Origin: Melioribacter sp.
GTDB lineage: Bacteria > Bacteroidota > Ignavibacteria > Ignavibacteriales > Melioribacteraceae
Length of the DNA stretch: 42,179 nucleotides
Direction: 5' to 3'
Assembly: GCA_012026935.1 (NCBI GenBank)
Contig: VEPI01000093.1
Span: 1 to 42,179, forward strand
This document shows, in pieces, positions 1-42,179 of this stretch. Below the pieces are notes generated by a model. The model did no database searches and was not told where the DNA came from. It saw only the letters and a list, made by a program, of their open reading frames with translations. Numbering within the stretch: position 1 is the first letter of the stretch; each line of letters begins with the position of its first letter. Both the position numbers and the translations under genes were made by a program.

Positions 1-702
1 ATAAGATTTCCAATCATTGTAATCGAAATGCCACCATTCAAATTCGTAAACAGTAAATCCTTCGCTTTCCATTTCGGTTCGGAGTAAGTCGCGGAGATTT
101 CTTTGTTCATCGGTTCCGCCGTTATAATTCGGGTAAGCCCGCTCGGACATTTCATCGTAAAGACTCGGCATCACAACAGGCTTTCCGGTTTTAAGATCTA
201 AGAGAGTAAGATCAACAGCGCATCCGCGGTTATGTCTTGAACCTTTTAACGGATCGGCAACAAATTTTTTTGAATCATCCGGAGTAGCATCCCAAAAAAC
301 TTTTGTAATATACCACGGACGGTATGCATCGTGTATTAGTAAACCGTAACCCTTAGACTGCAATTTTTTATTTACACGCACAACTGCTTCTGCGGCGGGT
401 CTTTGTAAAAATGCTCTTGCCTGACTGTATAAAGGTGTACTTAGAAAATTATTATTTGTTGCATAACGGATATCAAGGCGGATGGTTGAATCAAGTTTTA
501 CTAATTCAACAAGATCTGCTTTCTTAAACTCTCCAATCTCAACAGGTGGGGAAGCGGTTAATGCTTCTGCAATTAATTGATCAACAGGACGAAGAGGAGT
601 GATGTTAACATTCTGCCCGCTTGAACATGCCGGTAGAGTAATGAAAAAGGAAAGGAAGATAATTTTTATAATAGAATTTCCGGTAGATCTGTTATTCCGC
701 AT
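1..702 (-). CDS. ddpX: D-Ala-D-Ala dipeptidase (VanX family) lipoprotein, C-terminus cut by window edge
   Basis: Zinc dipeptidase of the VanX/DdpX family (peptidase M15D), which splits D-Ala-D-Ala and is expected at the cell envelope. I translated 234 codons from an ATG at 702 down to base 1 without a stop. Residues 1-26 are a lipoprotein signal with lipobox LPAC (Cys26). AYRPW at 126-130 supplies the substrate-binding Arg128. SRHNRGCAVD at 155-164 is the SxHxxGxAxD zinc motif (His157, Asp164). FEWWHFDY near 221-228 gives the catalytic Glu222 and third zinc ligand His225. An AAGGA sequence lies about 11 bases before the ATG. No vanA/vanH-like gene is adjacent, so peptidoglycan peptide recycling or scavenging is more likely than vancomycin resistance. 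Family assignment is confident; only the last few residues are missing. Confidence 0.93.
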   Translation of the reverse strand, partial: MRNNRSTGNSIIKIIFLSFFITLPACSSGQNVNITPLRPVDQLIAEALTASPPVEIGEFKKADLVELVKLDSTIRLDIRYATNNNFLSTPLYSQARAFLQRPAAEAVVRVNKKLQSKGYGLLIHDAYRPWYITKVFWDATPDDSKKFVADPLKGSRHNRGCAVDLTLLDLKTGKPVVMPSLYDEMSERAYPNYNGGTDEQRNLRDLLRTEMESEGFTVYEFEWWHFDYNDWKSY

Positions 703-746
703 AATTAATTTATCCTTGTGTTGGATTCAACATAACTTAAAAGGGA

Positions 747-870
747 ATTGTTGTCAATCTCAAACTGTCTTTGCGATCCGGACGAAGTCTGGAGAAGCAA
801 TCTCTTTTGGTATGAGGTTTAGATTGCTTCGTCGTTCTTCGACAAGCTCAGAACTCCTCGCGATGACAAT
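747..870. repeat. palindromic intergenic element, GAAGCAATCT type
   Basis: A roughly 125-base palindrome-like element between the dipeptidase and the flavoprotein. The inner arms GAAGCAATCT (794-803) and AGATTGCTTC (821-830) are perfectly complementary around a 17-base loop. The outer ends TTGTCA (751-756) and TGACAA (864-869) are also complementary. The architecture matches the element at 14332-14436, where the inner arms are GAAGAATCTC/GAGATTCTTC. No coding content; it resembles non-autonomous REP/MITE-like repeats scattered between genes. Confidence 0.6.
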
Positions 871-951
871 CCTTCGTTTTTTGCGCCGTTAAAAAGGGTG
901 AGTAAACTCTAAATTAATTATATTTATACAGAGATAATTCGCATAAGAACT

Positions 952-2319
952 ATGTACCGGCAAAATGCACAAAAAAATATTGTTGTAATTGGCGGCAATG
1001 CTGCTGGCCCGGCTGCGGCGGCAAAAGCTAAACGCATCGCTCCCGATTTGAACGTTTTAATGATCGAAGCGGGAGAGTTTATTTCCACGGGCACGTGCGA
1101 GCTCCCGTACGTTCTTTCTGGTGAAATTAAAAATTATGAAGATATTGTTTTCTTCAGTGCGGATTCATTCCAAAAAGAAAAAGGTGTTAAGATTCTCACA
1201 TCTCACTTTGTTGAAAAGATAGACAGGAATAAAAAAAATCTTACTGTAAAAAATCTTAAAGACGGAAATAAATTTGAACAGCCGTATGATAAACTTATCT
1301 TATGCACCGGCTCTAATGCAAAATCAATTCCGTCAATTCCAAATAATCTTTCAAATGTTTTTACTCTCAAATCTGTTAGCGACCTGATTAATATTAAAAA
1401 TTATTTAGAACGGAATAATGTCCGCAATGTTCTTGTTATCGGTGCAGGATATATCGGTTTGGAAACGGCAGATGCGCTTAAAACTCTAGGTTATTCGGTA
1501 ACAATTTTAGAAAAAGAAAATCTGCCTATGCCGGGACATGAAGATGAGACGCGTAATTTGATCCTCGATCTTCTTGAGCAGAATAATATTGAGTTTACCG
1601 GTGAAGCAAAAGATTATAGAGTTAAACAAGACGGACAGAAATTCTTAAATCTAAAATTACAGGGAAGAGTTCTTGAATATGATCTTGTACTTCTCTCCGT
1701 TGGATTTGAACCGAATAATAATCTGGCAGTCACATCAAAACTTGGTATTGGTAAATTTGGCGGGATTACTATTGACCAAAGATTAAAAACGAATGATCCG
1801 AATATTTATGCTGCGGGTGACTGCATCGAAGTTATCAATCGCCTCACAAGCAAACCGGATTATATCCCGCTTGCAACAATTGCTCAGCAGACGGGACATA
1901 TTGCCGGTGAGAATGCAGCGGGTGGAAATTCGCAAGTTCATCCGTTCGTAAAAAATATTGCGGTAAAGATTTTCGGAAAGACTTTGGTATCCGTCGGATT
2001 GAATTCCGTCGAAGCGAAAAAATATTTTCATAACATCGGAGAAGTTCATGCTGTAATTCCGAATCTTGTTAAGGTTATGCCGGATTCGGAAAATGTTTTC
2101 GGCAAGATCATCTTTGATAAAAACAGTAAACTGATTCTCGGTGCCAACTTCTTAGGAAATAGAGAAGTTGTGGGTTATGGAGATTTGATTGCATCGTTCA
2201 TATCAAACAAAATTAAAGCAGCGGAGTTGGCAAAAGTAAATTACAATTACACACCGCCGGTTTCTCCGTTTGTAAATCTTTTATCTGTTCTTGGAAGAAA
2301 AATAGAGAGTGCTAAATGA
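952..2319 (+). CDS. CoA-disulfide reductase / NADH oxidase-like flavoprotein
   Basis: A 455-residue pyridine nucleotide-disulfide oxidoreductase of the CoA-disulfide reductase/NADH oxidase/NADH peroxidase branch, cytoplasmic, using FAD and NAD(P)H. An N-terminal FAD dinucleotide fold (VIGGNAAGPAAA, about 12-23) is followed by the single redox-active Cys49 in TGTCELPY, as expected for one-cysteine enzymes of this branch. A second dinucleotide fold begins at VIGAGYIGLE (about 162). The FAD-contacting AAGDC motif lies near residue 287, and a dimerisation domain fills the last 120 residues. Its stop codon overlaps the upp start by four bases (ATGA), so the two are probably co-translated. bshC, a bacillithiol enzyme, is encoded elsewhere in the window, so the disulfide substrate could be CoA or another low-molecular thiol. 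The exact substrate cannot be read from sequence. Confidence 0.85.
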   Translation: MYRQNAQKNIVVIGGNAAGPAAAAKAKRIAPDLNVLMIEAGEFISTGTCELPYVLSGEIKNYEDIVFFSADSFQKEKGVKILTSHFVEKIDRNKKNLTVKNLKDGNKFEQPYDKLILCTGSNAKSIPSIPNNLSNVFTLKSVSDLINIKNYLERNNVRNVLVIGAGYIGLETADALKTLGYSVTILEKENLPMPGHEDETRNLILDLLEQNNIEFTGEAKDYRVKQDGQKFLNLKLQGRVLEYDLVLLSVGFEPNNNLAVTSKLGIGKFGGITIDQRLKTNDPNIYAAGDCIEVINRLTSKPDYIPLATIAQQTGHIAGENAAGGNSQVHPFVKNIAVKIFGKTLVSVGLNSVEAKKYFHNIGEVHAVIPNLVKVMPDSENVFGKIIFDKNSKLILGANFLGNREVVGYGDLIASFISNKIKAAELAKVNYNYTPPVSPFVNLLSVLGRKIESAK

Positions 2320-2942
2320 AAAAAATAGTTGTCGTTGATAATCCGCTTGTAAAACGAGATGTAACAATTTTGCGTGATAAAGAAACTGATCCGAACGGAT
2401 TCCGTCTTGCGTTAGACCGCGTTTCGCATTCGATAGCAATCGAGATTAGTAAGTCGTTCGATTTGACAGAGTTTATTGTTGAAACTCCGCTTGAAAAAAC
2501 CAAAGGATATAAATTTTCCAAACAAGTTATCCTTGTTCCCGTTTTGCGCGCCGGATTAAGTATGGTAAGCTCTTTCCTGGAAATGATTCCGGACGCAAAA
2601 GTGGGGCATATCGGTTTGCAGCGCGATGAAAAAACTTTACAACCGATTGATTATTATTACAAAACGCCAAAAAAATTAGATGAGTCAATTACAATTGTAC
2701 TTGATCCGATGCTTGCAACCGGGGGAAGCGCAGTTGCTTCGTTCAACTCTCTGAAACAAAAGGGTGCAAAGAGATGCATTCTTGCTTGTTTGATTGCCGC
2801 ACCGGAAGGAGTTGAAAAGATGAACAACGAACATCCTGATATTGAAATTTATACTGCTGCTTTGGATAGACAATTGAATTCTGTAGGCTATATTCTTCCG
2901 GGACTTGGTGATGCAGGTGATAGAAATTTTGGAACATTATAA
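2316..2942 (+). CDS. upp: uracil phosphoribosyltransferase
   Basis: Makes UMP from uracil and PRPP in pyrimidine salvage. The 208-residue length is typical. The PRPP-binding loop reads LDPMLATGGSA (about residues 128-138), with an upstream VPVLRAGLSM segment near 74-83. The C-terminal GDAGDRNFGTL is the characteristic uracil-binding end of Upp and separates it from other phosphoribosyltransferases. The start ATG overlaps the upstream flavoprotein stop (ATGA), and rel begins 11 bases after the stop, so it sits inside an operon. Confidence 0.97.
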   Translation: MKKIVVVDNPLVKRDVTILRDKETDPNGFRLALDRVSHSIAIEISKSFDLTEFIVETPLEKTKGYKFSKQVILVPVLRAGLSMVSSFLEMIPDAKVGHIGLQRDEKTLQPIDYYYKTPKKLDESITIVLDPMLATGGSAVASFNSLKQKGAKRCILACLIAAPEGVEKMNNEHPDIEIYTAALDRQLNSVGYILPGLGDAGDRNFGTL

Positions 2943-2953
2943 TTGAATAATAA

Positions 2954-5128
2954 ATGGAACTGACGATTAGCATAAAACACCAGCGGATGCTTGAAGATCT
3001 TTTGAAGATCTGCAAAAAGAATCTTCCATCCGTTAATGAAGCGCTTATAAAAAAAGCTTTTCAGTTGAGCTATGAGTCGCATAAAAATGATTTCCGTGCA
3101 TCGGGTGAACCGTATTTCAATCATCCGTACGAAGTTGCAATGATAGTTGCACGCGAAATTCCTCTTGATGATATCTCAGTAGTTAGCGCACTTCTTCACG
3201 ATGTAGTTGAAGACAGTGATATTAGTCTGGATTTTATTTCGAAAGAATTTAGCAAAGAAGTTGCAGAAATAGTTGACGGCGTTACTAAAATAGGCGGAGT
3301 ATTCAAAGGGCAGGAAATTACTCAGGCAGAAAATTACCGCAAGATGCTTCTTTCAATGGTAAAGGATGTTCGTGTAATTCTTGTAAAGTTCGCAGACCGT
3401 CTTCACAACATGCGTACGCTTGAGTTCGTTCACCCGCAAAAGCAAAGAAGAATTGCAAAAGAGACTTTGGAAATTTATGCACCGTTCGCTCACCGTTTCG
3501 GTTTGGGAATTTTAAAATGGGAAATGGAAGATCTTTCTTTCAAGTATCTAAACAAAGAAGCTTACGATGATATTGCGAACAAAATAAAAAATACACGCAA
3601 AGAAAGAGAATCATTTATCTCACGGTTTTCAAAACCGATTACTGAAAAACTGAACGAGCATAATATTAAATACGAACTTGGCGGGAGACCAAAGCATCTT
3701 TACAGCGTTTACAGGAAAATGATAATTCAAAACCGTCCGTTTGAAGATATATATGATCTTCTTGCTATAAGAATTATTTTGGAAAGCGACGACGCTAACG
3801 AATGTTATTATGTACTTGGAATTATTAATCAACTTTACAAACCGATTGCCGATCGTTTCAAAGATTTTATTTCCATCCCTAAGAAAAATAATTACCAATC
3901 AATTCACACAACTGTAATCGGTCCGGATGGTAAATTAGTCGAAGTTCAAATAAGAACAAGAAAGATGCATGAGATTGCAGAGCGTGGTGTTGCGGCTCAT
4001 TGGAAATATAAAGAGAACAGATCAACAGACGATAAAGATCTTGAGGAATGGGTTAGCTGGATACGTGATATTTTTGAACATGCTTCCAAAGATGAAGCGA
4101 CAAAAGAAATCTTAGCAAGTTTCAAACTAAATTTATACCAGGATGAGATTTACATCTTTACGCCGAAAGGTGATCTAAGAAGGCTGCCTTTAAACTCAAC
4201 TCCTGTTGATTTTGCATTTGAGATTCACAGCAACGTAGGTTATAAATGTATCGGTGCAAAAATAAACGGCAAGATTGTTCCGCTTGATACCGTAATTCAT
4301 AGCGGTGATCAAGTTGAGATTATTACGTCGAAGAATCAGCATCCTAATAAAAGCTGGCTGCAGTTCGTTCAGACGCACAAAGCAAAGAACAATATCCGCA
4401 AATACTTAAATAAAGAAGAAGAGAAACTTCTTGATTCCGGCAAAGAAATTTGGGAAAGGAAAATTAAAAAATTAAAACTCTCTTTTACTGCGGATGATAT
4501 TACAAAGCTTGTACGCAAACTTAAGTTCGATAACAACCGGCAATTTTTTAGAGCGATTGCGCAAGACAAAGTAAACTTAGATGAGATATTAAATCCCACG
4601 GCGCCGGAAGAAAAAGAAGCATCAGAAGTTGCATTTGATAAATTTGCAAACATTGCTCGCAACACTGCCGGCGGAATTGTTGTTGAGGGCGATTCAAAAG
4701 GTTTTGCTTACACTTATGCAAAATGTTGTAATCCAATTCCCGGGGATCAAGTTGTTGGTTATGTAACAATTGGAGAAGGGATAAAAATTCATCGTAAGGA
4801 TTGTAAGAACTTGATAACGATGATTAAGGCAAATGAAGAACGGTTGGTGCCGGTTAATTGGCCAAAAACAAACGGAGCTTTCTTCGTAGCAGGTTTAAGT
4901 ATTAGAGGGGACGATGTTCCCGGAATCTTAAAAGACATTTCAAACAGTATTACTACTTATCAAAACACAAATATTAAGTCTGTAAACATTACTACAAATG
5001 ATTCGATGTTTAGGGGAACGATTACGGTTTATGTTAAAGATTTGGAACACTTAACAAAATTAATTGAGCGATTAAAAAAGAACCGCGGAATCTATACTGT
5101 TGAAAGATTCGACGCAGAGAGTCAATAA
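2954..5128 (+). CDS. rel: bifunctional (p)ppGpp synthetase/hydrolase (Rel/SpoT)
   Basis: Long RelA/SpoT homologue (724 residues) that makes and degrades the stringent-response alarmone. The N-terminal HD hydrolase domain has His57 (NHPYE) and His82-Asp83 in LLHDVVEDSD, so hydrolase activity is expected. The synthetase domain carries RFKD at 301-304, the basic RxKD signature of bifunctional enzymes rather than the ExDD of monofunctional RelA, followed by NYQSIHTTVIG. A TGS domain begins near 390 (IYIFTPKGDLRRLP), a conserved Cys-Cys segment (AKCCNPIPGDQVVGYV) lies near 595, and an ACT domain occupies about 650-720. No strong Shine-Dalgarno precedes the ATG. ruvX follows within 14 bases. Confidence 0.96.
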   Translation: MELTISIKHQRMLEDLLKICKKNLPSVNEALIKKAFQLSYESHKNDFRASGEPYFNHPYEVAMIVAREIPLDDISVVSALLHDVVEDSDISLDFISKEFSKEVAEIVDGVTKIGGVFKGQEITQAENYRKMLLSMVKDVRVILVKFADRLHNMRTLEFVHPQKQRRIAKETLEIYAPFAHRFGLGILKWEMEDLSFKYLNKEAYDDIANKIKNTRKERESFISRFSKPITEKLNEHNIKYELGGRPKHLYSVYRKMIIQNRPFEDIYDLLAIRIILESDDANECYYVLGIINQLYKPIADRFKDFISIPKKNNYQSIHTTVIGPDGKLVEVQIRTRKMHEIAERGVAAHWKYKENRSTDDKDLEEWVSWIRDIFEHASKDEATKEILASFKLNLYQDEIYIFTPKGDLRRLPLNSTPVDFAFEIHSNVGYKCIGAKINGKIVPLDTVIHSGDQVEIITSKNQHPNKSWLQFVQTHKAKNNIRKYLNKEEEKLLDSGKEIWERKIKKLKLSFTADDITKLVRKLKFDNNRQFFRAIAQDKVNLDEILNPTAPEEKEASEVAFDKFANIARNTAGGIVVEGDSKGFAYTYAKCCNPIPGDQVVGYVTIGEGIKIHRKDCKNLITMIKANEERLVPVNWPKTNGAFFVAGLSIRGDDVPGILKDISNSITTYQNTNIKSVNITTNDSMFRGTITVYVKDLEHLTKLIERLKKNRGIYTVERFDAESQ

Positions 5129-5141
5129 CCGTGGAATAATA

Positions 5142-5564
5142 TTGAACGAAGAACGAATACTTGCAATTGATTACGGTACTAAAAGAATCGGTCTTGCTGT
5201 TACCGATCCGCTAAAGATTTTTGCTTACCCGTTAATTACACTTCCCAATGATTCAAAATTTTTCGAAAGATTAAAAAAGATTATTAATGAATATCATATT
5301 GTAAAAATAATTATTGGTTATCCGTTAAAAGAAAGCGGAGATGAATCAACAAGCTCTCAATCGGTATTAAAATTCAAAAGTGAATTAGAAAATAATATTA
5401 GTTTACCAATCGAATTGATTGATGAGAGATACTCATCTTCAATCGCACGTGAAAGAATAATACAATCTGTAGCTTCTAAGAAGAAGAGGCGTGATAAATC
5501 GTTATTGGACAAAAATGCCGCGGCAGTGATCTTAGAGGACTACTTAAACGCTTCTAAAAAATAA
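5142..5564 (+). CDS. ruvX: RuvX/YqgF family pre-16S rRNA nuclease / putative Holliday junction resolvase
   Basis: RNase H-fold nuclease of the YqgF family, implicated in maturation of the 5' end of 16S rRNA and also annotated as a Holliday junction resolvase. Motifs visible are LAIDYGTKRIGLAVTD (first catalytic Asp), IIIGYPLKESGDES (middle Glu/Asp region), and LIDERYSS with a C-terminal LDKNAAAVILEDYL helix carrying the last Asp. I chose the TTG at 5142 (140 residues, the family's usual size), with a weak GTGGA upstream. A TTG at 5100 is also in frame but would overlap the rel gene by 29 bases. Last gene of the 952-5564 run. Confidence 0.9.
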   Translation: MNEERILAIDYGTKRIGLAVTDPLKIFAYPLITLPNDSKFFERLKKIINEYHIVKIIIGYPLKESGDESTSSQSVLKFKSELENNISLPIELIDERYSSSIARERIIQSVASKKKRRDKSLLDKNAAAVILEDYLNASKK

Positions 5565-5595
5565 GATTAAAAGCTGTTGTAAAGTGATTAATAAA

Positions 5596-5624
5596 TTGAC
5601 ATTTTTATCATTATAAATTATTTT
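5596..5624 (+). promoter_or_regulatory. putative promoter of the microcompartment shell pair
   Basis: TTGACA at 5596-5601 is followed after exactly 17 bases by TATTTT at 5619-5624, then GG. This fits a vegetative sigma-70 promoter and partly the TAnnTTTG form used in Bacteroidota. It lies 34 bases before the first shell gene, whose start follows a strong AAAGGGAG ribosome binding site at about 5642-5649. With the terminator at 6672-6696, the two shell genes form their own transcription unit. Confidence 0.5.
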
Positions 5625-5657
5625 GGATTAGTAATAAAACCAAAAGGGAGCACATCT

Positions 5658-5939
5658 ATGACACTTGACGCACTCGGAATGATTGAAACCAAAGGTTTGG
5701 TCGGTGCAATCGAAGCGGCCGATGCTATGGTAAAAGCAGCTAAAGTAGAATTGATTGGGAAAGAAACTATCGGCGGCGGATATGTAACTGTTCTTGTTAG
5801 AGGAGATGTTGGAGCAGTTAAAGCAGCAACAGATGCCGGTGCTGCAGCAGCTCAAAGAGTTGGTGAGTTGGTTTCTGTCCACGTCATTCCACGTCCGCAT
5901 AGTGATGTTGAATTGATTCTGCCTAAACGCGCAAAATAA
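5658..5939 (+). CDS. bacterial microcompartment hexameric shell protein (BMC-H)
   Basis: Canonical single BMC-domain shell protein, 93 residues, of the PduA/EutM/CsoS1A type that forms hexamers tiling microcompartment facets. Typical features are [18 protein letters not shown] (7-24), the strand with [19 protein letters not shown], and the C-terminal [11 protein letters not shown]. The pore loop reads IGGGY (38-42), close to the KIGSG pore of PduA, so a small-metabolite pore is expected. The next gene begins 6 bases downstream and is clearly a duplicate of the same domain. The rest of a microcompartment locus (pentamer, aldehyde dehydrogenase, phosphotransacylase) is not in this window. Confidence 0.95.
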
Positions 5940-5945
5940 AATTAT

Positions 5946-6644
5946 ATGCAATTAGCTTTAGGTCTTATTGAAACTAAAGGCTTGATCGGCGCTATTGAAG
6001 CCGCCGATGCAATGGTAAAAGCCGCTAATGTTAAATTGGTTAGTAAGGAAAAAATTACTGCCGCTTTAGTTACTGTAAAAATTATTGGCGAAACCGCAGC
6101 TGTTAAATCTGCTGTTGATGCCGGTGCAGCCGCCGCTCAAAGAGTTGGCCAATTAGTTTCAGCACATGTTATACCCCGTCCGGATGATCAGATCGAAGAC
6201 TTAATTTATTTTTCATCTATAACTGCCGGAATGCAAGGTGAAGAAATAGTTAAAAAAGAAAAACCGGTCAAAGAAAAAATTGTTGTAAAAGAAGTTGATG
6301 AAGAAAAAGTTGAAGAAAAATCTCTCTTTGATGAAACTGAAAAAGAAGAAATTGAAACTGTTCCGATTAAAAGAAGAGGCAGGCCAAGATTAGAGAAAGC
6401 TGAATCACAGGCTCCTTCTCGTTTGGATACACTCCGTAAAGAGGCCCTGAAAGAAATCAGAAAAGTTGGAAGCGAGAAGCCGTCTGCTTCAGTAGAAATC
6501 CCTACTAATGAACAGCTTTCGGAATTGAATGTACATGAGCTTCGCCATTTAGCAAGAAGCTTTGATAATTTTCCGATAAAGGGAAGACAAATTTCTAGGG
6601 CCAATAGAGATGAATTGATTGAACACTTTGAGAAGATTAGGTAA
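5946..6644 (+). CDS. BMC shell protein with AT-hook-like motif and Rho_N/SAP-like C-terminal domain
   Basis: A 232-residue shell protein. Residues 1-82 are a BMC domain very close to the preceding gene, but the pore loop reads ITAAL (37-41) instead of IGGGY. The tail is unusual. Residues 99-140 are Lys/Glu-rich and probably disordered. KRRGRPRL (142-149) has the GRP core of an AT-hook flanked by basic residues. Residues 158-174 look like an amphipathic helix. Residues 191-230, starting [16 protein letters not shown], read like a small helix-extended-loop-helix domain of the Rho_N/SAP type that binds nucleic acid. Extended shell proteins such as EutK are known to carry a C-terminal domain resembling nucleic-acid-binding folds; this tail seems different. 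The BMC call is confident; the nucleic-acid-binding role is inference. Confidence 0.88.
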
Positions 6645-6671
6645 ATTCCATCTGCAAAATGATTAAAGATT

Positions 6672-6696
6672 AATCCCGCTAAGCGGGATTTTTTTT
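6672..6696 (+). terminator. rho-independent terminator after the BMC pair
   Basis: AATCCCGC (6672-6679), loop TAA, GCGGGATT (6683-6690) and a T run to 6696: a perfect 8-base-pair stem with U-tract. It ends the shell-gene transcript and isolates it from the YbbR-like gene 11 bases further on. Confidence 0.92.
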
Positions 6697-6706
6697 ATAT
6701 TTAAGT

Positions 6707-7618
6707 ATGAAGAAAAAAGTTATCACTATATCGGTTATTGCCATTATCTCAATTGGTCTTTGGATTTCGGTAGCACTATCGGAAGTGTATATTACTACTG
6801 TTGAAGTGCCGGTTAAATTTTCAGACCTGCCTAAAAACTATTCGGTTGGATCAACTTCCGTTGATAATGTTTATCTGCAGGTAAAAGGAAAAGGATGGGA
6901 GTTGGCTAAATTAAAACTTGTGGGAGATACTGAATTTAATATTTCAGTTCACAGGAGAACCGGTAAATATAGAAGCGATTTAAATAATTTTATAGACGGT
7001 AATCCGTGGCTTGCATCATCATTTCAAGTTTTGGAAATAGCGCCGTCACAGATAGAATATGAAATAGAAAGAACAGGTTCGAAACGCGTACCGGTTGTTC
7101 AAAATATCAAAATGGATTTTAAAACTGGTTATGGTCCGGCATCAAAAATACAAATTGAACCCGGAACGGTTGAAATTTTTGGTCCAGCAAACTTACTGCA
7201 GAAAATTGATACAATTAAAACAGAATTCAGTGAGTTCACTGATATTAGTGACAATGTAAGACTCAATCTTCCACTTGATGTCCCGGATGGAATAACAATT
7301 CCAAAGACAGAATGTTCAATCGAATTTGATGTGCAAAAAATTGTAGATAAAACTTTTGAATCAATTTTAATTGAGACCAGAAATGTTCCGGCTAACAAAG
7401 AATTAATTCTTTATCCCGCTAAAATAAATGTGGTATTACGCGGAGGCATCAATAAACTTGGCAGACTAACAAACGACAGTATAAAAGTGTATGTTGATTT
7501 TTGGACCGCTCTAAAAGAAAATGGAAATACAATAGAACCAATTGTAGAATTTCCGCAATTCACAACCCTAACAATAACACAACCTAAAAAACTAGAATAT
7601 ATAATTAAACAATACTAA
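6707..7618 (+). CDS. YbbR-like (CdaR-family) membrane-anchored protein
   Basis: 303 residues with an N-terminal membrane anchor (about 4-24, hydrophobic after MKKK) and an extracytoplasmic region that looks like tandem YbbR-type beta domains (repeated blocks such as RVPVVQNIKMDFKTGYG and PGTVEIFGPANLLQKID). In Firmicutes YbbR/CdaR proteins modulate the c-di-AMP synthase CdaA. No cdaA lies next to it here, so that function is only suggested by family. The gene starts just after a terminator and tmk begins 2 bases after its stop, so the transcription unit is probably ybbR-like-tmk-S41 protease. Confidence 0.75.
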   Translation: MKKKVITISVIAIISIGLWISVALSEVYITTVEVPVKFSDLPKNYSVGSTSVDNVYLQVKGKGWELAKLKLVGDTEFNISVHRRTGKYRSDLNNFIDGNPWLASSFQVLEIAPSQIEYEIERTGSKRVPVVQNIKMDFKTGYGPASKIQIEPGTVEIFGPANLLQKIDTIKTEFSEFTDISDNVRLNLPLDVPDGITIPKTECSIEFDVQKIVDKTFESILIETRNVPANKELILYPAKINVVLRGGINKLGRLTNDSIKVYVDFWTALKENGNTIEPIVEFPQFTTLTITQPKKLEYIIKQY

Positions 7619-7620
7619 AA

Positions 7621-8235
7621 ATGTTTATAACCTTTGAAGGACTCGACTTTTGCGGTAAATCAACTCAGGTACAGCTTCTTGAGAAATATCTAATTGATAA
7701 AGGCAGTAAAGTAAAAATTATTCGTGAACCGGGAGGTACACCCATTTCCGAAAAGATTCGCGATATACTTTTAGACAAAAATAATTCGGAAATGTCCATT
7801 GAGACTGAGTTGATATTATTTTCTGCAAGTAGATCACAGCTTGTTAATCAAGTTATCATTCCGGCACTAAAAGAAAATTATTACGTGATCTCAGACCGCT
7901 TTCACGATTCCTCAGTTGCGTATCAAGCGTTTGGCAGAAAAATTAATCTTGAATTTGTCGAAGAACTCCAACAGTTTGTGATCGGGAAAGCTGTCCCGGA
8001 TATTACATTCTTTTTGGATATTTCCATTGATGAGGTGATCAAGCGAAAATCTAAAGTAAAGCAGATGGAACTGGACCGTATAGAACTTTCCAAAATAGAT
8101 TTTTATAGACGTGTCAGGAATGGATATCTCTACATCGCTAAAAAAGAAAAGCGATTTAAAATGATAAACGGCGAATTACCGATAGAACAGATTCATAAAA
8201 TTATTGTTGATGAAGTAAATAAATTAGAGGATTAG
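7621..8235 (+). CDS. tmk: thymidylate kinase
   Basis: Phosphorylates dTMP to dTDP. 204 residues, normal length. The P-loop reads FEGLDFCGKST (4-14), with Phe-Cys where most enzymes have Gly/Ala, but GxxxxGKS is preserved. REPGGTP (about 36-42) and the DRFHDSSVAYQ segment (about 98-108) are the TMP-binding signatures. A lid region with Lys/Arg clusters (RKSKVKQMELDR) follows. It begins 2 bases after the YbbR-like gene and is followed 12 bases later by the S41 protease. Confident by motifs. Confidence 0.95.
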   Translation: MFITFEGLDFCGKSTQVQLLEKYLIDKGSKVKIIREPGGTPISEKIRDILLDKNNSEMSIETELILFSASRSQLVNQVIIPALKENYYVISDRFHDSSVAYQAFGRKINLEFVEELQQFVIGKAVPDITFFLDISIDEVIKRKSKVKQMELDRIELSKIDFYRRVRNGYLYIAKKEKRFKMINGELPIEQIHKIIVDEVNKLED

Positions 8236-8247
8236 AAAGGAAACATT

Positions 8248-9900
8248 ATGAAGTTAAGAAGTAAGATATTATTACTCATTACTATGATAATTTTATTCTC
8301 CGGTTTTTTAACCCGTGATAATGATATCTATTTCCAAATTAATAAAGGTATAGATATCTTCGGAAGAGTCTACAAAGAAGTGACGATAAATTATGTTGAT
8401 CAATTAAATCCGGAAGAGTTTATGCTTTCCGGAATTAACGGAATGCTTACATCGCTTGATCCTTACACAAATTTTTTGGATGTAAACGGGCAGAAAGATA
8501 TTGAGATAATTACCAAAGGAAAGTACGGCGGGATCGGTGCAACTGTCGGTCTCAGAAATGAAAACATAACTATTGTTGATTTGATTGAAGGATTCTCTGC
8601 ACAAAGACAGGGCATGAGGGTAGGTGATATTATAGTTAAGATTAATAATGTTTCCGTTACAAAAGATAATTATGAAAATTTAAGCGAGTTGTTAAAAGGT
8701 GATGTTGGTTCGACTGTTAATGTTGTAGTTAGAAGAGAAGGTGTTGATGATGAAATAATTTTTAATTTGGTACGGGAAGAAATCGAAATAAAAAATCTTA
8801 CTTATTACGGATTTGTTCCTGAAGGAAGTAATAATGCATATTTAAAGTTGAGCGGATTTTCCCGTTCAGCCGGTGAAGAAATTAAAAAAGCTTTGCTTGA
8901 ACTTAAATCCCAAAAAGAAATTGGCTCTGTTGTTCTTGATCTTCGCGGCAATCCCGGCGGCTTGCTTGATGCAGCAATTGATGTTTGCGAAAAATTTTTG
9001 AAAAAAGGCGAGACGATTGTTACAGTTAAAGGCCGTGATAGTTTAAATACAAGAATTTATTCTTCAGCCGAAGAACCGATTGCCGGTGATTTAAAAATGG
9101 CTCTTTTAATAGACGAAGGATCAGCGTCTGCATCTGAAATTGTTGCAGGAGCAATTCAAGATCATGATAGAGCGGTATTAGTAGGAACAAATTCTTTTGG
9201 GAAAGGACTTGTTCAAACAATTATTCCCTTATCATATAATACATCGTTAAAAATTACAACAGCCCGTTATTATACTCCGAGCGGGAGATCAATTCAGAAA
9301 GTCAGCTATTCCGAAAAGAATAAAGTTTTTGAAAAGGGAATGTATCTTACCAAAAATGAATTCTATACTGATCATTCCAGAAAAGTTTATTCGGCCGGCG
9401 GAATTATGCCCGACACTGTTGTTGTTAATGAATCAAGTTCAGGGCTTATCCAAAAATTACTTGCAGACGGAATGTTCTTTCGATTTGCGACGAATTTTTT
9501 TAATAACAATCAAAACCATGACCTAAATAAATATTCATCAGATATGCTGCTCAAAGAATTTACAAACTATCTTCATAATCAAAAATTTGATTTTGTATCA
9601 CGTGCTGAAAAATTGATTGATCAATTAAAGACTGCATCAAAAGAAGAAAACCTTGACCAAAAATTTATTGAACAGCTTGATAAGACGAAAAATCAAATTG
9701 ATGCCAACCATTCCAACGAGATTGAAAAATATAAAAACGATATATTATTTCTTATTCGCGAAGAATTAGTTGCAAGAATTGATGGAAGACAGGGAAGAAT
9801 TAAGGAATCGCTAAGAATGGATAATCAATTTGCTGCAGCGGTAAATATTCTCAACAATGGAAAACTCTACAATAAATTTGTTAATCAAATTAATAAATGA
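8248..9900 (+). CDS. S41 family carboxy-terminal processing protease
   Basis: Periplasmic serine protease of the CtpA/Prc family, 550 residues. The start ATG follows AAAGGAAA. Residues 1-22 form an N-terminal signal or anchor. A PDZ domain lies at about 95-170 (GKYGGIGATVGL, RVGDIIVKINN). The S41 core has VVLDLRGNPGGLLDAA (about 228-243), the nucleophile segment DEGSASASEIVAG (289-301) and the general-base Lys319 in NSFGKGLVQT. A Lys/Glu-rich helical C-terminal extension of about 130 residues follows the core. Its stop is only 3 bases from the stop of the convergent nuclease gene. Confidence 0.95.
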   Translation: MKLRSKILLLITMIILFSGFLTRDNDIYFQINKGIDIFGRVYKEVTINYVDQLNPEEFMLSGINGMLTSLDPYTNFLDVNGQKDIEIITKGKYGGIGATVGLRNENITIVDLIEGFSAQRQGMRVGDIIVKINNVSVTKDNYENLSELLKGDVGSTVNVVVRREGVDDEIIFNLVREEIEIKNLTYYGFVPEGSNNAYLKLSGFSRSAGEEIKKALLELKSQKEIGSVVLDLRGNPGGLLDAAIDVCEKFLKKGETIVTVKGRDSLNTRIYSSAEEPIAGDLKMALLIDEGSASASEIVAGAIQDHDRAVLVGTNSFGKGLVQTIIPLSYNTSLKITTARYYTPSGRSIQKVSYSEKNKVFEKGMYLTKNEFYTDHSRKVYSAGGIMPDTVVVNESSSGLIQKLLADGMFFRFATNFFNNNQNHDLNKYSSDMLLKEFTNYLHNQKFDFVSRAEKLIDQLKTASKEENLDQKFIEQLDKTKNQIDANHSNEIEKYKNDILFLIREELVARIDGRQGRIKESLRMDNQFAAAVNILNNGKLYNKFVNQINK

Positions 9901-9903
9901 TAT

Positions 9904-11562
9904 TTATTTGTTAAATATAAAATTAACTCCAAGTTGTTCAACTGATTGGTAATTCTTTAGGTAATGGACTTTAATCCTGTTCCGATTTTTTACCAGCCAG
10001 CTTAATGCTATCCGCAAATACTCTAAATCTTTCTCTGTTAATTCTTTAATTAATTGAATATCACCATCGAAAAACTCATTTAAAATATCATCAAATCTAT
10101 CGGTTTCATTTAGCATATAGTTCTTAAAATACATTTTTCCATCAAGTAAAAGCATGTAATCATTTTTTCTTGCACCAAGAATTTCTATCAATACATTTGC
10201 TTTATTAATTGGCTCGGCAAGGATAGATGATTTATTCAATTGATTCAGAATCGAATTTACTACATCTCTGATTTGTCCGGCTTCCTCATATTTTTGTTTA
10301 GCGCTCAGTTCTTTCATTCTGTTCAGCAAACGATCAACGGCCGATTGATTATTCCCGCTTAAGAAATCATTGACACGTTCTAATTCTTCGACATACTGCG
10401 GTTTAATATCAGATTCAGTACACGGCGCGTAACAGCGGTTAATATCTGCGAGATAGCATCTTCGTTTTTTATTAAATTCTTTGTCTGAACATTCACGCAG
10501 CAAAAAAGTTTTATCAATAATTTCTTTTAGTGAGTTTGCAGTATCACGGTTGGGATATGGACCAAAATAATTGTTCCCGTCAAAATTAATTGTAGTTGAA
10601 ACCTCAACCGAAGGAAAATTATGAGTAAAAAGAATTTTAATAAAATAACTTCTAGGATATTTCTTCAGCATCTTATTCTGTTTCGGCAAATGCTTTTTGA
10701 TTAGTTCGGCTTCAGCTAAAAGTGCAGTCAGCTCGGTATTTGTAGTTTGGTAACCCAATCTAGAAGCTTTGCGGACAATCTCTTTTGATTTCCGCATAGC
10801 ATTGTTCATAAAATAATTTCTTAATCTTTCTTTGAGCGACTTTGCCTTGCCGATGTAAATTATTTCTTCTTTTGCATTCTTAAAGAAATAAACTCCAGGC
10901 TCGACTGGGATATTCACAACGTCGTCTAAAAGTTTTTTCTTAATTATTCTATAAGGTTGTATTGATGATGAATGTTTTTGAAAACTTATCAAATCAGAAA
11001 CTGTGTCAATATCATATTCTTCGCGAAGCGTTTTGAACATTCTTAATAAAACTTTTGCAGTCGCTGTCGCATCGCCAAGTCCGCGGTGAACATCTCTATG
11101 TCTTATCTTTAATTGCTTAACGAGATTGCCAAGCGATTTACTCGGAAATTGCGGATACATTCTTCTAGCAAGACGAAGTGTACAGATTGCATTGTTCTCC
11201 GGAACTTCGAGCCCTTGATTTAAGCATTCATGTTTAAGAAAGGAATGATCAAAATTCAGATGATGTGCCGTTAAAATTGAATCGCCAATAAATTCTTTTA
11301 TCTGCTGATAAACTTCTTCAAAATATGGTGCATCTTGAACATCGGTTGTTGTTATACCGGTAATTTGCGTAATATAAAATGGAACCGGTCTGCCGGGATT
11401 GATGAACGAAGAAAAAGTATCAACAATTTTTCCTTTTTTAATTTTTACTATCCCGATCTCGATAACTTTATCGCTGAGTGCGGAAGTCCCGGTAGTTTCA
11501 AAATCAAAAACGGAATACTCCGCTTCCTCAAAGGGGATTTCAATTAATTTATTTTCCTGCAT
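9904..11562 (-). CDS. DEDDh exonuclease fused to UvrC-like GIY-YIG nuclease
   Basis: A 552-residue two-nuclease fusion. Residues about 14-180 are a DnaQ/epsilon-type 3'-5' exonuclease: FDFETTG with Asp20 and Glu22, Asp105 in LNFDHSF, and HRGLGDATATA with His159 and Asp164. Residues about 215-300 are a GIY-YIG domain (PGVYFF at 222-227, IIYIGKAKSLKERL from 234) as in the 3'-incision domain of UvrC. The UvrC-like middle follows (YFGPYPNRDTANSL, a Cys cluster RRCYLADINRCYAPC, and a UVR-like coiled segment). The RNase H-like 5'-incision and helix-hairpin-helix regions of full UvrC are absent. Similar DEDD-UvrC fusions are known in several phyla and are thought to act in DNA repair. The ATG start lies 17 bases downstream of a promoter-like core. 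Confidence 0.93.
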   Translation of the reverse strand: MQENKLIEIPFEEAEYSVFDFETTGTSALSDKVIEIGIVKIKKGKIVDTFSSFINPGRPVPFYITQITGITTTDVQDAPYFEEVYQQIKEFIGDSILTAHHLNFDHSFLKHECLNQGLEVPENNAICTLRLARRMYPQFPSKSLGNLVKQLKIRHRDVHRGLGDATATAKVLLRMFKTLREEYDIDTVSDLISFQKHSSSIQPYRIIKKKLLDDVVNIPVEPGVYFFKNAKEEIIYIGKAKSLKERLRNYFMNNAMRKSKEIVRKASRLGYQTTNTELTALLAEAELIKKHLPKQNKMLKKYPRSYFIKILFTHNFPSVEVSTTINFDGNNYFGPYPNRDTANSLKEIIDKTFLLRECSDKEFNKKRRCYLADINRCYAPCTESDIKPQYVEELERVNDFLSGNNQSAVDRLLNRMKELSAKQKYEEAGQIRDVVNSILNQLNKSSILAEPINKANVLIEILGARKNDYMLLLDGKMYFKNYMLNETDRFDDILNEFFDGDIQLIKELTEKDLEYLRIALSWLVKNRNRIKVHYLKNYQSVEQLGVNFIFNK

Positions 11563-11578
11563 TCTAACATTGATTTAT

Positions 11579-11592
11579 GCAAAACAAATTTA
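11579..11592 (-). promoter_or_regulatory. TAAATTTGTTTTGC promoter core (copy 1)
   Basis: On the minus strand this reads TAAATTTGTTTTGC, beginning with TAnnTTTG, the -7 element of Bacteroidota primary-sigma promoters. The same 14 bases occur upstream of the propeller gene (23577-23590), also on the minus strand. The distance to the nuclease start is about 17 bases. I see no clear TTTG -33 element. Confidence 0.4.
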
Positions 11593-11732
11593 ATCAATTC
11601 ATATTAAAACGAAGAAACTGTAAAAATATTCTATAAATAGCTTTTTTGAGAAAGTCCAACTTCGATATTCAAACGATTTTAGATATATTGCGTTTAAGAT
11701 TAAGAGAAAGAATAAGATTAAGAGAAGATTAA

Positions 11733-12539
11733 ATGACAATAAACATACTTTTCATAGGCGATATTATTGGCGAACCTGGACTTAACATAGTGCAGATGTA
11801 CCTTCCCGGTCTCCAAAAAAAATACAAGACGGATGTTATAATTGTCAACGGAGAAAATGCTTCCGATGGCAAAGGCTGTACGGAAAAAGAAGCAAAATTA
11901 TTATTCGAACTTGGTGTTAATGTAATAACCGGAGGCAATCATACTTGGGATAAATTTCAGTCTCAAGAATTTCTAAAGAAAGATTCGCGTGTTCTCCGTC
12001 CGCAAAATTACCCAAAAGGTACTCACGGTAATGGTTATTATATTTTTGAAAGCAGTATGGGAAAAGTAGCAGTTCTAAATTTACAAGGCCGAGCTTACAT
12101 GGCAGCAATTGATTGTCCTTTTCGTACTGCAGAATGGGTAATTGCAAAATTAAAACAAGAAACGAAAGTAATTATTGTAGACATGCACGCTGAAGCAACA
12201 GCAGAAAAAATTGCTCTTGCAAATTTTCTTGATGGAAAAGTTTCAGCTGTAATCGGTACACATACTCACGTTCAAACATCTGATGAAAGAATTTTCCCGA
12301 ACGGAACCGGCTATATAACTGATTGCGGAATGTCGGGACCGTATGATTCTGTAATTGGAATGAAGACTGATGCAGCAATCAACCGGTTTTTATATCAGAC
12401 ACCGCAAAAATATCAGACAGCAACCGATAATGTTCATCTTACAGGATTATTTTTAAAAGTTGATTCTACAACCGGCAAGACAGTGGAGATAGAAAGAATT
12501 TTTCTTCCGGAATTTGATAAGACAGCTATCAGCAATTAG
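11733..12539 (+). CDS. ymdB: TIGR00282/YmdB-family metallophosphoesterase
   Basis: 268 residues, the normal size for this calcineurin-like family; Bacillus YmdB hydrolyses 2',3'-cyclic nucleotides and affects biofilm behaviour. Metal-binding motifs in order are FIGDIIGEPG (Asp near residue 9), NGENASDGKG (Glu/Asn near 39-40), GGNHTWD (Asn/His near 68-69), and VDMHAEAT followed by GTHTHVQTSD. The leader at 11696-11730 contains direct repeats of AAGATTAAGAGAA that double as the purine-rich ribosome binding region. The last codons and stop lie inside a short tandem repeat (12524-12561). First gene of the 11733-16544 run. Confidence 0.92.
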   Translation: MTINILFIGDIIGEPGLNIVQMYLPGLQKKYKTDVIIVNGENASDGKGCTEKEAKLLFELGVNVITGGNHTWDKFQSQEFLKKDSRVLRPQNYPKGTHGNGYYIFESSMGKVAVLNLQGRAYMAAIDCPFRTAEWVIAKLKQETKVIIVDMHAEATAEKIALANFLDGKVSAVIGTHTHVQTSDERIFPNGTGYITDCGMSGPYDSVIGMKTDAAINRFLYQTPQKYQTATDNVHLTGLFLKVDSTTGKTVEIERIFLPEFDKTAISN

Positions 12540-12561
12540 CTTTTAGCTGTTGGCAATTAGC
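12524..12561 (+). repeat. 17-base tandem repeat over the ymdB stop
   Basis: AGCTATCAGCAATTAGC (12524-12540) and AGCTGTTGGCAATTAGC (12545-12561) differ at three positions and are separated by TTTT. The first copy encodes the last residues (ISN) and the TAG stop of ymdB. The second ends just before the AAGGTGAT ribosome binding site of folD. It resembles slippage-type intergenic repeats. Confidence 0.7.
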
Positions 12562-12569
12562 AAGGTGAT

Positions 12570-13463
12570 ATGGCAACAATAATTGACGGTAAAAAAATTG
12601 CATTGGCAATTAGAGATGAGCTTAAAGAAAAAGTTTCCTGGCTCAAGTCTCTCAACATTAAAGTCCCGGGTTTGGTTACCATCTTGGTAGGAGAAAACCC
12701 AGCTTCTCAATCTTATGTTACTTCGAAAAGTAAAGCATGCAATGAAATAGGGATGCTGTCCAAAATTGAAAAACTTCCTGCTGAAACTACCGAAGAACAT
12801 CTTCTTGAACTGATTGATCATTATAACTCTAATGATGATTATCACGGAATACTTGTTCAGCTCCCTTTGCCAAAACATATTAATGAAGATAAAGTGATCG
12901 AAAGAATAACGCCCGAAAAAGATGTTGATGGTTTCCATCCTATAAGTGTCGGCAGACTTGTAATCGGAAAAGAAACATTTTATCCATGCACACCAAATGG
13001 AGTTTTGGAACTTCTCAAGAGATATAAAATTGAAACAAGCGGCAAACATGTTGTTGTTGTTGGAAGGAGTAATATTGTAGGTAAACCTGTTGCTAATATG
13101 CTTCTTCAAAAAAAAGAAGGTGCGAATGCTATTGTTACAATTTGTCATTCCGCATCAAAAGATTTAACTCGGTTTACGAAAGATGCAGATATTTTAATTG
13201 CCGCAATTGGCAAACCGAATTTCATTACTGAGAATATGGTGAAAGATGGAGTTGCCGTTATTGATGTCGGGATAAACCGTGTTGAGAATTCTTCATCTCC
13301 GAAAGGATATAAAATTGTTGGTGATGTTGATTTTGAAAATGTTTCGGAAAAAGCATCTTTTATTACACCTGTACCCGGCGGAGTTGGGCCAATGACTATT
13401 GCAATGTTGCTTCAAAATACTTTTCTTGCATACATTAAGATCACAAAACAAAAGTTAACATAA
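12570..13463 (+). CDS. folD: methylenetetrahydrofolate dehydrogenase / cyclohydrolase
   Basis: Bifunctional one-carbon enzyme converting 5,10-methylene-THF to 10-formyl-THF, 297 residues. Conserved features are VGENPASQSYVTSKSKAC (about 31-48, including the active-site Lys region), VDGFHPISVGRL, PCTPNGVLELL, the NADP-binding VVVGRSNIVGKPVANMLL and the C-terminal PVPGGVGPMTIAMLL. AAGGTGAT immediately precedes the ATG. It lies 30 bases after ymdB and 3 bases before deoC, so all three are probably co-transcribed. Confidence 0.96.
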   Translation: MATIIDGKKIALAIRDELKEKVSWLKSLNIKVPGLVTILVGENPASQSYVTSKSKACNEIGMLSKIEKLPAETTEEHLLELIDHYNSNDDYHGILVQLPLPKHINEDKVIERITPEKDVDGFHPISVGRLVIGKETFYPCTPNGVLELLKRYKIETSGKHVVVVGRSNIVGKPVANMLLQKKEGANAIVTICHSASKDLTRFTKDADILIAAIGKPNFITENMVKDGVAVIDVGINRVENSSSPKGYKIVGDVDFENVSEKASFITPVPGGVGPMTIAMLLQNTFLAYIKITKQKLT

Positions 13464-13466
13464 ACG

Positions 13467-14030
13467 ATGAGTAATTTAATCGAAAAAGTTGTCTCGCAAG
13501 TTTTCATTGAAAAATCACTTCAAGATTTTTATTGCGCTGGTGGAACATGCGCCGGATGGGAACGCAATGTAATTGATCAGCCGACGGCAGTAAAGAATAT
13601 CATCAGCAATGGTGCTGAAAGAATTGCCGCAAGCATTGGAGTCGGCGAACATATTGATCAGGAAGTTGCGAGGATGATTGACCATACTTTGTTGAAACCA
13701 GACGCTACACCCAAAGAAATAAAAACACTTTGTGAAGAAGCACGGACCTATAGCTTTGCTTCAGTGTGCGTTAATCCCTCTCACGTTTCGATGTGTAAAG
13801 ATTTATTAAAAGGATCAAAAGTAAAAGTCTGTACTGTTATTGGATTTCCGTTAGGCGCAACCACAACTGAAACAAAACGGTTTGAAGCAGAGCAGGCTTT
13901 ACAAAACGGTGCTCAAGAAATTGATATGGTTATTAATATCGGGATGCTGAAGCAAGGTGAGAATGAGTATGTATTTAATGACATCAATCAAGTTGTACTT
14001 GCAGCAAAAAAGTTTGGTGCTGTTTGCTAA
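13467..14030 (+). CDS. deoC: deoxyribose-phosphate aldolase with N-terminal extension, 5' part (ends at in-frame TAA)
   Basis: N-terminal part of a DeoC aldolase, which splits 2-deoxyribose-5-phosphate into glyceraldehyde-3-phosphate and acetaldehyde. Ordinary bacterial DeoC starts near the segment found here at residue 68 ([18 protein letters not shown]), so about 65 residues are extra. Residues 3-18 form an amphipathic helix (Leu4, Ile5, Val8, Val9, Val12, Phe13 on one face) resembling microcompartment encapsulation peptides. It is followed by a CAGGTCAGW cysteine motif and a [10 protein letters not shown] block that mimics the phosphate-binding [10 protein letters not shown] at the C-terminus. 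Catalytic-region motifs here are [10 protein letters not shown] and EIDMVINIG (Asp153). Codon 188 is TAA where a lysine is expected; the frame continues intact to 14330. folD ends 3 bases upstream. Confidence 0.88.
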
Positions 14031-14330
14031 GTGATTATTGAATCAGCGATTCTCACTGACGAAGAAAAAATTAAAGCATGTATTTTAGCCAAAGAAGCCA
14101 AAGCAGATTTTGTAAAAACATCAACCGGATTTAGCAAAGGAGGCGCAACTGCAGGCGATGTTGCATTAATGAGATACGTAGTTGGCTCGACAGTCGGTGT
14201 AAAAGCAAGCGGCGGAATCAGAACTACTGAAGATGCTAAGTTGATGATAGCCAGCGGTGCCGATAGGATCGGTGCAAGTGCAAGTGTAAAAATTGTCGGC
14301 GGTTCGGCTTCTACAGGTGCAGGATATTAA
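14031..14330 (+). CDS. deoC: deoxyribose-phosphate aldolase, 3' part (same frame after the TAA)
   Basis: Direct in-frame continuation of deoC after one TAA codon. It begins [13 protein letters not shown], which normally follows a lysine (KVIIE). It holds the Schiff-base lysine in ADFVKTSTG (residue 217 of the joined protein), the second lysine in [11 protein letters not shown] (246), the phosphate loop [10 protein letters not shown] and a C-terminal tyrosine, as in the E. coli enzyme. A GTG directly after the TAA could allow re-initiation, but the resulting 99-residue piece would lack half the barrel. The joined gene of 287 codons looks otherwise undamaged, so this is either a very recent nonsense mutation or a base error. 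Confidence 0.85.
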
Positions 14331-14331
14331 A

Positions 14332-14436
14332 TGTTATTCTGAATTCCGACTTAGTCAGAATGAAGAATCTCAAAAAAATAATTAGAGATTCTTCGCGGAG
14401 TTTACACTGAACGAAGTGAATATGTGCAGAATGACA
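14332..14436. repeat. palindromic intergenic element, GAAGAATCTC type
   Basis: Inner arms GAAGAATCTC (14362-14371) and GAGATTCTTC (14385-14394) are perfectly complementary with a 13-base loop. Outer ends TGTTATTCTG (14332-14341) and CAGAATGACA (14427-14436) pair with one mismatch. It shares its design with 747-870. It starts 2 bases after the deoC stop and ends 16 bases before the HicB start, so it could act as a transcript hairpin between them. Confidence 0.65.
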
Positions 14437-14452
14437 AGGAAAGGAAAAATCT

Positions 14453-14677
14453 TTGGTTCTAGATTTAAACGTAATACAAACAGACGATGGATTTACCGCG
14501 GAGGTTCCTTCAATTAAAGGATGTGAAAGCTGGGCGCATAGTGAAGAAGAAGCAATTAATAAGACTGTCGAACTGTTGAAATATTATTTACAAAGTTCCT
14601 CAAATCAAAAAATGATAATTGATAGGGCACGCAAAGAGCATCCCCTAACTGTTTATAAACTTGTTTTTGATAAGTGA
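14453..14677 (+). CDS. HicB-like antitoxin-family protein, no HicA partner
   Basis: A 74-residue UPF0150/HicB fold protein: LDLNVIQTDDGFTAEVPSIKGCESWAHS followed by EEEAINKTVELLKYYL is the typical strand-strand-helix pattern (VEVPDLPGC-type motif, then a helix). The start is TTG, supported by AAGGAAAGGAAAA just upstream. In HicAB pairs the toxin HicA is an adjacent small protein with a catalytic His; none is found on either side, and the next gene is trmH. No C-terminal DNA-binding domain is visible. It is therefore an orphan HicB-domain protein and may not be an antitoxin at all. Its stop overlaps the trmH start by one base (TGATG). Confidence 0.75.
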   Translation: MVLDLNVIQTDDGFTAEVPSIKGCESWAHSEEEAINKTVELLKYYLQSSSNQKMIIDRARKEHPLTVYKLVFDK

Positions 14678-15267
14678 TGAGAAAGTTTAAGACAGACGAA
14701 CGGTTACAAAAAATCATTGACACAGCTGTTGCAAGACAATTCTCACTGCGTGTAGTTATGGAAAATATTCACGATCCGCATAACGTTAGTGCAATATTTA
14801 GGACTTGCGATGGAGTTGGTGTTCCCAAAATTAGTTTGCTTTATACGTTTGAATCATTCCCGAGAATCAGCAAAACCTCCTCCTCTTCTGCAAATAAATG
14901 GATTGAAGTTGATAGATATGACAACACAAAACTTTGTTATGATGAACTAAGAAAACAGGGTTACAAAATTTACGCTAGCATGCTCAATAAGAGTGCAAAA
15001 AATATTTATGATATTGATTTGACTAAAAAAATAGCATTGGTATTTGGTAATGAAAAACGGGGTGTCTCTCCGGAAGCAGAAAAATTAGCTGATGAAACTT
15101 TTTACATACCGATGCGCGGGATGATACAAAGCTTAAACGTTTCGGTTGCTGCAGCAGTAACTTTATACGAAGCACAACGGCAAAGGTTTTTAAAAGGGAA
15201 ATACAAAAAAAGCGAGCTGTCCAAAGAAGAATTAGATCAGTTAATTGATAAATGGTGTGAGAAGTGA
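14677..15267 (+). CDS. trmH: TrmH-like tRNA/rRNA 2'-O-ribose methyltransferase (SpoU family)
   Basis: 196 residues, SPOUT-fold methyltransferase using S-adenosylmethionine; closest in appearance to TrmH, which methylates guanosine-18 of tRNA. Motif 1 is ENIHDPHNVSAIFRTCDGVG (27-46), including the catalytic Arg. Motif 2 is ALVFGNEKRGVSPE, and motif 3 is IPMRGMIQSLNVSVAAAV with the knot and SAM-binding residues. I chose the ATG at 14677, which overlaps the preceding TGA; a GTG three bases earlier is also possible. It is followed by aroA with a GTGA overlap, so hicB, trmH and aroA look translationally coupled. Confidence 0.88.
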   Translation: MRKFKTDERLQKIIDTAVARQFSLRVVMENIHDPHNVSAIFRTCDGVGVPKISLLYTFESFPRISKTSSSSANKWIEVDRYDNTKLCYDELRKQGYKIYASMLNKSAKNIYDIDLTKKIALVFGNEKRGVSPEAEKLADETFYIPMRGMIQSLNVSVAAAVTLYEAQRQRFLKGKYKKSELSKEELDQLIDKWCEK

Positions 15268-16544
15268 TCCAAAAATTTGAGAACATTGATAGCATTAAAG
15301 GCGAATTATTTTTACTCGGAGATAAATCAATTTCTCACCGTGCAGTTATGTTTGCAGCTATGGCAGATGGGATTTCAATAATTAAAAATTGTTCTGGCTC
15401 GGAAGACGTTCATTCAACCATAAGTTGTTTTGAAAAACTTGGTTGTAAGTTTGAAATCAAAGATGATCAAATAAAAGTATGGGGAAAAGGATTTAAGGGA
15501 TTTACAAAACCTAATTCCGAGTTGTATGCCGGTAATTCGGGAACTACAGCACGTTTGATAAGCGGAATATTATCAGCACAAAATTTCGAATCGGTTATTA
15601 CCGGAGATAAATCGTTGTCCCAAAGACCGATGAAAAGAATTGTTGAACCGTTAAAATTAATGGGTGCTGATATTTTAGCAAATGAAAATGGGACTCTACC
15701 GATTACAATTAAACCGTCGGCAATAAAACCAGTTAACTATAAATTACAAGTTGCAAGCGCTCAAGTTAAAAGTGCAATAATCCTGTGTGCAATTCATCTT
15801 GAGGAGGAATCAATTTTTATCGAACAAACTCTGACAAGAAACCACACAGAAAAATTATTGAATCTTAAAACAGAAATTGAAAGTGATCGAACAAAAATTT
15901 ACGTCTCAAAAAATGATTATCCCAAACCATTTGAGATAACAGTTCCGTCTGATATATCCAGTGCAGCTTTTTTTATAGTTCTTTGTCTGCTCACAAAGAA
16001 TTCCAAAATATTAATTCGAAATATTTCGTTGAATGAGACAAGAACCGGAGTAGTAAATATTCTCCGACAAATGGGAGGAAAAATTGAAATTGAAAACGAG
16101 AGGGAAGAAAAAGGTGAAAGGGTTGGCGACATTCGAGTTTATTCAAGTAAATTAAAAAATGTTTCAATATCCAAATCAGTAATTCCAAATATAATAGATG
16201 AGATACCGATTCTTGCAGTTGCGGGAATATTTGCGGAAGGAAATTTTAAAATCAATAATGCAAAAGAACTTAGAGTTAAAGAATCGGATAGAATAAAATC
16301 ACTTTGTAATAATTTTAAGAAAGTCGGATTGACTGTAAATGAATTTGAAGACGGCTTTGAACTTAACGGTACAGTTTCTAACGAGGAAACACTTTTTGAA
16401 AGTTACGGCGATCACCGTATTGCAATGGCTTTTGGTGTTTTAAGTATGCTAATGAAAAAAGGCGGGAGTGTTAATGATTTTGAATGCGTTGGAATTTCAA
16501 ATCCGCAATTTGTAGAGCAGATTAATAATCTGTGTGGTTATTAG
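15264..16544 (+). CDS. aroA: 3-phosphoshikimate 1-carboxyvinyltransferase (EPSP synthase)
   Basis: Shikimate pathway enzyme, 426 residues, normal length. Motifs are GDKSISHRAVMFAAMA (about 19-34, with the PEP/S3P-binding Lys), GNSGTTARLISGIL (about 91-104), SQRPMKRIVEPLKLMGA, and ELRVKESDRI followed by GDHRIAMAFGVL near the C-terminus. The start is GTG at 15264, overlapping the trmH stop (GTGA). Last gene of the 11733-16544 run; a partial palindromic element follows its stop. Confidence 0.95.
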   Translation: MIQKFENIDSIKGELFLLGDKSISHRAVMFAAMADGISIIKNCSGSEDVHSTISCFEKLGCKFEIKDDQIKVWGKGFKGFTKPNSELYAGNSGTTARLISGILSAQNFESVITGDKSLSQRPMKRIVEPLKLMGADILANENGTLPITIKPSAIKPVNYKLQVASAQVKSAIILCAIHLEEESIFIEQTLTRNHTEKLLNLKTEIESDRTKIYVSKNDYPKPFEITVPSDISSAAFFIVLCLLTKNSKILIRNISLNETRTGVVNILRQMGGKIEIENEREEKGERVGDIRVYSSKLKNVSISKSVIPNIIDEIPILAVAGIFAEGNFKINNAKELRVKESDRIKSLCNNFKKVGLTVNEFEDGFELNGTVSNEETLFESYGDHRIAMAFGVLSMLMKKGGSVNDFECVGISNPQFVEQINNLCGY

Positions 16545-16547
16545 TTT

Positions 16548-16589
16548 GAGATCCTTTCGACAGGATTATATGAGGACTCAGAATGATAA
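16548..16589. repeat. partial copy of the palindromic intergenic element
   Basis: GAGATCCTTTCGACAGGATT followed shortly by GACTCAGAATGATAA resembles the right half of the element at 14332-14436 (GAGATTCTTCG...CAGAATGACA). The left half is missing. It sits between the convergent aroA and bshC stops. Confidence 0.45.
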
Positions 16590-16593
16590 ATTA

Positions 16594-18222
16594 TTACAAC
16601 TCTAATATTTGATGCTCGAATTTATTGATTGCTAACTCGTTATAAATCCACTTAAAAATATCCATCCCATACTTATTTGCAAAATAAATCCAATTTAACT
16701 CACGCTCTTGTAAATTATTATTTGGATACAGAACATTTCTAACTTTACTAATCTGCCTGATAGTTGACTCGTATTTCCGTTTTTCTGCTTCGACGGCTTT
16801 AGTTTTTAAGTAGCCAATCGTTTCTTCTATTCTTTGTTTGGATTTTGATGTAAGATCACCTAACGTTTTATCTATTGAAGTTAAAACACCCGACATTTGA
16901 TTTAATAGAGAATTAATTTCTTCCTGAGAATTAAGGAAAAGGGATTCGAGATTTATTTCCGAAGAGGCGGCTAATATTTTTTGAATTAATTCTTCTTCCT
17001 CTGAAAAAATATCCGTATAAGTAAGATTATTTTTCTCCAAGATTGTCTGAACGCCTTTCTCAACTATTGTTGCGGAAGAGCGCGGATAAATAAATGGCTC
17101 TTCAATATTATAAATTTTATAAAGCGGTGATACTTGTGCGAAATAACTTATCTCTCCGGGCCCTCCAATATAAAAAGCAGTGGGGAAGAGGTAATCTTGA
17201 CAAATGGGACGGAGTAAAACATTAGGACTAAATTTTTCGGGTGAAGTTTCCAATTGTAATAATAATTCATCCTTAGTAAATTTTTTACGTTTACCTTTAA
17301 GCCTGTATTCTCCGGTATCCGTCGGTTCAATTGACAATCGCTCTTTTTCTTCAATGTAAAATAAATTAATAGGCTTTACTTTTACTTGAGCATGATAAAC
17401 TTCTTCAAGTTCCGCACTGCGCTCTACAATATCTCCGGTATGCTCTCCAAATTCAGTTATCTCTTTTGAAAAAACCGGGGTTAGTAATTCCCTTACATTC
17501 GGGTCAAGCGGATTAAAAACGAGCATCCCATATTCATCAAATAACTGTATCATCAATTCACGGAATGATTCTAGAAAAGTTTTTTCCGGTTGATAAATAG
17601 ATTTAATCAAATCCAATAATGGTGCCCTAAATTCAGTTTCACGTAAACTTCCCGTTAATTCATTTAAAACATTTTCAATATTTTGATTGAACTTCGAATT
17701 GCCGATTGAACCGCGATTTACTTCATCAAGCTGACCATCATCGTATTTAAGATTGATAATTTGGTTTTCATTATTTAATACTGAAAAATTTCTAACTTCA
17801 TCGTAATCATGATCATCACCTTCAAGCCAGAATATCGGCACAAAATTAAATCCTTCATAATTTTCTTTTAAATGATTACAAAGTTTTATAGCTGTTATAG
17901 ATTTATAGATTGTATAAAGCGGTCCGCCCAATATGCCAAGCTGCTGTCCAGTGAGTACGGCAATAGTTTTTTCGGAAGCAAGAGCTTGAATATTTTGTTC
18001 TGTTTGTTTTGAAACCTTTTGGCTTTGATATTGAGCTTTAAGAATTTCTGATACCCTCAAACGATCCGGTCTTTCCTTTTCGCTTAGTTGCTTAAAGAAT
18101 GGAAGATACTGTTCGGTTGCTCTAAAATTTTTTCCGTAGAATCTTTCTACATTATCAAACTCATCTAAATAATCAAGGAAAAGATTTTGATGAGCAGGTA
18201 TATCAGAAAAATTTATAAACAT
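16594..18222 (-). CDS. bshC: bacillithiol biosynthesis cysteine-adding enzyme BshC
   Basis: 542 residues, the family's usual length. BshC adds cysteine to glucosaminyl-malate in the last step of bacillithiol synthesis. Characteristic segments are VLTGQQLGILGGPLYTIYKS (about 93-112) and PIFWLEGDDHDYDEVRNFSV (about 138-157), which form the putative active site, then YFAQVSPLYKIYNIEEPFIYPR. A long C-terminal coiled-coil region rich in Glu and Lys follows (about 420-520). A strong AAAGGAGAAG ribosome binding site precedes the ATG. Divergent from the ROK kinase, with 157 bases between the starts. Its presence implies a bacillithiol-type thiol, as in Chlorobi relatives; bshA and bshB are not in this window. 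Confidence 0.93.
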   Translation of the reverse strand: MFINFSDIPAHQNLFLDYLDEFDNVERFYGKNFRATEQYLPFFKQLSEKERPDRLRVSEILKAQYQSQKVSKQTEQNIQALASEKTIAVLTGQQLGILGGPLYTIYKSITAIKLCNHLKENYEGFNFVPIFWLEGDDHDYDEVRNFSVLNNENQIINLKYDDGQLDEVNRGSIGNSKFNQNIENVLNELTGSLRETEFRAPLLDLIKSIYQPEKTFLESFRELMIQLFDEYGMLVFNPLDPNVRELLTPVFSKEITEFGEHTGDIVERSAELEEVYHAQVKVKPINLFYIEEKERLSIEPTDTGEYRLKGKRKKFTKDELLLQLETSPEKFSPNVLLRPICQDYLFPTAFYIGGPGEISYFAQVSPLYKIYNIEEPFIYPRSSATIVEKGVQTILEKNNLTYTDIFSEEEELIQKILAASSEINLESLFLNSQEEINSLLNQMSGVLTSIDKTLGDLTSKSKQRIEETIGYLKTKAVEAEKRKYESTIRQISKVRNVLYPNNNLQERELNWIYFANKYGMDIFKWIYNELAINKFEHQILEL

Positions 18223-18379
18223 TACTTCTCCTTTGATAAATAAAAACTTGTTATCTTGCTTTAGAAATTGATTTTCTTAATTCTTTTACAAGAATTACTT
18301 CAATCACAACATGAATTTATAAATATTTTCTTTCATTTTTTAGTTTGATAACAAAATATTAGGAATAATTGGAGATTTT

Positions 18380-19345
18380 ATGGCTTCCCAGTTCCTTATT
18401 TCGGTTGATTTAGGCGGTACTAAAATATTATCGGCACTTATTGATTCTAGGAACAAGATATTATCAAGAGTAAAAGTTCCGACCGAGACGGAAAAAGGTG
18501 CAGAATATTTAGTTGAATCAGTTTCAGCCTCGATTAAAAAAATATTGAATGAAAATCATTTGAAAGAAAGCGATATCAAAGCAGTATGTATGGGTGTTCC
18601 CGGCACTGTTAATCCTTTTAGCGGGGAAATCGGGAACGCTCCTAATCTTGATATTAGAAATTTTAATATTAAAAAAACTTTAGAGAAGAAAATTTCTATC
18701 CCTGTTTTGATAGAAAACGATGTTAACCTTGCTGGGCTTGGTATTAAAAAATTTGAACTGGACAAAAATGTAAAAAATATTTTGGTTGTATTTGTAGGAA
18801 CAGGTATTGGCGGCGCACTTTTTTTTGACGGGAAGTTATACCGCGGTTCATCGTTTTATGCCGGAGAGATTGGACATATGCTTGTTGAATCCAAAGGTAA
18901 ATTTGCAACTTCATCTAATAAAAAAACATTTGAACTAACTGCTGGAAGACCAGCTATAGTTCGGGATATTAGAAGGGGATTGAACAAAGGTAAAAAGAGT
19001 ATTCTTAAAGAGTATATCTCTCCGCAAAAACAACTTAAAAGCAAAGCACTTTCTGATGCAGTATCAAAGACGGACCCACTTGCAGTGAAATATGTAGGAA
19101 AATCCGCCACAGCGATCGGAACAGTTTTAGGAAGTATTACAACTTTATTAAATATTGACACGATTGTTTTAGGTGGAGGGGTAATTGAAGCAATGCATAG
19201 GTTTATGATTCCAAAAATTAAAACAGCCTTCAAAAAATCCGTACTTGCTGAACCCGGAAAACATGTTAAAATTTTTGAGACTAAACTTGGTGATGATGCA
19301 GCACTTTACGGCGGAATTGCACTAGCAGAAGAGTTCTTAAAATAA
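18380..19345 (+). CDS. ROK-family sugar kinase (glucokinase-like) lacking the zinc motif
   Basis: 321 residues. ATP-binding DLGGTK at 10-15, GVPGTVNPFSGEIGNAPNL (72-90), the catalytic Asp114 in IENDVNLAGLG, GTGIGGALFFDGKLYRG and AGEIGHM (161-167, with the His that normally binds zinc) all fit ROK kinases that phosphorylate glucose or N-acetylated hexoses. The usual CxCGxxGC zinc cluster after GEIGH is replaced by KFATSSNKKTFE, so zinc is probably not bound. Lower glycolysis (gap, pgk) is nearby, so a glucokinase role is plausible; the sugar cannot be read from sequence. TGGAGA precedes the ATG. Its stop is one base from that of the convergent ABC-F gene. Confidence 0.88.
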   Translation: MASQFLISVDLGGTKILSALIDSRNKILSRVKVPTETEKGAEYLVESVSASIKKILNENHLKESDIKAVCMGVPGTVNPFSGEIGNAPNLDIRNFNIKKTLEKKISIPVLIENDVNLAGLGIKKFELDKNVKNILVVFVGTGIGGALFFDGKLYRGSSFYAGEIGHMLVESKGKFATSSNKKTFELTAGRPAIVRDIRRGLNKGKKSILKEYISPQKQLKSKALSDAVSKTDPLAVKYVGKSATAIGTVLGSITTLLNIDTIVLGGGVIEAMHRFMIPKIKTAFKKSVLAEPGKHVKIFETKLGDDAALYGGIALAEEFLK

Positions 19346-19346
19346 A

Positions 19347-21290
19347 TTATGAAGAGAAATTATTTTCGATTTTTTCTATCTGATGACTTAGCTCCGTCCA
19401 AAGATTGTATTCATTTTCCAAGAGTAATTTAATGCTTTGATACTCATAATTTCTTTCTTTGGCGAGTTGTGGATTGCTAAAAATATTCTGGTCGGCCAGT
19501 TCTTGTTCAAGTCTTTTCTTCTCCATTTCCAATTTATAAATCTTTTTCTCACACTCGGTTAGTTTTGTTTTTAAATCTTTTGTTAATGAAAATTTCTGCT
19601 GACGTATTTCAGCTTCCGCTCTCTTTTGATCTTTGCGGCTTGTCTTTTGTCCAATATTTAATATTTCAATATGTTCAGAATCAGCGAGTTCTTTTCTCTT
19701 TTGAAGATAATATTCAATACTTCCGGCAAATAATTTTACTTGTCTATTTCTTATTTCTAAAACTTTGGTTGTAATAGGGTTTAGGAAATCTATATCATGC
19801 GATACAATTATTAGTGTACCGCCAAAATCAATTAATGCGCGTTGTAAAATTTCTTTCGATGAAAAATCAAGATGGTTGGTAGGTTCATCTAGAATAATCA
19901 GATTACATTTGGTTAATAATAAATTTGCAAGTGCCACCCGACTCTTTTCACCTCCGGAAAGAACTTTAATCTTCTTGAACACAGCATCGCCCGAAAAAAG
20001 AAATGATCCGAGAATAGTTCGTATTTGGCCTATACTTAATTTTTCATTTGTATCTTCAAGTGTATCAATGAGATCATTCTCGGGATTAAGAGCATCGGCA
20101 ACTTCCTGCTCATAATAAGAAACCAAAGTATTGTGTCCGTATGTTAATTCACCGCCGGTAGGTTTTAATTTACTACCAATAATTTTTGCTAAAGTTGTTT
20201 TTCCTGCACCATTCGGGCCAACAATAGCAATCTTATCACCGCGTTCTACTTGAAGATTAACTCCTTGCAGTACTTGCAGAGTTCCATAAGATAAATAAAC
20301 GTTTTTAAGTTCAACAGGTACAACGCCGCTTCTTGGCGGTTCCGGAAACTTGATATCAATTCGTTTTTCTTCTTCAGAAATAGTAATGGAATCCAATTTT
20401 TCCAGCTGCTTAATTCTGCTTTGAACTTGTTTCGCTTTAGTAGATTTATACCTGAATCGTTCAATGAATTTTTCTACATCTTTTATTTTCCTTTCTTGAG
20501 TCTTCTGCAATGCACGTAATTGAATATCCCGTTCATCCTTAAATTTTAAATAAGCTCCGTAATTACCCGGGAAAAAATTAATCTGCTTATCAAATACCTC
20601 AAGAGTTTTGTTAGTAACTGAATTCACAAAATGCCTATCATGTGATACAACGATTAATGCACCTTTGAATTCCTGAAGAAATTCTTCCAGCCATGTCAAT
20701 GTATCAATATCTAAGTGATTTGTCGGTTCATCTAGAAGAATTAAATCATTTTCAGCAAGAAGTATTTGTGCAAGCTGAATACGCATTTGCCAGCCGCCGG
20801 AAAATTCATCCGTCTTACGCGGGAAATCTTTTTTATTAAAGCCAAGTCCCCCAAGAACTTTTTCAATTTTGGAATCAGTGGAATAGAAATCAATCTCTTC
20901 TTTTTTATGATGAATCTCACCCAATTCCTCTAATAATTCTTCTCTATCTTCATCTAAAATATCAGGCTGATTTAATCCGTCAATAATTTCTATTTCCCGT
21001 TCTTCAAGAGAATTAATATTGGGGATAGCAGATTTTACTTCTTCAAAAAGTGTAAACCCCTTAAAGGCAATTAAATCCTGAGGGAGATAACCAATTGTAA
21101 TGCCTTTTTGTTTAGAGATTGAACCGGATTCCGGTGCTTCTATACCGTGAAGTAGTTTTAAAAAAGTTGATTTGCCTGTTCCGTTCGAACCTACAAGTGC
21201 AATCTTATCGTGCTTGGCAATCTTTAGATTTACATTCTCAAAAAGATTTTCACCGGTGAATTGAATGGAAAGATTTTTTATATCAATCAT
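19347..21290 (-). CDS. ABC-F family ATPase (ribosome-associated type)
   Basis: 647 residues with two ABC ATPase domains and no membrane segments. First Walker A GSNGTGKST, signature FSGGWQMRIQLAQIL, Walker B LILLDEPTNHLD. Second Walker A GPNGAGKTT, signature LSGGEKSRVALANLLL, Walker B LIILDEPTNHLDF. Between them lies a charged linker (about 240-310, ending KQVQSRIKQLEKLD), the tRNA-interacting arm of ABC-F proteins. The C-terminal 100 residues are a coiled coil. This layout is that of Uup/YheS-like translation factors; specific antibiotic protection is not evident. I chose the ATG at 21290; an in-frame TTG at 21299 is less likely. Confidence 0.92.
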   Translation of the reverse strand: MIDIKNLSIQFTGENLFENVNLKIAKHDKIALVGSNGTGKSTFLKLLHGIEAPESGSISKQKGITIGYLPQDLIAFKGFTLFEEVKSAIPNINSLEEREIEIIDGLNQPDILDEDREELLEELGEIHHKKEEIDFYSTDSKIEKVLGGLGFNKKDFPRKTDEFSGGWQMRIQLAQILLAENDLILLDEPTNHLDIDTLTWLEEFLQEFKGALIVVSHDRHFVNSVTNKTLEVFDKQINFFPGNYGAYLKFKDERDIQLRALQKTQERKIKDVEKFIERFRYKSTKAKQVQSRIKQLEKLDSITISEEEKRIDIKFPEPPRSGVVPVELKNVYLSYGTLQVLQGVNLQVERGDKIAIVGPNGAGKTTLAKIIGSKLKPTGGELTYGHNTLVSYYEQEVADALNPENDLIDTLEDTNEKLSIGQIRTILGSFLFSGDAVFKKIKVLSGGEKSRVALANLLLTKCNLIILDEPTNHLDFSSKEILQRALIDFGGTLIIVSHDIDFLNPITTKVLEIRNRQVKLFAGSIEYYLQKRKELADSEHIEILNIGQKTSRKDQKRAEAEIRQQKFSLTKDLKTKLTECEKKIYKLEMEKKRLEQELADQNIFSNPQLAKERNYEYQSIKLLLENEYNLWTELSHQIEKIENNFSS

Positions 21291-21330
21291 TTTTATCAAG
21301 CATCAAGATTCAAGAAGAAATTTTTGGGAT

Positions 21331-23538
21331 CTAATTTCTAATGACTGCCACTTTAGAAGTTTTTACATTATTGGCTTCTTCGTCATAAGCAACAATAATA
21401 TAAATTCCGGTAGGGACAGTATTTCCGTTTAGATCTTTTCCATCCCAAAATGCAATTTTGCCGCCGGGTGTTTTGATTTCTCTAATTAAATTACCACTGA
21501 TATTCAAAATTTTAATACTGCTGTTTCTTATCAATCCGTCAATCGTTAAAGACATAACATTGTTATCGCCCGGTATAAACGGATTTGGATAAACAAGCAA
21601 TTGATCAAAACTTTGTAACGGCTGTATTGATGGTGTTTGTAATGCTGCCAAACCATTGTCGGTCCCGATATACACAATCCCGTTCTTCGCATCAAATGCG
21701 ATACTTTTAATGTCGTCATTAGGTAGCGGACTGTTTTTAGAATTATATTGATTCATTACTTGAATACCGTCTGAAGATAAAACAAAAACACCTTGTTTTG
21801 TTCCGATCCACTTGTTGTCTAATGGATCAACCGTAATACAAGTAACCGTTTGATTTCGAAGAGCTAAACCTAAATTGTTCGTAACTTTTGGTTTTGAAGG
21901 ATCGGTGATAACATTAACCCCAACATTTGTCCCGATCCACAAATAACCTTTACGATCCACGGCAAGAGATGAAATAAGATTACTTAGTAAACCATCTATA
22001 TGACCTTGTGTATCATCGCTTAGATTAGTAAAAGTTTTATTCTCATTAAAATAGTAAAGCCCCGAAGTACCGCTGCTTGTTACAAACCATTTAGTGTCAT
22101 TTTGATCTATTACCATTTTATCCGTAGCATCAGAACCAATGAAAGGACTGGAAAAGGAGAAACTATACCATTGTTTTTGTTTTGTATAGACGCTCAATGG
22201 TTTTCTCGTAGCGGCTTCGTCTACCAGTACCCACATATTTCCTTTAGAATCGGTTTTTATATCAGAGATTGGAACAAAGTTTGTATCTCTTACAAAACCC
22301 GAAATCGAACTATTATTTCTTGAATAAAATTCAAGATTATTATTTCTATAAACTGTAACACCAAATCCCCAATTAGATAAATATACTGCAGTGTCTGAAC
22401 CGGCATAAACATTATAATATGCATTAGATAATATTTGAGGATAATTAGCTTGATTAAAAACCGTCCACTGATTTCCATCAAATTTAAAAAAGCCGGAACC
22501 GCCGTTATCTTTACCGGTAGCGACCCACAAATTTCCAGTTGGATCTACCGAGAGATTAACGAATGAATTTGTTTGCGGACCGTTTGGATAACGGGCTTTT
22601 GATTTATTGTTATTGAATTGAATCAATCCACTATTGGTTGAAATAAAAATTCCTTGGCTTGCAGAACCGGCTAATGAATTAAAAGAAACACCGTTGTTCT
22701 GGTAAACAACGGACGATTGTCCGTTAACATATTGAATCAACTGACTGTTAGAAATTAGATAGAGAGTATTTCCAACTACTATCATATCATTTATTGTTGA
22801 ACCTTGAAAAGCGTATGGCTGCCATGTTCTATTTACGAAACTATAAATTCCGTTTGATGTCCCTAATAATATTAGACCGTTGAATTGAACAATTCGGCTT
22901 ACCGATTGAGCAGGTAAGCTTAATCCAAATTGATATGTATCCCAAGATTCCGGAGCAGATAAATTTTGTGCACCAACTTTTTGAACTGCTACTCCGCTTT
23001 CGGTACATGCAAAAATAAGATTCGATTTATAAGAACTTAATATTTTAGATTCAGATGGGAAATTGCCGAGTTTTAAAAATGAATCGTAGATCGAGAGTGT
23101 TCTGGTATTGATAAGTAAAAGACCAAAATCCACAGAAACAAAAATTGTGTCTCCTTTTACGAGTAAATCTTGAATCTGTTTTTGATTCTTGTCGGAATTA
23201 AAGATATCAATTATTCTACTTATTGAATTGTCACTCGGATCAAAGATGTTTAAATATCCTTCCTGCGATCCAAACCAAATTTTGTTCTGATTATCAACTG
23301 CAACCGCAGTTAGTGCCTGACTGTTGAGTCCATCTGCTTTAGTCATTACTGAATAAGTGCTATCCGAAGTATTGAATCTAAAAGCGCCTCCGCTTGTTGC
23401 AGTCCAGATATTAGGGGATGAAAATGCTGCGGCCGAAACATTTTTCATATCCGAATAAATCTTCCACGTGCCTATTGTTTGTGCACTTATTGAAAAAGCA
23501 GATGAAATAATTATCAAACAAATTTTGATAGTTCTCAT
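21331..23538 (-). CDS. secreted beta-propeller protein with T9SS C-terminal sorting domain
   Basis: 735 residues. A signal peptide occupies 1-19 (ends FSISAQ). The body is made of two-component-regulator-propeller type repeats: blocks such as KIWFGSQEGYLNIFD, NLWVATGKDNGG, YLWIGTNVGVNVI and KWIGTKQGVFVL recur about every 40-60 residues, giving a multi-bladed propeller like the sensor part of hybrid two-component systems. There is no kinase here. Instead the last 90 residues (from VYPNPF, then IKILNISGNLIREI, WDGKDLNGNTVPTGIYI) are a type A T9SS sorting domain, so the protein is probably exported and attached to the cell surface. The ligand is unknown. A TAAATTTG promoter core lies about 45 bases upstream. 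Confidence 0.9.
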   Translation of the reverse strand: MRTIKICLIIISSAFSISAQTIGTWKIYSDMKNVSAAAFSSPNIWTATSGGAFRFNTSDSTYSVMTKADGLNSQALTAVAVDNQNKIWFGSQEGYLNIFDPSDNSISRIIDIFNSDKNQKQIQDLLVKGDTIFVSVDFGLLLINTRTLSIYDSFLKLGNFPSESKILSSYKSNLIFACTESGVAVQKVGAQNLSAPESWDTYQFGLSLPAQSVSRIVQFNGLILLGTSNGIYSFVNRTWQPYAFQGSTINDMIVVGNTLYLISNSQLIQYVNGQSSVVYQNNGVSFNSLAGSASQGIFISTNSGLIQFNNNKSKARYPNGPQTNSFVNLSVDPTGNLWVATGKDNGGSGFFKFDGNQWTVFNQANYPQILSNAYYNVYAGSDTAVYLSNWGFGVTVYRNNNLEFYSRNNSSISGFVRDTNFVPISDIKTDSKGNMWVLVDEAATRKPLSVYTKQKQWYSFSFSSPFIGSDATDKMVIDQNDTKWFVTSSGTSGLYYFNENKTFTNLSDDTQGHIDGLLSNLISSLAVDRKGYLWIGTNVGVNVITDPSKPKVTNNLGLALRNQTVTCITVDPLDNKWIGTKQGVFVLSSDGIQVMNQYNSKNSPLPNDDIKSIAFDAKNGIVYIGTDNGLAALQTPSIQPLQSFDQLLVYPNPFIPGDNNVMSLTIDGLIRNSSIKILNISGNLIREIKTPGGKIAFWDGKDLNGNTVPTGIYIIVAYDEEANNVKTSKVAVIRN

Positions 23539-23576
23539 TAATTCCCCTTATGATTTAGTTTAATAAAGTAAAAGGC

Positions 23577-23590
23577 GCAAAACAAATTTA
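23577..23590 (-). promoter_or_regulatory. TAAATTTGTTTTGC promoter core (copy 2)
   Basis: Minus-strand TAAATTTGTTTTGC, identical to 11579-11592. The TAnnTTTG element lies at 23590-23583. A TTTG occurs at 23610-23607, spaced 16 bases, slightly shorter than the usual 19-20 of Bacteroidota promoters. It lies upstream of the propeller gene start at 23538. Confidence 0.45.
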
Positions 23591-23653
23591 GTGTTTTAAG
23601 AATGAACAAAAAGTAGAAAATTAAATCATGAAGGCTCTATTTGATGAATTTAT

Positions 23654-24484
23654 TTATGCACTATTTTTACGAAGCATTTTTCTCATTGCTTCTAATTGAT
23701 TGTGGCCAATGAAGAACTTTCCTAAATTTTCATCATCGGCTTTCTTTCCCCCATGAAAATCTGAACCGCCTGATTCAAGAAGACAATATTGATTTACAAT
23801 TCCGCGGTAAAATTGTACCTGATTTTCACTATGACTGGGATGAATACATTCTATACCATCCACTCCGGCTTTAATTAAACTTAACAATAGATTTTCTTTC
23901 ATATACACCGGATGTGCAATGAATGAAAGTCCGCCAGCATCGCTAATAAGTTTTAAAGCGCTTTGAGGCGAAACGTGAATCTTCCGCTCGTACGCAGGTC
24001 CGTAATCTCCAATATATTTTTCAAATGCCTGCTGGTAATTCTGAATTATTCCGAGATCAACCATGGTGTAAGCAATGTGTGGTCTTCCTACTGCAGAATT
24101 TTTTGAACGGTCCAGCACATCATCAAGCTTAATTGATAAACCAAGATTTCTTAACTTCTGAATAATTCTTTTTGCGCGGTGAATCCGTTCATCACGGAAA
24201 AAACTGAGATACTTTTGTAATTCTTCATGATCAATATCTATAAAGTATGCAAGAAGATGGATTTCTTTATCATCAAGATCTGTGCTGATTTCTAATCCAG
24301 TGACAACATCAATCCCTAATTCCCTAGCATATGCAGTAGCTTCTTTAATACCGTTAACGCTATCGTGGTCGGTTATACTAATAATATCAAGACCGCGTTC
24401 ATAAGCTTTTTGAATAAGCTCAATTGGTGAAAGAGCACCATCGGAAAGATTTGTATGGGTATGGAGATCAATCTTAGCGGGCAT
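23654..24484 (-). CDS. PHP-domain phosphoesterase (TrpH/RNase AM type)
   Basis: 276 residues from the ATG at 24484. PHP metal motifs are DLHTHTNLSDG (6-16), SITDHDSVNG, TGLEISTDLDDKEIHLLAY, FIAHPVY and SGGSDFHGGKK near the C-terminus. This matches the COG0613 family, whose members act as 3',5'-nucleoside bisphosphate phosphatases and 5'-3' exoribonucleases (E. coli YciV/RNase AM). The chosen ATG lies one base after the Crp/Fnr stop (TAACATG), and AAGGAAAAG upstream can serve both contexts, so the two genes form an operon. The in-frame TTG at 24520 would only overlap the regulator. Confidence 0.9.
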   Translation of the reverse strand: MPAKIDLHTHTNLSDGALSPIELIQKAYERGLDIISITDHDSVNGIKEATAYARELGIDVVTGLEISTDLDDKEIHLLAYFIDIDHEELQKYLSFFRDERIHRAKRIIQKLRNLGLSIKLDDVLDRSKNSAVGRPHIAYTMVDLGIIQNYQQAFEKYIGDYGPAYERKIHVSPQSALKLISDAGGLSFIAHPVYMKENLLLSLIKAGVDGIECIHPSHSENQVQFYRGIVNQYCLLESGGSDFHGGKKADDENLGKFFIGHNQLEAMRKMLRKNSA

Positions 24485-24485
24485 G

Positions 24486-25166
24486 TTAAATAAACTTTTC
24501 CTTAAATTTTTCGTAATCAAGAATCGATAATTTAGAACCGTCTAACTCTATTAATCCTTTTTTCGCAAATGTATGTAATGTTCTTGATATTGTTTCCCTT
24601 GATGTACCTGCCATATTTGCTAAATCCTGCTGAAGGGGAAGTTTTTCAATCTCGACTTTTCCATGTTTTATTTTGCCGATATCGTCAGCTAATTGCAAAA
24701 CTACGGTTGCTACTTTTCCTTCCGCATCTTTAAGTGATAGAGCTTTTATTTTCGCATCGGCGGAACGGAGACGTTTTGTTAATTCTTGCAATAATGAAAT
24801 TGAAATTTCGGGATACTCACGGAGTAGATTTACAAAATCATTCCGCTGGATCAAAAATAATTCTGATTCTTCAATTGCAGTTACTGTGGCAGATCGGGTT
24901 AGACCGTCAAGAATTGCCATTTCGCCAAAGAAGTCGCTTTCACTAAGGATGGTAAGAATTACTTCGCGTCCATCAGTGCTTGAGCGGGCAACTTTTACTT
25001 TTCCTTTTATTATTACGAAAAGTGCAGTACCGGCTTCTTCTTCCATAAGAACTACATCATTCTTTTTATGCAACTTCTTAGTTCCAATATTCTCGATCAT
25101 TTTTAGAGTCTCTACCGGCAGATCGGAAAAAATTGGTACATATGATAAAAATTCAGATGACGTCAT
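24486..25166 (-). CDS. Crp/Fnr family transcription regulator
   Basis: 226 residues from the ATG at 25166, which follows CGAGGTG. The N-terminal cyclic-nucleotide-binding-like barrel includes LFVIIKGKVKV, SESDFFGEMAILDGLTRSATVTA (the FGE...R(S/T)AT phosphate-binding-cassette region) and ESELFLIQR. The C-terminal winged helix has LANMAGTSRETISRTLHTFAKKGLIEL as recognition helix. The conserved FGEMAILDGLTRSATV makes cyclic nucleotide binding plausible; no Fnr-type cysteine cluster is seen near the N-terminus. Divergent from gap, with 196 bases between starts. Control of gap or of itself is possible but no clear palindromic operator was identified. Confidence 0.9.
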   Translation of the reverse strand: MTSSEFLSYVPIFSDLPVETLKMIENIGTKKLHKKNDVVLMEEEAGTALFVIIKGKVKVARSSTDGREVILTILSESDFFGEMAILDGLTRSATVTAIEESELFLIQRNDFVNLLREYPEISISLLQELTKRLRSADAKIKALSLKDAEGKVATVVLQLADDIGKIKHGKVEIEKLPLQQDLANMAGTSRETISRTLHTFAKKGLIELDGSKLSILDYEKFKEKFI

Positions 25167-25292
25167 TAAACACCTCGATTGGTGATTAGCCCTATCTTTT
25201 ATAGATAAATTTTTGCACTTACACACACAAGATAATTTTTTCAGATCAAATCAACAATCATTAATAAAAAGATAATTTCTTATTCCCGTCAA

Positions 25293-25324
25293 ATTGAATC
25301 TTCTTTTTTGAATGTATATATTTG
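25293..25324 (+). promoter_or_regulatory. putative Bacteroidota-type promoter of gap
   Basis: TATATTTG at 25317-25324 matches TAnnTTTG. ATTG at 25293-25296 lies 20 bases upstream, the spacing expected for the -33 element. It sits about 40 bases before the gap start, which has a strong AAGGAGAG ribosome binding site. Confidence 0.5.
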
Positions 25325-25353
25325 AGCCCGAAAATCATTCATATATGTTTTAA

Positions 25354-26421
<1,068 letters not shown>

Positions 26422-26443
26422 TTTTACTAAATATTCTTAGCCA

Positions 26444-26479
26444 AGACGCAGACCAAAGTTTTGGCTGCGTCTTTTTTTT
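26444..26479 (+). terminator. rho-independent terminator between gap and pgk
   Basis: AGACGCAG (26444-26451) pairs with CTGCGTCT (26465-26472); the inner CCAAAGTTTTGG extends the hairpin, and eight or more T follow. Strong intrinsic terminator shape directly after gap. Confidence 0.93.
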
Positions 26480-26509
26480 AGTTTTTGATTTTGCACCGGA
26501 GGAATTAAA

Positions 26510-27709
26510 ATGAAAAAATTAAGTATTGACAAAGTTAACTTAAAAGGTAAACGTGTTCTTGTACGCGTTGATTTTAATGTACCGCTTGATGAAAATCTTC
26601 AGATTACAGATGATATTAGAATTACATCCGCACTGCCAACGATTAAAAAAATAATTTCCGATGGCGGACAATGTATTTTGATGAGCCACCTTGGAAGACC
26701 GAAAGGCGGACCAAATCCGAAATACAGTTTAAAACCTGTTGCTATTCGTTTGGGCCGGTTGATGGATAAAGATGTGAAGTTTGCACCTGATTGTATTGGT
26801 GAACAAGTCAAAGCGATTGTCAACTCATTAGTGAAAGGTGATGTTCTTCTCCTGGAAAATTTACGTTTCCATCCGGAGGAAGAAAAAAACGATCCGGCAT
26901 TTGCAAAACAACTTGCGGAACTTGGCGATGTTTATATTAATGATGCTTTCGGAAGCGCACATAGAGCACATGCATCAACGGAAGGTGTAACAAAATTTAT
27001 TAAAGTATGTGCTGCAGGTTATTTGATGCAGAAAGAACTTGATTACCTAGGAGAAGCCATTTCTAATCCACTCCGCCCTTTTACTGCAATTCTTGGCGGA
27101 TCAAAAATATCCGGAAAGATTGATGTGATTGAAAATCTTTTGCCAAAAGTTGATAATCTTCTAATCGGCGGAGGAATGGCATACACTTTTTACAAAGCGA
27201 TGGGATATGAAATTGGAACATCTTTACTTGAAGCTGAAAAAGTTGAACTTGCAAAAGAAATGTTGGTAAAATTTGAAACTTCCAAAGCTAAAGTGATTTT
27301 ACCAAAAGATAATGTCGTCGCAGCCGAGTTTAAGAATGAGTCACAATCATCAGTTGTTGATGCCGATAAAATTCCAGCTACAAAAATGGGTTTGGATATC
27401 GGACCTAAAACGATTGAAGAATTCAAAGATGTTATTCTTAAAAGCAAAACCGTAATATGGAACGGACCGATGGGAGTTTTTGAGTTTGATAATTTTGCAA
27501 AAGGAACGGATACAATTGCAGCAGCTTTAGCAGAAGCAACAACAAAAGGAGCGGTAACGGTTATTGGAGGAGGCGATTCAGCTTCTGCAATTAAAAAAGC
27601 CGGATTGGACAATAAAGTTTCTCATGTCTCAACAGGCGGCGGGGCATCTTTAGAATTCTTAGAAGGGAAAATTTTACCAGGTGTAGAAGCTTTGAATGAT
27701 GATGAGTAG
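26510..27709 (+). CDS. pgk: phosphoglycerate kinase
   Basis: 399 residues, typical. [20 protein letters not shown] (about 22-41), [65 protein letters not shown], and the ATP-side [17 protein letters not shown] and GGGDSASAI motifs are all present. Reversibly transfers phosphate from 1,3-bisphosphoglycerate to ADP. The GGAGGAAT ribosome binding site is strong. It is preceded by the gap terminator and followed by a long imperfect inverted repeat. Confidence 0.98.
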
Positions 27710-27713
27710 AAAA

Positions 27714-27790
27714 AGATCAAAAGCATGAGCAAGAACATGAAGATAAAGGTTCTCATGATCATGCTCTTGATTTTGTTCATCAGTTTTTTC
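27714..27790 (+). terminator. long imperfect inverted repeat after pgk, probable terminator
   Basis: The left arm AGATCAAAAGCATGAGCA-AGAAC and right arm GGTTCTCATGATCATGCTCTTGATTTTG are complementary over about 25 bases with a few mismatches and one bulge; the tip falls near GAAGATAAA. TTTTGTTCATCAGTTTTTT follows. It starts 5 bases after the pgk stop. A small hydrophobic ORF overlaps it. Confidence 0.55.
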
Positions 27791-27817
27791 GAACCTTTAT
27801 GTTTGTCTTATTGTTAA
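27725..27817 (+). CDS. possible 30-residue hydrophobic peptide overlapping the pgk terminator
   Basis: ATG at 27725 opens 30 codons: a short basic head (MSKNMKIK), a hydrophobic stretch (VLMIMLLILFISFF) and a tail ending LCLSYC, then TAA. This has the shape of a tiny single-pass membrane peptide. Against it, there is no good ribosome binding site, and the coding region is mostly the inverted repeat after pgk, so the ORF may be accidental. Not assigned to any family. Confidence 0.15.
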   Translation: MSKNMKIKVLMIMLLILFISFFEPLCLSYC

Positions 27818-27857
27818 ATAAATACTAATATCACAATTGAATGAACGGAAAATATAA

Positions 27858-28790
27858 ATGGGATTAGATTCAAGAGATTATTACAGACCATCTGGATTTG
27901 GCGGATTTAGTTTCTTTCCACCGGTGCTTAAAAAATTATTATTTGCCAATGGCATTGTATTTTTTATTCAACTTATATCGCAAATGATTGTTTACGGTTA
28001 TTCTTCAGAAGGTTATTCAGTTAGCTATGAATATGTTTTAACAAAATATTTTGCACTTAATCCTTTTTTTGGCGAACATACTAATTTTTATGTCTGGCAA
28101 TTATTGACATATCAATTCATGCATGCAAATTTTACTCATATTTTGTTTAATATGTTCATGTTGTGGATGTTCGGAATGGAAATTGAAAATATAATGGGGT
28201 CTAAAAAATTCTTGATCTTTTATTTATCATGTGGAATCGGAGCCGGATTATTTCAACTATTCTTGTCACAGTTATTCGAAGGAGGAATGGGTCCAACTAT
28301 TGGTGCTTCCGGTGCAGTTTTCGGCGTTATGATTGCGTTCGCTATGTACTTTCCGGATCGCTATGTTTTTATATACTTCTTAATCCCTGTAAAGGCAAAA
28401 TATTTAATTGCATTCCTCGTAATACTCGAATTTATGTCGGTCGGAGAGCAGAGCATCGTTGCACATCTAGCTCATATTGGTGGTGCAATCACCGCACTCT
28501 TTTTTATACTTTATGATAGAAGAAATCGTATAAATGCCGGAAATATTTATAATTCATTTAAAAGATCAACTGAAAAATTCTCGAATTCATCATTCGGCAG
28601 CCGGTTTAAGCAGGGCGGTGCCAAAGACATTGAAGATGCAAAGTTCTATGACATAAATGAATCTAAAAAAGAAGATGCTGTAACTGAAGCAGAAATTGAT
28701 GCAATTCTTGATAAGATCAGCAAAAGCGGATATCAAAATTTAACAGATCGTGAAAAGAAAATTTTATTTGAAGCCAGCAAGAAAAAATAA
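27858..28790 (+). CDS. rhomboid family intramembrane serine protease
   Basis: 310 residues with about six transmembrane segments. The catalytic Ser151 lies in TIGASGAVFGVM, and His206 in VAHLAHIGGA is the dyad partner. HANFTHILFNMFMLWMFG (89-106) is the HxxxN-type segment that stabilises the oxyanion. After the membrane core a soluble tail of about 85 residues ends EIDAILDKISKSGYQNLTDR and further, which looks like the DUF6576 tail common on Bacteroidota rhomboids. Substrates are unknown. The last 41 bases overlap the start region of the next gene in another frame. Confidence 0.93.
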   Translation: MGLDSRDYYRPSGFGGFSFFPPVLKKLLFANGIVFFIQLISQMIVYGYSSEGYSVSYEYVLTKYFALNPFFGEHTNFYVWQLLTYQFMHANFTHILFNMFMLWMFGMEIENIMGSKKFLIFYLSCGIGAGLFQLFLSQLFEGGMGPTIGASGAVFGVMIAFAMYFPDRYVFIYFLIPVKAKYLIAFLVILEFMSVGEQSIVAHLAHIGGAITALFFILYDRRNRINAGNIYNSFKRSTEKFSNSSFGSRFKQGGAKDIEDAKFYDINESKKEDAVTEAEIDAILDKISKSGYQNLTDREKKILFEASKKK

Positions 28791-29091
28791 TATCATATTA
28801 ATTTTTCTTTCGTTAATAGTTGTTCATTCAGGATGCAGTAATGAAAAAATACCTGAAGAGACATTAATAAAAGTTTATGTAGAAAACGTAATTGTTGAAG
28901 AAACTTATTCAGCCAACACAGATTCACTAATAGCTCACAGAAATATTATATTCTCCAAATACAAAATAACCGAAAAAGATTTTCAGGATGAACTTAATAA
29001 ATATGCCGGTGATAAAACTAAATGGGACAGTTTCTTTAAGAAGTCAAACGATTATTTGAATGATCTGAAAAAAAGTAACGCCGTCAACTAA
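28750..29091 (+). CDS. DUF4296-like lipoprotein
   Basis: 113 residues from a GTG at 28750 (a TTG at 28768 is an alternative), overlapping the end of the rhomboid gene. The hydrophobic signal (IILIFLSLIVVHSGC) ends in a lipobox-like Cys, so it is probably a small envelope lipoprotein. The mature part, IPEETLIKVYVENVIVEETY then HRNIIFSKYKITEKDFQDEL and WDSFFKKSNDYLNDLKK, matches the helical DUF4296 pattern of Bacteroidota (IPxxxL...KxxIxxxxFxxxLxYY). Function unknown. Its last 8 bases overlap the 3' end of convergent recQ. Confidence 0.75.
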   Translation: MKRKFYLKPARKNNIILIFLSLIVVHSGCSNEKIPEETLIKVYVENVIVEETYSANTDSLIAHRNIIFSKYKITEKDFQDELNKYAGDKTKWDSFFKKSNDYLNDLKKSNAVN

Positions 29092-31675
29092 TTCTTCTTT
29101 TAGCAGACGCAATTCTAAGTTTGGCAAAACTAATTGAATTTTTTAATGATTCACGCAATCCTTTCAAATCTGTTAAACCGGAATCAATCTTTTCGTAAAT
29201 TAATTTTAGTTCATTCTTCTCAAATAGTGAATCAATTTCCAAATCGGGGATGGCTTCAATCAAAGTTTCAATCTGAGTTGAAACAATTGCCTCCGGCAGT
29301 TTTGTCAACGATGCAATATCTCGAAGTGAATATTTTTTCCGAACCAGTTCCAGCACCTGGCTGATGTTATTTGGCAGATTTTTGTTTTTAAGTCTTTTGT
29401 CAAGATCTCCTGAAGTCCGGAATTCTTTTAAGGTGTTTAAGAAATCCTCGCCAATTTTATTAAACATCCTATTATTAAATCCGCTAACATTTAGTAATTC
29501 GGAAGGGGATGACGGTTTTAATTTGGTAATCATTCTCAATACTTCATCGGGGCAAATTAAATTTGGTCTTTGATTAAACCTTTCGGCAGCTTCTTTTCTT
29601 ATTTGACGCAATAAATTAAAAAGTTTAAGATCATTCTCGTATTCTTTGTTTGAAGCAATAGATTGATCCAATTCTTCGAGTATTGAAAATTGCTCTAATC
29701 CTTTCTCGGATAACGAAAGCACATTATTGAGTATTGTAATGAGACCGGTACTTTCTAAATTACTTAGTGATTTCTCTATTTCGTTCTTTTTGAAGTGAAC
29801 ACCTGATCCAAAAGTAGAAAACTTTTTAAGTGAGCTAAGATCAGTTTTCCCGGTAACGATTTCGAGAACATTTTTCTTCTTAATAGGAAGTTTAGCTTCA
29901 TGAATCGTCTGCAAGATTATTTCTTCTAAATATTCTAATGCTACTCTTCCTGCTTCAACGTAACCGCTGCATCGGTCACATTTATTGCATTTATAATTTT
30001 CATCATGCTGTCCAAAATATTCCAATACAAATTTGAAGCGGCAATCGGCGGTGTTTGCATAATCTATTATTTTTTCCAATTTTGTTTTTGAATGCTGAGC
30101 AATATTTTCAATACGATTCATATCAAGAAAGACTTCGTTTGCCAAAGCACGGTTTTGTAATAAAGACACGGCTGGAAACATCATTGGTTTTTCATAAGCA
30201 AGCATGCCGGTTGATGATAATCTTCCAAGCTGATTAATAATTTCATAATCGGATAACTCCAATAAGCTGCAAAGCGTTGGAATATTAATTTTTACTTTAG
30301 AATTAAAAATCATACTGCCATATTCACGAACCAAAAATAGAATTAAATCTTTAGACTCATTATCGCTGAAATTTTTTAGAAATGAATTCAATCGTTTTGG
30401 TTCAAGGAGAAATTGAACAAAATGTTTGTTCTCAAGATCGGATTTGAATTTGAGATAACCGGATTCCTCCAAAACCCGGAGCGATGAATCAATTAAACCA
30501 CGGTTCATTCCTTTTTGTTCAAGAAGAGAAAAGAAATTTGCATCAAGTGAAATGTCTTTTTGCGCCATTGATCCTAAAGCAACATTACCGTAGTTGTACA
30601 AAGTATCATAAACATTTTCAATTTGGAAACGGGACGGATTTCCGCTTGAAATAAAATATTGTTGAATAAGTTTGTCTTTCTCATCGTACAAAAGAAAAAT
30701 ATCGGATTCTTTCCCATCACGTCCTGCCCTGCCAATTTCTTGATAATAATTTTCGATTGTACCTGGAAGATTAAAGTGAATAATAGTCCTGACATCACTT
30801 TTATCAATTCCCATTCCGAAGGCGTTTGTTGATACGATAATGTTTTTTCGTCCCGACAAAAAGTCATCTTGAATCATTCTCCGTAACTCAGAAGTCAAAC
30901 CAGCGTGATAATAGACCGCATCAATTTTATTTAGTCTTAGAAAATCGGCAACTTCTTCTGCAGATTTTCTAGTTGAGGTATAAATAATTGCCGGTTGTTT
31001 TTTTCTTTTTAGAATATCAACGCATTTTTCTTTTTTATGAGTTGTATGAAGAACATTCAGGCATAAATTATCTCTCTCAAAACCGCGCACAAATATTTTA
31101 GGGTTATTTAACCCAAGCTGTTTGATAATATCCGTGCGTACATCTTCTGTTGCTGTTGCAGTAAATGCAGAGATATTTTTTATTCCAGTGAAGCTGATAA
31201 ACTCTTTTATTTTTCTGTAACTCGGCCGGAAATTATGCCCCCATTCACTAATACAATGTGCTTCATCAACGAATAAATAAGAAGGTGATAGCGATTTTAT
31301 TTTATCTGCAAAATTGCGATTGGTAAGTTTCTCCGGCGAGACATATAATATTTTAATTGTACCTGATGCTAATCCTGATATAATTTTTTCAGTATCGCGG
31401 GAGTCTAATGAACTGTTAATGAATGCTGAAATATTTTCTCTCGTATTGAGTGCATCAACCTGGTCTTTCATTAATGCGATAAGCGGAGAAACTACAATTG
31501 CAAAAGATTTCGACATTAAAGCTGGTATTTGATAGCAAATAGATTTGCCGGCGCCGGTAGGGAGAATTGCCAGTATATTTTCTCCATTTAATATCGAAGA
31601 AATAATTTCTATTTGCCCGGGACGGAATCCATCATAACCAAAAAATTTCTGAAGTATGTCTTTAGCTGTATTCAT
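29084..31675 (-). CDS. recQ: RecQ family ATP-dependent DNA helicase, long form
   Basis: 863 residues, longer than E. coli RecQ (about 610). Helicase motifs are LPTGAGKS (Lys44), VDEAHCISEWGHNFR (DEAH 137-140), SAFTATATEDV, IIYTSTRKSAEEV, VSTNAFGMGIDKSDVRTIIH and YYQEIGRAGRDGK. The zinc-binding region has Cys in CRFKFVLEYFGQ and CNKCDRC (about 553-580). An HRDC domain is visible near 690-755 (LRQIRKEAAERFNQRPNLIC), and a C-terminal helix-turn-helix tail near 775-840 (YSLRDIASLTKLPEAIVSTQ). 3'-5' DNA unwinding in recombination and repair. Start ATG at 31675. Confidence 0.95.
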   Translation of the reverse strand: MNTAKDILQKFFGYDGFRPGQIEIISSILNGENILAILPTGAGKSICYQIPALMSKSFAIVVSPLIALMKDQVDALNTRENISAFINSSLDSRDTEKIISGLASGTIKILYVSPEKLTNRNFADKIKSLSPSYLFVDEAHCISEWGHNFRPSYRKIKEFISFTGIKNISAFTATATEDVRTDIIKQLGLNNPKIFVRGFERDNLCLNVLHTTHKKEKCVDILKRKKQPAIIYTSTRKSAEEVADFLRLNKIDAVYYHAGLTSELRRMIQDDFLSGRKNIIVSTNAFGMGIDKSDVRTIIHFNLPGTIENYYQEIGRAGRDGKESDIFLLYDEKDKLIQQYFISSGNPSRFQIENVYDTLYNYGNVALGSMAQKDISLDANFFSLLEQKGMNRGLIDSSLRVLEESGYLKFKSDLENKHFVQFLLEPKRLNSFLKNFSDNESKDLILFLVREYGSMIFNSKVKINIPTLCSLLELSDYEIINQLGRLSSTGMLAYEKPMMFPAVSLLQNRALANEVFLDMNRIENIAQHSKTKLEKIIDYANTADCRFKFVLEYFGQHDENYKCNKCDRCSGYVEAGRVALEYLEEIILQTIHEAKLPIKKKNVLEIVTGKTDLSSLKKFSTFGSGVHFKKNEIEKSLSNLESTGLITILNNVLSLSEKGLEQFSILEELDQSIASNKEYENDLKLFNLLRQIRKEAAERFNQRPNLICPDEVLRMITKLKPSSPSELLNVSGFNNRMFNKIGEDFLNTLKEFRTSGDLDKRLKNKNLPNNISQVLELVRKKYSLRDIASLTKLPEAIVSTQIETLIEAIPDLEIDSLFEKNELKLIYEKIDSGLTDLKGLRESLKNSISFAKLRIASAKRRIS

Positions 31676-31749
31676 ATGAAATATTTATTTGGCAACCGTG
31701 CAGACTATTATCTTGTAAAACAAAAAATAATCATAGTAAGTATAACATG

Positions 31750-31992
31750 CTAAGAATCAATCGCATCATAAAGAACACTAAATGTATTATAGCACTTAAT
31801 AACATCAGCGTTAATAGATAACAAGGCAAGTTTTCCAAAGCAACCGAGTTTTGTGTGAATGCCAATAAATGCTTTAGAAGAGGTATTATCTAAAATACAC
31901 TCAACTTTCTCACTATTGAAGTAAAGATTTTTACATTTAGTAAAAACCTCTTCTTCCCATCAATTTACATCATCATTTAAGTCATTGTTCAT
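31750..31992 (-). pseudogene. small broken ORF with one in-frame TGA, unknown family
   Basis: Within the 410-base gap between recQ and the next gene, the minus strand from ATG at 31992 reads 10 codons (MNNDLNDDVN), a TGA, then 69 more codons starting WEEEVFTKCKNLYF and ending SVLYDAIDS before TAG. The downstream part has a protein-like composition (KLGCFGKLALLSINADVIKC) with three cysteines, and the upstream part has a plausible start. I do not recognise the family. It may be a decayed small gene, or chance open frame in AT-rich DNA. The rest of the gap (31676-31749 and 31993-32085) shows nothing beyond AT-rich leader sequence and a GGTGAT ribosome binding site for the next gene. Confidence 0.3.
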
Positions 31993-32085
31993 GGTATAAT
32001 ATTTGTCCTTAAAGGTTCTAATTATAGTTTTAGTTATTTTTAGTAGTGAGATTTCAAACAATATTAATTAGTTAATTGGTGATTT

Positions 32086-33021
32086 ATGGCTGAACAAAAA
32101 TTAAAATTAGAAGATCTGCTTGGTGGTGTTCAAAAAGATGAAGAGTTAGGAAGGATTGATTACGTAGCAATTATAGGCGGCGGTGTAATGGGGCAGGGAA
32201 TTGCACAGACAATTGCTAATGCCGGTGTTGATGTTTTATTGATTGAAAAAACTGAGGAGCAATTAGAACGGGCAAAGGAAAATTTAATTGCAACAATGGA
32301 ACGTGAAATTGCTCGCTGGGCATTAACTCAAAGTGAAATGAAATCCGTCCTGACCAGAATTAAATGGACTACCGAACTTAGCGAAATTCCCGAATGCGAT
32401 ATTATTATTGAAGCAGTAGATGAAAATTATGATTTAAAGAAAAAAATATTTAAGGAGTTAGATCTAATCGCAAAACCGGAAACTATTTTTATCTCCAACA
32501 CTTCTACATTAAGCTTGACAAAGATAGCAGAAGTAACAAATCGGCGAGACAGAATTATTGGAATGCATTTTCTAAATCCAGTACCTAAAGTGCCGCTTGT
32601 TGAGTTGGTACGTGCTCTCGATACATCTGATAAAACAGTTGAGGTAATTAAAAAGTTTGCTTCGCGTATTGGAAAAACTGCCGTTCCCGTTTATGAATAT
32701 CCTGGATTTGTTACTACTCGTGCTATTGTTCCTCTTTTGAATGAAGCTATGCATATTCTTCTTGAAGGAGTTGCAAGCGCAAAAGACATTGATACAGCAA
32801 TGCGGCTTGGTTATAATTTTAAGGTTGGTCCGCTTGAAATGGCAGACACAATGGGACTTGATGAGGTACTTGCATGGATGGAAACTTTATGGTCAACACT
32901 TGGTGAACCGCGCTATCGTCCTTGTCCTATACTCCGCAAGCTTGTCCGTGAAAGAAAACTCGGCAAGAAAACCGGTGAAGGATTTTTTAAATACGATTCC
33001 GATGGAAAAATAATTAATTAA
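32086..33021 (+). CDS. 3-hydroxyacyl-CoA (3-hydroxybutyryl-CoA) dehydrogenase
   Basis: 311 residues, NAD-dependent, cytoplasmic. Rossmann motif IIGGGVMGQGIAQTIANAG (29-47), FISNTSTLS with Ser137, GMHFLNPVP with catalytic His161 and PLVELVRA with Glu173 at the expected 12-residue spacing. The Asn that usually follows (IVNRLL segment) is replaced: here PGFVTTRAIVPLLNEA has Thr. The C-terminal domain includes KVGPLEMADTMGLD and GKKTGEGFFKY. About 25 charged residues precede the Rossmann fold. Acetate kinase follows 17 bases later, suggesting an operon for acyl-CoA/acetate metabolism in fermentation or oxidation. Confidence 0.92.
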   Translation: MAEQKLKLEDLLGGVQKDEELGRIDYVAIIGGGVMGQGIAQTIANAGVDVLLIEKTEEQLERAKENLIATMEREIARWALTQSEMKSVLTRIKWTTELSEIPECDIIIEAVDENYDLKKKIFKELDLIAKPETIFISNTSTLSLTKIAEVTNRRDRIIGMHFLNPVPKVPLVELVRALDTSDKTVEVIKKFASRIGKTAVPVYEYPGFVTTRAIVPLLNEAMHILLEGVASAKDIDTAMRLGYNFKVGPLEMADTMGLDEVLAWMETLWSTLGEPRYRPCPILRKLVRERKLGKKTGEGFFKYDSDGKIIN

Positions 33022-33038
33022 AATTTTTTGAGGAAGAA

Positions 33039-34268
33039 ATGAAAGTTTTGGTACTTAACTGCGGTAGTTCATCTATTAAATATCAGTTTATAGATACAAC
33101 AAGCAAAATTGCGCTTGCTAAAGGGATGGTTGAAAGAATCGGCATGACGAGCGCAATATTAACTCATCAACCCCATGATAGAGAGAAAATAAAAATTGTA
33201 GGAGAAATTCTTGACCACACAATTGCAATCGAATATGTAATTGCTGTTTTGCTTTCACCCAATCACGGAGTAATTAAAGATAAAAGAGAAATTGATGCGG
33301 TCGGACATAGGGTTGTTCACGGCGGTGAAACATTTTCAGGCTCTGTTTTAATTACAGATCAAGTTATGAAAGCTTTAAAAGACAATATCGAACTTGCGCC
33401 GCTTCATAACCCCCCAAACATAAAAGGTATTCAGGCAACAAAAGAACATTTACCAACTACCCCTCAGGTTGGAGTATTCGATACGGCATTTCATGTAAAA
33501 ATGCCTCCACGTGCTTATTTATACGGAATTCCGTATGAACTATACAAAAAATATAAAATCCGACGTTATGGATTCCACGGCACATCACATCGTTTTGTTT
33601 CTGAAAGAGCGGCGTCAATACTTTGCAAGCCGATCGAGCAATTAAAAATTATAACTGCTCATCTTGGTAACGGATGCTCGATGGCTGCTGTTGACGGCGG
33701 AAGATCTGTTGATACAACTATGGGTTTCACTCCGCTTGAAGGATTAATTATGGGAACAAGAAGCGGTGATCTGGATTCTTCGGTTATTCTTTATATAATG
33801 GCTAAAGAAGGATTATCGCTTTCGGAAGCGAATACCCTTCTTAATAAACACAGCGGATTAATCGGTATAAGCGGTGAAAGCAGCGATATGCGTGAAATTG
33901 AAGAGGCTGTTGGTGAAGGTAATAAAAAAGCAAAATATGCGTTTGATGTTTTCACTTACAGAATTAAAAAATATGTCGGTGCCTATACTGCAGCTATGGG
34001 CGGATTGGATGCTTTAGTATTTACCGGAGGTATCGGTGAAAATTCTATTGCTGTTCGCAAAGATGTTTGTACGAATATGGAATTTCTTGGAATTAAGTTT
34101 GATGAATTGGCAAATCAAAATGTTAAAGGAGAATGTTCAATATCAAGTCCCGATTCCAAAGTAAATGTTCTTAGAATTCCAACTAATGAAGAATTGGTAA
34201 TTGCACTTGATACGGAATTAATAGTTACCGAACAACTTTCCTTGAAACAAAGTGCAAGTGTAAAATAG
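33039..34268 (+). CDS. ackA: acetate kinase
   Basis: 409 residues. Interconverts acetyl phosphate + ADP and acetate + ATP. LVLNCGSSSIKYQFID (3-18), GHRVVHGGETF, FDTAFHVKMPPRAYLYGIPY, RRYGFHGTSHRFVS, HLGNGCSMAAVDGGRSVDTT, TPLEGLIMGTRSGDLD and FTGGIGENS are family signatures. GAGGAAG precedes the ATG. No phosphotransacetylase is adjacent in the window, so acetyl phosphate must come from an enzyme encoded elsewhere, possibly a microcompartment PduL-type enzyme. A strong terminator follows. Confidence 0.97.
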   Translation: MKVLVLNCGSSSIKYQFIDTTSKIALAKGMVERIGMTSAILTHQPHDREKIKIVGEILDHTIAIEYVIAVLLSPNHGVIKDKREIDAVGHRVVHGGETFSGSVLITDQVMKALKDNIELAPLHNPPNIKGIQATKEHLPTTPQVGVFDTAFHVKMPPRAYLYGIPYELYKKYKIRRYGFHGTSHRFVSERAASILCKPIEQLKIITAHLGNGCSMAAVDGGRSVDTTMGFTPLEGLIMGTRSGDLDSSVILYIMAKEGLSLSEANTLLNKHSGLIGISGESSDMREIEEAVGEGNKKAKYAFDVFTYRIKKYVGAYTAAMGGLDALVFTGGIGENSIAVRKDVCTNMEFLGIKFDELANQNVKGECSISSPDSKVNVLRIPTNEELVIALDTELIVTEQLSLKQSASVK

Positions 34269-34292
34269 ATTATAAAAGTAATTTTTGTACGT

Positions 34293-34323
34293 AATGCCGG
34301 ATTAATTCCGGCATTTATTTTTT
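34293..34323 (+). terminator. rho-independent terminator after ackA
   Basis: AATGCCGG (34293-34300), loop ATTAATT, CCGGCATT (34308-34315), then TATTTTTT. Perfect 8-base-pair stem closing the dehydrogenase-ackA unit. Confidence 0.92.
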
Positions 34324-34378
34324 AAATACCTTTTCGAAAATATCTTAAATTGTGATTGGTAATTAACATGAGATTAAG

Positions 34379-35170
34379 ATGGATTTAAAACTAAAAGACA
34401 AAATTGTTTTAGTAACTGCATCAAGCAGCGGAATAGGGAGAGCGGCCGCTGAATTATTTATTCAAGAAGGATGTAGAGTTGCAATCTGCTCGCACAATAA
34501 AGAGAATCTTTTAAGAACATCTCAGGAAATAAAAACACTTTATAATATTGAGCCCTTGTGGGAAGTTTGCGATATAAATAACCCGCAGGATATTGAAGAT
34601 ACAGTTCATATAGTCCAAAAAAAGTTAGGAGATATTGATATTCTTGTAAACAATTGCGGCGGTCCAATTCCCGGATTTTTTGAGGATCTGTATGACGAAA
34701 ATTGGGAGGATGCATTTGAACAAGTTTTGATGAGCACTATCCGGTTTACACGTTTTGTCTTACCAGGCATGAAAGCAAAAAATTGGGGAAGAATAATTAA
34801 CATTACTTCGCTATCTGTTAAACAGCCGGTAGATAATTTGATCTTGTCAAATTCATTAAGAAGTGCCGTAACGGCATTTGCAAAAACATTGAGTAACCAA
34901 ATTGGTAAGTATAAAATTACAGTTAATAATGTTGCACCCGGTTATACATTAACTTCAAGAATTCATGAGTTAGCTGAGACAAGAGCAAAACTTGCAAACA
35001 CAACACCGGAAAATATTCTAATTTCTATGACCAACGACGTCCCTCTCAAAAGAATGGCTGATCCGAATGAAATTGCATCAATGATTGTTTACCTTGCTTC
35101 TGAACAAGCTGGTTATATAACGGGGCAAACTATTTCAGTGGATGGTGGGATTATAAAATCAACTTATTAA
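34379..35170 (+). CDS. short-chain dehydrogenase/reductase-like protein with altered active site
   Basis: 263 residues with the classical SDR fold: cofactor motif VTASSSGIGRAAAELF (12-27, TASxxGIG), NNCGGP in place of NNAG (about 89-94), ITSLSVK with the active-site Ser, and the C-terminal ASEQAGYITGQTISVDGG. The YxxxK catalytic pair is absent: the aligned segment is ILSNSLRSAVTAF, giving Ser in the Tyr position and Arg in the Lys position. A subgroup of FabG-like SDRs with SNSLR at this place is familiar to me, so the change looks inherited rather than a local mutation. The reaction is therefore uncertain. Unusually weak ribosome binding site. Confidence 0.85.
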   Translation: MDLKLKDKIVLVTASSSGIGRAAAELFIQEGCRVAICSHNKENLLRTSQEIKTLYNIEPLWEVCDINNPQDIEDTVHIVQKKLGDIDILVNNCGGPIPGFFEDLYDENWEDAFEQVLMSTIRFTRFVLPGMKAKNWGRIINITSLSVKQPVDNLILSNSLRSAVTAFAKTLSNQIGKYKITVNNVAPGYTLTSRIHELAETRAKLANTTPENILISMTNDVPLKRMADPNEIASMIVYLASEQAGYITGQTISVDGGIIKSTY

Positions 35171-35213
35171 TTCTCAATTATTAAAAAGTCTTTTCTCATA
35201 AATAGAGAACGAT

Positions 35214-36767
35214 ATGAAAAAGGAATTAGAACTTGTACTTCCTCCCGAATTTGTAGATGATTATACTTATCAAAAAAATCTTGCTGCAAGAGAATTAAAA
35301 CTTAATACTGAAGAAATATCTGCTGTTCAGGTCATTCGCCGATCAGTTGATGCGCGGAGTAAAAATCCAATCTTTAGAGCAAAAGCAATTGTTTATTTAA
35401 ATGAAAAACCCCAAGATATTTTTTCACCGATAAATTTTAAACCTGTTAAAGGGAACAAAAAAGTATTGATCGTAGGAATGGGTCCGGCCGGAATGTTTGC
35501 GGCTTTACGACTAATTGTGTTAGGAATTAAACCAATAATTTTTGAGCGTGGTAAAGATGTTCAAACCCGCCGGAAAGATTTACGTGAGATTCAACAATAT
35601 GGAAATGTTAATCCCGATTCCAATTATTGTTTTGGTGAAGGCGGTGCCGGTACATACAGCGATGGAAAACTTTACACTCGATCAACTAAAAGAGGAGATG
35701 TAAATAGAATCCTTAATATTCTTGTCCAGCACGGATCGCAAAAGGAAATATTGATTGATGCACATCCGCATATTGGTTCTAATATTCTCCCTAAAGTAGT
35801 TCAGGCAATCCGCCAAAGAATTATTGATTGCGGTGGAGAGATTCATTTTGATTCCCGCATAACTGATTTTATCCTTGGTGGGGGAAAAATCAAAGGATTA
35901 ATAATTAACGACGGGGAAGAAATTCTTGGGGATTCAGTAATTCTTGCAACCGGTCATTCTGCTCGTGACATTTACTATCTATTAGATAAACATAAAATCA
36001 AACTTGAAGCGAAACCTTTTGCAATGGGAGTTCGCATTGAACATCCACAAAAATTAATTGATGAAATACAGTATCACACAAAAGAAAAAAATCCAAATCT
36101 GCCGGCTTCAAGTTATAATTTAACTTGCCGGGTTGGTGACCGTGGAGTTTACTCTTTCTGTATGTGTCCGGGCGGAATAATTATTCCTGCATCAACAACA
36201 TCCGAAGAACTTGTTCTTAACGGAATGAGTGTCTCTCGTAGAGATTCTCCGTTTGCAAATTCTGGATTGGTTGTTTCAGTTGATGAGAAAGATTGGAAAG
36301 AGTATAAATCGTTTGGAGTGTTTGCCGGACTCGAATTCCAAAAAAGGATTGAAAGAATTGCATTTGAAGCAGGTGGGAAAAAACAGAGAGCACCAGCTCA
36401 AAGGATAACTGATTTTGTAAAAGACGAAATTTCTAAGACACTTCCGGGATCATCTTACATCCCGGGTACCATAAGTACACCACTTCATGAAATTCTTCCG
36501 GAAAATATTACCTATGGACTTAAAAAAAGTTTGTTTGTCTTCAATCAAAAGATGAGAGGATATTTCACGGAAGAAGCGCAAATACTCGCTGCAGAAACTC
36601 GAACAAGTTCCCCAATAAGAATTCCTCGTGATAGTAAATCTTTAATGCACAATGAAGTAGAGAGATTATTTCCGTGTGGTGAAGGTGCAGGTTATGCCGG
36701 TGGCATTGTTTCTGCTGCAATTGATGGAGAACGCTGTGCTGATGCTGTTGGCTTTATTTTAAAATAA
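35214..36767 (+). CDS. COG2509-type NAD(P)/FAD-dependent oxidoreductase
   Basis: 517 residues. About 80 N-terminal residues form a small domain (LVLPPEFVDDYTYQKNLAAREL, then VIRRSVDARSKNPIFRAKAIVY). The FAD-binding fold follows from VLIVGMGPAGMFAALRL (about 83-99) and IIFERGKDVQTRRKD. NYCFGEGGAGTYSDGKLYTR is the hallmark of this uncharacterised dehydrogenase family, and the C-terminal FPCGEGAGYAGGIVSAAIDG closes the FAD site. Physiological substrate unknown. It lies 43 bases after the SDR gene, so co-transcription is possible. Family membership is confident, function is not. Confidence 0.88.
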   Translation: MKKELELVLPPEFVDDYTYQKNLAARELKLNTEEISAVQVIRRSVDARSKNPIFRAKAIVYLNEKPQDIFSPINFKPVKGNKKVLIVGMGPAGMFAALRLIVLGIKPIIFERGKDVQTRRKDLREIQQYGNVNPDSNYCFGEGGAGTYSDGKLYTRSTKRGDVNRILNILVQHGSQKEILIDAHPHIGSNILPKVVQAIRQRIIDCGGEIHFDSRITDFILGGGKIKGLIINDGEEILGDSVILATGHSARDIYYLLDKHKIKLEAKPFAMGVRIEHPQKLIDEIQYHTKEKNPNLPASSYNLTCRVGDRGVYSFCMCPGGIIIPASTTSEELVLNGMSVSRRDSPFANSGLVVSVDEKDWKEYKSFGVFAGLEFQKRIERIAFEAGGKKQRAPAQRITDFVKDEISKTLPGSSYIPGTISTPLHEILPENITYGLKKSLFVFNQKMRGYFTEEAQILAAETRTSSPIRIPRDSKSLMHNEVERLFPCGEGAGYAGGIVSAAIDGERCADAVGFILK

Positions 36768-37075
36768 TGAATTGCGACTCGATATCTTTCTTAGTCCTTT
36801 AGAAATGTGAATTGTGACTTAACACTTAGCATAATTAAAATCTTTTTACCAATTTAAATATGAAATTTTTTGCAACTAAGGTTAATTTCTAAAATTTAAA
36901 TACATTTCTTTCATTACAACATATTCACGAATTCAGTAGATCTAGTTTTATATAAATCGTTTACTCTACTAATTAGTTGTCATTATTACAATCTCCACAA
37001 GTAACTGAATTTGTGCAAAACATATATTAATCTTTCAAATCATATCTCATATAAAATAATTCATGGAGTAATCCT
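36768..37075. other. 308-base AT-rich intergenic region upstream of the surface-protein pair
   Basis: No credible gene. A short imperfect direct repeat (TGAATTGCGACT at about 36768-36779 and TGAATTGTGACT at about 36807-36818) follows the oxidoreductase stop. A TTTG at 37010-37013 with a loose TAnnTTT-like element about 15-18 bases later could be the promoter of the S74 protein. No terminator hairpin with a good T-run was seen. A GGAGTAA ribosome binding site precedes the next gene. Confidence 0.5.
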
Positions 37076-38254
37076 ATGAAGAAATCTATTTTTTTCTTAT
37101 TAATAATTTTTTCTGCAGTAATATCTGCACAAAATATTGTTAACACTCTTGCAGCAGGTGGAATTTTCTCTATTATAAATGGTGCCAATACCTATTTCAC
37201 TGTTAAACAATCCACCGGTTTGGTTGGAATAGGCACAAATGCTACTGATCCAAAAGCACAGCTTGAAATTGGCGGAACAGACGGTTTACTTGTAAGAGGT
37301 ACTATAAATTCAGGAACCGCGCGAGCATTAGGCGCCGGTATAAGACTCCATTGGTACCCAAGAAAGGGCGCATTTAGAGCCGGCATGGCAGAAACAACAT
37401 ATTGGGATGATGACGGCAGTTCATATCCTAAGATGGCATTGTATTCATGTGCCATTGGATATCAACCGCGCGCTACGGGTGTAGCATCATTTGCTCTTGG
37501 GGCGTATAGCAAGGCAACTGGGGATTATTCTTTATCAGCAGGGTCTTACAGCGAGGCAAGCGCATCTCATGCGATTGCAATTGGAACGCAGGTTTATGCA
37601 AGCGGAATTTATTCCATTGCTATGGGTTCTGGAGCCAATACAAACGGTAAAGACGGTGCTGTGGTTATTGGTGACGATACATATTTCCAAACTGCTTATG
37701 CCGCAGCAGATAACCAATTAACAATGCGTTTTAGCGGCGGTTATCGCCTTTGGTCTTCTTACCCCGATTCAACAGCCGGCGTTTATATGCGGCATGGTCA
37801 AAGCGGCTGGTCGAATTATTGTGATAAAAATATGAAAGAGAATTTTGAACCGGTTGACGGAGAGTGGGTACTAGGAAAAATAAAGAATATGCCTATAACG
37901 AAATGGAATTATAAAAAAACCGATCCAACAGAAAAATATGTTGGCCCGGTATCCCAGGATTTTTACGCAGCATTTCATTTGAATGGAACCGATAGTCTCG
38001 GAATAAATTCTATTTCCATCGACGGTATTAACATGGCAGCAATTAAAGCTCTTGAAGGAAGAACATCCGAGATGAAAGCCGTTATTGATTTATTAGTTAA
38101 GGAAAATAAGGAATTGAAAGAGCGGCTTTCAAATGTAAGCAATGTAAACGATGAACTTCTGGAATTGAGAAAACTGAAAGCTGAATTACAAGAGCAATTG
38201 AAAATCGTTAAAGCAAAAAACGAAAGGGAAGATGTTGTTCTGATTTCTAAATAA
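37076..38254 (+). CDS. YadA-head-like surface protein with S74 intramolecular chaperone domain
   Basis: 392 residues. A signal peptide ends near ISAQ (residue 19). Residues about 128-200 hold YadA-head-like repeats (ATGVASFALGAYSKATGDYS, ASASHAIAIGTQVYASGIYS, IAMGSGANTNG), which form trimeric left-handed beta rolls. Residues 249 to about 330 are a peptidase S74/endosialidase chaperone domain: CDKNMKENF, NMPITKWNYK, YVGPVSQDFYAAF, ISIDGINMAAIKAL. The C-terminal 60 residues are a coiled coil (KENKELKERL and onward). S74 domains fold trimeric fibres and then cut themselves off before a Ser; here that residue is Cys249, with the Lys partner at 254. Probably a trimeric exported fibre or adhesin. 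Start of a two-gene surface cassette. Confidence 0.87.
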   Translation: MKKSIFFLLIIFSAVISAQNIVNTLAAGGIFSIINGANTYFTVKQSTGLVGIGTNATDPKAQLEIGGTDGLLVRGTINSGTARALGAGIRLHWYPRKGAFRAGMAETTYWDDDGSSYPKMALYSCAIGYQPRATGVASFALGAYSKATGDYSLSAGSYSEASASHAIAIGTQVYASGIYSIAMGSGANTNGKDGAVVIGDDTYFQTAYAAADNQLTMRFSGGYRLWSSYPDSTAGVYMRHGQSGWSNYCDKNMKENFEPVDGEWVLGKIKNMPITKWNYKKTDPTEKYVGPVSQDFYAAFHLNGTDSLGINSISIDGINMAAIKALEGRTSEMKAVIDLLVKENKELKERLSNVSNVNDELLELRKLKAELQEQLKIVKAKNEREDVVLISK

Positions 38255-38265
38255 AAATTTGCTGT

Positions 38266-38281
38266 TTAGCTAGAAAGCTAA
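38266..38281 (+). promoter_or_regulatory. small perfect hairpin touching the start codon of the FN3 gene
   Basis: TTAGCT (38266-38271), loop AGAA, AGCTAA (38276-38281). The last base of the stem is the A of the ATG, and the stem covers the place where a ribosome binding site should be. No clear Shine-Dalgarno exists otherwise. Confidence 0.4.
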
Positions 38282-41200
38282 TGAAGAAATATTGTTTTTT
38301 ATTGATTTGTTTTGTCGCAGTTCAATGGACCTATGCGCAAAGTACAATTACTATTAATCTCGGTACATCAATTAGCATAGGTGCTGGGAGCGCTGTTACT
38401 GCCGGATATAGAGACGGAACGTTGACGAGTGCCGGAACTTTTAATGCAAGATCAATTACATTTGATCCGGTTGCAACTGCAGCAACATCTATAATACAAA
38501 CAAGTTTTAATGCAAATTGGAATGCTTCCGCTGGAGCTGCAGGATATAAGTTGGATGTATCTACCGTTTCAGACTTTTCATCATTTGTAACCGGTTATCA
38601 AAATTTAGAAGTCGGAAACGTTACCACTTATTCTGTAAGCTCAAATTTGTCTGCAGGATCAACTTATTACTATCGCTTACGAGCATATGATATAGATGGA
38701 ATAACAGGTTATTCAAATGTAATTACAGTTGTAATGTCACCGCCAAACCCTGTCGCAACTGCAGCAACAAATATTACCGATATTAGTTTTAGTGTTAATT
38801 GGAATAGTGTAACAGGTGCAACAGGTTATTACCTGGATGTTTCAACCGATCCTGGATTTGGAGCTGGAGCTTTTGTAGTAGGATTTGAAAATAAAGATGT
38901 CGGTAATGTTCTTACATATTCAGTTACAAGTTTAGCTGGTAATACAACTTATTATTATAGAATAAGGGCTTACAATGCCAGCGGTACAAGCGGTAATTCA
39001 AACACAGTTACAATCTTAACTGCACCGCCTGCACCGACTGCAACTGTAGCTGCCCCTATTGGGCAAACAAGTTTTTCTGCAAATTGGGATGCATCTGCCG
39101 GTGCAACAAAATATTATCTTGATGTATCAACTGTTTCTAATTTTTCATCATACGTTACCGGTTATCAAAATCTGGATGCAGACAACGCTACAACCTATTC
39201 TGTAAATACAAACATAAATGCAGGAACGACCTATTACTACCGTCTCCGTGCATCTAATGGAACTAATACAAGCACAAATTCAAATACAATAAATTTAATC
39301 TCTGTTCCCCCAAATCCAACATCAACCGCTGCATCAAATATTCAAATTACAAGTTTTGATGCAAACTGGAATGTCTCTACAAGCGCAACAAAATATTTTC
39401 TGGATGTTTCAACTGATGCCGGTTTTGGTGCAGGTGCTTTTGTAATAGGCTATGAAAACAAAGATGTAGGAAATGTTACTACCTTTTCTGTAAATACAAA
39501 TCTTTCCGGCGGTATAACATATTATTATAGAGTTCGCGCAAACAATACTGGTGGAACAAGCGGAAATTCAGGATCAATTACCGTTCTAACCATTCCGCCG
39601 GCTCCTGTTGCAATAGCTGCATCAACAATCACACAAACAAGTTTTTTTGCAAACTGGAACGCTTCCACAGGAGCTACAAAATATTATTTGGATGTATCAA
39701 CAGATGCAAGTTTTGGCGCCGGTACTTTTGTGACTGGTTATCAAAATTTAGATGTTGATAATGTAACGACATTTTCGGTGAATACTAATCTTACTGCAGG
39801 TACAACTTATTATTACAGAGTTAGAGCAAACAATGCAACTGGAACAAGTAATAATTCAAACGGAATTAGCTTGGTCACTATTCCGCCAAATCCAACAGCT
39901 ACTTCAGCAACAAATATTACAGAAAATAGTTTCAACACAAATTGGAATTCGTCAGCTACAGCAACAGGTTATCGGTTAGATGTTTCAACAGATGCAGGCT
40001 TTGGTGCCGGAACTTTTGTCGTTGGATTTCAAGATAAAGATGTTGGTAATGTTACCACATATTCGGTAACCGGCTTATTGGCTAACACGACTTATTATTA
40101 TAGGGTGAGAGCTTACAATGGAAATGGGACTAGTGGAAATTCGGGAAACATAACACAGTTAACTGCACCTGCTGTTCCAACAGCAACCGCAGCAACATTA
40201 ATTACACAAACAAGTTTCGATGCAAATTGGGATGCTTCAATAGGAGCTACTGGTTACCGTTTAGATGTATCAACAGATAACGGTTTTGGTGCAGGTACTT
40301 TTGTTACAGGTTATCAAGATAAAGATGTTGGTAATGTATTAACATTTTCGGTGAATACATATTTAGTAGAAGGAACAACATATTATTATAGAGTTCGATC
40401 TTACAATGCAGGAGGGACAAGTACAAACTCAGGTACAATTAATCTGAAGACAATTCCTGATGCGCCGATTGAATCTTCAGCGACTTTGATAACATCAACA
40501 AGCTTCCAAGCAAACTGGAATGCATCAACCGGCGCTTCAGGTTACAGATTAGATGTCGCTACTAATTCAGGTTTTGGCGCTGGAACATTTGTAGCTGGTT
40601 ACGATAATAAAGATGTTGGCGATGTAACAAATTCTGCAGTCAATACTAATCTTACTGACGGAACTACATACTATTACAGAATACGTGCATATAACAGCGG
40701 AGGAACGAGTAATAATTCTGGAACCGTAACTGTAATTACAGTTCCGGCAGCTCCGTCAGCAAATGCAGCATCGTCTGTGCAAACAACAAGTTTCACTGCT
40801 AATTGGAATTCAAGTTCAGGCGCAAGCGGTTATACTCTCGATTTATCTACCGATTCAAATTTTGGAAGTTATTTTGATGGATATAATAATTTTGATGCCG
40901 GAAATGTAACTTCACTTAATGTGACCGGATTATCAAGCGGGACAACATATTATTATAGAGTTAGAGCGTATAACGTCAGCGGATCGAGCGGATACTCATC
41001 GGTAAAAACAGTTATAACAATTCCTTCTGCACCGGTAGCAATTGCAGCTACATTAATTACCGGAACAAGTTTTTCAGCAAATTGGAACTCATCATCCGGT
41101 GCCTCCAAATATTATCTTGATGTAGCAACTGACAATACGTTTTCATCTTTTGTAGCAGGATTTAATGATAAGGATGTTGGAAATAATACAACTCAATCAG

Positions 41201-42179
41201 TCACTGGACTAACTGAAGGCACCGTTTATTATTATAGGGTAAGAGCAAATAATGCAAGCGGTACAAGTACAAATTCAAATACTAAAAATGTAAAAACAAT
41301 TCCACCGGCACCGGTAGAACAAGCTGCTTCTTCAATTACAAATAATAGTTTTTCGGCAAATTGGAATTCATCTACTGGGGCTTCGGGATATTATCTTGAT
41401 GTTGCAACTGATAATTTATTTTCGAGTTTTGTTGCCGGATTTAATGGGAAAAATGTTGGAGATGTTACATCATATACTGTAACCGGACTTTCGGAAAGTA
41501 CATCATATTATTATAGAGTTAGAGCATATAATACCGGAGGTACAAGCGATAATTCAGGAACTGTTAATCCAATTACACTTTCTAATTCACTTAGTGAGCC
41601 ATCAGTTCAGCCGGCATCTGCTGTAACATCTACAAGTTTTAGTGCAAACTGGAATTCTGTTACTGGAGCAACTAAGTATTATTTAGATGTTTCTACAGTT
41701 TCAAATTTTGCAACGTTCGTTGTAGGATGGCAGAATGTTGATGTTAATAATGTTTTAACATATTCAGTAAATTCAAATTTATCAGCTGGAAATACTTACT
41801 ATTACCGAGTTAGAGCAGCTAATGCAACAAGCACAAGTGATAATTCAAATAATGTTTCTGTTAAAACAATTCCATCAGCACCAGTTGAACAAGCTGCCTC
41901 TGCTATAACTGCATCAAATTTTGATGCAAATTGGAATGCTTCAACAGGTGCAACCGGATATTATATTGATGTAGCTACAGACAATGGATTTACTTCCTTT
42001 GTATCGGGATTTAGCAATCGTGATGTTGGTAATGTTGTTACATATACAGTAACTGGTTTAGCAAGTAGTACGCAATATTTTTACAGAATCCGAGCATACA
42101 ATACCGGCGGAACGAGTAGCAATTCCGGAACAGCTGATGCAACAACTTTAGCAGGGGGTACTGTTGTCGCTACTGCAGC
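38281..42179 (+). CDS. secreted fibronectin type III repeat protein, C-terminus beyond the window
   Basis: At least 1,299 codons without a stop, running off the right edge. A signal peptide (MKKYCFLLICFVAVQWTYAQ) is followed by a short lead (about 21-62) and then 13 fibronectin-III-like units of 93-96 residues. Each unit has a conserved Trp in NWN/NWD, a Y-LDVST or Y-LDVAT strand, a TYYYRxRA (tyrosine corner) segment and a G-TS-NS end, joined by short Pro-rich linkers. The units continue in one frame throughout. Similar FN3 arrays sit on extracellular adhesins or enzymes of Bacteroidota-type bacteria; a catalytic domain or T9SS sorting domain may lie further on, since the last residues (AGGTVVATAA) leave the repeat pattern. 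Probably co-expressed with the S74 protein 26 bases upstream. Confidence 0.9.
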   Translation, partial: MKKYCFLLICFVAVQWTYAQSTITINLGTSISIGAGSAVTAGYRDGTLTSAGTFNARSITFDPVATAATSIIQTSFNANWNASAGAAGYKLDVSTVSDFSSFVTGYQNLEVGNVTTYSVSSNLSAGSTYYYRLRAYDIDGITGYSNVITVVMSPPNPVATAATNITDISFSVNWNSVTGATGYYLDVSTDPGFGAGAFVVGFENKDVGNVLTYSVTSLAGNTTYYYRIRAYNASGTSGNSNTVTILTAPPAPTATVAAPIGQTSFSANWDASAGATKYYLDVSTVSNFSSYVTGYQNLDADNATTYSVNTNINAGTTYYYRLRASNGTNTSTNSNTINLISVPPNPTSTAASNIQITSFDANWNVSTSATKYFLDVSTDAGFGAGAFVIGYENKDVGNVTTFSVNTNLSGGITYYYRVRANNTGGTSGNSGSITVLTIPPAPVAIAASTITQTSFFANWNASTGATKYYLDVSTDASFGAGTFVTGYQNLDVDNVTTFSVNTNLTAGTTYYYRVRANNATGTSNNSNGISLVTIPPNPTATSATNITENSFNTNWNSSATATGYRLDVSTDAGFGAGTFVVGFQDKDVGNVTTYSVTGLLANTTYYYRVRAYNGNGTSGNSGNITQLTAPAVPTATAATLITQTSFDANWDASIGATGYRLDVSTDNGFGAGTFVTGYQDKDVGNVLTFSVNTYLVEGTTYYYRVRSYNAGGTSTNSGTINLKTIPDAPIESSATLITSTSFQANWNASTGASGYRLDVATNSGFGAGTFVAGYDNKDVGDVTNSAVNTNLTDGTTYYYRIRAYNSGGTSNNSGTVTVITVPAAPSANAASSVQTTSFTANWNSSSGASGYTLDLSTDSNFGSYFDGYNNFDAGNVTSLNVTGLSSGTTYYYRVRAYNVSGSSGYSSVKTVITIPSAPVAIAATLITGTSFSANWNSSSGASKYYLDVATDNTFSSFVAGFNDKDVGNNTTQSVTGLTEGTVYYYRVRANNASGTSTNSNTKNVKTIPPAPVEQAASSITNNSFSANWNSSTGASGYYLDVATDNLFSSFVAGFNGKNVGDVTSYTVTGLSESTSYYYRVRAYNTGGTSDNSGTVNPITLSNSLSEPSVQPASAVTSTSFSANWNSVTGATKYYLDVSTVSNFATFVVGWQNVDVNNVLTYSVNSNLSAGNTYYYRVRAANATSTSDNSNNVSVKTIPSAPVEQAASAITASNFDANWNASTGATGYYIDVATDNGFTSFVSGFSNRDVGNVVTYTVTGLASSTQYFYRIRAYNTGGTSSNSGTADATTLAGGTVVATA
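38467..42150 (+). repeat. 13-unit fibronectin-III-like tandem array
   Basis: The conserved Trp codon of each unit begins at 38518, 38800, 39085, 39367, 39655, 39943, 40228, 40516, 40804, 41083, 41362, 41650 and 41932. Spacings are 279-288 bases, all multiples of three. Units are alike in protein but differ at many synonymous sites, so the array is old rather than freshly duplicated. The linker before unit 12 is longer (contains SNSLSEPSVQ). Confidence 0.9.

Follow-up and report, generated by a model that had tools for sequence, protein, structure and literature searches.

A cysteine at the predicted cleavage position of an S74-type intramolecular chaperone domain in a fibre-like protein of Melioribacter

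In the S74 intramolecular chaperone domains described so far, a lysine activates a serine hydroxyl, which attacks the preceding bond (PMC3828593, PMC4690869). The cleavage residues reported are S1264 and K1269 in the phage T5 protein (PMC4690869) and S587, K592, Y615 and Y617 in MyRF, where Y615 and Y617 line the site (PMC8326128); in MyRF, the stalk is reported to make no contribution to the cleavage site. According to the mutant study, MYRF S587C retains cleavage on a western blot, and S587A, K592H, K592R and K592M show none (PMC3742440). We found no natural cysteine form of the domain in print in the open-access literature.

We analyzed a gene with a cysteine at the corresponding position in a 42,179-nucleotide stretch of Melioribacter sp. 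DNA (contig VEPI01000093.1 of assembly GCA_012026935.1), referred to as the window. Its features are as follows:

37076..38254, forward strand: gene for the whole protein, 392 aa, including the stop codon (ORF list and translation)
37076..37132, forward strand: signal-peptide-like N-terminus, residues 1-19, MKKSIFFLLIIFSAVISAQ, without a lipobox cysteine (by eye)
37472..37552, forward strand: residues 133-159, the best of three stretches of YadA_head repeats (Pfam PF05658, E 5.1e-6)
37820..37975, forward strand: Peptidase_S74 / intramolecular chaperone core, residues 249-300 (Pfam PF13884, profile positions 1-53 of 58)
37820..37822, forward strand: TGT codon of Cys249, the predicted cleavage position (translation; equivalence by profile and structure alignments)
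37835..37837, forward strand: Lys254 at +5, the putative general-base lysine (invariant column; aligned with MyRF K592)
37904..37912, forward strand: Trp277-Asn278-Tyr279 (+28, +30; aligned with MyRF Y615 and Y617)
38009..38248, forward strand: C-terminal helix, residues 312-391 (113-192 of the model), a presumed trimeric coiled coil (AlphaFold2 model)

Translation of 37076-38251 gives the site context GWSNY-C249-DKNM-K254-ENF, and the PF13884 match (E 3.1e-8; 34.2 bits against a curated cut-off of 22) opens exactly at the cleavage position, with Cys249 at position 1 of the profile. The original prediction, that Cys249 replaces the S74 cleavage serine with the spacing to Lys254 kept, is borne out by the translation and by this profile position. 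The motif CDKNMK spans 37820-37837; the start given earlier, 37822, falls on the third base of that cysteine codon. The computed fragment from Cys249 to Lys392 (144 aa, 16.35 kDa) also agrees with the roughly 16 kDa C-terminal piece foreseen. A profile search of the genome returned this S74 domain only, and Cys125 is the sole other cysteine in the protein. A sequencing error is an unlikely source of Cys249, since relatives carry cysteine at the same site (two copies in one, a single copy in several) with TGT and TGC codons mixed; the existence of these relatives likewise led us to reject the view of a lone odd sequence. We describe the product as a fibre with a YadA-type head and a C-terminal S74-type chaperone, which would be secreted and is probably trimeric.

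The gene is flanked upstream by a 517-aa ORF that is oxidoreductase-like by eye and downstream (38281-42177) by a giant fibronectin-III repeat protein with 12 fn3 stretches in Pfam, whose frame runs past the window to the contig end. No phage-like genes were recognized by eye among the window ORFs (Pfam was run on the downstream gene alone), and the neighbors appear chromosomal by eye; the S74 gene thus looks like that of a bacterial secreted fibre and not a phage tail gene. The pair of S74 gene and fn3-repeat gene recurs in loci L080, L081 and L082; in L081 the genes upstream of it differ. In locus L343, which reaches the contig end, the downstream repeat gene contains a run of N beyond the window, at about 3971-4273 of that locus. 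The last residues of the gene's frame at the contig end are LYQNYPN, a sequence that we take to resemble a type IX secretion sorting signal.

Three independent alignments, by profile, structure and family, agree in assigning Cys249 to the predicted S74 cleavage position, mapping C249/K254 onto MyRF S587/K592 and endosialidase NF S911/K916, and C249 onto T5 pb1 S1264. Modelled with AlphaFold2 (mean pLDDT 88.7, pTM 0.67), residues 200-392 adopt the S74 chaperone fold with a C-terminal helical stalk, and the matches of this model include 7dc3, 3gud, 3gw6 and 4uw8, at moderate scores. Its best Foldseek match is the MyRF ICA, with a probability of 1.00 and an E of only 1.6e-3, which is moderate. 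VIA-align returned 7dc3 (Z 6.3, rmsd 3.9, 111 aligned), 3gud (Z 6.0), 3gw6 (Z 5.7) and 4uw8 (Z 5.7), moderate values of 5.7-6.3 at which the chaperones are interspersed with coiled-coil matches of similar score. Model positions 50..134, where 50 is C249, pair with 1264..1393 of T5 pb1 (4uw8), and positions 54..134, where 54 is residue 253, with 915..1057 of the endosialidase (3gw6); these ranges are end points only, and placing C249 at 911 and K254 at 916 assumes no gap between them. The profile of alignment A2 matched the MyRF sequence (7dc3) at E 0.001, with the site on S587(A), K254 on K592, and W277/Y279 on Y615/Y617. The protein encoded at 37076-38254 has no stalk arginine at -14, the place of the oxyanion Arg in K1F and T5; R239 lies at -10.

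The survey of cysteine frequency called for by the original prediction was run on two samples. The first comprised 181 distinct relative domains, gathered by searching the class, the order and the phylum with the window domain or alignment A1, together with fetched stretches and a named-genome scan (best 80 of 451 relatives, giving 78 loci). In this set, which was drawn by similarity to the window domain and is biased towards it, 164 domains have Ser at the site, 15 have Cys, one has Leu and one is unaligned there. For the broader sample, we searched 247 genomes from the phylum with PF13884, which matched in 68; among the matches listed, 130 rows were read (30 given loci and 100 fetched), three partial alignments were dropped, and all 127 domains that begin at the profile start have Ser with Lys at +5. 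The resulting 0/127 leaves out the window, G140 (two copies) and G039, Cys-type members of the same list that had been counted before, as had some Ser rows. The genomes of six chosen loci yielded 24 S74 matches, 17 Ser and 7 Cys; the one new Cys domain (L209) brings the cellular Cys-type domains seen to 16. The framing of the survey as Bacteroidota-type holds for part of them, since Cys forms from several lineages also include Delongbacteria, one planctomycete and viral contigs. Ser-type and Cys-type paralogues stand side by side within single genomes. Cysteine at the S74 site is a rare yet recurrent, real variant.

Three further observations concern individual relatives. The S74 gene is tandem-duplicated in one Melioribacter genome (L080, 2284-4698), and both copies are Cys-type. 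The sole domain with neither Ser nor Cys (L063, the same place as L037) carries Leu in place of the nucleophile, has Met at +5, and is apparently a dead form. In 17 of 159 scanned S74 tails, all Ser-type (for example L119, L131, L139, L151, L116 and L172), the coiled coil leads directly into a membrane-spanning segment that ends in basic residues; this resembles the layout of MYRF, and self-cleavage would free such a fibre from the membrane.

As a control in viral contigs, we collected stretches with the pattern x-D-x-R-L-K-x-N-I (CGN and CTN codons), in which the first codon alone varied, and scored them with an S74 model trained solely on sequence 3' of the motif. Cysteine occupied the first position in 24 stretches, Thr in 4, Ala in 8, and Ser in at least 120 each for TCN and AGY codons. 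The model accepted 11/24 Cys, 0/4 Thr and 0/8 Ala stretches and, among the matches listed, 114/121 TCN and 111/120 AGY stretches; five more Cys stretches (L346, L348, L351, L354, L360) are S74-like by eye yet fail the model. In this viral pattern test the site held Ser and seldom Cys, and Thr, Ala or other one-step residues were not found. Such a Ser/Cys-only pattern is what a conserved nucleophile would predict, and not relaxed selection. A short form, with fewer than 80 residues after the cut and no long helix, makes up 123/225 Ser-type viral S74 domains among the matches listed and is often preceded by a Gly/Ala-rich hydrophobic stretch. Cysteine is not enriched in this form (11/16, or 6/11 by the strict count, vs 123/225 for Ser; Fisher p 0.31 and 1.0), and we rejected a tie between the two. 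Close relatives in viral contigs numbered 0 with the single protein as query and 1 with alignment A1; distant matches comprised 5 phage and 14 plasmid records.

Purifying selection acts on the window S74 domain (dN 0.11 and dS 1.49 against the first copy of L003, other pairs being saturated at silent sites), and cysteine is retained among relatives while its codon switches between TGT and TGC. Lysine is present at +5 in all 15 Cys-type domains of the 181 set, and the Lys254 column is one of eight invariant ones among the 53 sequences of A2, where residues 277-279 are nearly invariant (at least 90%). Conservation of this lysine could be structural instead of catalytic.

On a tree of 75 rows with the site column removed, cysteine needs eight changes, at least five of them forced by starred branches. 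A longer-stretch tree (33 rows, 150 columns) unites 12 Cys and two TCN-Ser rows in one group (96/93; 89/92 on rebuilding), nests the Cys-type L040 among AGY-Ser relatives (99/96; AU p 0.02 for a placement outside), and joins two Cys and one Ser paralogue of Delongbacteria tightly (100/99). With test groups chosen after tree inspection, a single origin of the 12 main-group Cys rows that excludes the two Ser rows was rejected at p 2e-16, a value driven mainly by the Delongbacteria trio; placing L033 outside the group was not rejected (p 0.29), nor was pairing the two Delongbacteria Cys rows without the Ser-type L088 (p 0.10). The Ser-type form L082/L033, from the window's genus, has the same neighbors as the window's Cys-type gene (an oxidoreductase-like ORF before, a repeat protein after), so that a single locus can hold either Ser or Cys. 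These phylogenies point to repeated Ser/Cys exchange, which may have run in either direction, Cys to Ser reversion being one candidate. The two residues would then be interchangeable at the S74 site, and their repeated swapping among relatives suggests that the Cys form likely still cuts.

We consider it probable that the window domain is an active Cys-Lys variant of the self-cleaving domain. The S74 chaperone would first trimerise the fibre chain; the Cys249-Lys254 dyad, in place of Ser-Lys, would then cut the Tyr248-Cys249 bond and release the 144-residue, 16.35 kDa C-terminal piece. This reading is favored by the alignment of C249 with known cleavage serines, the lysine kept in 15/15 Cys-type domains, the purifying selection on the domain, the recurrence of cysteine, the lack of Thr and Ala, the Ser/Cys paralogues, and the activity of MYRF S587C cited above. 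Against it we count that this mutant, judged by western blot, belongs to a distant relative, that a thiol nucleophile could be oxidized outside the cell, that the -14 arginine of K1F and T5 is missing, that the fold scores are moderate, and that the lysine may be conserved for structural reasons. The original prediction had offered a cysteine mechanism, slow cleavage, or a domain that stays attached; the first is best supported, given the constant lysine, the near-exclusive use of Ser or Cys, and the mutant result in the MYRF study.

A slow or dead cutter, whose chaperone folds and trimerises the fibre but is not released, so that the mature protein retains the coiled coil, strikes us as rather unlikely. 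The rarity of cysteine, with 0/127 profile-start domains in the broader phylum sample, speaks for it, as do the predicted helix reaching residue 391, a possible permanent trimer tip, and the 0/17 Cys-type members among membrane-tailed relatives, a weak point with just 15 Cys rows in the set. However, a site released from catalysis would be expected to change to Ala, Thr, Gly or Asn, which was not seen; the single exception, Leu in L063, has lost the lysine too, whereas every Cys-type domain in the set retains it, and PMC3742440 reports the equivalent mutant as active.

That Cys249 is kept for a disulphide, metal site or redox switch is much less probable still, although the protein appears exported. 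A second cysteine lies 64-65 residues 3' of the site in 6 of the 15 Cys-type proteins (L005, the second copy of L003, L006, L084 and two of L086), but this partner is not conserved: the 402-aa frame of L004 contains no cysteine apart from the one at the site, and the window protein adds just Cys125. We rejected a disulphide role on this ground, and Ser-type relatives at the same locus argue against any such duty. The Ser-type L008 shares the second cysteine 64-65 residues after its site. Cleavage at Ser246 or Ser243 instead, the kind of error that the earlier interpretation had itself allowed for, is scarcely credible: both lie within six residues upstream of Cys249, but neither has Lys at +5, Ser246 is not conserved, with Thr, Ala or Val at its place among the other Cys-type relatives (WSNYC, WTNYC, WAAVC, WVALC), and both the profile and the fold comparisons put C249 in register with the known cleavage serines.

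Single-base steps connect the TCN and AGY serine codons only via Cys (TGY) or Thr (ACY), which makes cysteine a candidate bridge. Site codons in the 181 set are 125 TCN, 39 AGY, 15 Cys and 0 Thr, and in the 127-domain phylum set 111 TCN and 16 AGY; one 28-row group combines 9 TCN-Ser, 6 AGY-Ser and 13 Cys (TGY) rows, with no Thr. It is conceivable, and we put it forward tentatively, that a functional Cys-Lys form allows the active-site serine to cross between TCN and AGY one base at a time; direct double changes are a candidate alternative route. Brenner is said to have proposed in 1988 that hydrolases with one class of serine codon are connected to those with the other through cysteine enzymes, and if the codon-bridge reading is true, these domains would be a live case of that proposal. 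Should the Cys forms cut, they would be extant intermediates of active-site serine-codon switching, measurable rather than reconstructed. One further idea, taken from record titles, is that Cys forms may be linked to oxygen-poor habitats. Sister proteins that differ naturally in having Ser or Cys, in some cases within a single genome and in one pair at the same locus within a genus, make it possible to ask how a thiol alters a Ser-Lys self-cleaving domain, for better or worse; in the open-access literature found, this question has so far been met just by the engineered MYRF mutant. Annotation by the presence of Ser would mislabel Cys-type S74 domains as dead.

Among known systems, MyRF is the best PDB match in sequence and fold, and equivalents of its K592, Y615 and Y617 are present in the window protein; it differs as a eukaryotic transcription factor with a transmembrane helix, a natural Ser, and Pro before the cut, where the window protein has Cys249 and Tyr248. 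The endosialidase NF chaperone (3gw6, PF13884) shares the Pfam family, the Lys at +5, and the hairpin with C-terminal helix, but uses Ser911 as nucleophile and has stalk Arg897, whereas the window protein has Cys249 and no Arg at -14. The chaperone of the T5 L-shaped tail fibre pb1 (4uw8) aligns from Cys249 = 1264 onward; it belongs to a phage tail fibre and has Ser1264, with Arg1250 14 residues before it, in place of Cys249. YadA-type trimeric autotransporter adhesins have the YadA_head repeats in common with the window protein, which also matches the UspA1 and invasin heads in the PDB by sequence. These adhesins carry a membrane anchor; in the window protein no anchor family was found by Pfam at E up to 1, and it ends instead in the S74 chaperone and helix. 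Since the position of the nucleophile serine is occupied by Cys249 (TGT), we file the window domain, on its alignments, as a homologous cysteine variant of PF13884 and not as a serine peptidase.
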